From: Sphingomonas cremea
GTDB lineage: Bacteria > Pseudomonadota > Alphaproteobacteria > Sphingomonadales > Sphingomonadaceae
Reading direction: 5' to 3'
Length of the DNA stretch: 64,000 nt
NCBI RefSeq assembly: GCF_021502585.1
Contig: NZ_JAKFGM010000001.1
Span: 1,054,001 to 1,118,000 of the forward strand
The translations under genes and the position numbers were made by a program. The notes beneath the pieces are model-generated. The model was not told where the DNA came from, did not search any database, and worked only from the letters and a program-made list of their open reading frames with translations. Shown here piece after piece: positions 1 through 64,000 of the stretch (within the stretch, counting starts at the first letter, position 1; each line of letters starts with the position of its first letter).

Positions 1-2
1 CA

Positions 3-56
3 TTCCTGCTCGAACTGGAGCCGGAGGTAGTGCACTTCGACATCATCGAAGGTTGA
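3..56 (+). CDS. C-terminal end of an unidentified protein (partial)
   Basis: An open frame entering from the left edge encodes 17 residues ending FLLELEPEVVHFDIIEG and stops with TGA at 54-56. Codon use fits the neighbouring genes and it runs in the same direction as purC, about 80 bases upstream of it. The fragment is too short to place in a family, so no function is given. Confidence 0.45.
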   Translation, partial: FLLELEPEVVHFDIIEG

Positions 57-137
57 ACTTCGCGCTCAATTGCGGACGAGGGACGGCTCGCCTATAGCCG
101 CCCCTCTTCTCGTTTCTTGCCGGAGTCTTCAGCACCT

Positions 138-920
138 ATGGTTCGTCGCCGCCAGATATACGAAGGTAAGGCCAAGATCCTTTACGAAGGCCCCGAGCCC
201 GGTACGCTTATCCAATATTTCAAGGACGACGCGACGGCGTTCAACGCCCAGAAACGCGGCACGATCAGCGGCAAGGGCGTGCTCAACAACCGCATCTCGG
301 AGCATATCTTCGTCGCGCTGCAAACAATCGGCGTCCCAACCCACTTCATCCGCCGCATCAACATGCGGGAACAGCTGGTCCGCCAGGTTGAAATCGTGCC
401 GATCGAGGTGGTCGTGCGCAATGTCGCCGCCGGCTCGCTTTCGAAGCGGTTGGGGATCGAAGAAGGCACGCAACTGCCCCGCACGATTATCGAATATTAT
501 TACAAGGACGATGCGCTGGGCGATCCGATGATCGCCGACGAGCATATCGCCTGCTTCGGCTGGGCCAGCCAGGACGAGATGAACGACATCGCCGACATGG
601 CGATCCGCGTGAACGATTTCATGTGCGGACTGTTCGCCGGCATCGGCATTCGCCTGGTCGACTTCAAGCTGGAGTTCGGTCGGCTCTATGACGGCGATTT
701 CAGCCGCATCATCCTGGCCGATGAGATTTCGCCGGATGGCTGCCGCCTTTGGGACATGAAGTCGAACGAAAAGCTCGACAAGGATCGCTTCCGCCAGAAT
801 CTCGGCGGCGAGGCCGAGGCTTATCAGGAAGTTGCCCGCCGGCTCGGCCTGCTGCCTGAGGACAGCGAGGAAAGCGCCGTCCTCGATCTCGACAGCCACC
901 GCAAGAAGCGGGGGCGTTAG
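138..920 (+). CDS. purC: Phosphoribosylaminoimidazole-succinocarboxamide synthase (SAICAR synthetase)
   Basis: This enzyme of de novo purine synthesis joins CAIR with aspartate using ATP to give SAICAR, in the cytoplasm. The 260-residue protein spans the whole family. It opens with [18 protein letters not shown], has RNVAAGS at 94-100, DFKLEFG at 175-181 and DEISPDG from 195, all typical of the ATP and substrate site. I use the ATG at 138; an in-frame TTG at 117 would add seven residues that the family lacks. priA follows eight bases after the stop, so the two may be co-transcribed. Function is secure. Confidence 0.97.
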
Positions 921-928
921 ACCGGGAC

Positions 929-3097
929 ATGGCGCTGCCCCGCGTTCGGGTGGTGACGCTCAACGCGGCGCTTGGCCCCCTCGACTATCGGGTTCCAGAT
1001 GGGATGGCGGTTGAGCCGGGCAGAGTGGTCGTCGCACCGCTCGGCCCGCGACAGCTAATCGGCGTTGCCTGGGAAGCCGATCGGCTCAAGACCGAAGAAG
1101 TCGGCGACAACCGACTGCGGCCTCTGGCCGGGCTGGTAGGTGTCCCGCCAATCCCCGCTCCTCTCCGCCGTCTGTGCGAATGGACGGCGGACTATTATCT
1201 TTCCCCGCTCGCAGCGGTCCTTCGAATGGTGATGCCATCGTCAGCAGCCCTGGCCGGTCCGCGACGGCTGGTCGAATATCACTCTACCGGCGCCGTCCCT
1301 CCCCGCCTCACCCCGCAACGGGAGCAAGCGCTGAGCAGGATCGACGGCCGGCAAGGCACAGTCCGAGAGCTTGCCGCCCATGCCGAGGTCAGCGAGGCGG
1401 TTATGCGCGGGCTGGTGCACGCCGGCGCACTTGAACGGATTGAGGTCGACGGAGACCAACCATTTCCTGCCCCTGACCCTGGCTTTGCACCGCCATTACT
1501 AAATGCCGAGCAGCTGCAGGCGTCGGACAGCCTGAAACAAGCGATCGGACGGGGTTTCGACCCGATCCTGCTCGACGGAGTGACCGGATCAGGCAAGACG
1601 GAAGTCTATTTCGAAGCGATCGCCGAAGCGATCAGGCAGGGCAAGCAGGTGCTGGTCCTATTGCCCGAGATAGCATTGACCGAACCGTTCCTTACCCGCT
1701 TCACTGCTCGCTTCGGCTGCGAGCCGGTCACCTGGCATTCGGACCTGCGTTCGTCACAACGCCGTCGCGCCTGGCGCGCGATCGCCAGCGGCGACGCTCG
1801 CGTCGTGGTCGGAGCGCGCTCGTCCCTGTTTCTGCCTTACGCCAAGCTGGGCTTGATCGTGGTCGACGAAGCGCATGAGCCGTCATTCAAGCAGGAAGAG
1901 GGCGTTCAGTATCACGCTAGAGACGTGGCCGTGATGCGCGGGCATTTCGAGGAAATCCCGGTAATCCTCGCCTCCGCCACTCCAGCCATCGAAACGCGGC
2001 ACATGGTCGAAATCGGCCGCTATCGCGAGCTCAAGCTGACCGAGCGTCATGGCCTTGCCGAAATGCCCGCGATCCGCGCGGTCAACCTGACCCAGGACCC
2101 ACCGCCGCGCGGCCGTTGGCTGGCGCCAAGCCTAGTCGCCGAACTAGAAGCCAACCTCGCCGTTGGCGAGCAATCACTGCTGTTCCTCAATCGCCGCGGC
2201 TTCGCGCCACTCACCCTATGCCGGACTTGCGGGCATCGGTTCCAGTGTCCCAACTGCACCGCCTGGATGGTCGAGCATAGGTTGATGCACCGGCTGGCTT
2301 GCCACCATTGCGGTCATGTCATGCCGCCGCCGCGCCTTTGCCCGGAATGCGGCGATGAGGACAGCCTCGTCGCCTGCGGACCCGGGGTCGAGCGGATCGC
2401 CGACGAGGTAAGCGCGCTATTTCCAGACGCGCGAACCGCGATCGTCACCAGCGACACCATCTGGTCGCCAGCCCGCGCTGCGGAATTCGTTCGCGCGATG
2501 GACGCCGGCGAGATCGACATCGTCGTCGGAACGCAGCTGGTTACCAAGGGCTATCACTTCCCCAATTTGACACTGGTCGGAGTAGTCGACGCCGACCTTG
2601 GCCTCCAGGGTGGCGATCTTCGCGCAGCCGAGCGCAGCTTCCAACAGATACAGCAGGTCGCGGGGCGCGCCGGCCGCGGCGACAAGCCGGGGCGAGTGTT
2701 GGTACAGACCCACGACCCGGAAGCGTCGGTGATTGCGGCGCTGGTCTCGGGCGACGCGCCCGGCTTCTACGCCGCCGAGACCGAGGCTCGGCGCGAGGCG
2801 GCGATGCCGCCGTTCGGCCGCCTGGCCGCGATCATTGTCTCGGCGGAGGACAAAGGCGACGCCGAAGCAGTTGCTCGCCGCATCGGCCATGCGGCACCAA
2901 AGGTCGAGGGGATGGCGGTATTCGGCCCCGCGCCTGCTCCGCTCGCCATGTTACGTGGACGCCATCGCCAACGCCTGTTGGTCCACGCCGCTCGCAAGCT
3001 GGACGTGCAAGATGTCATCCGCGACTGGCTGGGCGAGCTGGAGTGGGGAAGCAAGATCCGCGTGGCGGTTGACGTCGATCCTTACAGCTTTCTCTAA
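929..3097 (+). CDS. priA: Primosomal protein N' (replication restart helicase PriA)
   Basis: PriA recognises stalled forks and D-loops, unwinds the lagging-strand arm and loads the replicative helicase. The 722-residue product has the N-terminal fork-binding domain (about 1-105), a winged-helix region, a superfamily 2 helicase core with Walker A GVTGSGKT at 217-224 and a DEAH box near residue 310, and a Cys-rich zinc region near 430-475 (CRTCGH, CPNC, CHHCGH, CPECG). It starts eight bases after purC. Its last four bases overlap the end of the convergent ada gene. In many alphaproteobacteria priA lies just before atpH; here three genes intervene. Confidence 0.96.
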   Translation: MALPRVRVVTLNAALGPLDYRVPDGMAVEPGRVVVAPLGPRQLIGVAWEADRLKTEEVGDNRLRPLAGLVGVPPIPAPLRRLCEWTADYYLSPLAAVLRMVMPSSAALAGPRRLVEYHSTGAVPPRLTPQREQALSRIDGRQGTVRELAAHAEVSEAVMRGLVHAGALERIEVDGDQPFPAPDPGFAPPLLNAEQLQASDSLKQAIGRGFDPILLDGVTGSGKTEVYFEAIAEAIRQGKQVLVLLPEIALTEPFLTRFTARFGCEPVTWHSDLRSSQRRRAWRAIASGDARVVVGARSSLFLPYAKLGLIVVDEAHEPSFKQEEGVQYHARDVAVMRGHFEEIPVILASATPAIETRHMVEIGRYRELKLTERHGLAEMPAIRAVNLTQDPPPRGRWLAPSLVAELEANLAVGEQSLLFLNRRGFAPLTLCRTCGHRFQCPNCTAWMVEHRLMHRLACHHCGHVMPPPRLCPECGDEDSLVACGPGVERIADEVSALFPDARTAIVTSDTIWSPARAAEFVRAMDAGEIDIVVGTQLVTKGYHFPNLTLVGVVDADLGLQGGDLRAAERSFQQIQQVAGRAGRGDKPGRVLVQTHDPEASVIAALVSGDAPGFYAAETEARREAAMPPFGRLAAIIVSAEDKGDAEAVARRIGHAAPKVEGMAVFGPAPAPLAMLRGRHRQRLLVHAARKLDVQDVIRDWLGELEWGSKIRVAVDVDPYSFL

Positions 3098-4146
3098 AGA
3101 TTGAGATCCGGCTGCGGAATCATTGCCCCTTCCGCAGCGAGCAATTTCTTCTTCCGATCCAGTCCACCGGCGTAGCCGCCCAACGTCCCGTCGGAGCGGA
3201 TCACCCTGTGGCACGGCACGAGCACGGCGACCGGGTTGGAGCCGTTAGCGGTTCCTACGGCGCGGGTGGCGTTCGGATCGCCAACCGCCCGTGCGATGTC
3301 GGCATAGCTGCGGGTCTCGCCAAGCGGTATCTTGCGCAGCTCCTGCCACACAGCCTCCTGAAAGGCCGTGCCATGCACGTCGATCGGCAGTTCGGGTGCG
3401 GCCTGCGGTCGATCGATCGCCGCTAGAGCGCCCTCAACCCACGGAGCGATCGTGCCATCATCGGGGCGAATGTCGGCATTGGGGAAGCGCCTCCGAAGCG
3501 CGCTCTCGTCCTCGTCAAAAGTCAAACGACAGATGCCCTTGGGTGTCGCCGCTACCAGCAGAGGTCCGAGCGGGCTTTCGGTCACGACATATCGGATCGT
3601 CTCGCCCCGCCCGCCGTCGCGCCAGGCCGACGGCGTCATCCCAAGCCGCTGCTTCGCATCGGCGTAGAAGCGGCTGGGCGCCTGGTAGCCGGCATCGTAG
3701 ATGGCTGCGGTCACGGGTTTGTCCTCGTCCAGATGCGCTTCTGCCCGACGAGCCCGGATCGCACGAGCGTAAGCCGCGGGCGAAACGCCCATGTCGCGGG
3801 TGAAGATTCGCTGGAAATGATGTTCGGCATAGCCAACCGCGCTGGCCAGGTCGGCGAGCAACGGCGGCTCGTCAGCTTGCTCGATCAGCCTGACTGCCTT
3901 TGCCACAGCCTCGCGGTCGCGGCCGACCTCGTCCGGCTTGCAACGCAGGCACGGCCGATAGCCGGCTGAGCGTGCGGAATCGCCATCCAGGAAGAACTCG
4001 ACATTCTCCCGATTCGGGCGGCGAGCCGGACAACTGGGCTTGCAGTAGATCCCCGTCGTCTTGACCGCGCCGATCACCCGTCCGTCCCAGCTCCGGTCGC
4101 GGCGATCGAAGGCGGACCAGGCGGCATCAATGTCAATTGTTCGCAT
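3094..4146 (-). CDS. ada: Bifunctional transcriptional regulator / O6-methylguanine-DNA methyltransferase Ada
   Basis: Ada repairs methyl phosphotriesters and O6-methylguanine by suicide transfer to cysteines; once methylated at the N-terminal cysteine it activates the adaptive response. The 350-residue product has the N-terminal zinc domain with cysteines at about 35, 39, 66 and 69 (YCKPSC and CLRC), an AraC-type helix-turn-helix in the middle, and a C-terminal methyltransferase domain with the PCHRV active-site motif (Cys about 312). All key residues are present. The start used is ATG 4146; ATG 4152 is two codons earlier, and a longer frame to 4224 would run into the divergent GNAT gene. 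Confidence 0.93.
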   Translation of the reverse strand: MRTIDIDAAWSAFDRRDRSWDGRVIGAVKTTGIYCKPSCPARRPNRENVEFFLDGDSARSAGYRPCLRCKPDEVGRDREAVAKAVRLIEQADEPPLLADLASAVGYAEHHFQRIFTRDMGVSPAAYARAIRARRAEAHLDEDKPVTAAIYDAGYQAPSRFYADAKQRLGMTPSAWRDGGRGETIRYVVTESPLGPLLVAATPKGICRLTFDEDESALRRRFPNADIRPDDGTIAPWVEGALAAIDRPQAAPELPIDVHGTAFQEAVWQELRKIPLGETRSYADIARAVGDPNATRAVGTANGSNPVAVLVPCHRVIRSDGTLGGYAGGLDRKKKLLAAEGAMIPQPDLNL

Positions 4147-4222
4147 CAGCATGGACCCAAAATAGGTGACCGGCTTAGGTCGCGCTTCCCACGGCTTGCG
4201 GTCAAAGTGAAGAGGTAGGTGC

Positions 4223-4681
4223 ATGTGGCAAATTTTCGAGGGCGAAGTTGATCTTGATGACGTGCGGATACTGCTAGCCCAGCATTTTGCCGAGATGCAG
4301 GCAGGTTCGCCGCCCGAGGCCTGTCACGTCCTGCCGGTTGACGGACTGAAGGACCAATCGATTCGGTTCTTCACATTGCGCGAGCGTGGCGCGTTGCTGG
4401 GCTGTGGCGCGCTCAAGCGGCTTGGCGGCGCTGAAGGTGAAATCAAGTCAATGCGCACTGCGGACGCGGCGCTGGGACGTGGGGTCGGCAAAGCGTTGCT
4501 CGGCCATCTGATCGCGACGGCGAAACTGGAGGGCATGGCCCGCATCCGACTTGAAACCGGCTCAACGGACCAATTTGCGGCCGCCAACCAGCTCTATGAG
4601 AAGGAAGGGTTTGAACGGACAGGCCCCTTCGGGGACTATACGGACACACCCTTCACCCGGTTCTTCAGCAAGGAGATTTAG
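4223..4681 (+). CDS. GNAT-family N-acetyltransferase
   Basis: The 152-residue protein has the GNAT fold: the acetyl-CoA binding segment is around LGRGVGKALLGHLI (motif A) followed by RIRLETGS and a C-terminal NQLYEKEGFE motif B. It should transfer an acetyl group from acetyl-CoA to a small molecule or protein amine; the substrate cannot be told from sequence. It is divergent from ada across roughly 76 bases, where both promoters must lie, and its end overlaps the convergent DUF1203 gene by four bases. Confidence 0.88.
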   Translation: MWQIFEGEVDLDDVRILLAQHFAEMQAGSPPEACHVLPVDGLKDQSIRFFTLRERGALLGCGALKRLGGAEGEIKSMRTADAALGRGVGKALLGHLIATAKLEGMARIRLETGSTDQFAAANQLYEKEGFERTGPFGDYTDTPFTRFFSKEI

Positions 4682-5145
4682 CCGCGATCTACCCGAGCGG
4701 CGAAGCAACCCCGGATCGCGTTGTGAGCGTCGATGTGATCGACTTGCGCGTCCGCGAACAGGCGCCGAATTATACTGTCCGCCTCGCCCGGCTGGGCAAG
4801 CGCTGCATCAACCATCATTCCGTCGCCGTCGAAGGCGCGCAGTGACAAGATCCGGCGATCGAGCGCCGGTGGAATTTCGCCTTCATACTTCGCGGCTTCG
4901 GTCACTCCTTCGCTGACGAAGATGGCGTGGCTCGCGCGGTATGGATTTTTACCTTCGTGCGAGCAGTGGTTGACGAGCAATAGCGTCTCGCCAATTTCAG
5001 CATCGTCAAGCGTGAGGCGGCAAGGGAAGCCGGGTTTTTTGTCCGCTGTCATGCGCACGGCGCCATGCTCGGCAAGCTCGGCTTCGCTGAGGTTGGACAA
5101 ATGGGCAAAGGCGGAGGGCTCAAGGCCTGCAATTTTGTAAGTCAT
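4678..5145 (-). CDS. DUF1203 domain-containing protein
   Basis: A 155-residue soluble protein beginning MTYKIAGLEPSAFAHL and carrying segments typical of DUF1203: GFPCRLTLDDAEIGE, LLVNHCSHEG, NPYRASHAIFVSEG. Its molecular role is unknown. I chose ATG 5145, where family similarity begins; the open frame extends 19 codons upstream without similarity. It converges with the GNAT gene, overlapping by four bases. No signal peptide or membrane segment is visible. Confidence 0.85.
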   Translation of the reverse strand: MTYKIAGLEPSAFAHLSNLSEAELAEHGAVRMTADKKPGFPCRLTLDDAEIGETLLLVNHCSHEGKNPYRASHAIFVSEGVTEAAKYEGEIPPALDRRILSLRAFDGDGMMVDAALAQPGEADSIIRRLFADAQVDHIDAHNAIRGCFAARVDRG

Positions 5146-5235
5146 GGCAGTGCAATAGCGGACCCCCGATGCGCGCGCTTCCCGCGTCTTGCGGCCAAAC
5201 AATCGCCAAGTTCAGCATGAAGGCTTTTGGAGTCC

Positions 5236-5264
5236 TTGCATCCTCGCCGACCCCCTGCTAGGGG
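5236..5264 (+). promoter_or_regulatory. Candidate housekeeping promoter of the atp operon
   Basis: TTGCAT at 5236-5241 and TAGGGG at 5259-5264 are separated by 17 bases, about 90 bases before the atpH start. The -35 box is close to the consensus, while the -10 box is weak. Its place in front of a highly expressed operon, after a minus-strand gene, supports the call, but it is only a pattern match. Confidence 0.4.
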
Positions 5265-5352
5265 CGCGCCATCCCATGAGGGGCGCGCGGTTTACACTGC
5301 TGTGCCCCGTTCAATGCATGGGGCACATTTCTATGTCTGGAGCTTCGAGCGC

Positions 5353-7439
<2,087 letters not shown>

Positions 7440-7457
7440 GCTAGGAACCAAGCGGCG

Positions 7458-8348
7458 ATGGCCAGCCTCAAGGCATTGAAACTTCGCATCGGCTCGGTGA
7501 AGTCGACGCAGAAGATCACGAAGGCGCTAAACATGGTCGCGGCGTCGAAGCTGCGTCGTGCGCAGCAGAACGCGCAGGCAGCCCGGCCTTATTCGAACCG
7601 CATCGCCGAGGTAGTGAGCTCGCTGGCCAGCCGGATCACGGTCGGCCCGCAGTCGCACAAGCTGATCGCGGGCACGGGCAAGGACGCGACCCACCTGATT
7701 ATAGTCGTCACTGGCGATCGCGGGCTGGCAGGCGCGTTCAACACCAATATCGTCCGTGCCGCGCGAAAGAAGGCCGAGGACCTGTTGGCCGATGGCAAGC
7801 AGGTGTTGTTCTACATCGTTGGCCGCAAGGGCCGCCCGGCGATCCAGCGATTCTATCCCAAGGCGATCATCGGCCAGCATGACACGCTGGCCATGAAGGC
7901 TCCCGCCTATTCCGATGCTCAGGCCATTGCCGACGACATCATCGACCGGTTTGACAGCGGTCAGTTCGACGTCGCGCATCTCGCCTATAGCGAGTTTAAG
8001 TCGGTGCTATCGCAGGAACCGCAGGTCGATCAGATTATTCCGGCGGCACCTCCTGCGGCTGTCACCGGCAATAAGGCGGACTCCGCCGCTGCCGCAGCGG
8101 TTGAATATGAGCCTGACGAGGAAGAAATCCTCGCCGCTTTGCTGCCCAAGAACATCACCGTGCAAATCTATCGCGCACTGCTTGAGAATCAGGCGGGCTT
8201 CTACGGATCGCAGAGGACCGCGATGGACAATGCGACGCGCAACGCAGGCGATATGATCAATCGCCTGTCGATCCAGTACAACCGCCAACGCCAGGCGGCG
8301 ATCACGACAGAACTCGTTGAAATCATCTCAGGCGCCGAAGCGCTCTAA
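7458..8348 (+). CDS. atpG: F0F1 ATP synthase subunit gamma
   Basis: Gamma is the central rotor shaft. The 296-residue protein has both long terminal helices, starting MASLKALKLRIGSVKSTQKI and ending with the signature ASRNAGDMI-like segment ATRNAGDMINRLSIQYNR. A short insert rich in Ala, Asp and Glu (near residues 205-220) resembles the extra loop seen in other alphaproteobacterial gamma subunits. It lies between atpA and atpD. Confidence 0.98.
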   Translation: MASLKALKLRIGSVKSTQKITKALNMVAASKLRRAQQNAQAARPYSNRIAEVVSSLASRITVGPQSHKLIAGTGKDATHLIIVVTGDRGLAGAFNTNIVRAARKKAEDLLADGKQVLFYIVGRKGRPAIQRFYPKAIIGQHDTLAMKAPAYSDAQAIADDIIDRFDSGQFDVAHLAYSEFKSVLSQEPQVDQIIPAAPPAAVTGNKADSAAAAAVEYEPDEEEILAALLPKNITVQIYRALLENQAGFYGSQRTAMDNATRNAGDMINRLSIQYNRQRQAAITTELVEIISGAEAL

Positions 8349-8356
8349 CGGACTAG

Positions 8357-9885
<1,529 letters not shown>

Positions 9886-9886
<1 letters not shown>

Positions 9887-10071
9887 TGGCCGGAAACCTT
9901 CGCCTGGAAGATTGCGTCAATGAGCGCTGCCCCTGGTCCGGCGACCCGGTCAGTGCCGACAGCCTGACGCTATATCGGGGCGAAGTCGTCGGCTTCTGCA
10001 ACCCGGGCTGCCGGGATAAGTTCGAGAAAGCGGCGTCGGTCTTCGACGCTGCGATCGAGGGAAAGAAATAG
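9886..10071 (+). CDS. Small Cys-rich YHS-like protein inside the atp operon
   Basis: A 61-residue protein whose ATG overlaps the atpD stop and which ends five bases before atpC, so it must be co-transcribed and probably translationally coupled. Cysteines are at 10, 15, 38 and 42; CPWSGDPV (15-22) and [15 protein letters not shown] (35-49) resemble the metal-binding YHS/TRASH fold, suggesting one bound metal ion. No catalytic domain is visible. A role in ATP synthase assembly or metal sensing is only inferred from position. Confidence 0.8.
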
Positions 10072-10076
10072 GAACG

Positions 10077-10337
10077 ATGGCTGACCTTCACTTCGAGCTG
10101 GTGACCCCAGAGCGGCTGGTTCGTTCGGAAGACGTTTACATGGTCGTCGTTCCCGGCGTCGAAGGCGATTTCGGCGCAATGGCCGGCCACGCGCCTGTCA
10201 TGACCGTGCTCAAGGACGGCGAACTCAAGATCTACAAAACCGCGGGCGGCCAGCCCGAGAGCATTAACGTCGCAGGCGGCTTCGCCGAAGTCGGAGACAA
10301 TGGACTGACCGTCCTGGCGGAAAGCGCCGGCGAATAA
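10077..10337 (+). CDS. atpC: F0F1 ATP synthase subunit epsilon, short form
   Basis: The 86-residue product matches the N-terminal beta-sandwich of epsilon ([44 protein letters not shown]). It ends where the usual C-terminal two-helix domain, about 45-50 residues in E. coli, would begin. The stop is followed one base later by the next gene, so no frameshifted helix domain follows. The remaining part suffices for binding gamma and the c-ring; inhibition by the helical domain cannot take place. Confidence 0.95.
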
Positions 10338-10338
10338 C

Positions 10339-11889
10339 GTGGCATCTGGCGGGGGAGCCTTCGCCGCCCGCCAGACGGATCATGTTGCTTCGGCGTGGAG
10401 CTTCAAGGCAGCGTTATTCCTACTCCTAGTGGCGATTGCCACGCGCTACGTCGCGCTCGGCAACCCTGTCGCTAACCCCGACGATCAATTCTATCTGCTC
10501 GTCGGCGACGCCATGTGGCATGGCAATTGGCCCTATATCGACATCTGGGACCGCAAACCGTTCGGCCTATTCGCCTTGTTCGCATTAATCGCGCGGTTGG
10601 GCGGGGCGTCGATCCTGATGATGGACATCATTGCCCTGTTGTTCGCGTTTGCGACGGCGCTGGTGGTGCGCCGGATTGTACTGATCTTCTCGGGCAATCA
10701 GGGCGCGACATTGGCGGGTGCGGTCTACCTGCTCATGCTGCCGATGTTTTCGGGCCAGACGGCGCAAGCACCGGTATTCTTCAACCTACCAATGGCGCTG
10801 GCGGCCCTGGCGCAGTTCAAGGCTGCTGATGCCGAGCCAAAGGAAATCCGCCGTTTCGCCTTCCTGGCCATGATCGGCTGCGGGCTGGCAATATCGATGA
10901 AGCCGGTCGCAGTGGTCGAGGGCGCATATTTCGGCCTGGCCTTTCTATGGCTGATGCTTCGCCGCGGCATGTCACCAGCGACCATTGCGGCAAATGCGGC
11001 AGCTATGATCGTCATCGCCCTTCTGCCGACATTAGTCCCGATGCTCGGCTATGCCTTGGTAGGACGAGAGGCTTTTGCCGCCTTCTTTCACGCCAATTTC
11101 ATCTCGATATTCCAAAAGAATTCGCTGGGTTTCGGAGCCCAGAAGGCCGGGCTGCTCTATTTACTCCTGTTTATGGGACCGCTAATCGCCTTCGCGGCAC
11201 TCGGGCTTGTCGAACGGTTGCGAAACAGCGCCGATATTCGAGCACGATTGCTTTTAGGTTGGTTGTTGGCGGCGGTCGGTGGCTATTTGATCGTACCGCA
11301 ATTTTACGACCAATATGCACTGCCGATGATCGTGCCGCTCAGCGTCAGCGCAGGGATCATTCTCAATCGCAGGACCGGGCTGCCGATTTTCGCCGCGCTG
11401 GTCGCATTTAGCGTGATAGCCGGCGAAGTTATTGCCTGGTCGCCGAACCGAGCCGATGTGGAAACCTACGCGCGCCTTTCCCATTCCGTGGACGAAGCCC
11501 GTAAGGGCGGCTGCATCCTGGTTAATGAAGGCCCGACATGGCTCTATCGCTCAACCGCTGCTTGCTGGCTGACGCCCTACCTATTCCCCGGCCATCTCAA
11601 CCTGATCACTGAGGTCAATTCGATCGGAGTGGACACGGTTGCCGAAACCCGGCGCATCCTCGTCGAACGCCCTGCAGTTATAACCTTTCAGCCTTCAACC
11701 GCGCGGCGCCACAATCCGGCGACCGAACGGCTCTTGCGCGACGCCCTGCGTGACGATTACCAACTGGTCGCGATGATCGGCCCCGACGCTTCGCCCTCGC
11801 TGGCCACCTTGCAGGTTTGGCAGCGTCGCGATTTGGGTCCTGCCCCGGCTATTGTCCCAGACCTCTCCCGGCCCGCGAATGATATCTAA
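10339..11889 (+). CDS. Polytopic membrane protein, probable GT-C type glycosyltransferase (first tandem copy)
   Basis: A 516-residue inner-membrane protein with roughly ten hydrophobic segments and a soluble C-terminal part of about 130 residues. Near the N-terminus the loop NPDDQFYLLVGDAMWHG followed by YIDIWDRKPFGLF resembles the first periplasmic loop of PMT/ArnT-type (GT-C) enzymes, where an acidic residue is catalytic and sugars come from polyprenyl-phosphate donors. It starts at GTG 10339, one base after atpC, and overlaps a paralogue. The GT2-GtrA gene downstream could supply the lipid-linked sugar. The exact acceptor is unknown. Confidence 0.8.
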   Translation: MASGGGAFAARQTDHVASAWSFKAALFLLLVAIATRYVALGNPVANPDDQFYLLVGDAMWHGNWPYIDIWDRKPFGLFALFALIARLGGASILMMDIIALLFAFATALVVRRIVLIFSGNQGATLAGAVYLLMLPMFSGQTAQAPVFFNLPMALAALAQFKAADAEPKEIRRFAFLAMIGCGLAISMKPVAVVEGAYFGLAFLWLMLRRGMSPATIAANAAAMIVIALLPTLVPMLGYALVGREAFAAFFHANFISIFQKNSLGFGAQKAGLLYLLLFMGPLIAFAALGLVERLRNSADIRARLLLGWLLAAVGGYLIVPQFYDQYALPMIVPLSVSAGIILNRRTGLPIFAALVAFSVIAGEVIAWSPNRADVETYARLSHSVDEARKGGCILVNEGPTWLYRSTAACWLTPYLFPGHLNLITEVNSIGVDTVAETRRILVERPAVITFQPSTARRHNPATERLLRDALRDDYQLVAMIGPDASPSLATLQVWQRRDLGPAPAIVPDLSRPANDI

Positions 11890-13366
11890 GGCGGGTAATT
11901 CGCCGCGCTGGGCGCGCAGCCCGGTGGCTCTGCTATTAATCCTGATTACCGCGTTCGCCACGCGCGCCGTCACGTTCGGCAATCCGCTGGTGGACATGGA
12001 TGACCAGTTTTACTGGCTGGTCGGCCGATCGATGTGGCATGGGATCTGGCCGATCCTCGACATATGGGATCGCAAGCCGGTCGGGCTGTTCCTGCTTTAT
12101 GGTGCCTTCGCCGGTGTGGATCGGTCCATTTTGGCGGTCCAGATTGCCGCAACCCTTTTCGCGGCGGGGACCGCTATCTTTGTACGCGCTGCCTCTTTGC
12201 GGATCGCCAGTCCGCGCAGCGCGCTACTCGCGGCGTTCACTTACCTGCTGACTCTACCGCTCTTCGGGGGCCAATCGGGCCAATCCCCCGTCTTTTATAA
12301 CCTGTTCATGGCGGCCGCCGGCCTGTTGTTGCTTGCATCGAGTACCAACGTCGACGCGTCGGTCGTCAGGCGTCGCGCGGTCGCGGCAATGGCGCTCTGT
12401 GGCGCAGCATTGGTGATCAAGCAGGTTAGTGTTGCGGAAGGCGTCTTCTTCGGGTTGGCGTTCTTGTTCCTGCTCCACCGTGCAGGCGAACGAATGGCGC
12501 GCAATATCGCGATGGCGGCGACGATGATCGTTGTAGCGCTGCTCCCTACTATACTGGGTGTCGCATTGTTCGCGGCACACGGCGAGGATGCGGTGGCGAC
12601 TTACGTGCAGGCCAGCTATCTATCGATCTTCGCCAAGACGTCGGGGGCCGATCGGTCGGCACTGGCTGGCGTCGGTTATCTGGTCCTATTCGGCGGCCCA
12701 TTGTTGCTGGCGGCGGGGATCGGCGCCGTTGCCGGATGGAAGGAATCAAAAGCCTCCCTCGCCCATCGCCTTGCCGCAATGTGGGTTGCGGCAGCTTTTG
12801 TCGGCTACCTCCTCATTCCCAATTTCTTCCCTCACTATGCCTTGCCAATGTTGGTTCCTCTGTCGATCATGGCCGCCCGCGCATATGACCAGAAGATCGG
12901 CCTTCCGCTTTTCGTCGCATTGGTTGCCTCCAGTATCATCAGCGGACGGCTGACCGATTGGGGCGCCAACCGGCGCGCTGCGGCCGATTTCCGACGCATC
13001 GCGGCTACCGTCCAAGATAGGCGTCATGGAGGCTGTCTATATGTCGCCAACGGCCCGGTAGGGCTCTACGCAGCAGTGCCCGCCTGCCGGCTGACGACCT
13101 ATCTTTTCCCCTATCATCTGACGTTGGCGACCGAGGCAAGCTCAATAGGCGTGGACCAACAAACCGAGATCGCGCGCATCTTCGCCGCCCGACCAGCGAT
13201 CGTCGTAACGCAGGATGACAAGCGACCGAAGCAGTCCGCTGCCGTTCGAGATCTTCTCGATCGGGAGCTTTTGGCGAATTACCGAGAGATCGCCCATGTC
13301 CCCGCCGATGGCGCCGTGGAGATCCGGACACTTCATATCTGGCAACGCCGCGACCTTGCGCGATAG
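11879..13366 (+). CDS. Polytopic membrane protein, probable GT-C type glycosyltransferase (second tandem copy)
   Basis: A 495-residue paralogue of the preceding gene. Shared signatures are MDDQFYWLVGRSMWHG and LDIWDRKPVGLFLL in the first loop, and the C-terminal pattern ACRLTTYLFPYHLTLATEAS with SIGVD, matching ACWLTPYLFPGHLNLITEVN in the first copy. Both end with a WQRRDL motif. I use ATG 11879, which overlaps the previous gene by 11 bases; the frame is open nine codons further upstream. Tandem duplication followed by divergence is the simplest origin. Confidence 0.8.
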   Translation: MISKAGNSPRWARSPVALLLILITAFATRAVTFGNPLVDMDDQFYWLVGRSMWHGIWPILDIWDRKPVGLFLLYGAFAGVDRSILAVQIAATLFAAGTAIFVRAASLRIASPRSALLAAFTYLLTLPLFGGQSGQSPVFYNLFMAAAGLLLLASSTNVDASVVRRRAVAAMALCGAALVIKQVSVAEGVFFGLAFLFLLHRAGERMARNIAMAATMIVVALLPTILGVALFAAHGEDAVATYVQASYLSIFAKTSGADRSALAGVGYLVLFGGPLLLAAGIGAVAGWKESKASLAHRLAAMWVAAAFVGYLLIPNFFPHYALPMLVPLSIMAARAYDQKIGLPLFVALVASSIISGRLTDWGANRRAAADFRRIAATVQDRRHGGCLYVANGPVGLYAAVPACRLTTYLFPYHLTLATEASSIGVDQQTEIARIFAARPAIVVTQDDKRPKQSAAVRDLLDRELLANYREIAHVPADGAVEIRTLHIWQRRDLAR

Positions 13367-13433
13367 CGGGAGTTAACACTCCTTTCACCTTAAACTGCTT
13401 GGATGATGCCTTCACTCCGCAGGGTATCGATAA

Positions 13434-14561
13434 ATGCTGCACCAGGCCGTTGAACTTCAGACCATTGCCCGCGAAGCACCGCTGCAGTTGAGCGTGGTCA
13501 TTCCGACGCTTAATGAGGCCGGCAACGTCAAGCCTTTGCTCGAAAAGCTCGGCATCGCGCTCGCCGGGATCGAGTGGGAGGCAATTTTCGTCGATGACGG
13601 TTCGACCGACGGCACGCCGGAACTGCTTACTGGCATTGCCCAGTCGGATCGCCGCGTCCGCATGGTCCGCCGCATCGGCCGCCGCGGTCTTTCCTCGGCC
13701 GTGGTCGAGGGCGCGCTGGCATCGACTACGCCGATTGTCGCGGTGATCGATGCCGATCTGCAGCATGATGAGCGAATCCTGCCTGACCTTTTTCGTGCCA
13801 TTTCCGACCAGGGCCATGAGTTGGCGATCGGCACGCGATATGCCGGTAACGGCTCGACTGGCGAATGGGCCGAAAGCCGACTGAAAATCAGCCGGTTCGC
13901 CACCGCGCTCGCTGGCCCGATTATGAAGACGCGCCTGTCCGACCCGATGAGCGGCTTCTTTGCCGTACGGCGTGACGTCCTGCTCGAAGCTGCGCCCCGC
14001 CTGAGCAATGTCGGCTACAAGATATTGCTCGATCTGGTGGCTTCCATGCCTCGCCCGCTCAAGGTCGCGGAGGTCGGCTACACTTTCGGCACGCGGCAGC
14101 ATGGAGCCAGCAAGCTCGATGAAATGGTCGCGCTCGAATATGTCGAACTATTGCTCGACAAGACCGTCGGCCGCTTCGTGCCGGTCAAGCTGGTGCAGTT
14201 CGGTGCGGTTGGGATGCTTGGCGTCGGCGTGCATCTGTTGTTGCTCGATCTTGCGCTCAACGCGCTGGGCTTGGCCTTCGCCTGGTCGCAAGCTGCGGCG
14301 GTCGTTGGAGCAATGACCTTTAACTTCGCATTGAACAATCGGTTCACTTATCGCGACCGGCAGCTGAAGGGCTTCGCCTGGATCGGTGGCCTGCTCTCTT
14401 TCTATCTCGTCTGCTCGCTGGGCGCCGTCGCCAATGTCGGCATCGGCAGCCTGGTCTACGACCAGTTCCACGGCTGGTGGATCGCGGGCATCGCCGGGGC
14501 GATTGTCGGCTCGGTTTGGAATTACGTCGCCAGTGGGTGGCTAACGTGGACGAGACGCTGA
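13434..14561 (+). CDS. GT2 glycosyltransferase fused to a GtrA-like membrane domain
   Basis: Residues 18-240 form a GT-A fold of the dolichol-phosphate mannosyltransferase type: VVIPTLNEAGN, DDGSTDGT at 54-61, the metal-binding DADLQHD at 106-112, and SDPMSGFFAVRR. Residues from about 250 to 370 form four hydrophobic helices of the GtrA family (VQFGAVGMLGVGVHL, FNFALNNRFTYRDRQ). The enzyme should load a sugar onto polyprenyl phosphate and the GtrA part may help to flip it, feeding the GT-C proteins just upstream. Confidence 0.9.
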   Translation: MLHQAVELQTIAREAPLQLSVVIPTLNEAGNVKPLLEKLGIALAGIEWEAIFVDDGSTDGTPELLTGIAQSDRRVRMVRRIGRRGLSSAVVEGALASTTPIVAVIDADLQHDERILPDLFRAISDQGHELAIGTRYAGNGSTGEWAESRLKISRFATALAGPIMKTRLSDPMSGFFAVRRDVLLEAAPRLSNVGYKILLDLVASMPRPLKVAEVGYTFGTRQHGASKLDEMVALEYVELLLDKTVGRFVPVKLVQFGAVGMLGVGVHLLLLDLALNALGLAFAWSQAAAVVGAMTFNFALNNRFTYRDRQLKGFAWIGGLLSFYLVCSLGAVANVGIGSLVYDQFHGWWIAGIAGAIVGSVWNYVASGWLTWTRR

Positions 14562-14655
14562 ATGGCGCCGCTTGATTGAAATTAGTCTTTTCTCAAAGTT
14601 TGGGCGCTATTCACCATATTGGTTTTCTGCGGGATAGCATTGGGATTCATGGGTT

Positions 14656-16170
14656 ATGAACGCATTCGGCAAGCGTAACGGTCTCGGCGGCGCGGGGCAG
14701 CGTCCGAGTTTCGGCGTCGCTCGTCCCATGAAAGGCGGAGCAGCTCCTGCCGGTGGCGAACAATTCCCGCCGGTTGAGGACCTTCCAGAAGAGCCGGAGT
14801 CTCCGGACACTGAGGCAAGCCCCGCTGGACCGCCAGTCGGCGCGATGGACCGCCTCAACCACCGCCAGAACGCCAGCGGTGAGGCTGCATCGTCGAAAAG
14901 CGAGGGCTTCGAAGCCTCGGTCCACCGCATCAAGGAACAGGTGCTTCCCCGCCTGCTCGAGCGCGTCGATCCGGAAGCGGCAGCGACGCTCGGCAAGGAA
15001 GAGCTGGCCGAGGAATTTCGCCCGATCATCGGTGAGGTCCTCACCGAGCTTAAAATCAACCTCAATCGCCGTGAGCAGTTCGCGCTGGAAAAAGTGCTGG
15101 TCGACGAACTGCTCGGCCTTGGTCCGCTTGAAGAACTACTGTCCGACCCGGCAGTCAGCGATATCATGGTCAACGGACCCGACCAGACATTCGTCGAGCG
15201 CAAGGGCAAGCTCGAGCTCGCCAAGATCCAGTTCCGCGACGAGGAACATTTGTTCCAGATCGCGCAGCGCATCGTCAACAAGGTCGGCCGCCGCGTCGAC
15301 CAGACCACCCCGCTTGCCGACGCCCGCCTTCAGGACGGCAGCCGCGTCAACGTCATCATTCCGCCGCTGTCGCTGCGCGGCACCGCTATCTCCATTCGTA
15401 AATTCTCCGAAAAGCCGATCACGCTCGACATGATGCGCGGCTTCGGCTCGATGTCGGAGAAAATGGCGACGGTGCTGAAGATCGCCGGTGCCAGCCGCAT
15501 GAATGTCGTCATCTCTGGCGGTACCGGCTCGGGCAAGACGACGATGCTCAACGCCATGTCGAAAATGATCGACCCGGGCGAGCGCGTAATCACAATCGAA
15601 GACGCGGCCGAACTTCGGTTGCAGCAGCCGCACTGGCTGCCGCTTGAAACCCGCCCGCCGAACCTTGAGGGTCAGGGTGCGATCACCATTCGCGACCTGG
15701 TCATCAACGCACTGCGTATGCGCCCGGACCGCATCATCCTGGGCGAAATTCGCGGCCAGGAGTGTTTCGACCTTCTGGCGGCGATGAACACGGGTCACGA
15801 CGGATCGATGGCGACGCTCCACTCGAACAGCCCGCGCGAGTGCCTGGCGCGTATGGAAAACATGGTCATGATGGGCGAAATCAAGATCCCGAAGGAGGCG
15901 ATCAGCCGCCAGATCGCGGACTCGGTCGACCTGATCGTCCAGGTAAAGCGTCTTCGCGACGGCTCGCGCCGCACGACCAATATTACCGAGGTGATCGGGA
16001 TGGAGGGCGACGTCATCGTTACCCAGGAACTGTTCCGTTTCGAATATCTCGACGAGACGGCAGACGGCAAAATCGTCGGCGAATATCGCTCCATGGGCCT
16101 TCGCCCATATTCCCTCGAAAAAGCCAAGCAGTACGGATTCGACCAACCCTATCTCGAAGCCTGCCTTTAA
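14656..16170 (+). CDS. cpaF: CpaF/TadA family secretion ATPase
   Basis: A hexameric ATPase that powers Tad/Flp-type pilus assembly. The 504-residue protein has a Pro/Gly-rich flexible N-terminus (1-85), an N-terminal domain with VSDIMVNGPDQTFVERKG, Walker A GGTGSGKTT at 288-296, and the later motifs ITIEDAAEL and GHDGSMATLHSN (His and Asp boxes). No other tad/cpa genes (pilin, CpaB, CpaC, CpaE, TadB) lie in the window, so its partners must be elsewhere. Confidence 0.93.
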   Translation: MNAFGKRNGLGGAGQRPSFGVARPMKGGAAPAGGEQFPPVEDLPEEPESPDTEASPAGPPVGAMDRLNHRQNASGEAASSKSEGFEASVHRIKEQVLPRLLERVDPEAAATLGKEELAEEFRPIIGEVLTELKINLNRREQFALEKVLVDELLGLGPLEELLSDPAVSDIMVNGPDQTFVERKGKLELAKIQFRDEEHLFQIAQRIVNKVGRRVDQTTPLADARLQDGSRVNVIIPPLSLRGTAISIRKFSEKPITLDMMRGFGSMSEKMATVLKIAGASRMNVVISGGTGSGKTTMLNAMSKMIDPGERVITIEDAAELRLQQPHWLPLETRPPNLEGQGAITIRDLVINALRMRPDRIILGEIRGQECFDLLAAMNTGHDGSMATLHSNSPRECLARMENMVMMGEIKIPKEAISRQIADSVDLIVQVKRLRDGSRRTTNITEVIGMEGDVIVTQELFRFEYLDETADGKIVGEYRSMGLRPYSLEKAKQYGFDQPYLEACL

Positions 16171-16236
16171 TTGCCTCGCAAGCTGCGGTTACTTCACGCA
16201 GCCGCCTTGGGGTTGGTTGAAGATCGGCATTGCCAA

Positions 16237-16821
16237 TCAGAGACGCCTTTGAACGGCGTACGCGACCCCTATTAGATATGTTCCCGTGGCAACGAAACTT
16301 AGCGCCAAAACCCAGACAAAGCTGCTGATCACGGCGGTTGTTGGCCCAAAGAAAGCAATTGGAGCGGCCGCCGCGGCCAATCCGGTCAGGATCATTATGG
16401 CCAGGATCAAATCGGTTGCCGCCGAAAGGATCGTCCAGCCTTGGACGAAACCATTGGCCAACAAGCCAGAGCTGAAGAGAACCAAGCTCCGCAGGCCGAG
16501 CCACGCAATGATAAGGTAGGTTACCCTTACAAGAGAAGCGCTAGGCTCTGCGGCCAGCATCAAGCCAGCCGTCAGTGATATCGCGCCAGCGAGCATTGCG
16601 AGCACCTTAGCTTTGTCGCGCGCCGCGCCTGCAGCAAGCTCGATTAGTCCTGCAAATACGAGCAGCGTGGCGACCAAGTCAGCGTCGGACCAACCCTTGT
16701 CAGTTGGCATGAATGCAGCCCGGGCGGCCAGCAGGATAATGGCAACCCCGCCTCCGCCGATGAACAGCGCACGATTTGATCTTTGCGTTGGCTTCAGCAC
16801 GGTCTCCACAGGTTCCTCCAT
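16237..16821 (-). CDS. HdeD-like (DUF308) membrane protein
   Basis: A 194-residue protein with about six hydrophobic segments spaced as in the HdeD/DUF308 family, here with an N-terminal cytoplasmic stretch of 15-20 residues. HdeD is associated with acid resistance in enterobacteria, but members elsewhere have no defined role. It lies in a cluster of stress-type genes. Family assignment rests on topology and size more than on sharp motifs. Confidence 0.65.
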   Translation of the reverse strand: MEEPVETVLKPTQRSNRALFIGGGGVAIILLAARAAFMPTDKGWSDADLVATLLVFAGLIELAAGAARDKAKVLAMLAGAISLTAGLMLAAEPSASLVRVTYLIIAWLGLRSLVLFSSGLLANGFVQGWTILSAATDLILAIMILTGLAAAAAPIAFFGPTTAVISSFVWVLALSFVATGTYLIGVAYAVQRRL

Positions 16822-16977
16822 TTCGGAGTCCGCTCGGCCGCCGATGCGGCTGACCCGTTAAAGTCAGGTCTTCCGGTTGGCGGGGCTGGGGGAGTCATTC
16901 GCTTTCCGGAAGACCTTAATATTGAAATTCGGCCAAAATGCTCACTGGCGAAATAGGTAATGCTGCGTATCCAATTA

Positions 16978-17577
16978 TCACGGCTTCCTCGGCAGCTCTA
17001 TTGTAGGTCCAAGATCGCTGATCACCTTGCGAGCGTCAAACGCGCGCGGCTCACCGACGGGGAACGGTCCGTGATGCAATTGAATCTCCGCATCCGCCTC
17101 GAATGATTCGATCCTGGTTACGTCCACCCGGTCATACCAAAAGGACGTGCCCCATTCGGGATACCACACATCCCAGCCATTACGCCGATCGTAGTAGCGC
17201 CAGTAGGGGCGCCAGTAACCGTAGCCGCTGCCATAATAAGGCCGGTACAGTGGGTCGGGCGCGACATAGGTTTGGACGTCGTGCTCGGTATGGCGGTCCA
17301 GGATCGTGAACCAGTCATAACCCTGCTGCAGCGACAATTCTGCTGCCCGATAGAGCAGATAGCCTTCGACGCGTTCTCGCGAAGTGAGTTCGTTGCCGTG
17401 AAAGCGCACCCTATATTGGTCGGCTGCAATCCGCTGGTCGGAATATCCGCCGTGCACGCCGCTAACGGACTCGGGCCGATACGGCTGATATGGCGTTGCA
17501 GTCGTGCATGCAGCGATCGATGCGAACAGCGTCAATCCGAAAAGCATTCGCGATGCCTTTCCAATATTCGATCGCAT
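16978..17577 (-). CDS. CC0125/CC1285-type lipoprotein
   Basis: A 199-residue exported protein. The signal sequence ends in a lipobox (FASIAAC) close to residue 23, which predicts a lipid-anchored periplasmic or outer-membrane protein. The core has GYSDQRIAADQYRVRFHGNE, a stretch LLYRAAELSLQQGYDWFTIL and RHTEHD typical of this alphaproteobacterial family, followed by a Tyr/Trp-rich, Gly-rich loop (PYYGSGYGYWRPYWRYY) that may be surface-exposed. Function is unknown. I use ATG 17577; nine further codons are open upstream, and ATG 17547 is also possible. Confidence 0.82.
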   Translation of the reverse strand: MRSNIGKASRMLFGLTLFASIAACTTATPYQPYRPESVSGVHGGYSDQRIAADQYRVRFHGNELTSRERVEGYLLYRAAELSLQQGYDWFTILDRHTEHDVQTYVAPDPLYRPYYGSGYGYWRPYWRYYDRRNGWDVWYPEWGTSFWYDRVDVTRIESFEADAEIQLHHGPFPVGEPRAFDARKVISDLGPTIELPRKP

Positions 17578-17685
17578 ATCGGCGCTCCGATGATAAATCC
17601 TCAAATCTCAGATTAGGCTTCCTTCTTGGCAATCTTCATAGGGAATAGTCCTTATGCCTTCTCTGAAATTGCTTGGCGAATTTCC

Positions 17686-18165
17686 TTACTTCTTATTCTC
17701 TTGTGACGATTCCCTTCGATCTGTTTCGAACAGATCGGGGGTCAGCCAATCATGTGCCAAAAGTCGCAGCTGCGCGAGCAACGAAACGAGAAACGCGGTT
17801 GACCAGCCGAGCATGATAATCCCGGTAGTGCCTTCAATTGCTCCAAGGATCCGCCAATCCTTGGACAAAATCAGGTCCCCGTAACCAATCGTCGCGTAGG
17901 TTACCGTTGAAAAGTACAGCGCCTGCTCGAAATGATGGCTCGCGCCAATCCAGACGTAGAGCAATGCATAGAGCCAGATTTCGATCGTGTGGATCGCAAA
18001 GATGCCGAGGGAGGCGCCAAGGAGTAGCGCCAGGGGAGATCCCCTCAAGGGGCGAACCAGCTTATGGTGCGAGCGGAGAACGCGCACGAGGATCGCCAGT
18101 CCGGTAAGGTGCACAAGTACCGTAATCAGCACCATCACACTGGCTAGAGAGAGTTGGGTCAGCAA
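17686..18165 (-). CDS. Two-transmembrane potassium channel family protein
   Basis: The 159-residue protein has an N-terminal hydrophobic segment, a second helix, and then a pore helix with the selectivity filter TIGYGD (in YFSTVTYATIGYGDLI) followed by an inner helix (IIMLGWSTAFLVSLLA). This is the Ion_trans_2 channel module without an attached ligand-binding domain, so gating cannot be predicted. It would act as a tetramer in the inner membrane and pass K+. It sits in the stress gene cluster, divergent from the small gene at 18285. Confidence 0.88.
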   Translation of the reverse strand: MLTQLSLASVMVLITVLVHLTGLAILVRVLRSHHKLVRPLRGSPLALLLGASLGIFAIHTIEIWLYALLYVWIGASHHFEQALYFSTVTYATIGYGDLILSKDWRILGAIEGTTGIIMLGWSTAFLVSLLAQLRLLAHDWLTPDLFETDRRESSQENKK

Positions 18166-18284
18166 TGGTCGGCCTCAATGCAGGGTTGGCAATCCGAATG
18201 GATAGTCTGGTCCTAGTGACCCGCCAGCGCATTCCGTAACATTGCGTATTCTGTGTTCCCGCCCATGTTTGGCAGTAATGCCGT

Positions 18285-18674
18285 ATGTGTCCATTATACT
18301 GGAAAAAGGTCAGGCTAGAACTGGCTCCAACCCCCGGCTTTCCTAAGGGCTCTCCTGGGCGGTCATACCTGCTGCAGGTGCCGGTGAACGAGAGCGGGGA
18401 AATCGATGCTGTCGAAATTGAGCGTTACCCCACGCGCGCAACCGTGCGGCGTTTCTGGTCGTCAGAGCCCGATGAATATGGAAAGGTCGTCCGGGCCGAT
18501 GGGCATTGGCTGCTCTGCTATGACCGCGACGCCGGCGAAGCGATTTTCCGGCTGCGCTCGGAGGCTCTCCATCTTGGAGGTGAAGTAACGGTCGAAGGAC
18601 CCGACGGCGTTCCTTCCCGGTTCCGAGTGACAAGCGTCAAGCAGCTCGACACCTCCCCGCCGCGCACGCGATAG
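18285..18674 (+). CDS. Conserved hypothetical protein upstream of fixL
   Basis: A 129-residue soluble protein with no signal peptide or known catalytic motif. It contains WKKVRLELAPTPGFPKGSPG, then RATVRRFWSSEPDE and a conserved-looking HWLLCYD segment. It ends 15 bases before fixL on the same strand, so it is probably co-transcribed with fixL-fixJ. I do not recognise a characterised family. The start may be ATG 18285 or a slightly later codon. Confidence 0.7.
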   Translation: MCPLYWKKVRLELAPTPGFPKGSPGRSYLLQVPVNESGEIDAVEIERYPTRATVRRFWSSEPDEYGKVVRADGHWLLCYDRDAGEAIFRLRSEALHLGGEVTVEGPDGVPSRFRVTSVKQLDTSPPRTR

Positions 18675-18689
18675 TCATTTCACGAACTG

Positions 18690-19853
18690 ATGCTATCAAG
18701 TCGGCGGATGGACGAGGCGGGCAATTCCGGACCGATTGGTTTTGACGAGAGCGAGGCCCACCTTCGCTCCATTCTGGCCACCGTGCCGGACGCGATGGTC
18801 GTTATCGACGAGCTCGGCATTATTCTCTCGTTCAGCGCGGCCGCCGAAAAGATGTTCGGATACCTGGAAACCGAAGTTGTCGGAGAAAATGTGGAGATGT
18901 TGATGCCGTCGCCGGACCGCGAACGGCATGATGGGTATCTCGCCAATTACCGCCAAACCGGCGAGCGCAAGATTATCGGCATTGGCCGAGTAACAACCGC
19001 CCGGCACCGAGACGGCTACACCTTCCCCATCGAATTATCGATCGGCGAAGCCTGGCTCGGCGAAAAGCGAATTTTCACCGGCTTCATCCATGACATCACT
19101 CATCGCCAGGAGGCTGAGTCCAGGCTGCAGGACCTTCAATCCGAGTTGGCGCATGTTGGCCGGGTCAGTGAAATGGGAACGCTTGCGTCGTCACTCGCTC
19201 ATGAGCTCAACCAACCGCTGACGGCAATTGCAAACTATTGCGAAGGCGCGCGCGAATTGCTTGCCCGCGAACTCGACGAGGAGACGACCGAAATTGTGCG
19301 CGAGGCGTTGGAAGACGCCGCCAAGGAAGCGGTTCGTGCCGGGCAAATTGTTCGACGGTTGCGCGACTTTATAAGCCATGGGGACGCCGAGCGCCGCGTC
19401 GAAAGCCTTTCGCGCCTCGTCACCGAAGCCAATGCATTGGCGCTGGTTGGATCGAGAGAGCATGGGATCGAGGTTCAACTTAGACTGGATTCAATTGCTG
19501 ACAGCGTCTTCGTCGACCGCATCCAGATTCAGCAGGTTCTCACCAACCTCATCCGCAATGCCATTGATGCGATGCTGGACAGTCCATTCCGTTCGCTCAC
19601 CGTTCAAACCGAGTGCAAACCGAAAGGCTTTGTGACCGTCAGCGTTGTCGACACGGGCAGCGGCATCAGCGACGAAATTGCCAGCCACCTGTTTCAACCA
19701 TTCATCACGACGAAGAAGACAGGAATGGGTATCGGCCTCTCACTCTGCCGCACCATCGTCGAAGATCATGGCGGCCGAATCTGGTTCGAACCCGTGGCCG
19801 CGGGGGGCACGGCGTTCCGCTTTACAATTCCCACAGCTGGAGCAGAGGAATGA
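18690..19853 (+). CDS. fixL: FixL-type haem-PAS sensor histidine kinase
   Basis: Oxygen-sensing kinase, 387 residues. One PAS domain (about 22-135) holds the sequence RERHDGYLANYRQ, with His80 matching the haem-ligating His200 of Bradyrhizobium FixL, and IIGIGR ending at Arg100, matching the gating Arg220 exactly 20 residues later. The kinase core has the phosphoacceptor His171 (SSLAHELNQPL), an N box (NLIRNAIDAM), DTGSGI and MGIGLSL. No membrane segments are present, so the protein is soluble. Its last codons overlap fixJ (ATGA). ATG 18708 is an alternative start. Confidence 0.93.
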   Translation: MLSSRRMDEAGNSGPIGFDESEAHLRSILATVPDAMVVIDELGIILSFSAAAEKMFGYLETEVVGENVEMLMPSPDRERHDGYLANYRQTGERKIIGIGRVTTARHRDGYTFPIELSIGEAWLGEKRIFTGFIHDITHRQEAESRLQDLQSELAHVGRVSEMGTLASSLAHELNQPLTAIANYCEGARELLARELDEETTEIVREALEDAAKEAVRAGQIVRRLRDFISHGDAERRVESLSRLVTEANALALVGSREHGIEVQLRLDSIADSVFVDRIQIQQVLTNLIRNAIDAMLDSPFRSLTVQTECKPKGFVTVSVVDTGSGISDEIASHLFQPFITTKKTGMGIGLSLCRTIVEDHGGRIWFEPVAAGGTAFRFTIPTAGAEE

Positions 19854-20461
19854 GCGAAGGGAAATTGGTTCACCTGGTTGACGACGATGAATCGGTCCGG
19901 CGATCGGTGGGTTTCATGCTCAAGACGTCCGGGTATCGGGTGAAGAGTTATGAATCCGGCACGGAACTTCTGAAAGACGTCAAAGCGCTTGAGGCAGGCT
20001 GCATTCTCCTCGACATTCGAATGGCGGGTATGGACGGGCTGGAGGTGCAACAAGCCCTTCGGGACCAAGGAGTGATCCTCCCCGTCATCATCATGACCGG
20101 ACATGGCGACGTGCCGCTGTCGGTCCGGGCAATGAAAGCCGGGGCGATCGACTTCATCGAAAAACCATTCGAGAAGGCAGTTCTCCTTGCAGCAATCGAA
20201 CTGGGGTTCAGTTCGCTGCAGAAGTCCGAAACCGGTCGCGATCGCGCCAATGAAGCGCAGATAAGGCTGCACGTTCTCACGCCGCGTGAACGTGAAGTGC
20301 TCGACGGCCTCGCCAATGGCTTGCCTAACAAGACCATTGCCTACGACCTGGGCATTAGCCCGCGCACGGTCGAGATTCATCGCGCCAACCTGATGACGAA
20401 GCTGGAAGTCCGCAGCCTCTCGGAGGCGCTTCGCCTTGCATTCGCTGCCCAGGAAAGCTGA
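19850..20461 (+). CDS. fixJ: FixJ-type two-component response regulator
   Basis: A 203-residue regulator overlapping fixL by four bases, so the two are a cognate pair. The receiver domain (1-125) has the acidic pocket DDD (11-13), phosphoacceptor Asp55 in LLDIRM and the KPF motif. The C-terminal LuxR/FixJ helix-turn-helix (about 137-200) has LTPREREVLDGLANGLPNKT and SPRTVEIHRANLMTKL. When phosphorylated by FixL at low oxygen it should activate transcription. No fixK or cbb3 oxidase genes are nearby, so the targets are unknown. Confidence 0.95.
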   Translation: MSEGKLVHLVDDDESVRRSVGFMLKTSGYRVKSYESGTELLKDVKALEAGCILLDIRMAGMDGLEVQQALRDQGVILPVIIMTGHGDVPLSVRAMKAGAIDFIEKPFEKAVLLAAIELGFSSLQKSETGRDRANEAQIRLHVLTPREREVLDGLANGLPNKTIAYDLGISPRTVEIHRANLMTKLEVRSLSEALRLAFAAQES

Positions 20462-20518
20462 ACGGACGGCCTGACTTAAGCGGTCATCCTCTGTCGGCAA
20501 CTATGCTGGCCGGGCGCG

Positions 20519-20803
20519 TCAATTGGCCACGCCTTCGGCCCTGCGCGCAAGCCAGTTCCATACGAGCGCAAACACCAGCCCAAAGGCCGCCCCTATCGAA
20601 AAGGTCAGCGCCAGGAGTGCCGCAGCAGTGCCAAGGTCGAACGGCGCCATCGCAAAGTCGAATTTGATAAAGTGAAGGCGCAGCACGAAGTCCATGAACG
20701 GCTTTGCCAGCCCTGCCGCGACCAGGATGACCCACGCCAAGTGATAAAGAGCAATCACCAAGCCTACGGAAATGGCAGCTTTCGCCGGACTGATATTCCG
20801 CAT
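20519..20803 (-). CDS. Small two-TM membrane protein
   Basis: A 94-residue protein with two clear hydrophobic helices (around residues 10-32 and 55-85) separated by a short loop with charged residues (VLRLHFIKFDF), ending RRAEGVAN. It resembles small uncharacterised inner-membrane proteins. A purine-rich GGAAGGAG sits just upstream of its ATG on the minus strand. No function can be assigned; its place between fixJ and hsp20 suggests membership in the stress cluster. Confidence 0.7.
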   Translation of the reverse strand: MRNISPAKAAISVGLVIALYHLAWVILVAAGLAKPFMDFVLRLHFIKFDFAMAPFDLGTAAALLALTFSIGAAFGLVFALVWNWLARRAEGVAN

Positions 20804-20985
20804 GACGATCTCCTTCCTTCGGGCAGGATCGGCGGAAATGATCAGCTGTGCAGTTCGTAATGCTACCTAGACGGCTTTTGATGGCCCCCGCCTGCAAACC
20901 GGCAGCGAGCAGCCATCAGGAAGATTGCGTATCGGATTGCGATATCCCGGCAGCCTAAGAGCCAAGCTCTGAAAGGAGTAAGTTC

Positions 20986-21486
20986 ATGGACGTCAAAGAG
21001 AAACCAACTCGCTCGCCGGCCGTAGCAAAGCGCCAGGCACCGGATTTTAGCGAGCAGCTCATCGAGCCGTTTACGCAATTGCGAAATGAGGTGAACCGGC
21101 TCTTCGAAAGCTTTCCGCTGGGCCTGCCGGGTCTCGAGTTCGCGCGCCTCCACTTTGCCGCTCCGGCGATCGAGATGAGCGAGACCGACAAATCCTATAA
21201 GATCACCGCTGAGCTGCCGGGAATTGAGCCCGATAATGTGGACGTCACCTTCGACAGGGGCATCCTGCGCATTGCCGGAGAAAAGAGGGAGCGGCGAAGC
21301 CAGAAGGAGCGAGGCTATCGCTTGTCCGAGCGAAGCTATGGTGCCTTCGAACGCTTCATTGAGCTACCTTCAGTCGATGCGGGCCAAGCGATCAAGACCA
21401 AGTTCAAGCGCGGGGTTTTGACCGTCAATGTACCCAAGGCGAAAAAGGCAAAGAAGGGCGCTCGACGCAATAAAGTCGGCGCATAG
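20986..21486 (+). CDS. Hsp20/alpha-crystallin small heat shock protein
   Basis: A 166-residue ATP-independent chaperone that holds unfolding proteins. The alpha-crystallin domain occupies about residues 58-150 with PAIEMSETDKSYKITAELPG, the family signature GILRIAGEKRERR and RGVLTVNVPKAKK. The C-terminal tail is short and Lys/Arg-rich and lacks a clear I-x-I motif. A strong site AAAGGAG lies just before the ATG. Two copies of a TTGCG-type sequence lie upstream (20925-20943). Confidence 0.93.
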   Translation: MDVKEKPTRSPAVAKRQAPDFSEQLIEPFTQLRNEVNRLFESFPLGLPGLEFARLHFAAPAIEMSETDKSYKITAELPGIEPDNVDVTFDRGILRIAGEKRERRSQKERGYRLSERSYGAFERFIELPSVDAGQAIKTKFKRGVLTVNVPKAKKAKKGARRNKVGA

Positions 21487-21621
21487 GCCAGTCGGCATAC
21501 CAATGCTCGTGGCGCATTTCACTCCGGAGTTCTCCCAATAGGGACATCTACGGAATGACGTTGCAGCCCGGTTGCGCCAACAAGACTATGATTGGGCCGT
21601 GCGCTTGAAAGGAGAGATACC

Positions 21622-22167
21622 GTGGAGATCAGTGGAAAACCATTGATGCTGCCCGAATGGAGCGCCGAGCTCACAACCCGATCGGGCCTGAAGCTGAATG
21701 TTCGACCAGCCTCGCTCCAGGACCAGGCAGACGTTGGCGAATTTTATCGGCGGGTAACCCCCGACGATCTTCGCTACCGGTTTCTCAGCTCCATCAAGTC
21801 AATCGGCCCGGGGCTGGTTCAGCAGCTTGTCGACGTCGACCATACAGAAACGGAGAGCCTGCTTGCCTTCGACGCCAGCGATGGCAAGCTGGCCGCCACG
21901 GCCATGATTGCCGCCGATGATTCAGGCGGCGGCGCTGAAGTGGCGGTTTCGGTCCGCTCCGACCTTAAGGACCGGGGTGTCGGATGGGCAATGCTTCAGC
22001 ACGCCTGCGATTACGCGAAGGCGCGCGGGATCAAGGAACTCCACACCGTCGTGTTTAGCGACAATCGGTCCACTATCGCGCTCGAAGAGGAAATGGGGTT
22101 TACCGGACGTCCTTGCACTGATGACACGAACCTCACGATCCTGACAAAGCGCATTGATTGCGCATAG
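21622..22167 (+). CDS. GNAT-family N-acetyltransferase, Pat-like
   Basis: A 181-residue protein with a single GNAT domain. It shows RPASLQDQADVGEFYRRV, DDLRYRFLS and VAVSVRSDLKDRGVGWAML, the last being the acetyl-CoA binding motif. These resemble the acetyltransferase domain of protein lysine acetyltransferases such as Pat, but without a CoA-ligase-like or cyclic-nucleotide domain. I use GTG 21622, preceded by AAAGGAGA; ten more codons are open upstream. Substrate is unknown. It lies between hsp20 and a flavin-binding protein. Confidence 0.82.
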   Translation: MEISGKPLMLPEWSAELTTRSGLKLNVRPASLQDQADVGEFYRRVTPDDLRYRFLSSIKSIGPGLVQQLVDVDHTETESLLAFDASDGKLAATAMIAADDSGGGAEVAVSVRSDLKDRGVGWAMLQHACDYAKARGIKELHTVVFSDNRSTIALEEEMGFTGRPCTDDTNLTILTKRIDCA

Positions 22168-22205
22168 CCGAGGCGCGCAATTCCGTTTCATGACTTGAGG
22201 ACCAG

Positions 22206-22712
22206 ATGGAACAATCAGCCGTCAAAATACTGGAATCGCATCGGCTTATGGCTATTTCGACGCTTCGTCCCGATGGATGGCCGCAGACCACGATCGTTGG
22301 CTACGCCAATGACGGGTTGCTTCTCTATTTCATGATTTTCCGATCGAGCCAGAAATTGGCCAACATCCAGCGCGATGACCGCGTCTCCATTGCGGTCGGC
22401 GACGAACCGAGGGACTTCCAAAGCCTCAAGGCCGTCTTTGCCGGCGCCAACGCGTGGGAAGTGACGGATGCCGACCAACGGACCCATGCGTGGCGGCTGC
22501 TTACGCAGCGGCACCCTAACCTCGCCGACTTCGGAGTACCGGACGAGTCCGAAGCGGCGCTGATGTGCGCCGCCTGCAAATATGTGTCCGTGCTCGATTA
22601 CGGCAAAGGCTTCGGGCACACGGACAGCTTCACTGTTGGCGACAGCGGCGCCGTGATGATGCACCCTGCGGAAAAGAACAGCTGGGGTATCTCCGCGGCC
22701 AAATCGGCCTGA
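22206..22712 (+). CDS. Pyridoxamine 5'-phosphate oxidase-like flavin-binding protein
   Basis: A 168-residue protein with the split-barrel flavin fold: it begins with LESHRLMAISTLRPDGWPQT, the usual first strands of the PNPOx-like family, followed by YFMIFRSSQKLANIQRDDRVSIAVGDE. Many members bind FMN, F420 or haem and have general redox or stress roles. The substrate is not visible. It is the last gene of the + strand stress cluster, 38 bases after the GNAT gene. Confidence 0.83.
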   Translation: MEQSAVKILESHRLMAISTLRPDGWPQTTIVGYANDGLLLYFMIFRSSQKLANIQRDDRVSIAVGDEPRDFQSLKAVFAGANAWEVTDADQRTHAWRLLTQRHPNLADFGVPDESEAALMCAACKYVSVLDYGKGFGHTDSFTVGDSGAVMMHPAEKNSWGISAAKSA

Positions 22713-22777
22713 CCCACTTCCCCCCGCGGCAGGGAAGCAAATTCAATCCCTAAATAGCTGTTCTTACGGGAAAATAA

Positions 22778-22852
22778 TGGTGGGCGTGGCAAGGATTGAA
22801 CTTGCGACCCCTGCGATGTCAACACAGTGCTCTACCACTGAGCTACACGCCC
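22778..22852 (-). tRNA. tRNA-Val (GAC anticodon)
   Basis: On the minus strand the sequence folds as a full cloverleaf: a 7-bp acceptor stem GGGCGTG/CACGCCC, a D arm GCTC-AGTGGTA-GAGC, an anticodon stem CTGTG/CGCAG (one T-G pair) with loop TTGACAT giving anticodon GAC (plus-strand 818-820 of the 22-kb block), and a T arm GCAAG-TTCAATC-CTTGC. The discriminator is A and CCA is encoded. It lies alone between the flavin protein and cpdR. Confidence 0.96.
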
Positions 22853-22909
22853 ACTCTGAAGGGGGCCTTTAAGGGGCCGATCCGCTTATCGCAAGGGGTT
22901 AAAGGCGGA

Positions 22910-23287
22910 CTATAGCCGCCCGTGCTGGTCTTCGGACTGAAACAGCCGATCGACCTCGGCCACAAGGTCTTTCAAATGGAAAGGCTTCGACAGCAGCTTC
23001 GCTTCCGGTGCGGTCCGGCCGCCCTGAAGCGCGACCGCGGCGAAGCCCGTGATGAACATCACCCGGATGGCCGGATCGATTGCGCTGGCCTTCTGAGCCA
23101 GCTCGATCCCGTCCATTTCCGGCATGACGATGTCGGTCAGGAGCAGGTCGTATTTGCCGGCCTCGAGCAATGGCATCGCCTCGGTACCGCAGCCGACGGA
23201 TTCAACTTCATAGCCGACACGCTGCAGAGCGCGCTGCAGATATTCGCGCATCGACGTATCGTCTTCGGCAAGAAGGATCCTGATCAT
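22910..23287 (-). CDS. cpdR: Cell-cycle response regulator CpdR
   Basis: A single-domain receiver of 125 residues. In Caulobacter CpdR, when unphosphorylated, brings substrates to the ClpXP protease at the cell pole. Acidic residues are at 9-10 (LLAEDD), the phosphoacceptor is Asp52 in LLTDIVMPEMDGIELA, and FITGFAAVAL plus LSKPFHLKDLV are near-identical to known CpdR proteins. I chose ATG 23287; the open frame extends 124 codons upstream but shows no similarity. It is divergent from an N-formylglutamate amidohydrolase gene, a common arrangement in alphaproteobacteria. Confidence 0.93.
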   Translation of the reverse strand: MIRILLAEDDTSMREYLQRALQRVGYEVESVGCGTEAMPLLEAGKYDLLLTDIVMPEMDGIELAQKASAIDPAIRVMFITGFAAVALQGGRTAPEAKLLSKPFHLKDLVAEVDRLFQSEDQHGRL

Positions 23288-23391
23288 CGTGACCTCTCTA
23301 TGCTCGCATGCGTAAAGATTTTCCAGCGCTTGCCGTTCCTTATGCAGATTGCTGTCCGCAAATGGTACGACTAGTCTCATCCCTGTTGCAC

Positions 23392-24231
23392 ATGAGCCGC
23401 TATCCTTCCCCGATAATCCATGCATCGCGCGGCGCACTGCCAGTGCTGTTGTCGGTGCCCCATTCCGGGCGGGACTATGAAACCGCAGTTCTTGCCAACG
23501 CGGCGCAGGGCCGTCGGGCGCTGGAGACGCTGGAAGACCCGCTGGTAGATCGGCTGGCATGGCGGGCGATCGCTGCAGGGACCGGTGCGGTCGTCCAGCC
23601 GGTGCCGCGCGCCGTAATCGACTGCAATCGCGACGAGACGGAGGTCGATCCAGCGGCAATTGCCGGAGTCAGCCCGGCCCCGGTGGGACAGCGTGCCCGG
23701 CACGGGCTCGGCCTGGTGCCCTCACGCACGCATCGCCATGGCGCGCTATGGCGACGGCCAATCGACCGGACGGAGCTTTATTGCCGGATCGATGAGATCC
23801 ATCGCCCCTACCATCAATCGCTCGCCGACGGGCTGGAAGCGCTGCGGAGCATGCATGGTGAAGCGTTGCTGCTCGACTGTCATTCCATGCCCGTCCGGCC
23901 GAGCGGCCAAGCCAATATCGTCATTGGAGACCGCCACGGCACCACCTCCTCGGCCTGGGTCAGCGCGGAAGCATTTCGGATCGTGAGGGCCGCCGGCTTT
24001 CGCGCGGCGCTCAACGACCCCTATGCTGGTGGGGCGATCGTTGCCCGGCACGGAACGCCGCGGAATGGCATCCACGCGCTTCAGCTGGAGATCGACCGGT
24101 CGCTTTATCTCGAATCGGATGGACGGACGGCCGGACCTGGGTTCGACCGAATTGCTTCGCTAATTGAGGTCCTGGCGACAAAGCTCGGTGACGCGCTTTG
24201 CGTTCGTGGCCTGCGCGAGGCCGCCGAATAA
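23392..24231 (+). CDS. N-formylglutamate amidohydrolase family protein
   Basis: A 279-residue zinc hydrolase of the FGase family (PF05013), which removes formate from N-formyl-glutamate in histidine breakdown or acts on related N-acyl amino acids. LLSVPHSGRDYE carries a metal His, LLLDCHSMPV a second one, and ALNDPYAGG is a typical segment. I start at ATG 23392, matching the family; the open frame runs 28 codons further upstream over the cpdR promoter region. No other hut genes are in the window, so the true substrate is open. Confidence 0.88.
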   Translation: MSRYPSPIIHASRGALPVLLSVPHSGRDYETAVLANAAQGRRALETLEDPLVDRLAWRAIAAGTGAVVQPVPRAVIDCNRDETEVDPAAIAGVSPAPVGQRARHGLGLVPSRTHRHGALWRRPIDRTELYCRIDEIHRPYHQSLADGLEALRSMHGEALLLDCHSMPVRPSGQANIVIGDRHGTTSSAWVSAEAFRIVRAAGFRAALNDPYAGGAIVARHGTPRNGIHALQLEIDRSLYLESDGRTAGPGFDRIASLIEVLATKLGDALCVRGLREAAE

Positions 24232-24268
24232 AAAAGCGGCCACCCCGGCATTGGCGCCGGGATGGCCG
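24230..24268 (-). terminator. Rho-independent terminator (distal, behind the SapC gene)
   Basis: On the minus strand a stem of 6+6 base pairs with one mismatch (tggccg/cggcca and gccggg/cccggc, 6-base loop) is followed by six T. It overlaps the end of the convergent N-formylglutamate amidohydrolase gene. It can stop transcripts of the SapC gene. Confidence 0.75.
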
Positions 24269-24334
24269 GAAGTCAGGGAGGAACGCACCAGAAGGTGCGC
24301 GCCGGTCGCTTTTTCGACTGAAGGGGAAACAGGC

Positions 24335-24379
24335 AAAAAAACGGCGCGGCAATGATCCGATGTGGGTGACCGCCGCGCC
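24335..24379 (-). terminator. Candidate terminator (proximal, behind the SapC gene)
   Basis: A perfect 8-bp stem GGCGCGGC/GCCGCGCC with a 21-base loop is followed on the minus strand by seven T. The loop is longer than usual. It lies 38 bases after the SapC stop and about 65 bases before a second, stronger terminator. Confidence 0.55.
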
Positions 24380-24417
24380 ATTTCAATCCCGCGGAGCAAC
24401 GCTCCGCCTCATGCGCG

Positions 24418-25206
24418 TCACGCCTCGGCAGGTACCGGCTGCGGCGCGGCGATGGGTCCGGTCCCCTGCTGGACCTGGCGCGCGAAGATTTCGCGGATCA
24501 CCGACAGGGAGAAAAGATGGGCCATGATCAGCGGAAGGGCGCCGTTCTGGTTCAGCTTGCGCAGCTCGTCGCCGCGAAGGTTTCGGAACTTTTCTTCGTC
24601 GACCATCTGGAAGCCGCGATAAATGAATGGCTGCTCGGAGCCTTCCGGCTGGATCGCGACCTCTCCTTCCATGAGGAGGCCCGCTTCCTTGAGCTCGTTC
24701 ATAAAGAACTGCGTGCGCTGACCTGCCTGCTCGAACTGCTCGCAGAACTGAAGAATGGCATTGGTCGCTTCCGACGGATTCTCGCCCTCGAAGAGCGGCT
24801 CTCCCTCACTGAACTCGCCTACGGCGCCGGAGGTCGGATCGAAACACAGGGACAGCTCATCGCTATCCTCGCGCAGGCGAGCCAGCACGAACGGGAAACG
24901 GCGGAGATAGGCGGGCAAATAGACATTGCCTTCGCGTGCAACCCCCTTCTCATCGAAGAAGGTGTTGGTGCCTTCGTGCAAGCCCATCAGAGCGATCGGC
25001 ACCGGAGATTCGCCGGCGGAGAAGACGATCGGGAAGTGGCGCTGTATCATTGCGAATTCGTCCACGGTCACCGGGATGGCGTGCGTCGACGCCACCCGGT
25101 CGAGACCGTTCAGGCGGCGAACCTTGTAATTGGCATGGAGATTGCGGTTGAGCGCCTCCAGGCCGTTATAGAGAAGCGGCAACATGTTCGGCGCTTGGCT
25201 CGCCAT
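24418..25206 (-). CDS. SapC family protein
   Basis: A 262-residue soluble protein of the SapC family (PF07277). The family takes its name from a Campylobacter S-layer locus, but alphaproteobacterial members are widespread and have no proven role. Typical segments are PLLYNGLEALNRNLHANYKV, FPIVFSAG, NVYLPAYLRRFPFVLA and FIYRGFQMVDEEKFR. I start at ATG 25206; the frame is open a further 56 codons upstream without similarity. It stands alone and is followed by two terminators. Confidence 0.88.
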   Translation of the reverse strand: MASQAPNMLPLLYNGLEALNRNLHANYKVRRLNGLDRVASTHAIPVTVDEFAMIQRHFPIVFSAGESPVPIALMGLHEGTNTFFDEKGVAREGNVYLPAYLRRFPFVLARLREDSDELSLCFDPTSGAVGEFSEGEPLFEGENPSEATNAILQFCEQFEQAGQRTQFFMNELKEAGLLMEGEVAIQPEGSEQPFIYRGFQMVDEEKFRNLRGDELRKLNQNGALPLIMAHLFSLSVIREIFARQVQQGTGPIAAPQPVPAEA

Positions 25207-25419
25207 AGGATCGACTCCAAAGAAGGGGCGGACTGGCCCTGGAATCAATCCGTCGGCCTGCCTCGCGGAAAACTGCGCGCCCGCCTCTAGTGGCAGGACC
25301 AGCCAAGTGCAAGGCGTTTGCGGGGCTTGTAAATTTGCACGCGGACAGTCGCCGCCGATGAGTTCATCATCCATTCAACGCTTGCCGCTAGACCGCCTTG
25401 CCGCAATGGTTCTTTCAGC

Positions 25420-25857
25420 ATGACCCTATTGGCTTTTTTTGGCCTTTTCCCCGCCCTGTTCGGCGCGGCTGCGCAAGCGCCCGCCGAAGACCAGGTCGTG
25501 CGCCGCGTGATCATTCGCGATGAAGTGATTCTGCGGATCCCGATCCGGCCGCGCCTGTCTCGACCGATCGAATGGGTCGAGAAGAAGGGGCCGAAATGCC
25601 TCCCTGCCAACCGCATCGCGGGGGCAGTCCTGTCTGGGCCATCGTCGATCGACTTCCTAATGCGCAACCGGCAACGAGTCCGGGCGCTGATGGACAATGA
25701 TTGTCCTGCCCTCGATTTTTACGGCCGATTCTACCTGCAACCCGATGATGAATTTATTTGCGCGAAGCGGGAAACGATCCATTCGCGGATCGGCGGAAGC
25801 TGCCGGATCGAGAAGTTCAAGATGCTGGTGCCGCAGTATAAGCAGGTCAAACGCTGA
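25420..25857 (+). CDS. Small exported hypothetical protein
   Basis: A 145-residue protein with a likely signal peptide (MTLLAFFGLFPALFGAAAQA). The mature part is basic, with four cysteines (KCLPAN, DNDCPALDF, DEFICAKR, GGSCRIEK) spaced so that two disulfides are possible. I do not recognise a family. It is the last chromosomal gene before the left end of the transposon, and its stop is about 70 bases from that end. Confidence 0.72.
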   Translation: MTLLAFFGLFPALFGAAAQAPAEDQVVRRVIIRDEVILRIPIRPRLSRPIEWVEKKGPKCLPANRIAGAVLSGPSSIDFLMRNRQRVRALMDNDCPALDFYGRFYLQPDDEFICAKRETIHSRIGGSCRIEKFKMLVPQYKQVKR

Positions 25858-25926
25858 GCACGGTGCCCGATCGCGCTCGGATTACCTGCGCGCGAAGCAC
25901 CATACTTGGCTTTCTCTCGGACAACT

Positions 25927-25934
25927 TGCTCGCG
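25927..25934. repeat. Left copy of the 8-bp target-site duplication
   Basis: TGCTCGCG lies directly outside the left terminal repeat. The same eight bases in the same orientation lie directly outside the right terminal repeat at 33131-33138. This is what a DDE transposase leaves after staggered insertion. Confidence 0.85.
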
Positions 25935-25998
25935 GGTGGTGCCTCAGTTTGAAATGGGGTGTTATGGAAACTAACGGTTGTTTAGTTTCGCTAACATT
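25935..25998 (+). repeat. Left terminal inverted repeat of the transposon
   Basis: Sixty-four bases beginning GGTGGTGCCTCAGTTTGAAA and ending with GCTAACATT. It matches the reverse complement of 33066-33130 with a few substitutions and one single-base gap; the blocks GGTGGTGCCTCAG and GTTATGGAAACTAAC are identical. Inside is an 8-bp hairpin GAAACTAA/TTAGTTTC (25967-25989), possibly a transposase binding structure. Confidence 0.88.
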
Positions 25999-26031
25999 CT
26001 GGCGGCTAGCGTTGAGGCGTTTTGAGAGCGC

Positions 26032-28629
26032 CTAGCCATCATAGTCGCGCCCCATGGCCCCGAGGTAGACTGACTTGGCGCTGGCTGCCGATGCGATGGC
26101 ATCTCGGACCTCATCATTGGTCAAATCAAGCATCCGATATTTCCCGTCGATCTCCGACACCGCCTCTATCCTGCGATAAACCGAACCATTCGCAGCCGCA
26201 TATCGGGCTAAGCCTCTTAGCTTGGGGAGTGCGTCGGCCAAATGATGCCCATGGGGATCAACAATATCGGCAACGATTCCACCCCCGTCAGTGGCCGAGA
26301 AGAATACGAAATCCGGCCGCACAATTTTTGATTCCCCATCGTCATCGTAGACAATGCCAAGGGATTCTTGGCTCGCGCGCGCCGGGTTGCGATACCAAGC
26401 CACCCGATCGCCAAGCTTCATTTCTGCCTCAAGTACGGCTCGCTCCCACTTGTTCAACTCATCTGGGAATTTTCCCTCAGGATCGCATAGCAGGTGTCGT
26501 TCGTATCTCGGCAGGGCGACTTCGGTGCCGTTCGCTTCCTTTGCAGTTGTCGGCTGTAGCCAGGCGTTCGGCCGCGCTAGATCGACATCCACGGGATCGG
26601 CGCTCATTTCCCTGATTTCGCGGTATGCTTCCTGCCGCTCGTCGGTCAGTACCCTGATCGACTCCCGGTACTCGGCTAGCCATTGCTTCGATAGCACTTC
26701 CGCCGCCGTCTCTAATTCCTCCTTGATGCTGCCGATGAGGCCCAGCGCAGCTATCGTAGTGTGGGCGTCGATGAGCGCCTCGTCGTCATCTTCCGCTTCC
26801 TTGTCCTGACTGGCCAGGTGTTCAGCATATGTCCGGGCAAGATCGGGGCTGATCACGCGGCCTGCCCGCTTGTAGGCGTCCTCAATTACGGCATAGTCAG
26901 CCTTCATCACGAAGTCGTTGAACGTCTTGGTCTGCGTTTGGGTGTTGGCGGTGAGTGTTGAGCCTTCGACTGTCAGCACAGCCTCTCGCGCTTCTTTGAT
27001 CCGGTCAGCCAGCCGGGCCTGCGCTCGGTCAAGAACCTTATGCATCTCAGCATGGGCTTTGAGCCCTGCACCGGGCAGCAGTCCATCCACGGACAGTTCG
27101 TGCGCCAATGCAGTCAACCGTTTTGCAGGGCGGGCCTGTTTTTTGGGCAAGGCTTGGGAGGGGAGCGAAAGCAGCTTGTTCCAGACACCAGCCGGGATTT
27201 CGCTATTAGGCAAGACCTCGATCGGGTTGATCAGTACCCGGCGCATAGGCAGGTCATCACCCGCTTCGCCACCATTCATCAGGGTGCTGACAACCGCGTT
27301 GACCGCATCCTTGTTGAATCGGGGAAGGAGGCAATCGACCGCATTCAGGCGATCGTTACCCGGGATGCGCCGAGCCAGCGGCGTGCGTACCATTCGGCCC
27401 AACAATTGCGTGATGTGTGTCTTGTCAGTGGCAGCCCGGAAAGAAACCATCACCTCTGCACGCGGACAGTCCCATCCCGTGCTGATCGCATCTTTGGCAA
27501 GGAGTATGCGAACCCAGTCCGATTCCTGCACCCGTTCCGGTGCGATGTAGGGTACAGAGTATTTCCCGAACGTCTCCGTACGATGTTCTCCAAACACATT
27601 GGCAATGCAATCCTGAGAAAGCTCAGGCCAGGTCTCAAATACGACGTCCAGCCAAGTCGCAATCTCGTTGTGATCGGGCGAATTCGGCACTTGCAGCACC
27701 ATTAGCGGCAGCACCGTATCCACATCGTGCTGCTGCTTCGCATACGTCGCCCACGCCTTGGAAATATCGCTGAGCTTGATCGTGGCTCGCTTCAACAAAC
27801 TGGTAGCGAAGTCACCGACCTCCTTGGGATAGTCGAGGTCAACCGTGTCTTTAATTAGGCCCGAATCCTGCACCAACTTCGAATCGACGATGACCGGACG
27901 TAGGGTGTCGTGCCCAGTCATCCCCTCCATCGCAGCGTTAAACCGTTGAACGGTCGCTGAGATTCCCCAAACGACGGGAATGCCCGGAACGGATCCGGTA
28001 CCATTGATCAACTGCCGCACTATCGTCGGCCGACCGGTGACTGTTACAAGGCCGCCGTCGCGCATGCCGCGGTGAGCCTCGTCCAAGACGAGATAAAGCG
28101 TAAGGTCTGGGTCCTCGACGGTGTTGCGGATCGTATCCCATATGGTGTGCGATCGCATGTCCGGCATTATCGGTACCTGCCGGTCATCCTTTTCGATGGA
28201 TGCATCACTTGGATCATGGCCACGGACCAGCAGGCTGTTTTTCCCCAACTTCTGGGTGTTGAGAAAATAGACTTTCCCGGCTTCAAACCGCTCGCGCCCA
28301 AAGGTGCTTTCCACCGTGACCAGATCAGATACGGTCAGCTTGTCGGAAGCTTGTTGTAGGCGCCATTTTGACTGCTCGTTCAGTGATGGATCGTCAGAGA
28401 ACCAGATGACCGCGGCTCCCGGATCGGCTTCGAAGTCGAAATCATCATTCCCAAAAAATAATGCTTCGATCACAGCAGCGGCCATCACGGTTTTGCCCGA
28501 TCCGGTCGTTGCCGAGAGGGAGAAGGCGTGCTTGTCGCCGTCGTCGTGCCAGCGTTTGCGCGCTCTTTTCAGGCGTTCGAGAACTTCGCGGACGGCGTCG
28601 TCCTGGTAATCCTTAAGCGTGAACTTCAT
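26032..28629 (-). CDS. Type III restriction enzyme Res subunit (helicase-nuclease)
   Basis: An 865-residue protein that with Mod would translocate on and cut DNA having unmethylated inverted sites. The superfamily 2 core has Walker A TTGSGKT at 41-47, DEAH at 183-186, and a late motif STGWDCPRAEVMVSFR near residue 380. The C-terminal region (about 770-800) has PDFVFF then VADIVDPHGHH, where type III nucleases normally show a PD-(D/E)xK site; an ExK lysine is not evident. The gene begins three bases after mod and ends 34 bases from the left inverted repeat, so the pair is fully inside the transposon. Confidence 0.88.
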   Translation of the reverse strand: MKFTLKDYQDDAVREVLERLKRARKRWHDDGDKHAFSLSATTGSGKTVMAAAVIEALFFGNDDFDFEADPGAAVIWFSDDPSLNEQSKWRLQQASDKLTVSDLVTVESTFGRERFEAGKVYFLNTQKLGKNSLLVRGHDPSDASIEKDDRQVPIMPDMRSHTIWDTIRNTVEDPDLTLYLVLDEAHRGMRDGGLVTVTGRPTIVRQLINGTGSVPGIPVVWGISATVQRFNAAMEGMTGHDTLRPVIVDSKLVQDSGLIKDTVDLDYPKEVGDFATSLLKRATIKLSDISKAWATYAKQQHDVDTVLPLMVLQVPNSPDHNEIATWLDVVFETWPELSQDCIANVFGEHRTETFGKYSVPYIAPERVQESDWVRILLAKDAISTGWDCPRAEVMVSFRAATDKTHITQLLGRMVRTPLARRIPGNDRLNAVDCLLPRFNKDAVNAVVSTLMNGGEAGDDLPMRRVLINPIEVLPNSEIPAGVWNKLLSLPSQALPKKQARPAKRLTALAHELSVDGLLPGAGLKAHAEMHKVLDRAQARLADRIKEAREAVLTVEGSTLTANTQTQTKTFNDFVMKADYAVIEDAYKRAGRVISPDLARTYAEHLASQDKEAEDDDEALIDAHTTIAALGLIGSIKEELETAAEVLSKQWLAEYRESIRVLTDERQEAYREIREMSADPVDVDLARPNAWLQPTTAKEANGTEVALPRYERHLLCDPEGKFPDELNKWERAVLEAEMKLGDRVAWYRNPARASQESLGIVYDDDGESKIVRPDFVFFSATDGGGIVADIVDPHGHHLADALPKLRGLARYAAANGSVYRRIEAVSEIDGKYRMLDLTNDEVRDAIASAASAKSVYLGAMGRDYDG

Positions 28630-28632
28630 CGG

Positions 28633-30774
28633 TCAACGCACCGTCGAAAAGCGAAAATTGGTAAAGTAGCTCTCATAGAGCCGCACCGGCTCAACAGTGC
28701 TAGGAAGCTGCCGAACAACGGCCTGAAACCGCCGTTCATCGTCGGTGACGATGTACGCCACGCGGATACCTCCGGCATTCGCTACTGCTTCTACAAAGGG
28801 GCCTGCATCATCGAGTTGAGTCAGCAGTCCATAGGTATCAGCTACTTCCCAACCCCGGCCGGGTAGCCTTTCGATCCGCCGACCTTCACTCCCGGCACGG
28901 AGCCATAAAAGGGGGGCGATACGCTCGAAGGCCCGGTTATGGCTGATAGCGACGGGCGTTTCATAAGTCAGCGTGAAGTACTCTGCGTTCTCCTCGAAAC
29001 CCTCTGCCATGGGGAACACATCATTGAACTTGTAGTCCCCCTGAATTGACTGACCGTTCGGTGTCTGACCCGAGATGGCCGCCCCGATACGCGGCTTGGT
29101 GATGTAGTCGCAGATGCCCCACTTCTCCCAATCAGGATCGTTGGGACGTAGGCCCTTTGCGCGCAATCGCTTGTCCTCATCAGCACCGACCTCGTTATTG
29201 GTGACTGAAATGCACTGCCGTCGACCGCCGTCCTGGCGGTTTAGTCGCATCACAGCATGTGCTGTCGTGCCGGACCCAGCGAAGAAGTCGAGGATCACAG
29301 CATCAGGCTTGTCGGACACGAAGAACCGCAACGCGTCTTCGACAGCATATAGCGATTTTGGGAATGGGAAATTGCGACCGGGAAGCAAGGATTTGAGAAC
29401 GCCGGTACCGTGTTCGGTCGCTGAATGCGAAACTTGATTCCAGACAGTGAGAGGTTGGTATTGGCGGCCAATATCCCCATAAGAAAGTATAAGCGCTCCA
29501 TCGTCATCCCAGCCCGAAGTTGAGAACTGTCCGCCGCCTCCTTCAATGTCTTTTATCTGGCCACTCGTGAGGTAATAGGGGGTTCGACTGCTCCCATCCC
29601 AAGGGCCGAACCGAACATAGCCCTTCGAAAAATTGGCAAGCATGGTTTCGCGACTAAGGGACCATGTCAGCTCTCTTCCATCGTTCCCAAGCGGCCAGAC
29701 TGCCACGGCACCTTCCGGTGGAAGCGAACTCTCAATAGCGGCGTCCTTGGGAAGGACCTGGCCCGCGCCCACAAACTTTCCATCCGCCCTGCTGAAATAC
29801 AATGGATAGAAGAGATTTGGTCGCGCTGTGCGAAGCCCGTTGCCTGCGGATCGAAGCAATGATTTCCAGCGGACAGCTGAAGACTTTGGCGCGGCATCTC
29901 GTAGCATGTCTGATGAAGCCGAGCCGACGTAGGCAGCACCCATCAACACAAAAAAGATATATTCATCTGTTCGTGAAAATAGCCCGCGCCGAGCAGACCC
30001 CTTGGGACTGATTACGCTACTAACCATTTGGATGGTCCCATCTGGGAAGGTCTGCTCAAGCAGCAATCCTAGTCGCAGATACTCCTTCTCATCGATCGTG
30101 ACGATCAATACCGAGTTTTCCGGTTTGAGAAGTTGACGGGCCACCAGTAGGCGGCGCTCCATCATGGCAAGCCACTTGGAATGGCGATAGAGATCGTCAC
30201 CCTCGACGTAGTCGTTGTTATATTTCCAGTCGCGCGCACCGGTATTGTACGGCGGATCGATGTATATCGCATCCACCTTGCCGCGGTGGGTAAAGGTCAG
30301 TGCTTCGAGGACGTGGAAGTTTTCGCCGTTGATTACAGTGTGGGATGGTTTGTTACCGCCGCGACGTATGTTGCCTGTGCTAACAAGGCCCGGGTAGATG
30401 TAATCCTTGAACTCGGCGACCACGACCAGATCGGCAATGGGAATGGTCTGCGTTTCGATTTCTTCGCCGGCCAACAGACCCAACTTGGCTTGCCGCGCTG
30501 TGCCGCTACCTTCAAGCTCCATCACCTTCCAGAGGCGCTGGTCGCCCTTAGCGCTCGATCGGCGCGGTTGCATGATCCGCACCTTGTCGCCTTTGCGGAC
30601 CGGGCGGCCAGGAAGTTCTACGGTTTCTGGTGTGTGCCGCTCAAAATTCAGCCCGAAGGCACGACGCTGCGACAGCGCCTTGAACTCCCGTTCGAGTTCT
30701 TGACCCAGAGCAGCGTTTCTAGTCTTCGTCTCCGCAATTAAGTCCGTCAGCCGCGACACAATAGGCCCCCTCAT
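28633..30774 (-). CDS. Type III DNA-methyltransferase Mod subunit (adenine-N6)
   Basis: A 713-residue methyltransferase. The catalytic DPPY motif (IDPPYNTG, 173-176) comes before the AdoMet-binding FAGSGTT (498-504), which is the beta-class order used by type III Mod proteins. The long middle part (about 230-480) should be the target recognition domain, and the C-terminal 150 residues the part that binds Res. It would methylate one adenine in a short asymmetric site and also gives Res its specificity. The recognition sequence cannot be read from the protein. Confidence 0.9.
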   Translation of the reverse strand: MRGPIVSRLTDLIAETKTRNAALGQELEREFKALSQRRAFGLNFERHTPETVELPGRPVRKGDKVRIMQPRRSSAKGDQRLWKVMELEGSGTARQAKLGLLAGEEIETQTIPIADLVVVAEFKDYIYPGLVSTGNIRRGGNKPSHTVINGENFHVLEALTFTHRGKVDAIYIDPPYNTGARDWKYNNDYVEGDDLYRHSKWLAMMERRLLVARQLLKPENSVLIVTIDEKEYLRLGLLLEQTFPDGTIQMVSSVISPKGSARRGLFSRTDEYIFFVLMGAAYVGSASSDMLRDAAPKSSAVRWKSLLRSAGNGLRTARPNLFYPLYFSRADGKFVGAGQVLPKDAAIESSLPPEGAVAVWPLGNDGRELTWSLSRETMLANFSKGYVRFGPWDGSSRTPYYLTSGQIKDIEGGGGQFSTSGWDDDGALILSYGDIGRQYQPLTVWNQVSHSATEHGTGVLKSLLPGRNFPFPKSLYAVEDALRFFVSDKPDAVILDFFAGSGTTAHAVMRLNRQDGGRRQCISVTNNEVGADEDKRLRAKGLRPNDPDWEKWGICDYITKPRIGAAISGQTPNGQSIQGDYKFNDVFPMAEGFEENAEYFTLTYETPVAISHNRAFERIAPLLWLRAGSEGRRIERLPGRGWEVADTYGLLTQLDDAGPFVEAVANAGGIRVAYIVTDDERRFQAVVRQLPSTVEPVRLYESYFTNFRFSTVR

Positions 30775-30885
30775 TCACTCAGTACTTGGCATTTTTGTTG
30801 ATGCCGGGACTCGTCAGATTGACTAGCCTCGGCCCTCGACCCTTGGCCTTGGTGCCCGAAACCTCGGGCAGTCACAATCCGGGGT

Positions 30886-31512
30886 CTAGCAATCGTTAGC
30901 GCCGAGCCCGGTAAGTCGGCGGACGGTTCGCGTCCCTTTCCGCTCAGGAAGGTAGAACGCCACAATTGGCTTTCGCCCGCGTTCCACAAGGCGACCTCCA
31001 ATTAGCTCCAGATCAACCACCAGTAGGAAGGGGTCTGTCTTGTCGAACACGTATTGGGGATCGTCGACGATACGGACTTCGTGTGCCTCGTTCACAACCA
31101 AGTAATTGGCGGCGGACGGGCTTCCCGCGAGGTAGTGAGCAATTCGGCCTGATTCGGCAAAGTCGGCCAGGAAAGAGTCAACATCTTCGGAGGGACCGAA
31201 TACCTCACAAGCGCCGTCCACGTTTAACAGCGCGTGGAATAGTGCGCCCGAGAAGGCATCAAATAGGTCCAACTCGCACTCACCCGGTGGGATGCCGAGC
31301 TTACTAAGAGCGTAGCGGATTGTGATTTCAACCACCTCAAGCGGGCTGAACTTGGCGTGCCCAGATTTACGGTGAGGAACCAGCTGGCCCCTGCGCCGCC
31401 AAACTCGCTGCAAGTCTGTGGTCAATCCGCTGATCCTTTGGAGTTCGCCGGGCGAGTACTCCGCATATTCGCAGCGACCGGCATGCAGCATCGTATTGAT
31501 CGCGTCGGTCAC
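30886..31512 (-). CDS. MerR-like helix-turn-helix regulator of the restriction operon
   Basis: A 208-residue protein. Near the N-terminus, EYSPGELQRISGLTTDLQRV and GHAKFSPLEVVEI match a winged-helix of the MerR type (recognition helix, wing, then a helix linking to ALSKLGIPPGE). The rest of the protein is not a known effector domain. It starts at GTG 31512 overlapping the upstream ORF stop (GTGA), which indicates translational coupling. It lies 111 bases before mod in the same direction and so is a candidate controller that delays restriction until methylation is complete. Confidence 0.7.
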   Translation of the reverse strand: MTDAINTMLHAGRCEYAEYSPGELQRISGLTTDLQRVWRRRGQLVPHRKSGHAKFSPLEVVEITIRYALSKLGIPPGECELDLFDAFSGALFHALLNVDGACEVFGPSEDVDSFLADFAESGRIAHYLAGSPSAANYLVVNEAHEVRIVDDPQYVFDKTDPFLLVVDLELIGGRLVERGRKPIVAFYLPERKGTRTVRRLTGLGANDC

Positions 31513-31682
31513 AGATTGTCCTCCATGATCATCTGAATCCGCGAAATCGGGATCAGTGCTTGCCGGTTCGAGCACACGCCATCCACATCCGGCACGTCGA
31601 TTAGTTCTCCGACCAAAAACCGAGTTGCCCCGGCAAACCGCTCGATTTGAGCGAGCGATGAGACCGGTAGTTGGATCGGCAT
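31509..31682 (-). CDS. Small ORF upstream of the regulator in the transposon
   Basis: A 57-residue protein starting MPIQLPVSSLAQIERFAGAT with GVCSNRQALIPISRIQMIME near the end. Its stop overlaps the GTG start of the regulator, suggesting a two-gene unit. GGAAGGA lies directly against the ATG, which is closer than ideal; the frame is open about 31 codons further, to a TTG at 31775. I do not recognise a family. It may be a regulatory partner of the gene after it. Confidence 0.5.
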   Translation of the reverse strand: MPIQLPVSSLAQIERFAGATRFLVGELIDVPDVDGVCSNRQALIPISRIQMIMEDNL

Positions 31683-31784
31683 TCCTTCCGAACATCCGAT
31701 GAGGAAAATGCGAAATTGTCCCAAAATTGAGCTCCCATTCGCCCTTTGTTCTACCGATTCGCAATTTATAGTCAACCGTGAATC

Positions 31785-31801
31785 TTGACCCTATGTGTCA
31801 A
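31785..31801. promoter_or_regulatory. Palindrome in the divergent promoter region of the transposon
   Basis: TTGAC-N7-GTCAA lies between the divergent transposase and restriction operons. It overlaps TTGACC, a possible -35 box of the transposase, and reads TTGACA on the other strand. A third TTGAC (minus strand, about 31771) lies close by. It could be an operator for the MerR-like regulator or the transposase, but this is inferred from position only. Confidence 0.4.
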
Positions 31802-31856
31802 ATCGGGCAATGCGTCTCCATGAATCGAGAATCGGAAACAGGGAGGCACATCCACA

Positions 31857-33023
31857 ATGAACCGGCTGAGCCCGCATAAGCAGGCTGCAATCATTCACGA
31901 CCTAGTAGAAGGCGGCTCGCTTCGATCGGCGGAGCGGAAACATCAAGTGAGCTTCAACACCGTGATGAAGCTCTTTGAAGACGCTGGGGATATGGCGATT
32001 GCCTACTTTGATGGGCTCAAGGACCTTGAATGCGCGCGCATTCAAGCTGACGAGATGCACACTTTCGTGGGCACGCGCGACCGGTTTGATCGGCTCACTG
32101 GCGAAGTGGCTTCCGGGTTGGGGACCGTGTGGGTCTACGTAGCGGTCGATGCGGACACCAAGATGATTGTGGATTTCCTGCCGGGCACGCGGGAAGTCTA
32201 CGACGCTACCAGATTTATGAAATCAATAGCGAGCAAGCTGCGTCGCGATTCCTTTGGCAGGTTTGCAGTTCGGCCGACGATCGTCACAGATGGATTACCG
32301 GCCTGCAAGGAAGCCACCGCCATCGCCTTCGGCACAGATGCCGATGTCGGCATGATGATCAAGAAATACTCGGATGTGGGCAAAAAGGGCCAAAAGCTCT
32401 CACGCGAGCGATATATCGGAGCTGATCGGGTCACCTTGATTGGAAGTCCCAAGTATGAGGACATCCACACGTCGTACATCGAACGCACCAATCTCAACTT
32501 GCGCATGGATATCAAGCGCCTGGGCCGGAAATCGAACGCGTTCTCGAAGAAGCTACTCAACCTGAAACGGCACCTCGCGCTATGGGCGCTCTATTTCAAC
32601 TTCTGCCGTGTCCATAAGGCGTTGAGAATGCCTCCAGCGATGGCCGCCGGTCTCAGTGATCACATTTGGGAGGTCGATGAAATCGTCCAGCGCACCAGTG
32701 AATTCCTCGCCGAGAGGCTAAGGAATCAGGTGGCAAATGATGATCCGGCCGAGGAGGTCAGTTCTGATGCGATACCGACCCATTGGGTCTATCGCAGCAC
32801 CTTGCACTACCTCGCAAAGGTCCACGCTGCGGACTGTTACCATTGCAAGCACGGTGAGGGACAGCGGCGCGGCAATCAGAAAGCGGGGGAATGGCTTCCG
32901 TTCTATTCGCAAGAGAGCGCCATGGTAGCGGCGGCCGCGCTAGAGCCTGACCGCCATGCTGTATGCAACGTTTGCATTGGCTCGTATCGCAATGCCGGTG
33001 GTTACCGAGGCCCACGGCGATGA
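31857..33023 (+). CDS. IS1-like DDE transposase with a C-terminal zinc-ribbon-like domain
   Basis: A 388-residue transposase. Residues 1-45 form a helix-turn-helix (SLRSAERKHQVSFNTVMKLF). The catalytic domain has the acid triad at Asp65 (IQADEMHTF), Asp145 (IVTDGLPACK) and Glu209 (SYIERTNLNLRM), in the spacing of IS1-type transposases, plus FSKKLLNLKRHLALW. After about residue 290 comes an extra ~95-residue segment with CYHC (327-330) and CNVC (370-373), likely a zinc ribbon. GGGAGG lies ten bases before the ATG. It ends 42 bases from the right inverted repeat. Confidence 0.88.
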   Translation: MNRLSPHKQAAIIHDLVEGGSLRSAERKHQVSFNTVMKLFEDAGDMAIAYFDGLKDLECARIQADEMHTFVGTRDRFDRLTGEVASGLGTVWVYVAVDADTKMIVDFLPGTREVYDATRFMKSIASKLRRDSFGRFAVRPTIVTDGLPACKEATAIAFGTDADVGMMIKKYSDVGKKGQKLSRERYIGADRVTLIGSPKYEDIHTSYIERTNLNLRMDIKRLGRKSNAFSKKLLNLKRHLALWALYFNFCRVHKALRMPPAMAAGLSDHIWEVDEIVQRTSEFLAERLRNQVANDDPAEEVSSDAIPTHWVYRSTLHYLAKVHAADCYHCKHGEGQRRGNQKAGEWLPFYSQESAMVAAAALEPDRHAVCNVCIGSYRNAGGYRGPRR

Positions 33024-33065
33024 TCGGCGATCCAGCTAGAGCATCCCCTCGGTGCGGGCTGACAA

Positions 33066-33130
33066 ATGTTAGCCAAACTGAACACGGTGTTAGTTTCCAT
33101 AACCCGCGATTTCAGACTGAGGCACCACCT
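33066..33130 (-). repeat. Right terminal inverted repeat of the transposon
   Basis: Sixty-five bases whose reverse complement begins GGTGGTGCCTCAGTCTGAAA and ends GCTAACATT. It pairs with the left end over its whole length, with most differences around the middle. It lies just after the transposase gene and is followed at once by the second copy of the 8-bp direct repeat. Confidence 0.88.
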
Positions 33131-33138
33131 GCTCGCGA
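33131..33138. repeat. Right copy of the 8-bp target-site duplication
   Basis: TGCTCGCG immediately follows the right terminal repeat and is identical in sequence and orientation to 25927-25934. The bases just outside the two copies differ, as expected for a genuine target duplication. Confidence 0.85.
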
Positions 33139-33146
33139 TGCTTCCT

Positions 33147-33176
33147 TGACATTTTGCCCCTCTGCCCTGTAGCGCG
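33147..33176 (+). promoter_or_regulatory. Candidate promoter of the DEAD-box helicase gene
   Basis: TTGACA (33147-33152), a full -35 consensus, is followed 18 bases later by TAGCGC, a weak -10 box. It lies just outside the right end of the transposon and about 50 bases before the helicase ATG, so the insertion has left it whole but only about 10 bases from the element. Confidence 0.45.
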
Positions 33177-33226
33177 CCCAAGCGCGCCGCGGATCGCGGG
33201 CGCATTCTCATTTTCCGGATTATTCA

Positions 33227-35739
<2,513 letters not shown>

Positions 35740-35777
35740 CTAGCCGGTTGGCGCAGCCGCCGCTACAGGCTCGCGGC

Positions 35778-36533
35778 ATGATCGAACCCTGGGTCTATGC
35801 CGCCCTCACCGCCACCGCCGTCCTTACCGGCTTTATCGACGCTATTGCCGGTGGCGGCGGGCTGATCATGATGCCTGCGCTCCTCTCCGCTGGAGTACCG
35901 CCGATCAATGCGCTGGCTACCAACAAGCTGCAGTCGATGTTCGGGACGTCAGTGGCCTGCTCGAACTATGCCCGGGCGGGGTTGATTGACTGGCGGGCCA
36001 ACTTGCTGACGATCTGCCTCGTTTTCGCCGGGGCGACTGCGGGGGTGATCGTGGTCCAGACCATCGATACCAGGGCGCTTTCGCTAATCATCCCGATGCT
36101 CCTCATGGCCGTCGCCCTATATGTGCTGGTCAGCCCTCGAATGAGCGACGAGGATGCACACCAGCGGATTGGCGCTCGCGGCTATGCGCCGGTCGGGGCC
36201 GCGATCGGCGCATATGACGGTTTCTTCGGACCGGGAACGGGCAGTTTCTTCACTGCGACTCTAGTTGGCCTTCGGGGTTTGGGACTGACTAGGGCGACCG
36301 CGCTAACCAAGCTGTTCAACCTGACCAGCAATGTCGCCTCCGTGTTGTTTTTCGCGATCGGCGGAAAGATGTTCTGGTTGCTCGGGCTGTGCATGGCCGC
36401 GGGGGCAATGGCGGGCGGCTGGATCGGCAGCCATACCGCGATGCGCTTTGGCGCCCGGCTGATCCGGCCATTGCTGGTCATCTTATCGATCGGCCTGACC
36501 GCCAGGCTATTATGGACATACTTTACGGCCTGA
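35778..36533 (+). CDS. TSUP (TauE/SafE) family anion transporter
   Basis: A 251-residue membrane protein with about eight hydrophobic segments in two repeats. TAVLTGFIDAIAGGGGLIMM is the family's glycine-rich first helix signature, and GFFGPGTGSFFTATLVG its second-repeat equivalent. TSUP proteins move sulfite, sulfonates, sulfoacetate or other anions. A PAPS-type sulfotransferase follows 58 bases downstream on the same strand, which points to a sulfur role. I use ATG 35778; the frame is open 17 codons upstream into the tgt start region. Confidence 0.88.
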   Translation: MIEPWVYAALTATAVLTGFIDAIAGGGGLIMMPALLSAGVPPINALATNKLQSMFGTSVACSNYARAGLIDWRANLLTICLVFAGATAGVIVVQTIDTRALSLIIPMLLMAVALYVLVSPRMSDEDAHQRIGARGYAPVGAAIGAYDGFFGPGTGSFFTATLVGLRGLGLTRATALTKLFNLTSNVASVLFFAIGGKMFWLLGLCMAAGAMAGGWIGSHTAMRFGARLIRPLLVILSIGLTARLLWTYFTA

Positions 36534-36591
36534 CTCCCGCCGCAATCTCGACCTAAATCCCCCCTGACCCCGCCAAACAAAGGCTTTACCC

Positions 36592-37599
36592 TTGACCGAT
36601 CATTTCCGCTTCGCGTTCATTGTCGGTGCTCCGCGCTGCGGAACTACAACCTTGGCCGGCTTTCTGCAGCAGCATCCGGAAGTCTGCTTTTCGGCCGTCA
36701 AGGAGCCACATTTCTTTTCCCGCGATGAATTTCAGGGCCTGGGAAAGCAGCAATTCAACCAGCTGATTGAAGAGGAATATCTTGAGCGCTTTTTCGGTCA
36801 GTGCAGCGGCACCGAAAAGCTTCGTGCTGAAGGCTCGGTCACCTATCTCTATACGCCTGAGCGAATGGCCCCAATCCTCGAACGATGGCCCGATGCGAAG
36901 TTCATCATTGCGCTTCGCGATCCGCTGGCGATGCTTCCCTCGCTCCATCAACGATTGCTGGTGACCGGTGACGAGAACATCACCGACTTCGCCAAGGCTT
37001 GGGCGAAGATCAATGACCGCGCACAGGGCAAGTCGATTCCCCGTTCGGCAATGGACCCGCGCTGGTTGCGCTATGACGAGGCCGGCGCGCTCGGCAAACA
37101 TGTCGACCGGTTCCTCGCTGCTGTGGGGCGCGAACGTTGCCACATCGTTCTATTCGATGATTTGGCAAGCGACCCGGAGCGGGCTTATGGCGAACTTTGC
37201 CGTTTCCTAGGTCTCGACCCCTGGCCGGGCACCAAATTCGGCGCACGGCGCGCCAACAAGACGTTTCGGATCGGCTGGCTCCAGCGGCTGCTGAAGCGTC
37301 CGCCGAAAGCCGTGCGCACCGTCCTTGCAGGCGAAAAGTTCCGCACTCGCGAGAAGAAGCTGGATGCAGGTGAGGGCCGGGCGATCACCGCTGTCTTTGC
37401 AGTTCGCAAGCGGCTGCTCGACTGGAACAAGGTATCCGCAAAGCGCGAGCCGCTCGATCCCCAACTTCGCCAGGCGATCATCGACCGCATGCGCGATGAT
37501 GTCATTCATCTGTCGCGCGTGATTGATCGCGACCTCAGCCACTGGCTCGGCGGTGTGCCGGAAGCGAACCCGAGGGCCACAGCGGCGCTAAGCGTCTAG
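36592..37599 (+). CDS. Sulfotransferase family protein
   Basis: A 335-residue protein with the PAPS-binding 5'-phosphosulfate loop near the N-terminus ([17 protein letters not shown], residues 8-24) and [11 protein letters not shown] soon after, a segment seen in heparan-type and carbohydrate sulfotransferases. It should move sulfate from PAPS to a hydroxyl or amino group, possibly on an exported sugar. The start is the TTG at 36592, right before the domain; no ATG is near. It follows the TSUP transporter and overlaps the end of queA by four bases. Confidence 0.88.
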
Positions 37600-38624
37600 C
37601 CGGGTAGCAGCAGCGAGGAATCGCCGTAACTGTAGAAGCGGTACCCCTGCTCGATCGCATGGGCGTAGGCCGCTTTCATCACATCGATGCCCATCAGCGC
37701 CGATACCAGCATGAACAATGTCGACTTGGGCAGGTGGAAATTGGTCATCAGCCCGTCAACCGCCCGGAATCGATAACCCGGCGTGATGAAGATTGCGGTG
37801 TCGCCTTCGAAGGACTGAATCGTGCCTTCCTCATCTGCAGCGCTTTCCAGTAATCGCAGCGATGTGGTGCCGACCGCAATTACCCGGCCTCCCGAGGCGC
37901 GCACGGCATTAAGCCGGTCTGCAGCCGCCTGATCGATCCGTCCCCATTCCGAATGCATCCGATGATCGATCGTATCGTCTGCCTTGACCGGAAGGAAAGT
38001 GCCCGCACCGACATGCAGCGTCAGCGTCTCTCGTTTCACGCCACGCCGGTCGAGTGCCGCAATCAAGCGGTCGGTAAAGTGCAAGGCAGCTGTCGGCGCG
38101 GCAACTGCCCCGGATTCCCGCGCAAACATCGTCTGATAATCGTCCCTGTCGGCCGCGTCAGTGCCGCGCTTGCTCGCAATGTAGGGCGGCAACGGCATCT
38201 GCCCTGCTTGCTCAAGCAGCAGCTCGACGGGCTCCTCGCCGTGAAAGTGAAGCAGGATCGCTCCATCCTCGTCGCGTGAAACCGCACTGGCTTTGACCTG
38301 ATTCCCAAACTCGATGACGTCACCGTCACGGACCCGTTTGGCGTTGCGAACGAACGCCCACCAACTCCTCAGCCCTTCACGTTTATGGAGTGTCGCGCCG
38401 ACGCTTGCTTCGCCCCGCCGTCCCTCGAGCTGGGCCGGGATGACCCTGGTGTCGTTGAACACCAGCACATCGCCGGGTCGGAGAATATCCGGCAAGTCGA
38501 GCACGCCGCGGTCGGACATGCGCTTTCCTTCCACGAGCAGCATGCGCGCCGCATCGCGCGGGCGCGCGGGACGTAAGGCGATGCGATCGGTAGGAAGGTC
38601 GAAGTCGAAAAGGTCGACGCGCAT
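37596..38624 (-). CDS. queA: S-adenosylmethionine:tRNA ribosyltransferase-isomerase
   Basis: Transfers the ribosyl part of AdoMet to preQ1-tRNA, making epoxyqueuosine. The 342-residue protein starts [20 protein letters not shown] and has [15 protein letters not shown], the glycine-rich [20 protein letters not shown] and [18 protein letters not shown], all typical of QueA. Its ATG overlaps the stop of the cyclophilin gene (TAATG), so the two are coupled. On the same strand lie coaD and ppi upstream and tgt downstream. Confidence 0.97.
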
Positions 38625-39397
38625 TATTGTGGTTGCGGCGCCTCTTGCGGGACGGGCTCCGTTGGCGAGGGGTCGGGCACCCCTTCGACCGGTGGCGCGG
38701 CTTCCGGTGCCGGCTCCGCAGCCGGAGCGGGCGGCGTAGTCGGCGGCGAGGCCGCTGCTGGCGCTGGCGCACTTGTCGCTTCGGGGACTGGCGTTGCTGC
38801 GATTACCGGAGGCGCGGGCAGGGGTCCGCCAATGCTTGCGCGCGCGATGCGGGTCGGATTTGCGGGGGGTTCGCCAACGGCGATCGCGTCAACCGTCGCC
38901 ATTCCCTCTATCACCCGTCCGAACGCGCTATATTTGTGGTCCAGGCTCATCTTCGGCGCCAGCATGATGAAGAACTGGCTGTTGGCGCTATTGGGCTCTT
39001 CGGTCCGGGCCATCGAAGTCACGCCGCGCAAGTGCGGCAGGTCGTTGAACTCCGCGGTCAGGTTCGGCAGCGTCGATCCGCCCTCCCCCGTGCCTTTGGG
39101 GTCGCCCCCCTGGGCCATGAAGCCGGGGATGACACGATGGAAGGTAAGGCCGTTGTAAAAGCCCTGGGTCGTCAGGAGCTGGATTCGATAGACATGGCCG
39201 GGAGCCAGGTCCGGCCTCAGTTGCACTACGACCTTGCCGCCGTTGGAAAGTTCAAGTGTCCAGCGATTGGCGGGATCGGCAGCAACCTCGGCTGGTGTGA
39301 CCAGTACCACTGGTGGTGTGGGCGGAGATGTCGGCGCGGGCTTCGCCGCAATCAACGCAAAGGCCAAAAAAGGCAACGCAAACAGGCTCTTGTTCAT
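38624..39397 (-). CDS. Exported cyclophilin-type peptidyl-prolyl isomerase
   Basis: Speeds proline cis-trans isomerisation during folding in the periplasm. A signal peptide ([20 protein letters not shown]) precedes a cyclophilin domain of about 160 residues with [20 protein letters not shown] and NSQFFIMLA. The last 60 residues are low-complexity Pro/Ala/Glu, likely a flexible tail. It overlaps queA and is 63 bases after coaD. A second cyclophilin gene often present in related clusters is absent here. Confidence 0.93.
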
Positions 39398-39460
39398 AGC
39401 TTACTCCCCGGCCCCCAAACGGCCACACCGACTATCGCAGCACCGCCACCGATGCCAGCG

Positions 39461-39955
39461 CTATTTCTGGCCAAGCTTGACCGCGACGTCGTTGGCGACG
39501 GCATGCGTCACGAACTTGTCGATGGCGCCGCCATAGCGCGCAATTTCTTTCACCAGCCTTGACGCAATTGGCTGGAGCGAAACGTCAGCCATCAGGAAGA
39601 CGGTTTCGATCCGGTCATTCAGCTGCTGGTTCATGCCCGCCATCTGATATTCATATTCGAAATCGGCGACTGCCCTGAGGCCCCGCAGGATCAGGCTTGC
39701 CCCCTGCGCCTCTGCGAAATCCATCAGGAGTGAATCGAACTCGACTACCGCAACGCCAGGGATGTCGGCGACTTCACGTCGGACAATGTCCAAACGCTCG
39801 GCAACCGTAAACATCGGCTCCTTGGCTGGATTGGTCGTCACGCCAATTACCAACCGGTCGACCAGATGCACGCCGCGACGGATGATATCGAGATGACCCA
39901 GGGTGACTGGGTCGAATGTTCCTGGGTAGACGCCGACGCGCTCTCTTGCTGCCAT
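39461..39955 (-). CDS. coaD: Pantetheine-phosphate adenylyltransferase
   Basis: Adenylates 4'-phosphopantetheine to dephospho-CoA in coenzyme A synthesis. The 164-residue protein has the nucleotidyltransferase motif TFDPVTLGHLDII at the N-terminus (GxFDP, TxGH), RGLRAVADFEYEYQMA in the middle, and SLQPIASRLVKEIARYGG near the end, as usual. ATG 39955 overlaps the stop of the upstream prenyltransferase; a longer frame to 40060 has no similarity. Confidence 0.97.
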   Translation of the reverse strand: MAARERVGVYPGTFDPVTLGHLDIIRRGVHLVDRLVIGVTTNPAKEPMFTVAERLDIVRREVADIPGVAVVEFDSLLMDFAEAQGASLILRGLRAVADFEYEYQMAGMNQQLNDRIETVFLMADVSLQPIASRLVKEIARYGGAIDKFVTHAVANDVAVKLGQK

Positions 39956-40866
39956 CAACGGTCCCTTTCCTCGACATATTGTGCAACGGCTCGGAGCAAG
40001 TCCGCCTCCGTCCCATGATCGTGAAGATGCTCGATCGCTTGGCTGACCAGCATCGCGCACTGCCGCCGGGCGCGGTCTTCTCCGAGTAGCGAGACGAAGG
40101 TTGCCTTGCCCGCGCGTTCGTCCTTGCGCAGCCTTTTGCCTGCGGTAGCTTCGTCCCCCGCATGGTCGAGCAAGTCGTCTGCAATCTGGAAGGCGAGACC
40201 GATGTCGTGAGCGTAGCCGCGATATGGGGTGCGTGCTTCCGGCGGGAGCCGGCCCATGATGCAGGCCGCTTCGACCGCGAATTCTATCAATGCGCCGGTC
40301 TTGAGCTGCTGCAATCGCGTGATCGAACCGATGTCGAGCGCTTGCCCCTCGGCGACCAGGTCGAGCATCTGTCCGCCCGCCATTCCCCGCGGTCCCGAGG
40401 CACGCGCCATCTCCAGCACCAGTTCGGCACGAACGAATGGGTCTTCATGGGTGGCCGGGTCGGCGATGATCTCGAACGCCAAATCATGGAAACAATCGCC
40501 TGCCAGTACTGCGGTCGATTCGTCGAATGCGCGGTGAACGGTTGGCTTGCCCCGGCGAAGATCGTCATCGTCCATGCACGGAAGATCGTCATGGATCAGC
40601 GAATAGACGTGAATCGCCTCGATCGCCGCGCCGGCGCGAACGATCCGGTCCTCGGCCAGTCCGAACAGGCGGCCGGTGGCAACGGTCAGCAGCGGCCGAA
40701 GCCGCTTCCCACCGCCGAGTCCGGCGTGGCGCATGGCTTCGAACAGCCGATCGCGGCCATCGCCGGTGCCGACAAGATATCCGGAAAAAACCGCTTCGAC
40801 CTGCGCGGCGATGCGGGATGCCTCTGAGCGAAGCTCGGCCCCGGACACGCCGGTCTCAACCAGCAT
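39955..40866 (-). CDS. ispA: Polyprenyl synthetase, farnesyl-diphosphate-synthase type
   Basis: Condenses IPP with DMAPP and GPP to give C15 (possibly C20) prenyl diphosphate for quinones, carotenoids and undecaprenyl lipids. The 303-residue protein has both aspartate-rich motifs: HDDLPCMDDDDLRRGK (first) and FQIADDLLDHAGD (second), and GGKRLRPLL near residue 52. ATG 40866 overlaps the end of xseB by 11 bases, the usual xseB-ispA arrangement. The exact chain length cannot be fixed by eye. Confidence 0.92.
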   Translation of the reverse strand: MLVETGVSGAELRSEASRIAAQVEAVFSGYLVGTGDGRDRLFEAMRHAGLGGGKRLRPLLTVATGRLFGLAEDRIVRAGAAIEAIHVYSLIHDDLPCMDDDDLRRGKPTVHRAFDESTAVLAGDCFHDLAFEIIADPATHEDPFVRAELVLEMARASGPRGMAGGQMLDLVAEGQALDIGSITRLQQLKTGALIEFAVEAACIMGRLPPEARTPYRGYAHDIGLAFQIADDLLDHAGDEATAGKRLRKDERAGKATFVSLLGEDRARRQCAMLVSQAIEHLHDHGTEADLLRAVAQYVEERDR

Positions 40867-41098
40867 CGAACGGGCTCGTTCCCTCTGGCTGGCCGTCGGG
40901 ACCGAGTGCAATCTTCTCAATCCGGGCCTGCGCCGCCTTGAGGCGGGCCTCGCAATGCCGTTTCAGCCGGTCGCCGCGCTGGTAAAGCTCGATCGACTCA
41001 TCGAGGGGCGCTTGCCCCTGCTCTAGGCTGCGCACGATCTGCTCGAGCTCGGCCAGCGCCGCCTCGAAGCTCATCTGCTCGATGTCGCCCTGTTCCAT
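40856..41098 (-). CDS. xseB: Exodeoxyribonuclease VII small subunit
   Basis: Partner of XseA in degrading single-stranded DNA. The 80-residue helical protein has the typical sequence SFEAALAELEQIVRSLEQGQ and SIELYQRGDRLKRHCEARLK. It overlaps ispA, and xseA is not in the window. It begins 32 bases after the trcR stop, so the four genes from trcR to coaD may form one transcript. Confidence 0.95.
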   Translation of the reverse strand: MEQGDIEQMSFEAALAELEQIVRSLEQGQAPLDESIELYQRGDRLKRHCEARLKAAQARIEKIALGPDGQPEGTSPFDAG

Positions 41099-41130
41099 CG
41101 ATCAACTCTTGGCCTCTGCTAGGCCGCGAA

Positions 41131-41823
41131 TCAATGCTTGAACGGGTCCTTGATGCCCGGGACGATCTCGTCTGAAGTGTCGATGCCCGCTTCCCCCGCA
41201 AGCGCAGCTTCCACATCGCGGGCATGTTGCTCGCGCTCGGCACGAAGCTCCACGATCAACGCCTCGCGGTCGCTGTCCAGCCGAGTATCGGTCGGCGCCT
41301 GGGTGCCGGCCGCCTTCTGTGCCTTGGCCACCGCTGCATCCAACTCGCGCTGCGAGGTTAGGCCAAGCGTCACCGGATCCTTGGGTTGAATGTTAGCCAT
41401 GTTCCAATGGGTCCGGTCCCGGATCGCCGCGATGGTCGTCCGGGTCGTGCCGATAAGCTTGGAAATCTGGCCGTCAGAGACTTCCGGATGATTGCGGATG
41501 ATCCAGGCAATGCCGTCCGGCTTGTCCTGCCGCTTCGAAACCGGCGTATAGCGCGGGCCTTTGGTTCGGGTGACCGGGTCCGGCGCCTTATGCATCTGAA
41601 GCGCATAGTCAGGATCGGCCTGGCCGTTCTCGATCTCCTCATGAGTCAGCTCGCCCGAACGGATCGGGTCGCGCCCGGTCAACTTGGTCGCGGCAGTGTC
41701 GTCGGCGATCGCCTGTACCTCGAGCACATGCAGGCCACAGAAATCGGCGATCTGGGTGAAGCTCAACGAAGTGTTCTCGACCAGCCAGGAAGCGGTCGCA
41801 TGGGGCATGAGCGGCTGGGCCAT
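41131..41823 (-). CDS. trcR: Cell-cycle transcriptional regulator TrcR (DUF1013)
   Basis: A 230-residue protein of the DUF1013/TrcR family found across alphaproteobacteria. MPHATASWLVENTSLSFTQI and FCGLHVLEVQAIADD at the N-terminus, then GIAWIIRNHPEVSDGQISKL with IGTTRTTIAAIRDRTHWN, form helix-turn-helix segments. The C-terminus is charged and probably coiled. It is reported to interact with transcription machinery and to act in cell-cycle control. Full length and unambiguous by sequence. Confidence 0.92.
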   Translation of the reverse strand: MAQPLMPHATASWLVENTSLSFTQIADFCGLHVLEVQAIADDTAATKLTGRDPIRSGELTHEEIENGQADPDYALQMHKAPDPVTRTKGPRYTPVSKRQDKPDGIAWIIRNHPEVSDGQISKLIGTTRTTIAAIRDRTHWNMANIQPKDPVTLGLTSQRELDAAVAKAQKAAGTQAPTDTRLDSDREALIVELRAEREQHARDVEAALAGEAGIDTSDEIVPGIKDPFKH

Positions 41824-41837
41824 TTAGGTCTCCACAA

Positions 41838-41868
41838 ACAATAAGGGCCGCCCCTTCACGGAGCGGCC
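41838..41868 (-). terminator. Rho-independent terminator behind the glutathione transferase gene
   Basis: On the minus strand a 9-bp stem GGCCGCTCC/GGGGCGGCC (one T-G pair) with a 5-base loop is followed by a T-rich run CTTATTGTTTG. It lies 50 bases after the stop of the 41918-42535 gene and just before trcR, and separates the two transcripts. Confidence 0.7.
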
Positions 41869-41917
41869 AGCGTTGCCGGGCGATGTAGTCCGGCGCCGTG
41901 CGGAGAGCAAGAAGAGT

Positions 41918-42535
41918 CTAGCCGTCCAGCTCGACATGCTTTGGCATCACCATGATCCGCTCCATCCAGCGAACGATCTCGGGATAAGCCTCCAGGTCGA
42001 AATTGGCCTCGTCGGCGACGTGAGTGTAGGCAAACAAGGCAATGTCCGCGAGGCTGAACTTGTCGGCGACGAACCATTTACGTTCGGCCAAATGCTTGTC
42101 CATTAGGTCTAGGGCAGCAAGTCCCATCTCGCGCTTCGGGCTGATCTGCATGCGCTGTGCGTCGGTCAGCGCTTCCAGCCCGACAAACCGCATCCAGAAG
42201 CGCAGAGTGGCGATCGTGGGTTCATGATTATATTGCTCCCAAAACATCCACCGGAGCATGTCGGCCTGGTCGTAATGGCCGTCGGGAATGAGATCGCTGC
42301 CGTTGGCGATGTAGAAGCAGATGGCGTTGCTCTCTGTAAGAAAACGATCGCCGTCCTGTAACACCGGGATTCGGCCATTCGCACTGATATTGCTGAGGAA
42401 TTCGGGCGTCCGCGTCTCACCCTTCATGATATCGTAGCTGCGCCGTTCGAGCGGTAGCTTGAGATGCGCAGCCGTAAGTCGGATTTTGTAGCAATTCCCC
42501 GACCGCGGATCTTCGTGGAGGATAAGTCCGCTCAT
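41918..42535 (-). CDS. Glutathione S-transferase family protein
   Basis: A 205-residue protein with an N-terminal thioredoxin-like domain (GLILHEDPRSGNCYKIRLTA, NGRIPVLQDGDRFLTESNAI carrying the cis-Pro and ES motif) and an all-helical C-terminal domain. The position of the usual catalytic Ser/Cys is taken by SGNCYK near residue 12-16. It overlaps the preceding quinone oxidoreductase gene by four bases, suggesting a joint role in detoxifying electrophiles. The substrate is unknown. Confidence 0.88.
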   Translation of the reverse strand: MSGLILHEDPRSGNCYKIRLTAAHLKLPLERRSYDIMKGETRTPEFLSNISANGRIPVLQDGDRFLTESNAICFYIANGSDLIPDGHYDQADMLRWMFWEQYNHEPTIATLRFWMRFVGLEALTDAQRMQISPKREMGLAALDLMDKHLAERKWFVADKFSLADIALFAYTHVADEANFDLEAYPEIVRWMERIMVMPKHVELDG

Positions 42536-43524
42536 TCGCCGGTCACTAGCACGATCTTGCCGATATGGTCACCCGCCTCCATGCGCGCATGGGCGGCGCC
42601 GGCTTCCTCCAGCGGAAAGCTCATGTCCATTACCGGTTTCAGCCGATTGCCCTCGACATAGGGCCAGACGGTCTGGGCGATCTCGTCACGCACCATCGTC
42701 TTGAAGGAAATATCGCGGGGGCGCAGCGTCGATCCGGTCAAGGTCAAGCGGCGGCGCATGATGTCGACGATGGATATCTCCGCCGAGGGGCCACGCTGGA
42801 AGGCGATCGAGACATGGCGACCGTCGTCCGCCAAGCAGGCGAGATTGCGGGCGACGTAATCGCCGCCAACCATGTCGAGCACGACGGCGACGCCATCTTC
42901 TTCGGTCCAGCGGCGAACCGCGTCGACAAAGTCGGTTGTCTGGTAGTTGATCGCATGGGCAGCGCCCAGCTCGATCGCCGCGGCACATTTTTCGTCCGAT
43001 CCGCACGTAACGATCACTTCAAGCCCGAACAGCGTACCCAGCCTGATCGCCATTGTGCCGATCCCGCTGGTCCCGCCGTGGACGAGAACCGTGTCGCCTT
43101 CGGCGGCGAATCCGCGCTCGAACAGATTCACCCAAACGGTAAACAAGGTCTCGGGCATTGCCGCCGCCTCGCTCATCCGAAGTACTTCGGGGATCGGAAG
43201 GCAGGTTCCCGCGGGCGCGAGGCAGTAATCGGCATAGCCCCCGCCCGTGACAAGCGCGCAAATCTTGCCGCCGATGAGGTGAGTCGCGCCCTGCCCCGCT
43301 GCGACAACCGTTCCGGAAATTTCCAATCCCGGTATGTCGCTGGCGCCCGGGGGCGGCGGATAGAGCCCTTTGCGCTGAATGACGTCCGGCCGATTCACGC
43401 CTGCGGCAGCGACCTTGACCAGCACTTCGCCCTTCCCCGGACGCGGAGTCGGGCGAGATCCAAGATGCAGTTGCCCATCTTTGATCTCAACCGCTCTCAT
43501 TACGTCCGGGATGATTTCGCTCAT
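42532..43524 (-). CDS. NAD(P)H-dependent quinone oxidoreductase (zeta-crystallin/PIG3 type)
   Basis: A 330-residue medium-chain reductase without the structural zinc loop. MRAVEIKDGQLHLGSRPTPR is the N-terminus, NRPDVIQRKGLYPPPPGASD the substrate-side loop, and TVLVHGGTSGIGTMAIRLG the cofactor-binding Rossmann motif. ATG 43524 corresponds to MSEIIPDVMRA, with ATG 43500 as an alternative start. It would reduce quinones or enones with NADPH and is coupled to the glutathione transferase gene downstream. Confidence 0.9.
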   Translation of the reverse strand: MSEIIPDVMRAVEIKDGQLHLGSRPTPRPGKGEVLVKVAAAGVNRPDVIQRKGLYPPPPGASDIPGLEISGTVVAAGQGATHLIGGKICALVTGGGYADYCLAPAGTCLPIPEVLRMSEAAAMPETLFTVWVNLFERGFAAEGDTVLVHGGTSGIGTMAIRLGTLFGLEVIVTCGSDEKCAAAIELGAAHAINYQTTDFVDAVRRWTEEDGVAVVLDMVGGDYVARNLACLADDGRHVSIAFQRGPSAEISIVDIMRRRLTLTGSTLRPRDISFKTMVRDEIAQTVWPYVEGNRLKPVMDMSFPLEEAGAAHARMEAGDHIGKIVLVTGE

Positions 43525-43597
43525 TCTCGGCCCCTACGCTCAACCCGGCGCAAGCTTATTGACTTGGCGTTTGCATCGGTCAACGCTTGCCAAAGTC

Positions 43598-43795
43598 ATG
43601 GACGAAGATGATTTCTTCACGAGCAAGCCTAGCGACCCGCTGACCCTGCTCGTTCGCCAGGATCTCGGCCCCCTGTCTGTCGACGAGCTCAATGAGCGGA
43701 TCGAAGCGCTCAAGGCCGAGATCGCCAGGGTGGAACAGCATTTGGCGGATACCGCCCGCCATCGAAACGCCGCCGATGAGTTGTTCAAGCGGTAG
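43598..43795 (+). CDS. DUF1192 domain-containing small protein
   Basis: A 65-residue acidic protein, MDEDDFFTSKPSDPLTLLVR, with SVDELNERIEALKAEIARVE, a short coiled coil typical of DUF1192. This family is widespread and uncharacterised in alphaproteobacteria. ATG 43598 was chosen over a longer open frame because the upstream part is antisense to the quinone oxidoreductase. It is divergent from that gene and 77 bases before clpA. Confidence 0.85.
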   Translation: MDEDDFFTSKPSDPLTLLVRQDLGPLSVDELNERIEALKAEIARVEQHLADTARHRNAADELFKR

Positions 43796-43872
43796 CCTGA
43801 TCCTGCACTTTGCCGCTGCGCCCTTGATCGGAGCGCCCCACCTCACGACATTCAACGGGTAAGGAGACCCGA

Positions 43873-46218
<2,346 letters not shown>

Positions 46219-46236
46219 CGTCGGATAATCAAGTTT

Positions 46237-46262
46237 GGGGCCGGGATGATCAGCCCGGCCCC
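46237..46262. terminator. Strong hairpin between convergent genes
   Basis: A perfect 9-bp stem GGGGCCGGG/CCCGGCCCC with an 8-base loop lies 18 bases after clpA and two bases before the end of the convergent 46264 gene. Neither strand has a T run after it, so it may work as a Rho-assisted or bidirectional stop, or merely stabilise mRNA ends. Confidence 0.5.
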
Positions 46263-46263
46263 A

Positions 46264-47217
46264 CTACCAGAATCGGCTGAACGCAAGTGCCGGAATGACG
46301 GACGCCGGCGAATTATGCCCTTTTGGATTGATCCATACGCCAAGGAGGATTCCGGTCCTGTCGCTCCAGTTATATTCGATCGCAGGAGCAAAACCGACGT
46401 GCCGGCTTGAAGGAAAGGTCTGCTTCACTTGCGGTCCGACGCTCCCATAGCGGCCCTTGATAGTGGTTTCAGTCGTGGACTCGCGGATGACATCGAGCGC
46501 CAGCACCCATTCCTTAGTAAGGCTATATTCCACGGCTCCGATCAGCGTCGTCTTTGAGCCGGGATTGGCATGGCCGCGAAAGCCGGGACCGGTTCCATAT
46601 ACGCTTCGGCCAGTTACGTCGGAACCGTGCGGAAAGGATTTGAGGACATTGATCCTGGCTCGCAGCAGGCGACCGTTCTTGAGCAGGAAATAATGCTGAA
46701 TATTTGCACCGATCTCAGTTGCATAGGAACCGGAACCGTGACCGTCCTCTGACGGATCTAGGCGATCGTGCTTTCCGGTCGGAATCGCTTCCTGGAGCAC
46801 GATGGATACGGTCGGTATGCGATTTTCCGGCGTGAAATGGGTCAGGCGAAGCTGCGACAATAGTTTGAAGTCGCCAAGCTTTATCGTTCGGTTTGGTTGT
46901 TCCGTGCCGAGCGCGAAATTCGGCTGAAGCCCAACCGTAAAACCATTGAACAGCCCATATTGATAGAAGCCGCTCGATCCCGGGCTATGTTCGCCGCCGG
47001 AAATGACATCGAAGAAATAGGGCTCTGTGTAGAAGTGGCCTTTGGGGATCGTCTCCGCATTCGATGCAAGCATCGGCCCGGTCCAGCGAGCGGACTGCAT
47101 GGCCGCCCGATAGCGTTCCGCGGTCGCAATCTCGGCATCCGCTGACGTTGCCGCATGGGCCGGGACGGACATCGAGCATGCAAGCACGGCCCCGAAAACA
47201 CGCGGGAATGACTTCAT
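46264..47217 (-). CDS. Outer-membrane-type protein (phenol MetA-like transporter family)
   Basis: A 317-residue exported protein with a signal peptide (MKSFPRVFGAVLACSMSVPA ending in AHA). The mature part is rich in alternating hydrophobic/polar strands with aromatic ends (QYGLFNGFTVGLQPNFALGT, ATEIGANIQHYFLLKNGRLL) and ends in Phe-Trp, consistent with a beta-barrel. It resembles the PF13557 outer-membrane proteins often linked to aromatic compound degradation, but no such pathway is nearby. It stands alone, convergent with clpA. Confidence 0.65.
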   Translation of the reverse strand: MKSFPRVFGAVLACSMSVPAHAATSADAEIATAERYRAAMQSARWTGPMLASNAETIPKGHFYTEPYFFDVISGGEHSPGSSGFYQYGLFNGFTVGLQPNFALGTEQPNRTIKLGDFKLLSQLRLTHFTPENRIPTVSIVLQEAIPTGKHDRLDPSEDGHGSGSYATEIGANIQHYFLLKNGRLLRARINVLKSFPHGSDVTGRSVYGTGPGFRGHANPGSKTTLIGAVEYSLTKEWVLALDVIRESTTETTIKGRYGSVGPQVKQTFPSSRHVGFAPAIEYNWSDRTGILLGVWINPKGHNSPASVIPALAFSRFW

Positions 47218-47456
47218 CGACTAGTCTCCAAATCAATTCATCTATGGGTCGCGGTTATGCGGTCGCGGCTGTCGCGGCTTCCCGAACAGACTCGTCAAAC
47301 TCGAACATCAACTTCAACTGGGGCTCCGCAGATCGAGCCAATAGAAATCCAGCACCGAGCCATAAGTCCGACTGTGGATCGCGAAATGAATGATGGCAGC
47401 CTCTTGTGCGACGACGCCATTCTGCTTTGTTGCCGCCCGAGCAAGGGAGGTAATTC

Positions 47457-49532
47457 ATGAATCATTGGCGAGTCGCGCTGGCTGCGCTTGCGTTGGGCAC
47501 ATCGTGGACCGCAATCGCGGCCCCGGCGAATGCGCCGGATCCCAGATTCAGTGGCGGCGATCTGTTCAACCTCGCCGCTGCGTCAGATCCGCAGATAAGC
47601 CCCGATGGTCGCTCGATCGCCTATGTGCGCAGGTCGAACGACATCATGACCGACCGCGCCCGATCGTCGATCTGGCTCATCGATACGACCACCGGCGATC
47701 AGCGGCCACTGGTAGCCGGTTCGGGCAATCATATGAGCCCGCGTTGGTCGCCCGACGGCAAGCGCTTGGCCTATTATTCGACCTCCGAAGGTGGGGCTCC
47801 CCAACTGTTCGTGCGCTGGATGGACACTGGTCAGTGTGCGCGCATCACTGGACTTCCCGACAGCCCGAACGGAATCGCTTGGTCGCCTGACGGCCGGCGT
47901 ATCGCCTATTTGATGACGGTGCCGGACGAGGGCGCCAAGCTTGGATCCGCGCCGCCAAAGCCGGAGGGAGCGGAATGGGCGAAGCCATTGGAGATCATCG
48001 ACAAGGTCACATACCGCACCGATGATGGCGGCTATGTAAAGCCCGGCTTCGATCATATTTTCGTGGTGGATGCATTGGGCGGCGCACCGCGCCAGCTTAC
48101 CTTCGGCGCCTATCACGACGGCAATCCCGCATGGACGCCGGACGGTCGTGCGATCCTGTTCAGCGCGGTGCGCAAGCCTGATTGGGAGATGATCGCCAAC
48201 GATAGCGAAGTCTATCGGCTCGATGTCGACAGCGGCACCGTCAGCACGCTGACCGACCGGCGCGGGCCGGACAACGCGCCCAAGGTTTCGCCCGACGGCC
48301 GCCTCATCGCCTATGTCGGTTTCGATGATCACAAGAAGGGGTTCGAACAGGGCGACCTCTATGTGATGAACGCCGACGGCGGCGGATCGCGCCGCGTTGC
48401 CCCTGCGCTCGACCGCTCGATCGACCAATTCGAATGGGCGTCCGACGGGCATTCGATCGTGGCTTCCTATGAGGAAGCTGGATCGGTGGTGGTCAGCCGG
48501 ATCGGCCTCGACGGCCGCGTCTCCCGGATAGCCAGTGACGTGGCCGGGGGTGGCCTCGACCGGCCCTATGCCGGCGGCGGATTCAGCCTTGCCAGGAACG
48601 GAACGGTCGCATTCACGACCGACAGCGTCAGCCGGCCCCCGGATGTGGCGGTTGCGACAGGCGGCAAGGTGCGACAGTTGACGCGGCTTAACGATCTGGC
48701 CCTGTCGGGGAAGTCGTTAGGAACTTTGCGCACCCTCGCGGTTACGGCGCCGGACGGATCGCCGGTGCCTTCTTGGATCCTGCTTCCGCCTGGCTACCAG
48801 GATGGCCAGCGGGTGCCGACGATCCTGGAAATCCACGGCGGACCCTATGCCGCCTACGGACAGCATTTCTCGACGGACTATCAACTGTACGCGGCTGCTG
48901 GCTATGCGGTTCTCTACACCAACCCTCGGGGATCGACTGGCTATGGCCAGGCCTTCGCCGACGGCATCGAGAAAACCTATCCCGACAGCAATACCGCAGA
49001 CCTGTTGGCGGCTGTCGATGCCGCGGTGGGAAGCGGCATTGCCGATCCTGAAAATGTGTTTGTGACCGGCGGATCGGGCGGCGGCATTCTTACCGCCTGG
49101 CTGATCGGCAAGACGGATCGTTTTCGCGCCGCCGCATCGCAAAAGCCAGTAATCAACTGGACCAGCATGTCGCTGACCAGCGACGGGATTCAGTTCTTCG
49201 GGCCCTATTGGATGGGTGCGCTGCCGTGGGAAAATTACCAATCCTATTGGGCGCGCTCGCCGCTCAGCCTGATGGCCAATGTCAAGACGCCGACATTGGT
49301 CGTGGTCGGCGCGGAAGATTACCGCACCCCGGTTAGCGAGGCCGAGCAACTATATTCCGCGCTCAAGCTGAGAGGCGTCCCAACCATGCTGGTCAAGGTC
49401 CCCAACGCCAGCCACGGCGGGATCGCTGGGCGTCCGTCCCAATCTGCGGCGAAGGCGGCGGCAATCATCGCCTGGTTCGACAAATATCGCACCCGCAGGG
49501 AGCCGCAGACCGCGGAACGGGCGGGACAGTAA
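47457..49532 (+). CDS. Exported S9 family peptidase (prolyl oligopeptidase type)
   Basis: A 691-residue enzyme with a signal peptide (first 20-23 residues). A TolB/WD40-like beta-propeller spans about residues 30-400 with repeated SPDGxxIAY motifs, and the alpha/beta hydrolase domain follows. The nucleophile lies in VTGGSGGGILTAWL, the Asp in VVGAEDYRTP and the His in NASHGGIAGRP. Such enzymes release dipeptides or acyl amino acids in the periplasm. An M28 peptidase gene lies 74 bases downstream on the same strand. AGGGAGGT is just before the ATG. Confidence 0.92.
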   Translation: MNHWRVALAALALGTSWTAIAAPANAPDPRFSGGDLFNLAAASDPQISPDGRSIAYVRRSNDIMTDRARSSIWLIDTTTGDQRPLVAGSGNHMSPRWSPDGKRLAYYSTSEGGAPQLFVRWMDTGQCARITGLPDSPNGIAWSPDGRRIAYLMTVPDEGAKLGSAPPKPEGAEWAKPLEIIDKVTYRTDDGGYVKPGFDHIFVVDALGGAPRQLTFGAYHDGNPAWTPDGRAILFSAVRKPDWEMIANDSEVYRLDVDSGTVSTLTDRRGPDNAPKVSPDGRLIAYVGFDDHKKGFEQGDLYVMNADGGGSRRVAPALDRSIDQFEWASDGHSIVASYEEAGSVVVSRIGLDGRVSRIASDVAGGGLDRPYAGGGFSLARNGTVAFTTDSVSRPPDVAVATGGKVRQLTRLNDLALSGKSLGTLRTLAVTAPDGSPVPSWILLPPGYQDGQRVPTILEIHGGPYAAYGQHFSTDYQLYAAAGYAVLYTNPRGSTGYGQAFADGIEKTYPDSNTADLLAAVDAAVGSGIADPENVFVTGGSGGGILTAWLIGKTDRFRAAASQKPVINWTSMSLTSDGIQFFGPYWMGALPWENYQSYWARSPLSLMANVKTPTLVVVGAEDYRTPVSEAEQLYSALKLRGVPTMLVKVPNASHGGIAGRPSQSAAKAAAIIAWFDKYRTRREPQTAERAGQ

Positions 49533-49606
49533 TCCGTTCGCTTGACGGCTGACGGTCGGCGCGACCAAGGTCCGCGCCGATCCCTTTCCACCAGGAGAAC
49601 CGACAC

Positions 49607-51298
49607 GTGCGTAACCTTGCCCTGATTTCGTCGCTCGGCCTGTTGCTTGCCTCGACGCCGCTCGCTGCCCAGACCGCGACCTTCGATACGGCGAGGCTTT
49701 CGGCTCACGTCCAAACGCTGGGCTCCGACGCCTTCGAGGGACGCGCGCCGGCAACCGCAGGCGAGACAAAGACGGTTGCCTATCTTTCTGATCAGTTTGC
49801 CAAGGCGGGTTTGGAACCCGGTGGCGACATCAAGGACGGCAAACGCGTGTGGACGCAGGCGGTCCCGCTTCTCCGCTCCGAATTCGTCGCGCCGCCACAC
49901 GTCAGCATCGACATTGCGGGCAAGCCGACGGCCCTGGCGCAAGGCGACCAAATCGCGGTCCGTGCCCCGACCAACGGCGACAAGTCGATGATGATCGACA
50001 AGGCCGAGCTGGTTTTCGTCGGCTATGGAGTCAAGGCGCCCGAGCGAGGCTGGGACGATTTCAAGGGGCTCGACGCCAAGGGCAAGATCCTCGTCATGCT
50101 CGTCAATGACCCCGATTTCGAAGGTGGTGAAGGCAACTTCGGCGGCAAGGCGATGACCTACTATGGCCGTTGGACCTACAAATATGAGGAAGGTGCCCGG
50201 CAGGGTGCCGTCGGGGTATTGGTAATCCACGAGACCGAACCGGCCAGCTATGGCTGGGCAACGGTCAAGAACTCCAACACCAATGCCATGTTCGACATCG
50301 TCCGCAAGAACCCGCGGGCCGAGCATCCGTTGTTGGAAGCCTGGATTCAGCGCGATCTCGCTTCGCAGCTGTTCGCTGCTTCCGGCACCAGCTTTGAGGC
50401 GATGAAGGCCGCAGCCAAGCGGAAGGACTTCAAGCCGGTTCCCCTGAAAGCCACGCTCGACGTGCATGGCGACGCCAAGACGGAGGTTATCACCTCGCAC
50501 AACGTTGTCGGGCTGCTGCCCGGCACGGCACGGCCCGACGAGACGGTCATCTATACCGCGCACTGGGACCATCTCGGCATCGGTGAGCCGGACGCCAACG
50601 GCGATCGCATTTATAACGGCGCGATCGATAACGGCACCGGGCTTGCCCAGCTTATCGAGCAAGGTCGCTCCTTCGCGTCCGGACCGCGGACTCAACGGTC
50701 TGTCGTGTTCATGGCGGTCACGGCGGAGGAAAAGGGGCTGCTGGGCAGCGAATATTACGCCGCCAATCCGCTCTATCCGGCGGCCAAGACCGCCGGCGTG
50801 ATCAACACAGACGTCCTTGGTGTGCTTGGTCCGGCGCGCGACTTCACGATCCGCGGCAATCAAAAGTTCGGTCTGCTCGACATACTCGTCGAGGAGGGCG
50901 CAAAGCGCGGTCGTACCTATACCCCCGATCCGCACCCGGAAACCGGCGGCTTCTTCCGCTCCGACCATTTCACGCTGGCCAAGATCGGCATCCCCGCGAT
51001 GAGCTTTAAGTCCGGCGAGGACCTGGTCGACGGCGGTAGCGCGCGGGACCAAGCCTGGCAGGCCAACTACACCGCCAAGATGTATCACCAGCCGGACGAT
51101 GAGTTTTCGCCAGATTGGGATTTCACCGGGATGGCCCAGGATGCCGAGTTGCTGCACGCCGTCGGCCTGAGGCTCGCCAATAGCAACGACTGGCCCAACT
51201 GGAGCCCTGACAGTGAATTCCGCGCCGCGCGTGACGCTACGGCAAGCGAGCGAGGCGAGCCGGCCGCTGCGCCGGCCAAGCCAGGCGAGCGTGGATGA
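49607..51298 (+). CDS. Exported M28 family metallopeptidase
   Basis: A 563-residue zinc aminopeptidase. Signal peptide at 1-20 (LALISSLGLLLASTPLAAQT). A PA-like insert of about 150 residues precedes the catalytic part, where HWDHLG, then AIDNGTGLAQL, TAEEKGLLGSEYY and HPETGGFFRSDHF supply the two-zinc ligands and catalytic Glu. The start is GTG 49607, with AGGAGA about ten bases upstream. It follows the S9 peptidase gene, suggesting a peptide-scavenging pair in the envelope. Confidence 0.92.
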   Translation: MRNLALISSLGLLLASTPLAAQTATFDTARLSAHVQTLGSDAFEGRAPATAGETKTVAYLSDQFAKAGLEPGGDIKDGKRVWTQAVPLLRSEFVAPPHVSIDIAGKPTALAQGDQIAVRAPTNGDKSMMIDKAELVFVGYGVKAPERGWDDFKGLDAKGKILVMLVNDPDFEGGEGNFGGKAMTYYGRWTYKYEEGARQGAVGVLVIHETEPASYGWATVKNSNTNAMFDIVRKNPRAEHPLLEAWIQRDLASQLFAASGTSFEAMKAAAKRKDFKPVPLKATLDVHGDAKTEVITSHNVVGLLPGTARPDETVIYTAHWDHLGIGEPDANGDRIYNGAIDNGTGLAQLIEQGRSFASGPRTQRSVVFMAVTAEEKGLLGSEYYAANPLYPAAKTAGVINTDVLGVLGPARDFTIRGNQKFGLLDILVEEGAKRGRTYTPDPHPETGGFFRSDHFTLAKIGIPAMSFKSGEDLVDGGSARDQAWQANYTAKMYHQPDDEFSPDWDFTGMAQDAELLHAVGLRLANSNDWPNWSPDSEFRAARDATASERGEPAAAPAKPGERG

Positions 51299-51374
51299 AC
51301 GAAACGAATGTGCCGGCTGGTCAATTATGTTGGCGAGCCGGCCATTCATCCAATCCGAGGGAAGGAGACCCGTC

Positions 51375-52004
51375 ATGGCAAGTGAGTTGACATTCTACAC
51401 CAACCCAATGAGCCGAGGGCAGATCATCCGCTGGATGCTGGAGGAGATTGGAGCGCCATACGACACCGAGATCCTCGACTATACTTCAAGCATGAAGAGC
51501 GACGAGTATCGGGCCATCAACCCAATGATGAAGGTACCAGCCATCGTCCATAAGGGGCGAGTGGTGACTGAGGCGGCTGCGATTTGCGCCTATCTTGCGG
51601 ATGTCTTCCCTGAAGCGGGTCTCGGACCGCGCGAGGAGGAAAAGGCCGACTATTATCGCTGGCTGTTTTTCGCTGCCGGGCCTCTGGAACAGGCGGTGAC
51701 AAACAAGGCAGCGGGGTTCGAAGGCAGCGAGCAGCAACAGCGCATGTTCGGCTATGGCCATTACGACTTGGCAGTAAATGCACTGGCAGATCACCTCGCG
51801 GGTCGCGACTATATTTGCGGCACCCGCTTCAATGCCGCCGACGTTTATGTCGGCAGTGCCGTGATGTGGGGGACGCAATTCGGCACCCTGCCAAAGCGCG
51901 ACAGTTTCGTAGCCTACGCCGATCGCCTGTCGCAGCGCGAAGCCTACCGGCGCGGCAAGGCCGAGGACAATCAGCTGATCTCGGAGATGCAGGCCGCGGG
52001 CTGA
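51375..52004 (+). CDS. Glutathione S-transferase family protein
   Basis: A 209-residue protein. The N-terminal thioredoxin-like domain has LTFYTNPMSRGQIIRWML, with Ser12 or its neighbour in the catalytic position, and MKVPAIVHKGRVVTEAAAIC with the cis-Pro; helices follow, ending with RFNAADVYVGSAVMW (the N-capping motif). The ATG 51375 has GAAGGAG nine bases ahead. The frame is open upstream across the end of the M28 gene but with no similarity. The likely role is conjugation or reduction of electrophiles. Confidence 0.92.
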   Translation: MASELTFYTNPMSRGQIIRWMLEEIGAPYDTEILDYTSSMKSDEYRAINPMMKVPAIVHKGRVVTEAAAICAYLADVFPEAGLGPREEEKADYYRWLFFAAGPLEQAVTNKAAGFEGSEQQQRMFGYGHYDLAVNALADHLAGRDYICGTRFNAADVYVGSAVMWGTQFGTLPKRDSFVAYADRLSQREAYRRGKAEDNQLISEMQAAG

Positions 52005-52029
52005 GTCGGAAATACTTGGAGGGGCGCCA

Positions 52030-52896
52030 ATGAATCCGGACAAGCTTCGGCAGGCGATCGATCTCTATGACCGCTTCACTCACGACGGCATGGGTCGGCG
52101 GGACTTCTTCGCCCAGTTGACGCTGATTGCCGGCAGTGCTGCTGCCGCGACTAGCCTTATCGGCGCAATTTCCGCGAGTCCGGCCGCCGCGGCAATCGTC
52201 CCTCCCGACGACAAGCGCCTGACCACCCGTTCGATGACGTTCGACCGGCCGGCTGGCTACAAGGCCTATGTCGCCGAGCCCCGCACTCGCTCGCTCAAGG
52301 CGAGCGTACTGGTGATCCATGAGAACCGCGGTCTCAACGACCATATTCGTGATGTGGCGCGGCGAGTCGCGCTCGAAGGCTTCCGGGCTGTGGCGCCCGA
52401 CTTCCTGTCTCCGTCGGGTGGAACGTCGGCCAATGAGGATGCTGCGCGCGAGGCGATCGGCAAGCTCGACCTCGCAAAATCGACGACAGAAGCGGCGGCG
52501 ATGCTGGAGGAGCTTTCCAAATCGAGCCGCGGTGGCAAAGTCGGCGCGGTTGGCTTCTGCTGGGGCGGCGCCTTCGTCAATCGGCTCGCGGTCGCTGCCG
52601 GGGACAAACTCGATGCCGGGGTCTCCTATTACGGCCCCGCTCCCGATCCGTCTGAGGCTGTGAAAGTCCAGGCTCCGCTAATGATTCACCTCGCCGGGCT
52701 GGACGACCGAGTAGCCCAGACCGCCTTCCCGTGGATCACGGCGCTGCGTGAGGCCAGCAAAAGCGTCACTTATTTCAACTATGACGGCACCAACCACGCC
52801 TTCAACAACGACACGTCGGCCGAGCGCTATAACAGGGCGGCGGCAAACCTGGCGTGGCAGCGAACCCTGTGCTTTTTGAGGCGCCATTTGGCATAG
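52030..52896 (+). CDS. Dienelactone hydrolase family protein with Tat-type signal
   Basis: A 288-residue alpha/beta hydrolase. The twin-arginine motif GRRDFFAQLTL at 22-32 is followed by a hydrophobic stretch and AAAAIV, predicting Tat export. The catalytic triad is readable: Cys in GFCWGG, Asp in LAGLDDRV, His in NHAFNND; HENRG carries the conserved Glu. True dienelactone hydrolases are cytoplasmic, so an exported version may hydrolyse other esters. It is 25 bases after the glutathione transferase gene and could be co-transcribed. Confidence 0.9.
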   Translation: MNPDKLRQAIDLYDRFTHDGMGRRDFFAQLTLIAGSAAAATSLIGAISASPAAAAIVPPDDKRLTTRSMTFDRPAGYKAYVAEPRTRSLKASVLVIHENRGLNDHIRDVARRVALEGFRAVAPDFLSPSGGTSANEDAAREAIGKLDLAKSTTEAAAMLEELSKSSRGGKVGAVGFCWGGAFVNRLAVAAGDKLDAGVSYYGPAPDPSEAVKVQAPLMIHLAGLDDRVAQTAFPWITALREASKSVTYFNYDGTNHAFNNDTSAERYNRAAANLAWQRTLCFLRRHLA

Positions 52897-53109
52897 CAAT
52901 CTTTCGCCCTGCACGGAAAATCGCGCCCCCAACTCGGCCCATGCTCCGTTTGGATCGGTTTAACAGCGTTCCGTGCATCGTCGGTTGGCTCGAAATATCG
53001 ATCCCCGCCCGCCCATTGCAGCCATCTCGAGCTCAGCTAAGCTTGCACTTTGCATCGTTGGGCTTCGCGCCCGGAGAGAACGGATATTCACGACACCAAA
53101 GTAACTGAC

Positions 53110-54057
53110 ATGACACCGAATTTCGGTGAGGACCGCCGCTGGCTTATGGTGATGGCGGTACTGACGCTGGCCGAGACCGCATGGTGGGCGATCAGCTGGA
53201 GTGCGGGCTACGCGCCCATGCCGTTGCTGGGCACCTACCTGATGCTGGCATTTTCAGCACTTGCGGCGGCATTTGTGATCCGCCTGGTCGTGCGCCCACG
53301 TTCGCAGCAAGCGCCATGGCCCGGTGTCATTGCAGGCACCTTGCTGGTCGGCGTTGGGGCAAGCCTCTTTCTCCCGCTGAAATATGCGATCCCTTTTGAA
53401 GTCGCATTCTGGCTCGATCCCATGCTGGCGTCGGTTGAAGCGAGCCTGTTTGGCGCCGACCTCTGGCTATTGCTTGACCGCATCCTGGGTTGGGCGCTGA
53501 TCCCGGTTGATCGAATATACGGCTTCTGGCTTCCGGTTCAGTCACTTGCCCTATTCTGCGTCATCCTAGCGGCGCCATCGCAGGCAAAGTCCCGCGCGTT
53601 GATCGCCTATGGGCTGGCGTGGTTCGCGCTGGGGGTGGCGTCAGCTGCAGCTTTTTCGTCGGCGGGACCAATTTTCTATAACCGCATCTTCGGCGGCAAC
53701 CAGTTCGAACCGCTTCGAGAGATGCTCCGCGCCCGCGGCGCCTGGGTCGTGCTTGCCGAATCCGACGCAATGTGGGGCGCACTGGCGAGCGGCCGCCCGG
53801 GACTGGTTGCCGGAATCTCGGCCTTTCCGTCTCTTCATGTCGCAATCAGCCTGTGGATCTACCTCGCCGCGCGGACACTGGCGCCCCGCGCTATGCCAGT
53901 CGCATTCTGCTATTTCATTTTTGTCTGGGTCGCTTCGGTGCAATTGGGCTGGCACTATGGGAGTGACGGGTTGGCCGGAGCCGCCGGCATGCTCGCGATT
54001 TGGTTTGTGGCAGGCAGGATCGAGCGCGCGTGGCCGCGCGCCTCCCGGCAGACGTGA
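53110..54057 (+). CDS. PAP2_3 / inositolphosphotransferase-like membrane enzyme
   Basis: A 315-residue membrane protein with six or more hydrophobic helices. Near the C-terminus, FPSLHVAISLWIYL and GWHYGSDGLAG provide the two catalytic His and the Asp of the PAP2_3 (Aur1/Ipt1-like) family. These enzymes transfer or remove head groups of lipid phosphates. In a sphingolipid-producing lineage a role in sphingolipid or phospholipid head-group chemistry is possible but not shown. ATG 53110 is chosen on family length; 20 further codons are open. Confidence 0.87.
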   Translation: MTPNFGEDRRWLMVMAVLTLAETAWWAISWSAGYAPMPLLGTYLMLAFSALAAAFVIRLVVRPRSQQAPWPGVIAGTLLVGVGASLFLPLKYAIPFEVAFWLDPMLASVEASLFGADLWLLLDRILGWALIPVDRIYGFWLPVQSLALFCVILAAPSQAKSRALIAYGLAWFALGVASAAAFSSAGPIFYNRIFGGNQFEPLREMLRARGAWVVLAESDAMWGALASGRPGLVAGISAFPSLHVAISLWIYLAARTLAPRAMPVAFCYFIFVWVASVQLGWHYGSDGLAGAAGMLAIWFVAGRIERAWPRASRQT

Positions 54058-54125
54058 TGAGCTGATTGCGGAGCCGACAGTCGCACGCTTCGTTGACGAC
54101 ATGCTATCCCACTAAGTGAGGCAAG

Positions 54126-54815
54126 ATGATCAAGCGATTTCAGCGCCGATATCTCGATCTGCTCGGATCGATTTACATCTACAACGAACATCGGGGTTAC
54201 ACTGCGATCGACCGCGTTCTGGCGGCGGTGCGGGCACGCTGGCCCGACGATCACGCGCTGATATCAACGATCGAAAGCCACCGCACTGACGAGCGCAAAC
54301 ATTATCTGATGTTTCGAAGCTGGTTCGAGCGGCGCGGCATCATGCCACTTGCCGTCGACCGGACCTGCGGACATATTGATCGCTTCGTCGGAATCATGTT
54401 CGGGTCGAAGATCGACGACCTGGATCCCTTGCGGATCATTGCGAATGACGGACTGTTCGAACGGATGTGCCGCGTCATTTCGCTAACCGAAAAGCGTGGG
54501 CATCGGCAGGTGCAAATCCTGCTTCGACATCCGATCGTTCGCGCCGAAAAGGGATTGATGAAGATCTTTCGTATCATCGAGCAGGACGAACCCAGTCACT
54601 GGGCGCCATATGATGCATGGCTTGAAGCGCACGGCAGGCGGCAGTCGAGCTGGTGGGAACGCGCGATTGACGGCTTCATACATTCGGAGTTGTTGCTCCT
54701 GAAGCTTCCCATCCTGTTCCTCAACTCGCGCTTGTCCAGGCGCAATGCCTGGCCTGACGAGCAAGACGGATGCGAACGGTCGATTGGCATTCCTTCCTTT
54801 GCGGCCGGAGGCTGA
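54126..54815 (+). CDS. Ferritin-like di-iron domain protein
   Basis: A 229-residue helical protein with the ligand pattern of a carboxylate di-iron four-helix bundle: Glu21 (YNEHRG), E56-x2-H59 (DERKH), Glu112 or Glu122, and E155-x2-H158 (EPSH). It lacks a signal peptide; a hydrophobic segment occurs near the C-terminus (LLLLKLPILFL, about 190-201), perhaps a membrane contact as in Coq7-type enzymes. An oxygenase, desaturase or hydroxylase acting on lipids is plausible given the PAP2_3 gene 68 bases upstream. No specific match is claimed. Confidence 0.72.
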   Translation: MIKRFQRRYLDLLGSIYIYNEHRGYTAIDRVLAAVRARWPDDHALISTIESHRTDERKHYLMFRSWFERRGIMPLAVDRTCGHIDRFVGIMFGSKIDDLDPLRIIANDGLFERMCRVISLTEKRGHRQVQILLRHPIVRAEKGLMKIFRIIEQDEPSHWAPYDAWLEAHGRRQSSWWERAIDGFIHSELLLLKLPILFLNSRLSRRNAWPDEQDGCERSIGIPSFAAGG

Positions 54816-54852
54816 GCTATGACTGCCCCATTCGAATTTGGAGGGCAGTCGC

Positions 54853-55530
54853 ATGGATATTCCGGCCGACATCTTTACCGAGCCAGAAGATGTCGCGGTT
54901 GAAACTCTCGCCAATCTCGGGCCCCTGCGCCGGCTGGCGGGGGTTTGGGAGGGACGTCGCGGCGTAGACATTAATCCAAAGGCCGAAGGCCCTGAGCAGC
55001 GTGAATATTACGAGCGCATCGAAATGCAGCCGATCGATGCGCAGGCCAACGGGCCGCAGCTCTTCTATGGCCTGCGCTACCATGTCCATATCAATACGCC
55101 GGAAGAGCAAATCACCTTTCACGACCAGGTCGGCTATTGGCTGTGGGAGCCAGCGACCGGCCTGGTCCTCCAGACGGTAGCCATACCGCGCGGACAAGTG
55201 GCGATCGCCGCTGGGCATGCCAAACCGGATTCCGCAAAGCTCATACTTACGGCCGAGCGCGGACAGACCGAGTATGGCATTTGCTCGACGTCGTTCCTCG
55301 ATCTCGCCTTTCGGACGGATTCATATCGGATCGAGGTCGAATTTCACGACGATGGCGCCTGGAGTTATATCCTGGATACCACCCTTCTTGTTCACGGCCG
55401 GGATGAACCCTTCCTTCATCGCGATCGGAACCGCTTGATAAGAGTCGCCGAGCCCGAGCCAAATCCGTGGGCGGCCCATGGAAAAAGGGCCGGCGTTTCC
55501 GCCAGCCCTCCAACCTGTCCAATGCAATAG
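54853..55530 (+). CDS. Haem-binding beta-barrel (nitrobindin/THAP4-like) protein
   Basis: A 225-residue soluble protein whose central part (about 25-190) is a FABP-like barrel: LGPLRRLAGVWEGRRGVDIN at the start, YYERIEMQPI, and VGYWLWEPATGLVLQTVAIP with PRGQVAIAAG. Homologues bind ferric haem and isomerise peroxynitrite or act on fatty acids. GGAGGG lies eight bases before ATG 54853. Its 3' end carries the terminator of the opposite-strand gene. Assignment is by recognisable strand sequences; haem ligands are not pinned down. Confidence 0.8.
   Translation: MDIPADIFTEPEDVAVETLANLGPLRRLAGVWEGRRGVDINPKAEGPEQREYYERIEMQPIDAQANGPQLFYGLRYHVHINTPEEQITFHDQVGYWLWEPATGLVLQTVAIPRGQVAIAAGHAKPDSAKLILTAERGQTEYGICSTSFLDLAFRTDSYRIEVEFHDDGAWSYILDTTLLVHGRDEPFLHRDRNRLIRVAEPEPNPWAAHGKRAGVSASPPTCPMQ
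55482..55509 (-). terminator. Rho-independent terminator of the Bax inhibitor gene
   Basis: On the minus strand a 10-bp stem AGGGCTGGCG/CGCCGGCCCT with a GAAA tetraloop is followed by five T. It begins about 25 bases past the stop codon of the 55534 gene and lies wholly inside the coding sequence of the opposite-strand haem-barrel gene. Confidence 0.85.
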
Positions 55531-55533
55531 GCT

Positions 55534-56283
55534 TTAGCGGCGGTCGCCCATAAAGCTTAACAGGAACTGGAACATGTTGATGAAGTCGAGATAGAGGTTC
55601 AGCGCGCCCATAATCGCAGTCTTGCCCATCATGTCAGTGCCCGCGACATAGGCGTACATCGACTTGATCTTCTGCGTGTCATAGGCGGTGAGGCCCGCGA
55701 ATAGCAGGACACCGATCGCGCTGATCGCATAATACATCGCTGGCGAGCGCAGGAACATGTTGATGACCATCGCCACCAACAGGCCGATCACGCCCATGAT
55801 CAGGAAAGTGCCGAAACCCGACAGATCCTTCTTTGTCGTATAGCCGTACAGGCTAAGGCCCAGGAACGCCGCGGTCACCGCGAAGAAGGTCTGGGCAATC
55901 GACACGCCTGTGTAGACGATGAAGATCGTCGACATCGACAGGCCCATCACTGCCGCAAAAGCAAAGAACATCAGCTGCAACGTGGCCGTCGACATTCGAT
56001 TGATGCCAAAGCTCATCGCGAACACGAACGCCAGCGGCGAGAAGGTGATCAGCCAGCCGAGGCCCGATAGGCCGGTGCCGTTGGCGTTGATCAATACTTC
56101 GCGCGCATAGGGTGCGAACAATAGGGAGACGATGCCCGTCAGCGCCACACCGGACGCCATGTAGTTGTAAACACTGAGCATGTAGGACCGAAGGCCCGCA
56201 TCGCGTGCGGCGCGCGGGACGCCGACCGACACGGCCGGATCAAATCCGCCTGTCGTCGTGCGCGGGTCAAATTGGTTCTGCAT
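55534..56283 (-). CDS. Bax inhibitor-1/YccA family membrane protein
   Basis: A 249-residue protein with seven hydrophobic segments. Family features are SVYNYMASGVALTGIVSLLF near the N-terminus and FAGLTAYDTQKIKSMY near the C-terminus, the latter with the conserved Asp. Bacterial members are pH-sensitive calcium leak channels or FtsH-regulating proteins. ATG 56283 has GAAGGAG nine bases upstream; an in-frame GTG two codons earlier overlaps that site. A strong terminator follows. Confidence 0.93.
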   Translation of the reverse strand: MQNQFDPRTTTGGFDPAVSVGVPRAARDAGLRSYMLSVYNYMASGVALTGIVSLLFAPYAREVLINANGTGLSGLGWLITFSPLAFVFAMSFGINRMSTATLQLMFFAFAAVMGLSMSTIFIVYTGVSIAQTFFAVTAAFLGLSLYGYTTKKDLSGFGTFLIMGVIGLLVAMVINMFLRSPAMYYAISAIGVLLFAGLTAYDTQKIKSMYAYVAGTDMMGKTAIMGALNLYLDFINMFQFLLSFMGDRR

Positions 56284-56396
56284 TTTCACTCCTTCGTGAA
56301 GGAAAGGCCTTCACTCCGCGATATATCGGCAATGTTCGCCCCTTGTTCAAGGAAAACCGGTCGCCGCAAGTCGGCCATTCGACTAACGACATCGCC

Positions 56397-56930
56397 ATGC
56401 ATCGCCTGTTCGTCGCGCTCCGGCCTTCGGTCGTCCTCCGCCGCCATTGCCTCGACGCCATCGCCGGCGGCCCGCCCGGCTGGGCCTGGCAGCGCGAGGA
56501 TCAGCTGCACCTCACGCTTCGCTTCATCGGGGAGGTTGAGCGACCGATGGCGGAGGACATTGCATCCGCGTTGGCCTCAATCCACGCCTCGACAGTTGAT
56601 CTCGGGCTGCACGGAGTCGGCTTTTTCGATCAGGGCCGCCAGGGCATGCTGTTCGCTCGGGCGACTGAGCGTGAGCCGCTTGAAGCGCTCCACAAGAAGG
56701 TCGACCGGGCCTTGGTCGGTGCTGGAATGGTACCAGATCGTCGCGCCTTCCTCCCTCACATCACGCTTGCACGTCGACGCAAGGCCGCCATCGACCCTAT
56801 GGCCTGGCTCGAAGCGCATGCCGGCCTCAGCGCCCCTCCCGAGACGATTGACCACTTCATTCTCTATGAAAGCCGCCTCGGCCACGAAGGCGCTTATTAC
56901 GAGGCGATAGCGGAATATCCGCTGGGCTAA
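56397..56930 (+). CDS. thpR: RNA 2',3'-cyclic phosphodiesterase
   Basis: A 177-residue protein of the 2H phosphoesterase family (LigT/ThpR), which opens 2',3'-cyclic phosphates on RNA ends. Both HxT motifs are present: HLTLRFIGEV (near residue 41) and HITLAR (near residue 121). ATG 56397 fits the family start; the open frame extends 64 codons upstream over the Bax inhibitor promoter. Its stop overlaps the end of the D-aminoacylase-like gene by four bases. Confidence 0.93.
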   Translation: MHRLFVALRPSVVLRRHCLDAIAGGPPGWAWQREDQLHLTLRFIGEVERPMAEDIASALASIHASTVDLGLHGVGFFDQGRQGMLFARATEREPLEALHKKVDRALVGAGMVPDRRAFLPHITLARRRKAAIDPMAWLEAHAGLSAPPETIDHFILYESRLGHEGAYYEAIAEYPLG

Positions 56931-58615
56931 CGACAGCGCCCTGCGCCGGGCCCTTTCACAAAGCGTCCAGGGATAGCGCCGGTATGCTCGCCGTCGCGAA
57001 GCACCTGGACGCCGTTGACCAGAACGTGGACCATGCCAATGGCATATTGCTGCGGCTTGGCAAAAGTTGCGCGGTCGGCAACTTTGCCGGCATCAAATAT
57101 CGCAATATCGGCGAAATAGCCGGGCTTGAGCGCGCCTCGGTCGTTTATGCCCAGATTGCTTGCCGGTAGAGCTGAGAGGCGCCGGACTGCCTCGGCCAAC
57201 GGCACTCGTTGTTCGTCTCGAACATATTTACCCAGCAAACGCGCGACATTCCCATAGGCCCGCGGATGGGTGCTAGACTTGAGGAACACTCCTTCCGGGG
57301 CCATTGCCGCCGCGTCCGACCCGAAGCTCATCCACGGAAGCGTAATTTCGCGTGCGACATTCTCTTCGCTCATTCCGAAATAGACCACCTGGATACGCGT
57401 CCCGTCCTCGACGATCAGGTCGGCAACGGTCTCTTCGGGCGATTTCCCGCGGCTCCGCGCCACTTCGCCTAGCGTCTTGCCGGTCAGCGGTTTTAGCTGG
57501 TCGGTCTTGAACCCCACGAGGATCACCTTGTCCGGCTCGTCGACAACAAGCTTGCTATTCTCCGACGCGTCCGGCCGCTTCATCTCAGCTAGCGCCTTCG
57601 CCCGCTGCGCCAGATCCTTGAGCCGCTCGACCCATTGCTCGATCCCGCCGGCCTGGATCCACAGCGGCATCGCAGCGTCAAAGCCGGTGGAGCTCGCCGG
57701 ATAAGTGTACATGTCCGCCGTAATCCTGAGGCCCCGAGCCCGCGCTGCCTCGACGCGACCGATCGCCGCGTCGATCTTGCCCCAATTCTCGCGCCCCGAT
57801 TGCTTGAAATGATAGATTTCCGCCGGTGCGCCAGATTTCTCGCTAATCTGCACCAGCTCGTCGATCGCCTCGATCAGCTTGGGGCCTTCATCACGCATGT
57901 GGCTGATGTACATGCCGCCGCAGCGCCCGGCCTCGCTTGTAAGCGCGATCAGCTCCGGCGTTTCGGCGAAATTGGCCGGGGCATAGATCAATGAGGAGCC
58001 AACCCCCATTGCCCCTTCGTCCATCGCTTTCCTGACGAGCGCCCGCATCCTCGCCAGTTGCTCCGGCGTCGGGTCAACGTCGCCCTCGCCCAACTCATGT
58101 ACGCGGACGGTGGTGGCGCCGACAAAGCTGGCGACGTTTGGAGAAACCCCCTTCCGCTCAAGATATTGGAGATACTCGCCAAGGCTCGTCCAATCGATGT
58201 TATATTTGATGTCGCCCTGACGCTCGGCTTCCTTGGCCTTCATCTCGGCGTTCCAGGGACCCATGGACTCGCCCTCACCCATCACCTCGAGAGTCACGCC
58301 CTGCCGAATGTCGCTTTGCCCGCGCCCGTCGGCGATCAGCGTCTCGCCTGCCCAGCTCAACATGTTGATGAAACCCGGCGCCACCGCGAGCCCGCGGGCA
58401 TCGATGCTTTGCCTCGCGGAGCCCGCACAGCGTCCCACGCAGACGATGCGGTCACCCTTGATCGTGACGTCGCCGACATAGGGCGTCCCGCCAGAGCCGT
58501 CGTAAATCGTCCCGCCGCGCAGGATGATGTCAGCTGCCGCTTGTGGAGATTGCACTGTGGCGCAGGACGCCAGCAGGACGGAAAGGCCAATCAGCCCAAG
58601 ACGAGATTTCCTCAT
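56927..58615 (-). CDS. D-aminoacylase-like amidohydrolase lipoprotein
   Basis: A 562-residue exported protein with a lipobox LLASC at 14-18, so probably lipid-anchored. The amidohydrolase barrel shows EVMGEGESMGP, the metal-type His in YISHMRDEG and IYHFKQSG, and a late SDAAA. However, the first strand that normally carries HxH or HxD reads GFINMLSWAGET (81-92), without histidines. Relatives hydrolyse N-acyl-D-amino acids. It overlaps the thpR gene convergently. ATG 58615 begins the signal peptide; eight more codons are open upstream. Confidence 0.87.
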   Translation of the reverse strand: MRKSRLGLIGLSVLLASCATVQSPQAAADIILRGGTIYDGSGGTPYVGDVTIKGDRIVCVGRCAGSARQSIDARGLAVAPGFINMLSWAGETLIADGRGQSDIRQGVTLEVMGEGESMGPWNAEMKAKEAERQGDIKYNIDWTSLGEYLQYLERKGVSPNVASFVGATTVRVHELGEGDVDPTPEQLARMRALVRKAMDEGAMGVGSSLIYAPANFAETPELIALTSEAGRCGGMYISHMRDEGPKLIEAIDELVQISEKSGAPAEIYHFKQSGRENWGKIDAAIGRVEAARARGLRITADMYTYPASSTGFDAAMPLWIQAGGIEQWVERLKDLAQRAKALAEMKRPDASENSKLVVDEPDKVILVGFKTDQLKPLTGKTLGEVARSRGKSPEETVADLIVEDGTRIQVVYFGMSEENVAREITLPWMSFGSDAAAMAPEGVFLKSSTHPRAYGNVARLLGKYVRDEQRVPLAEAVRRLSALPASNLGINDRGALKPGYFADIAIFDAGKVADRATFAKPQQYAIGMVHVLVNGVQVLRDGEHTGAIPGRFVKGPGAGRCR

Positions 58616-58660
58616 GGCGCCCACGCTAGCGTGCGCCATGAGGTTGGCAAGCTCGCGAGA

Positions 58661-60712
58661 CTACCAAATCCTGACGCGCTTCTCCGGCGGGATGTAGAAC
58701 TTCGATCCGGGCTGGATGTTGAACGCCGTGTACCAGGCGTCGAGGTTCCGGGTCGGCCCTATCACGCGGTACCGGCGCGGGCTGTGCGGGTCGGAAGCGA
58801 CCTGCGTCTTGATCGCGTCGTCCCGCTGTTCGCCGCGCCACGCCTGGGCGAATGACAGGAAGAAGCGCTGGTCGCCGGTCAGGCCGTCGATCACCGGCGC
58901 CGGCTTCCCGCCGCGCGAAATCTTATACGCCTCATAAGCGACCTCCAGGCCGGACATGTCGCCGATATTCTCGCCCATCGTCAGGTCGGGGTTGATGAAC
59001 ACGCCCGGCGCCGCCTCATAGGCCGCATATTGCTTGCCGAGCTCATCGGTCAGCTTCTTGAACCGCGCGGCATCGGCGGGCGTCCACCAATCGCGGATTG
59101 CGCCCGTGGCGTCGATTTTCCGCCCCTGGTCGTCGAAGCCGTGCATGATCTCATGGCCGATGATCGCGCCAATCGCACCGTAATTGACGGCAGCATCGGC
59201 CTCCGGATCGAAGAAAGGCGGCTGGAGGATCCCGGCCGGGAAGACGATCTTGTTTTCCAGCCCGCCATTATAGGCGTTCACCGTCGCCGGGCTCATCGAC
59301 CATTTCTTCCGGTCGACCGGCTTGCCCAGATCGCTGAGCTGATAGTCCCACTCGAACGCCGCGCTGCGCTTGACGTTGCCGTAGAGGTCGTCCGGTTTCA
59401 TCACCAGCTTCGAATAGTCGCGGAACTTGTCGGGATAGCCGACCATCACGTCCATCTTGTCGAGCTTGGCGATCGCGGCCTGCTTGGTCGCGGCTTCCAT
59501 CCAGCTATTGGCCTGGATCCGCAGCGCCGCTGCCTTTTTCAGGTTGATGACCAGCTGCTCCATCATCGCCTTAGACTCTGGCGAGAAGTAGCGCCGTACA
59601 TAGGTCTCGCCGAGTACTTCGCCGAGCCGGCCGTCGATCTGGCCGATACCGCGGCGCCAGCGTGGGCGAAGCTCCTTTGCTCCGGTCAGGCTCTTGGTGA
59701 ATTCGAACCGGCTGTCGACGAACTTCTTGGACAGATAATCCGAAGCCTGGTCGGCAACCTTGAACCGCTGCCAAAGCTTGAGCGTGTCGAGCGGCGTCTT
59801 ATCGTAAAGCGCCGCCAGCGCCTTCACCGCCGTATTGTCGCCGACGATCAGCTTGGGCGACACGACCCCGGTATCCGTCAGGTAGCGATCCCAGTCGAGG
59901 CCCGGGGCATAGGCCGCAAGCTGGGCCGGCGTCATCGGATTGTTGAGCTTATCGAGGTCGCGAAGGTCGGCCTGAGGCCAGGACAGCTTCGCAATCTCCG
60001 TTTCGAACGCCAGGATCGCGTCCGCCGTTGCCGAAGCGTTCGGCGTATTCGTCAGCTCAAGCGTGCGTTGGATGTAGGCGCGATAGGCATCCCGCTGCGG
60101 CTTATACTTGTCCAGCAGGTAATAGTCGCGATCGGGCAGCCCCATCCCGGCCGTTCCGATGAAGGCGATGTTGATGGTCGGGTTGGCCGGGTCGGGAAGC
60201 AGCCCAGCCGCGAACAATGTCCCGCCAAAGTCGGACAAGCTGCTTGCCATCGACTTGGTGAAGTCGGCCTTGGTCTTGATCGCGTCGATCCGGGCGAGGT
60301 CGGCCATCAGCGGTGCCGCGCCAAGCTGCTCGAGCAGCGCCTCATTCATGTAGCTCGCGTAAAGCGCCCCAAGCTGGCTGTCCGTCGGAGCGCCGGTGAC
60401 GATCTCCTTCAGCCGTTCCTGGTTGCGGTCGCTGAGCTCCGATCCGACGCCGTTCTGCGACTTGTCGGCCGGGATCTCGGTAACATCCATCCACGCGCCG
60501 CTGGCGTAGCGCTCGAAATCGTCGCCGGGATTAGCCTTGAGGTCGCGAGAGCTGAGGTCCACGCCCCAGGTTCCGAAACGGACGCTTCCGTCGGTGGCGG
60601 CAGCCGCCGTCTCGGCCGCAGCGGCTGGCGCCGCCATCGCCAGCGGCGCCGCAGCCGCCAAAAGCAACAAATTCCGGACAGCGCGGAAATTCCGCAGCCT
60701 TGCAACACTCAT
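58661..60712 (-). CDS. Exported M13 family metallopeptidase (neprilysin type)
   Basis: A 683-residue zinc endopeptidase with a signal peptide (about 1-38, ending in APAAAAE). The N-terminal peptidase M13 domain (KPGDDFxxY-like ANPGDDFERYASGAWMD) is followed by the catalytic domain with GHEIMHGFDDQGRKID (HExxH) and GENIGDMSGLEVAYEA (third ligand Glu). It ends in PPEKRVRIW, missing the usual Cys-x-x-Trp cysteine. ATG 60712 is chosen; the frame stays open for nearly 1000 codons into antisense of uvrA, which is not coding. Confidence 0.95.
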   Translation of the reverse strand: MSVARLRNFRAVRNLLLLAAAAPLAMAAPAAAAETAAAATDGSVRFGTWGVDLSSRDLKANPGDDFERYASGAWMDVTEIPADKSQNGVGSELSDRNQERLKEIVTGAPTDSQLGALYASYMNEALLEQLGAAPLMADLARIDAIKTKADFTKSMASSLSDFGGTLFAAGLLPDPANPTINIAFIGTAGMGLPDRDYYLLDKYKPQRDAYRAYIQRTLELTNTPNASATADAILAFETEIAKLSWPQADLRDLDKLNNPMTPAQLAAYAPGLDWDRYLTDTGVVSPKLIVGDNTAVKALAALYDKTPLDTLKLWQRFKVADQASDYLSKKFVDSRFEFTKSLTGAKELRPRWRRGIGQIDGRLGEVLGETYVRRYFSPESKAMMEQLVINLKKAAALRIQANSWMEAATKQAAIAKLDKMDVMVGYPDKFRDYSKLVMKPDDLYGNVKRSAAFEWDYQLSDLGKPVDRKKWSMSPATVNAYNGGLENKIVFPAGILQPPFFDPEADAAVNYGAIGAIIGHEIMHGFDDQGRKIDATGAIRDWWTPADAARFKKLTDELGKQYAAYEAAPGVFINPDLTMGENIGDMSGLEVAYEAYKISRGGKPAPVIDGLTGDQRFFLSFAQAWRGEQRDDAIKTQVASDPHSPRRYRVIGPTRNLDAWYTAFNIQPGSKFYIPPEKRVRIW

Positions 60713-60885
60713 GATGACCCCCATCTGATTGTCTGGATTCGTGAACGCGGGACTCTGAACGCTCGCGGCAGCGAATCTAACGGCCATCGACGAGAGACGC
60801 CCTGCGTTCGATGAACATGATTGTTTTGACGCGGAAATCGCGTTGCGGCAGAGCGTTATTGGCGGCGGTTGCACTTGCGACAAGC

Positions 60886-60900
60886 GAACAAATGTGGAAC
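60886..60900 (+). promoter_or_regulatory. LexA (SOS) box of uvrA
   Basis: GAAC-AAATGTG-GAAC is an exact match to the direct-repeat LexA site of alphaproteobacteria (GAAC/GTTC-N7-GAAC/GTTC). It ends 13 bases before the uvrA ATG, a position where bound LexA would block transcription or initiation. Confidence 0.75.
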
Positions 60901-60913
60901 AAATAACGGAACC

Positions 60914-63925
<3,012 letters not shown>

Positions 63926-63943
63926 GTAGAAATCAGGTTCGCT

Positions 63944-64000
63944 TCAGAATGGCAGGTCGTCGAACAACTCTGCTATTCTTTCAGCCTTGGATTTCACGGC
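63944..64000 (-). CDS. C-terminal end of an unidentified protein (partial)
   Basis: A minus-strand frame entering from the right edge encodes AVKSKAERIAELFDDLPF and stops with TGA at 63946-63944, converging on uvrA 19 bases away. The acidic ending DDLPF resembles the SSB C-terminal tip, by which SSB recruits repair proteins, and ssb sometimes neighbours uvrA; but the preceding residues are not typical of SSB. The piece is too short to decide. Confidence 0.4.
   Translation of the reverse strand, partial: AVKSKAERIAELFDDLPF

Follow-up and report, generated by a model that had tools for sequence, protein, structure and literature searches.

A transposon of 7,195 bp, at positions 25935–33129, lies in the window, the 64,000-nucleotide stretch of Sphingomonas cremea DNA that was analysed. 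With a probability of roughly 0.87, it belongs to an IS1-related group of DDE transposons whose members prefer to insert at a fixed register upstream of σ70-type promoters, and it carries an exchangeable mod-res cargo. The initial annotation had read the locus as a single IS1-related transporter element with type III-like mod-res cargo, a reading borne out by the ends, duplications, transposase and mod-res pair; the fixed promoter register and the size of the family go beyond it. The features are listed below, with the evidence in brackets.

25927–25934, no strand: left copy of the 8-bp target duplication, TGCTCGCG (sequence, end comparison)
25935–25998, + strand: left (cargo-side) terminal inverted repeat, beginning GGTGGTGCCTCAGTTTGAAAT (repeat search)
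26032–28629, − strand: res, 865 aa, ResIII/DEAD-type helicase bearing PD..D towards its C-terminus (Pfam ResIII, motif alignment)
28633–30774, − strand: mod, predicted type III DNA methyltransferase, 713 aa (PADLOC MTase_III)
30886–31512, − strand: MerR-like protein, about 208 aa from a GTG start, conserved backbone gene (Pfam, comparison across loci)
31509–31775, − strand: small ORF, 88 aa or shorter, overlapping the MerR-like start, conserved backbone gene (comparison across loci)
31857–33023, + strand: IS1-related DDE transposase, long form with a C-terminal Cys-containing extension, 388 aa (Pfam, NCBIfam, profile scans, structure prediction)
33066–33129, − strand: right (transposase-side) terminal inverted repeat (repeat search)
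33130–33137, no strand: right copy of the 8-bp target duplication, TGCTCGCG (sequence, end comparison)
33146–33151, + strand: TTGACA, putative −35 box of the helicase promoter, at offset 16 counted outwards from the element (sequence, genus comparison)
33168–33173, + strand: TGTAGC, putative −10 box, at offset 38 on the same count (sequence)

The inverted ends are about 64 bp long and imperfect, and the 8-bp duplications outside them are exact, as had been described; the left repeat stands as first drawn, but the right one had been extended to 33130 and ends one base earlier, at 33129. Only one transposase match occurs in the genome, the ends are single and there are no two flanking IS copies, and a composite transposon was rejected on these grounds.

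The protein encoded at 31857–33023 agrees with the earlier prediction of a DDE transposase near one end, scoring above the Pfam DDE_Tnp_IS1 cut-off (30.1 versus 24.1 bits). The label “IS1-like” holds in this loose sense but not in the strict one, as the protein falls below the NCBIfam IS1 equivalog cut-off (47.4 versus 100 bits) and is encoded by one uninterrupted ORF, with no InsA/InsB’ two-ORF layout. Of the 36 transposases scanned, all 36 matched the NCBIfam IS1 model, a larger number than for any other family, and 35 matched Pfam DDE_Tnp_IS1. The IS1595 family, which together with the transporter IS (tIS) was reportedly treated by Siguier, Gagnevin and Chandler in 2009, was rejected as an assignment, because the transposases are nearer the IS1 profile: the IS1595 profile matched only 15/36, and more weakly (best 3.7e-8 versus 2.2e-20). 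None of the families to which the 36 transposases gave hits with E values up to 0.001 was of Mutator type (IS256, ISLre2 or ISKra4), models that we take to be included in the libraries scanned. The predicted transposase fold (pLDDT 82.8) resembles retroviral integrases and, best of all, the transposase of ISCth4, which is presumably IS256-type; these matches have low TM-scores, and with ISCth4 as the best of them a deep link between the IS1-related group and Mutator-type transposases may exist.

IS1 itself has ends GGTGATGCTG and produces duplications of 8–9 bp. The present group shares with the IS1 family its GGT-starting ends, 8-bp duplications and the profile matches of its transposases, and differs in its promoter-register target, in the size of its elements, mostly 2–10 kb with cargo, and in the single ORF of the window transposase, IS1 being classically a two-ORF element (InsA and InsB’) according to PMC8944449. 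The ends and transposase of the window element enclose genes unrelated to transposition, an organisation that, in PMC3129680, defines the tIS as IS ends around such passenger genes; relative to IS1595/tIS elements, the IS1595 profile is weaker here than that of IS1 and cargo is near constant, with 125/130 elements measuring at least 2 kb.

In the survey of related elements, one was considered bounded when 25-bp ends at least 17/25 alike, each with a GG start, were accompanied by exact 8-bp duplications and enclosed a transposase. The best 80 of 534 genome matches were used in the family search. Such a pair was found in 100 of 191 first-set loci and in 0/60 chimeras made from unrelated locus halves; the other 91 loci pool cut contigs, decay and divergence. 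Removal of three duplicates left 97 elements, and a further 115 loci supplied an independent set of 33 new ones, giving 130 distinct elements with 129 different 8-bp duplications, which is what the initial annotation had anticipated in suggesting a look for further copies that share such ends but differ in their duplications. A common backbone is shared by elements carrying different cargo, which is rich in XRE-ImmA/IrrE proteins and also includes other toxin-antitoxin, methyltransferase or efflux genes.

In the window element the cargo is the mod-res pair, with mod matching PADLOC MTase_III at E 1.1e-278 and the adjoining res carrying a ResIII helicase domain. EcoP1I and EcoP15I are the reference type for type III restriction-modification (RM), in which PD-(D/E)XK is the nuclease motif of Res. 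The window system resembles them in its adjacent mod and res genes, strong MTase_III match and ResIII helicase, but differs in being transposon-borne and in that the C-terminus of Res, like those of three relatives, keeps PD..D while having no D/E-x-K at the expected place; K802 is conserved, and the predicted structure of Res is a poor model (pLDDT 45.9). The annotated “complete type III restriction-modification operon” is thus upheld as a mod-res pair, its completeness being unproven. Three mod-res relatives with 60–67% identity occur outside any such transposon, and the pair is, as judged from sequence, an exchangeable, type III-like cargo.

The MerR-like gene and the small ORF lie between the transposase and mod, on the mod-res strand and divergent from the transposase, an arrangement that would also suit an RM controller captured together with mod-res, and the initial annotation had taken the regulatory genes for the system’s own controller. 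That origin is improbable, since the MerR-like protein adjoins the transposase in loci L029 (55%), L035 (51%) and L034 (36%), where no match to mod or res was found (the cargo of L035 being mostly off its contig), and neither gene was found near those three mod-res relatives that lie free of the transposon. L029 and L035 likewise contain the small ORF, which can be made out by eye in L034 as well. In L029 and L034, both without mod-res, the cassette of both genes borders the transposase, so the claim of a dedicated controller is not supported. Because they recur beside the transposase with other cargo, the two genes are, on sequence comparison, most plausibly transposon backbone. Searched against 385 genomes of the class, the MerR-like protein was matched only in its own genome and by one weak 35% hit. 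The 292-aa MerR-like ORF reaching 31764 is probably too long. The ends of L035 were not bounded because its contig starts inside the cargo.

The target of the group is marked by a promoter-like motif at a fixed distance from the ends. TTG is found in 62/130 elements at a distance of exactly 15 bp beyond an end, with 4.04 expected, and the longer TTGAC occupies offset 15 on either side in 33/130 (mean 0.24; the highest count at offsets 25–99 is 2). In the first set, TTGAC stands at this offset in 15/97 transposase-side and 12/97 cargo-side flanks, versus other-offset means of 0.05 and 0.13, and in the independent set the corresponding counts are 1/33 and 5/33, versus 0.03 and 0.05. There is a peak of TANNNT boxes at offset 38 (18/260 flanks, mean 2.35), and of the TTGACs at offset 15 or 16, 12/37 are followed at 16–18 bp by a −10 box agreeing in at least 4/6 positions, versus 64/454 intergenic control TTGACs (p = 3e-4). 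The motif at this fixed register is therefore read as a predicted σ70-type −35/−10 promoter. As 68/130 elements have an offset-15 TTG on neither side, the target rule is a preference; the long-form element L360 has no TTGAC target. A palindromic target was rejected, offset-15 TTG being found on both sides in only 2/97 and GTCAA having no peak, as was the idea that one end preferentially faces the promoter (at offset 15 the two sides have 16 and 17 TTGACs, and 32 TTGs each).

Such a register might be a by-product of selection, if insertions within genes or between promoter and gene were lost and the survivors were those lying upstream, and the scarcity of junctions in long ORFs (59/130 versus 2193/2600 random positions) is equally predicted by selection. 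However, selection would be expected to leave a broad upstream zone, whereas the TTGAC signal is confined to offset 15 as given above, and 11/37 target TTGACs are located inside called ORFs, which makes this origin quite unlikely. Intergenic target TTGACs showed no excess at 25–200 bp before an ORF start (8/26 versus 118/405 in controls).

The helicase promoter beside the window element was compared across 70 other genomes of the genus, from 29 of which the helicase locus was taken. TTGAC lies upstream of the helicase in 28/29 of these loci. One carries a different element; among the other 28 the small-protein gene is directly upstream of the helicase in 26 and two are ambiguous, in line with the earlier expectation that related genomes would have the site uninterrupted. 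No empty site exact to the base turned up among these genus relatives, whose sequences differ between the stop codon and the promoter. The different element, in genome G238, is located at this same promoter but is inverted relative to the window element. The two share the intergenic site and the 16-bp distance to TTGACA, and their transposases are 57% identical, as would follow from one ancestral insertion with later replacement of its cargo; yet their opposite orientations, their own exact 8-bp duplications (TGCTCGCG versus AAGTCTCA) and the 26/28 uninterrupted loci argue for separate insertions, and a single event is slightly less probable still than the origin by selection. A chance arrangement, in which unrelated solo ends happen to lie on either side of a resident RM island, has no supporting point and is practically negligible given that the left end’s first 41 bases match the right end at 37/41 while the next best inverted match in the 64-kb window reaches 23/41, that the duplications are exact, and that neither the chimera control nor the uninterrupted genus loci agree with it.

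In the favoured reading, a DDE transposon with promoter preference, the transposase would bind both ~64-bp ends, join them to the target at positions staggered by 8 bp and move all DNA between. The backbone would comprise the transposase, the divergent small ORF and the MerR-like protein, the latter two possibly regulating or assisting transposition, and the mod-res cargo would give restriction and help to keep the element. Target choice in the group is non-random: it favours sites some 50 bp ahead of where σ70-type promoters start transcription, in either orientation, with one end facing the −35 box at 15–16 bp, so that promoter and gene stay intact.

A comparable register is already known: according to PMC3942029, TnGBS, ISLre2 (p-MULT 3) and the ISKra4 group (p-MULT 4) of the Mutator superfamily prefer sites 15–17 bp upstream of the σA −35 box, both orientations are used by those p-MULT elements whose ends are near-symmetric, and contact with the RNA polymerase initiation complex is proposed for promoter-targeting elements by analogy with Ty3. 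The present group shares the −35 register, here as a preference, and its use of both orientations with near-symmetric ends fits the rule proposed there, but its transposases are IS1-related where those are Mutator-type, and its elements mostly bear cargo. Passenger genes in IS are likewise known; a cargo-bearing IS1-related group of this kind was not found in the literature searched, at the level of titles and abstract openings, and within that search the promoter register in such a group is new.

The −35/−10 register known from Mutator-type elements thus appears in a group placed with IS1 by sequence profiles, and as two transposase groups use the same spot, the proposed RNA polymerase contact becomes directly testable by comparing them. 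We tentatively suggest, at somewhat under even odds, that this large, multi-phylum group senses σ70 promoters, perhaps via bound RNA polymerase, and inserts near −50, a safe site that would spare host genes and put anti-phage, toxin-antitoxin or resistance cargo beside active promoters. If so, this register would have evolved again in a transposase superfamily other than the Mutator type, which would indicate a single host contact common to both. With one transposase, two ends and exchangeable cargo, the elements would offer a route for single defence, toxin-antitoxin and metal-efflux modules between bacteria, and ends of this type could be used to look for unknown defence genes.

The group also extends to viral sequences. 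The promoter signal is weaker on viral contigs, with TTGAC at offset 15 or 16 in 7/47 loci versus 29/83 in all other loci. A viral-contig scan with one short-form transposase as a single sequence gave three loci, and one relative was found in phage records, in Brevundimonas phage vB_BpoS-Gurke.

The transposon is 7,195 bp long (25935-33129), has the duplication TGCTCGCG on either side, and its terminal repeats share 37/41 identity over their first bases, followed by partial identity to ~64 bp. Its genes have a GC content of 0.51-0.58, lower than the window mean (0.61) and that of the helicase gene downstream of the insertion site (0.63), and its own genome (2.55 Mb, 9 contigs) contains one match to the transposase. 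The contents are arranged as follows.

Inside the element, minus strand: res (ResIII-helicase gene) and mod (type III methyltransferase gene)
Inside the element, minus strand: MerR-like gene and small ORF
Near the right end, divergent from the MerR-like gene and small ORF: transposase gene

Mod is convincingly type III, whilst Res contains helicase motifs and a putative nuclease region that reads PD..D-I-V/I-D and is followed, 15 residues further on, by a conserved lysine. Full-length relatives of Mod (62-64%) are present in 3/298 family genomes besides its own, in all three of which res (66-67%) adjoins mod. No matches to the transposase, the MerR-like gene or the small ORF were found in the 20-kb stretch around each of these relatives, and mod-res therefore moves on more than one vehicle. 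By eye, genes near the three relatives resemble tyrosine-type integrases.

The window transposase is one of five long forms, with ORFs of 388-417 aa and a C-terminal extension. A further genus match (G403) was taken as the same as the S. daechungensis plasmid.

Long-form elements, their lengths and cargo
Window element, 7,195 bp: mod-res
L034 (genome G238, same genus), 8,921 bp: response regulator, HWE/HisKA_2 histidine kinase, globin-like gene (L034:14793-16197); at the same helicase site
L029 (Sphingomonas daechungensis plasmid), 8,524 bp, weakest end pair (17/25): HNH endonuclease, AAA protein, YaaC and, per record annotation, an ABC-three-component gene
L360 (genome G518), 9,705 bp: ArsR-type regulator, AcrB-type pump, outer-membrane factor (pump genes CzcCBA-like, judged by eye)
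L035 (genome G065), unbounded: cargo mostly off its contig

The MerR-like gene adjoins the transposase in four of the five, L360 being the exception; tblastn located the small ORF in the window element, L029 and L035, and inspection by eye added L034. Since this cassette recurs beside the transposase in elements with differing cargo, it is part of the transposon backbone.

Relatives of the transposase, with its own genome counted in, are present in 23/397 family, 44/385 class and 7/71 genus genomes. A scan of species genomes gave 534 relatives, of which the best 80 were taken, with record titles that include Acidobacteria, Verrucomicrobia, Nitrospirae, Planctomycetota and others; a scan of viral contigs gave 165, of which the best 80 were also taken. 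Elements were bounded by a fixed rule, requiring paired ends, exact 8-bp duplications and a transposase inside. This bounded 100 of 191 loci in a first set (97 elements once three duplicates were removed), and a later set of 115 loci, many on contigs already in the first, added 33 distinct elements. The median length of the 130 is 3.1 kb: two are below 1.5 kb, three are 1.5-2 kb, 119 are 2-4.5 kb and six are larger. One bounded element, L375:8347-17470, is 9.1 kb long with the transposase near one end. The usual end is GGTAGTGTCTCAGTTTGAAAT or near variants. In the flanks of four loci (L125, L126, L136, L065) the 8-bp duplication is followed, immediately or within a few bases, by a second end of this type, as if elements in tandem share one duplication.

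Invariant acidic residues in the transposases (D65/E66, D145 and E209) lie at positions that would fit a DDE site, and the predicted model resembles, at TM-scores of about 0.2-0.3 of the query, the ISCth4 transposase and retroviral integrases. The group's transposases match IS1 models and none of the Mutator-type models. The window element is thus IS1-related but not IS1 in the strict sense, because it falls below the NCBIfam cut-off and lacks the two-ORF organisation.

The window and G238 elements lie between the same gene pair, inverted relative to each other and each with a duplication of its own; in both, TTGACA starts 16 bp outside the element end. TTGAC is found 79-94 bp ahead of the helicase start in 28/29 other genus loci, and a small-protein gene is immediately upstream of the helicase in 26/28 element-free genus loci.

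This register recurs across the family. In the first 97 elements, 15 flanks on the transposase side and 12 on the cargo side have TTGAC 15 bases outside the end (offset 15), against means of 0.05 and 0.13 at other offsets; in the later 33 the counts are 1 and 5 (means 0.03 and 0.05). TTG is present at offset 15 on at least one side of 62/130 elements, compared with a mean of 4.04 over offsets 25-99, and TANNNT at offset 38 in 18/260 flanks (mean 2.35). Mean TATAAT likeness at offset 38 is raised where TTG stands at 15 or 16 (2.21, 72 flanks) and not in the 188 others (1.31). Offsets 15 and 38 correspond to the −35 and −10 positions of a sigma70-type promoter whose spacer is 17 bp long, and the duplication accordingly spans roughly −50 to −43. 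Target-set flanks share no 14-mers apart from the window/G238 pair. About half of the elements are without such a target, and viral contigs give a weaker signal. L158 is flanked by TTGAC promoter-like sites at offsets 15 and 16, which places this element between two divergent sites of that kind.

Promoter-register targeting is the simplest reading, and is preferred because selection alone would not yield single-base precision. TTGA is also present at offset 14 in the transposase's own ends, and a single DNA-binding domain might recognise both these ends and the target TTGAC. Target TTGACs lie within called ORFs in 11/37 cases versus 2245/2650 controls. A −10 match accompanies 12/37 target TTGACs versus 64/454 intergenic controls (p 3e-4); this excess points to recognition of whole promoters or bound polymerase instead of TTGAC itself. 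According to PMC3942029, TnGBS and related insertion sequences insert upstream of sigmaA promoters at 15-17 bp from the −35, with the same register in ISLre2 and the ISKra4 group, and contact with the polymerase initiation complex is proposed. That paper also observes that near-symmetric ends permit insertion in both orientations, and the even division of TTG targets between the two element ends here (32:32) fits this. The promoter register was therefore already known; what is added is its presence in a group matching IS1 models. The window element resembles a transporter IS in carrying cargo, combined with TnGBS-type target choice, and no description of this group was found among the titles and abstract openings surveyed in the literature.

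Cargo was compared across 120 elements (the window and nine others without usable flank or control ORF excluded) by taking the longest non-transposase ORF of each, with the longest ORF in an equal-length flank stretch at the same locus as control and spurious ORFs kept in. IrrE-like Peptidase_M78 and HTH_3 were matched by 34/120 and 37/120 cargo ORFs, and neither figures in the control list of 25 families, where listed counts go down to 1. Up to 31/120 cargo ORFs match PADLOC models that bear the name RmrA, and the top control matches among those listed are methyltransferases and one other model (3/120 each). Two points weaken a purely defensive reading of the cargo: methyltransferases are present in control flanks too, and cross-hits can account for M78/HTH proteins matching PADLOC regulators. 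Single cargo proteins match a HigB-like toxin, Fic, Zeta toxin and a SocA/Panacea antitoxin; a GmrSD restriction endonuclease, N6 methylases and a methylase that is joined to an Mrr-like domain; and an AbiEii-like AAA protein and a ClpP-like SDH protease.

Near the end opposite the transposase, 51/97 elements encode a small basic protein, usually ~80 aa long within a range of about 60-150 aa (for example L170:8799-9029), whose C-terminus is often like GGKARAxxLTPEQRxEIAxxAAxARWKK. The one member scanned had no Pfam match, and the gene may belong to the backbone of the short forms. An unannotated 33% relative of the transposase (L430) has the DNA polymerase gene on one side and a hypothetical gene on the other in the 321-kb Brevundimonas phage vB_BpoS-Gurke (ON529850.1 174803-175666).
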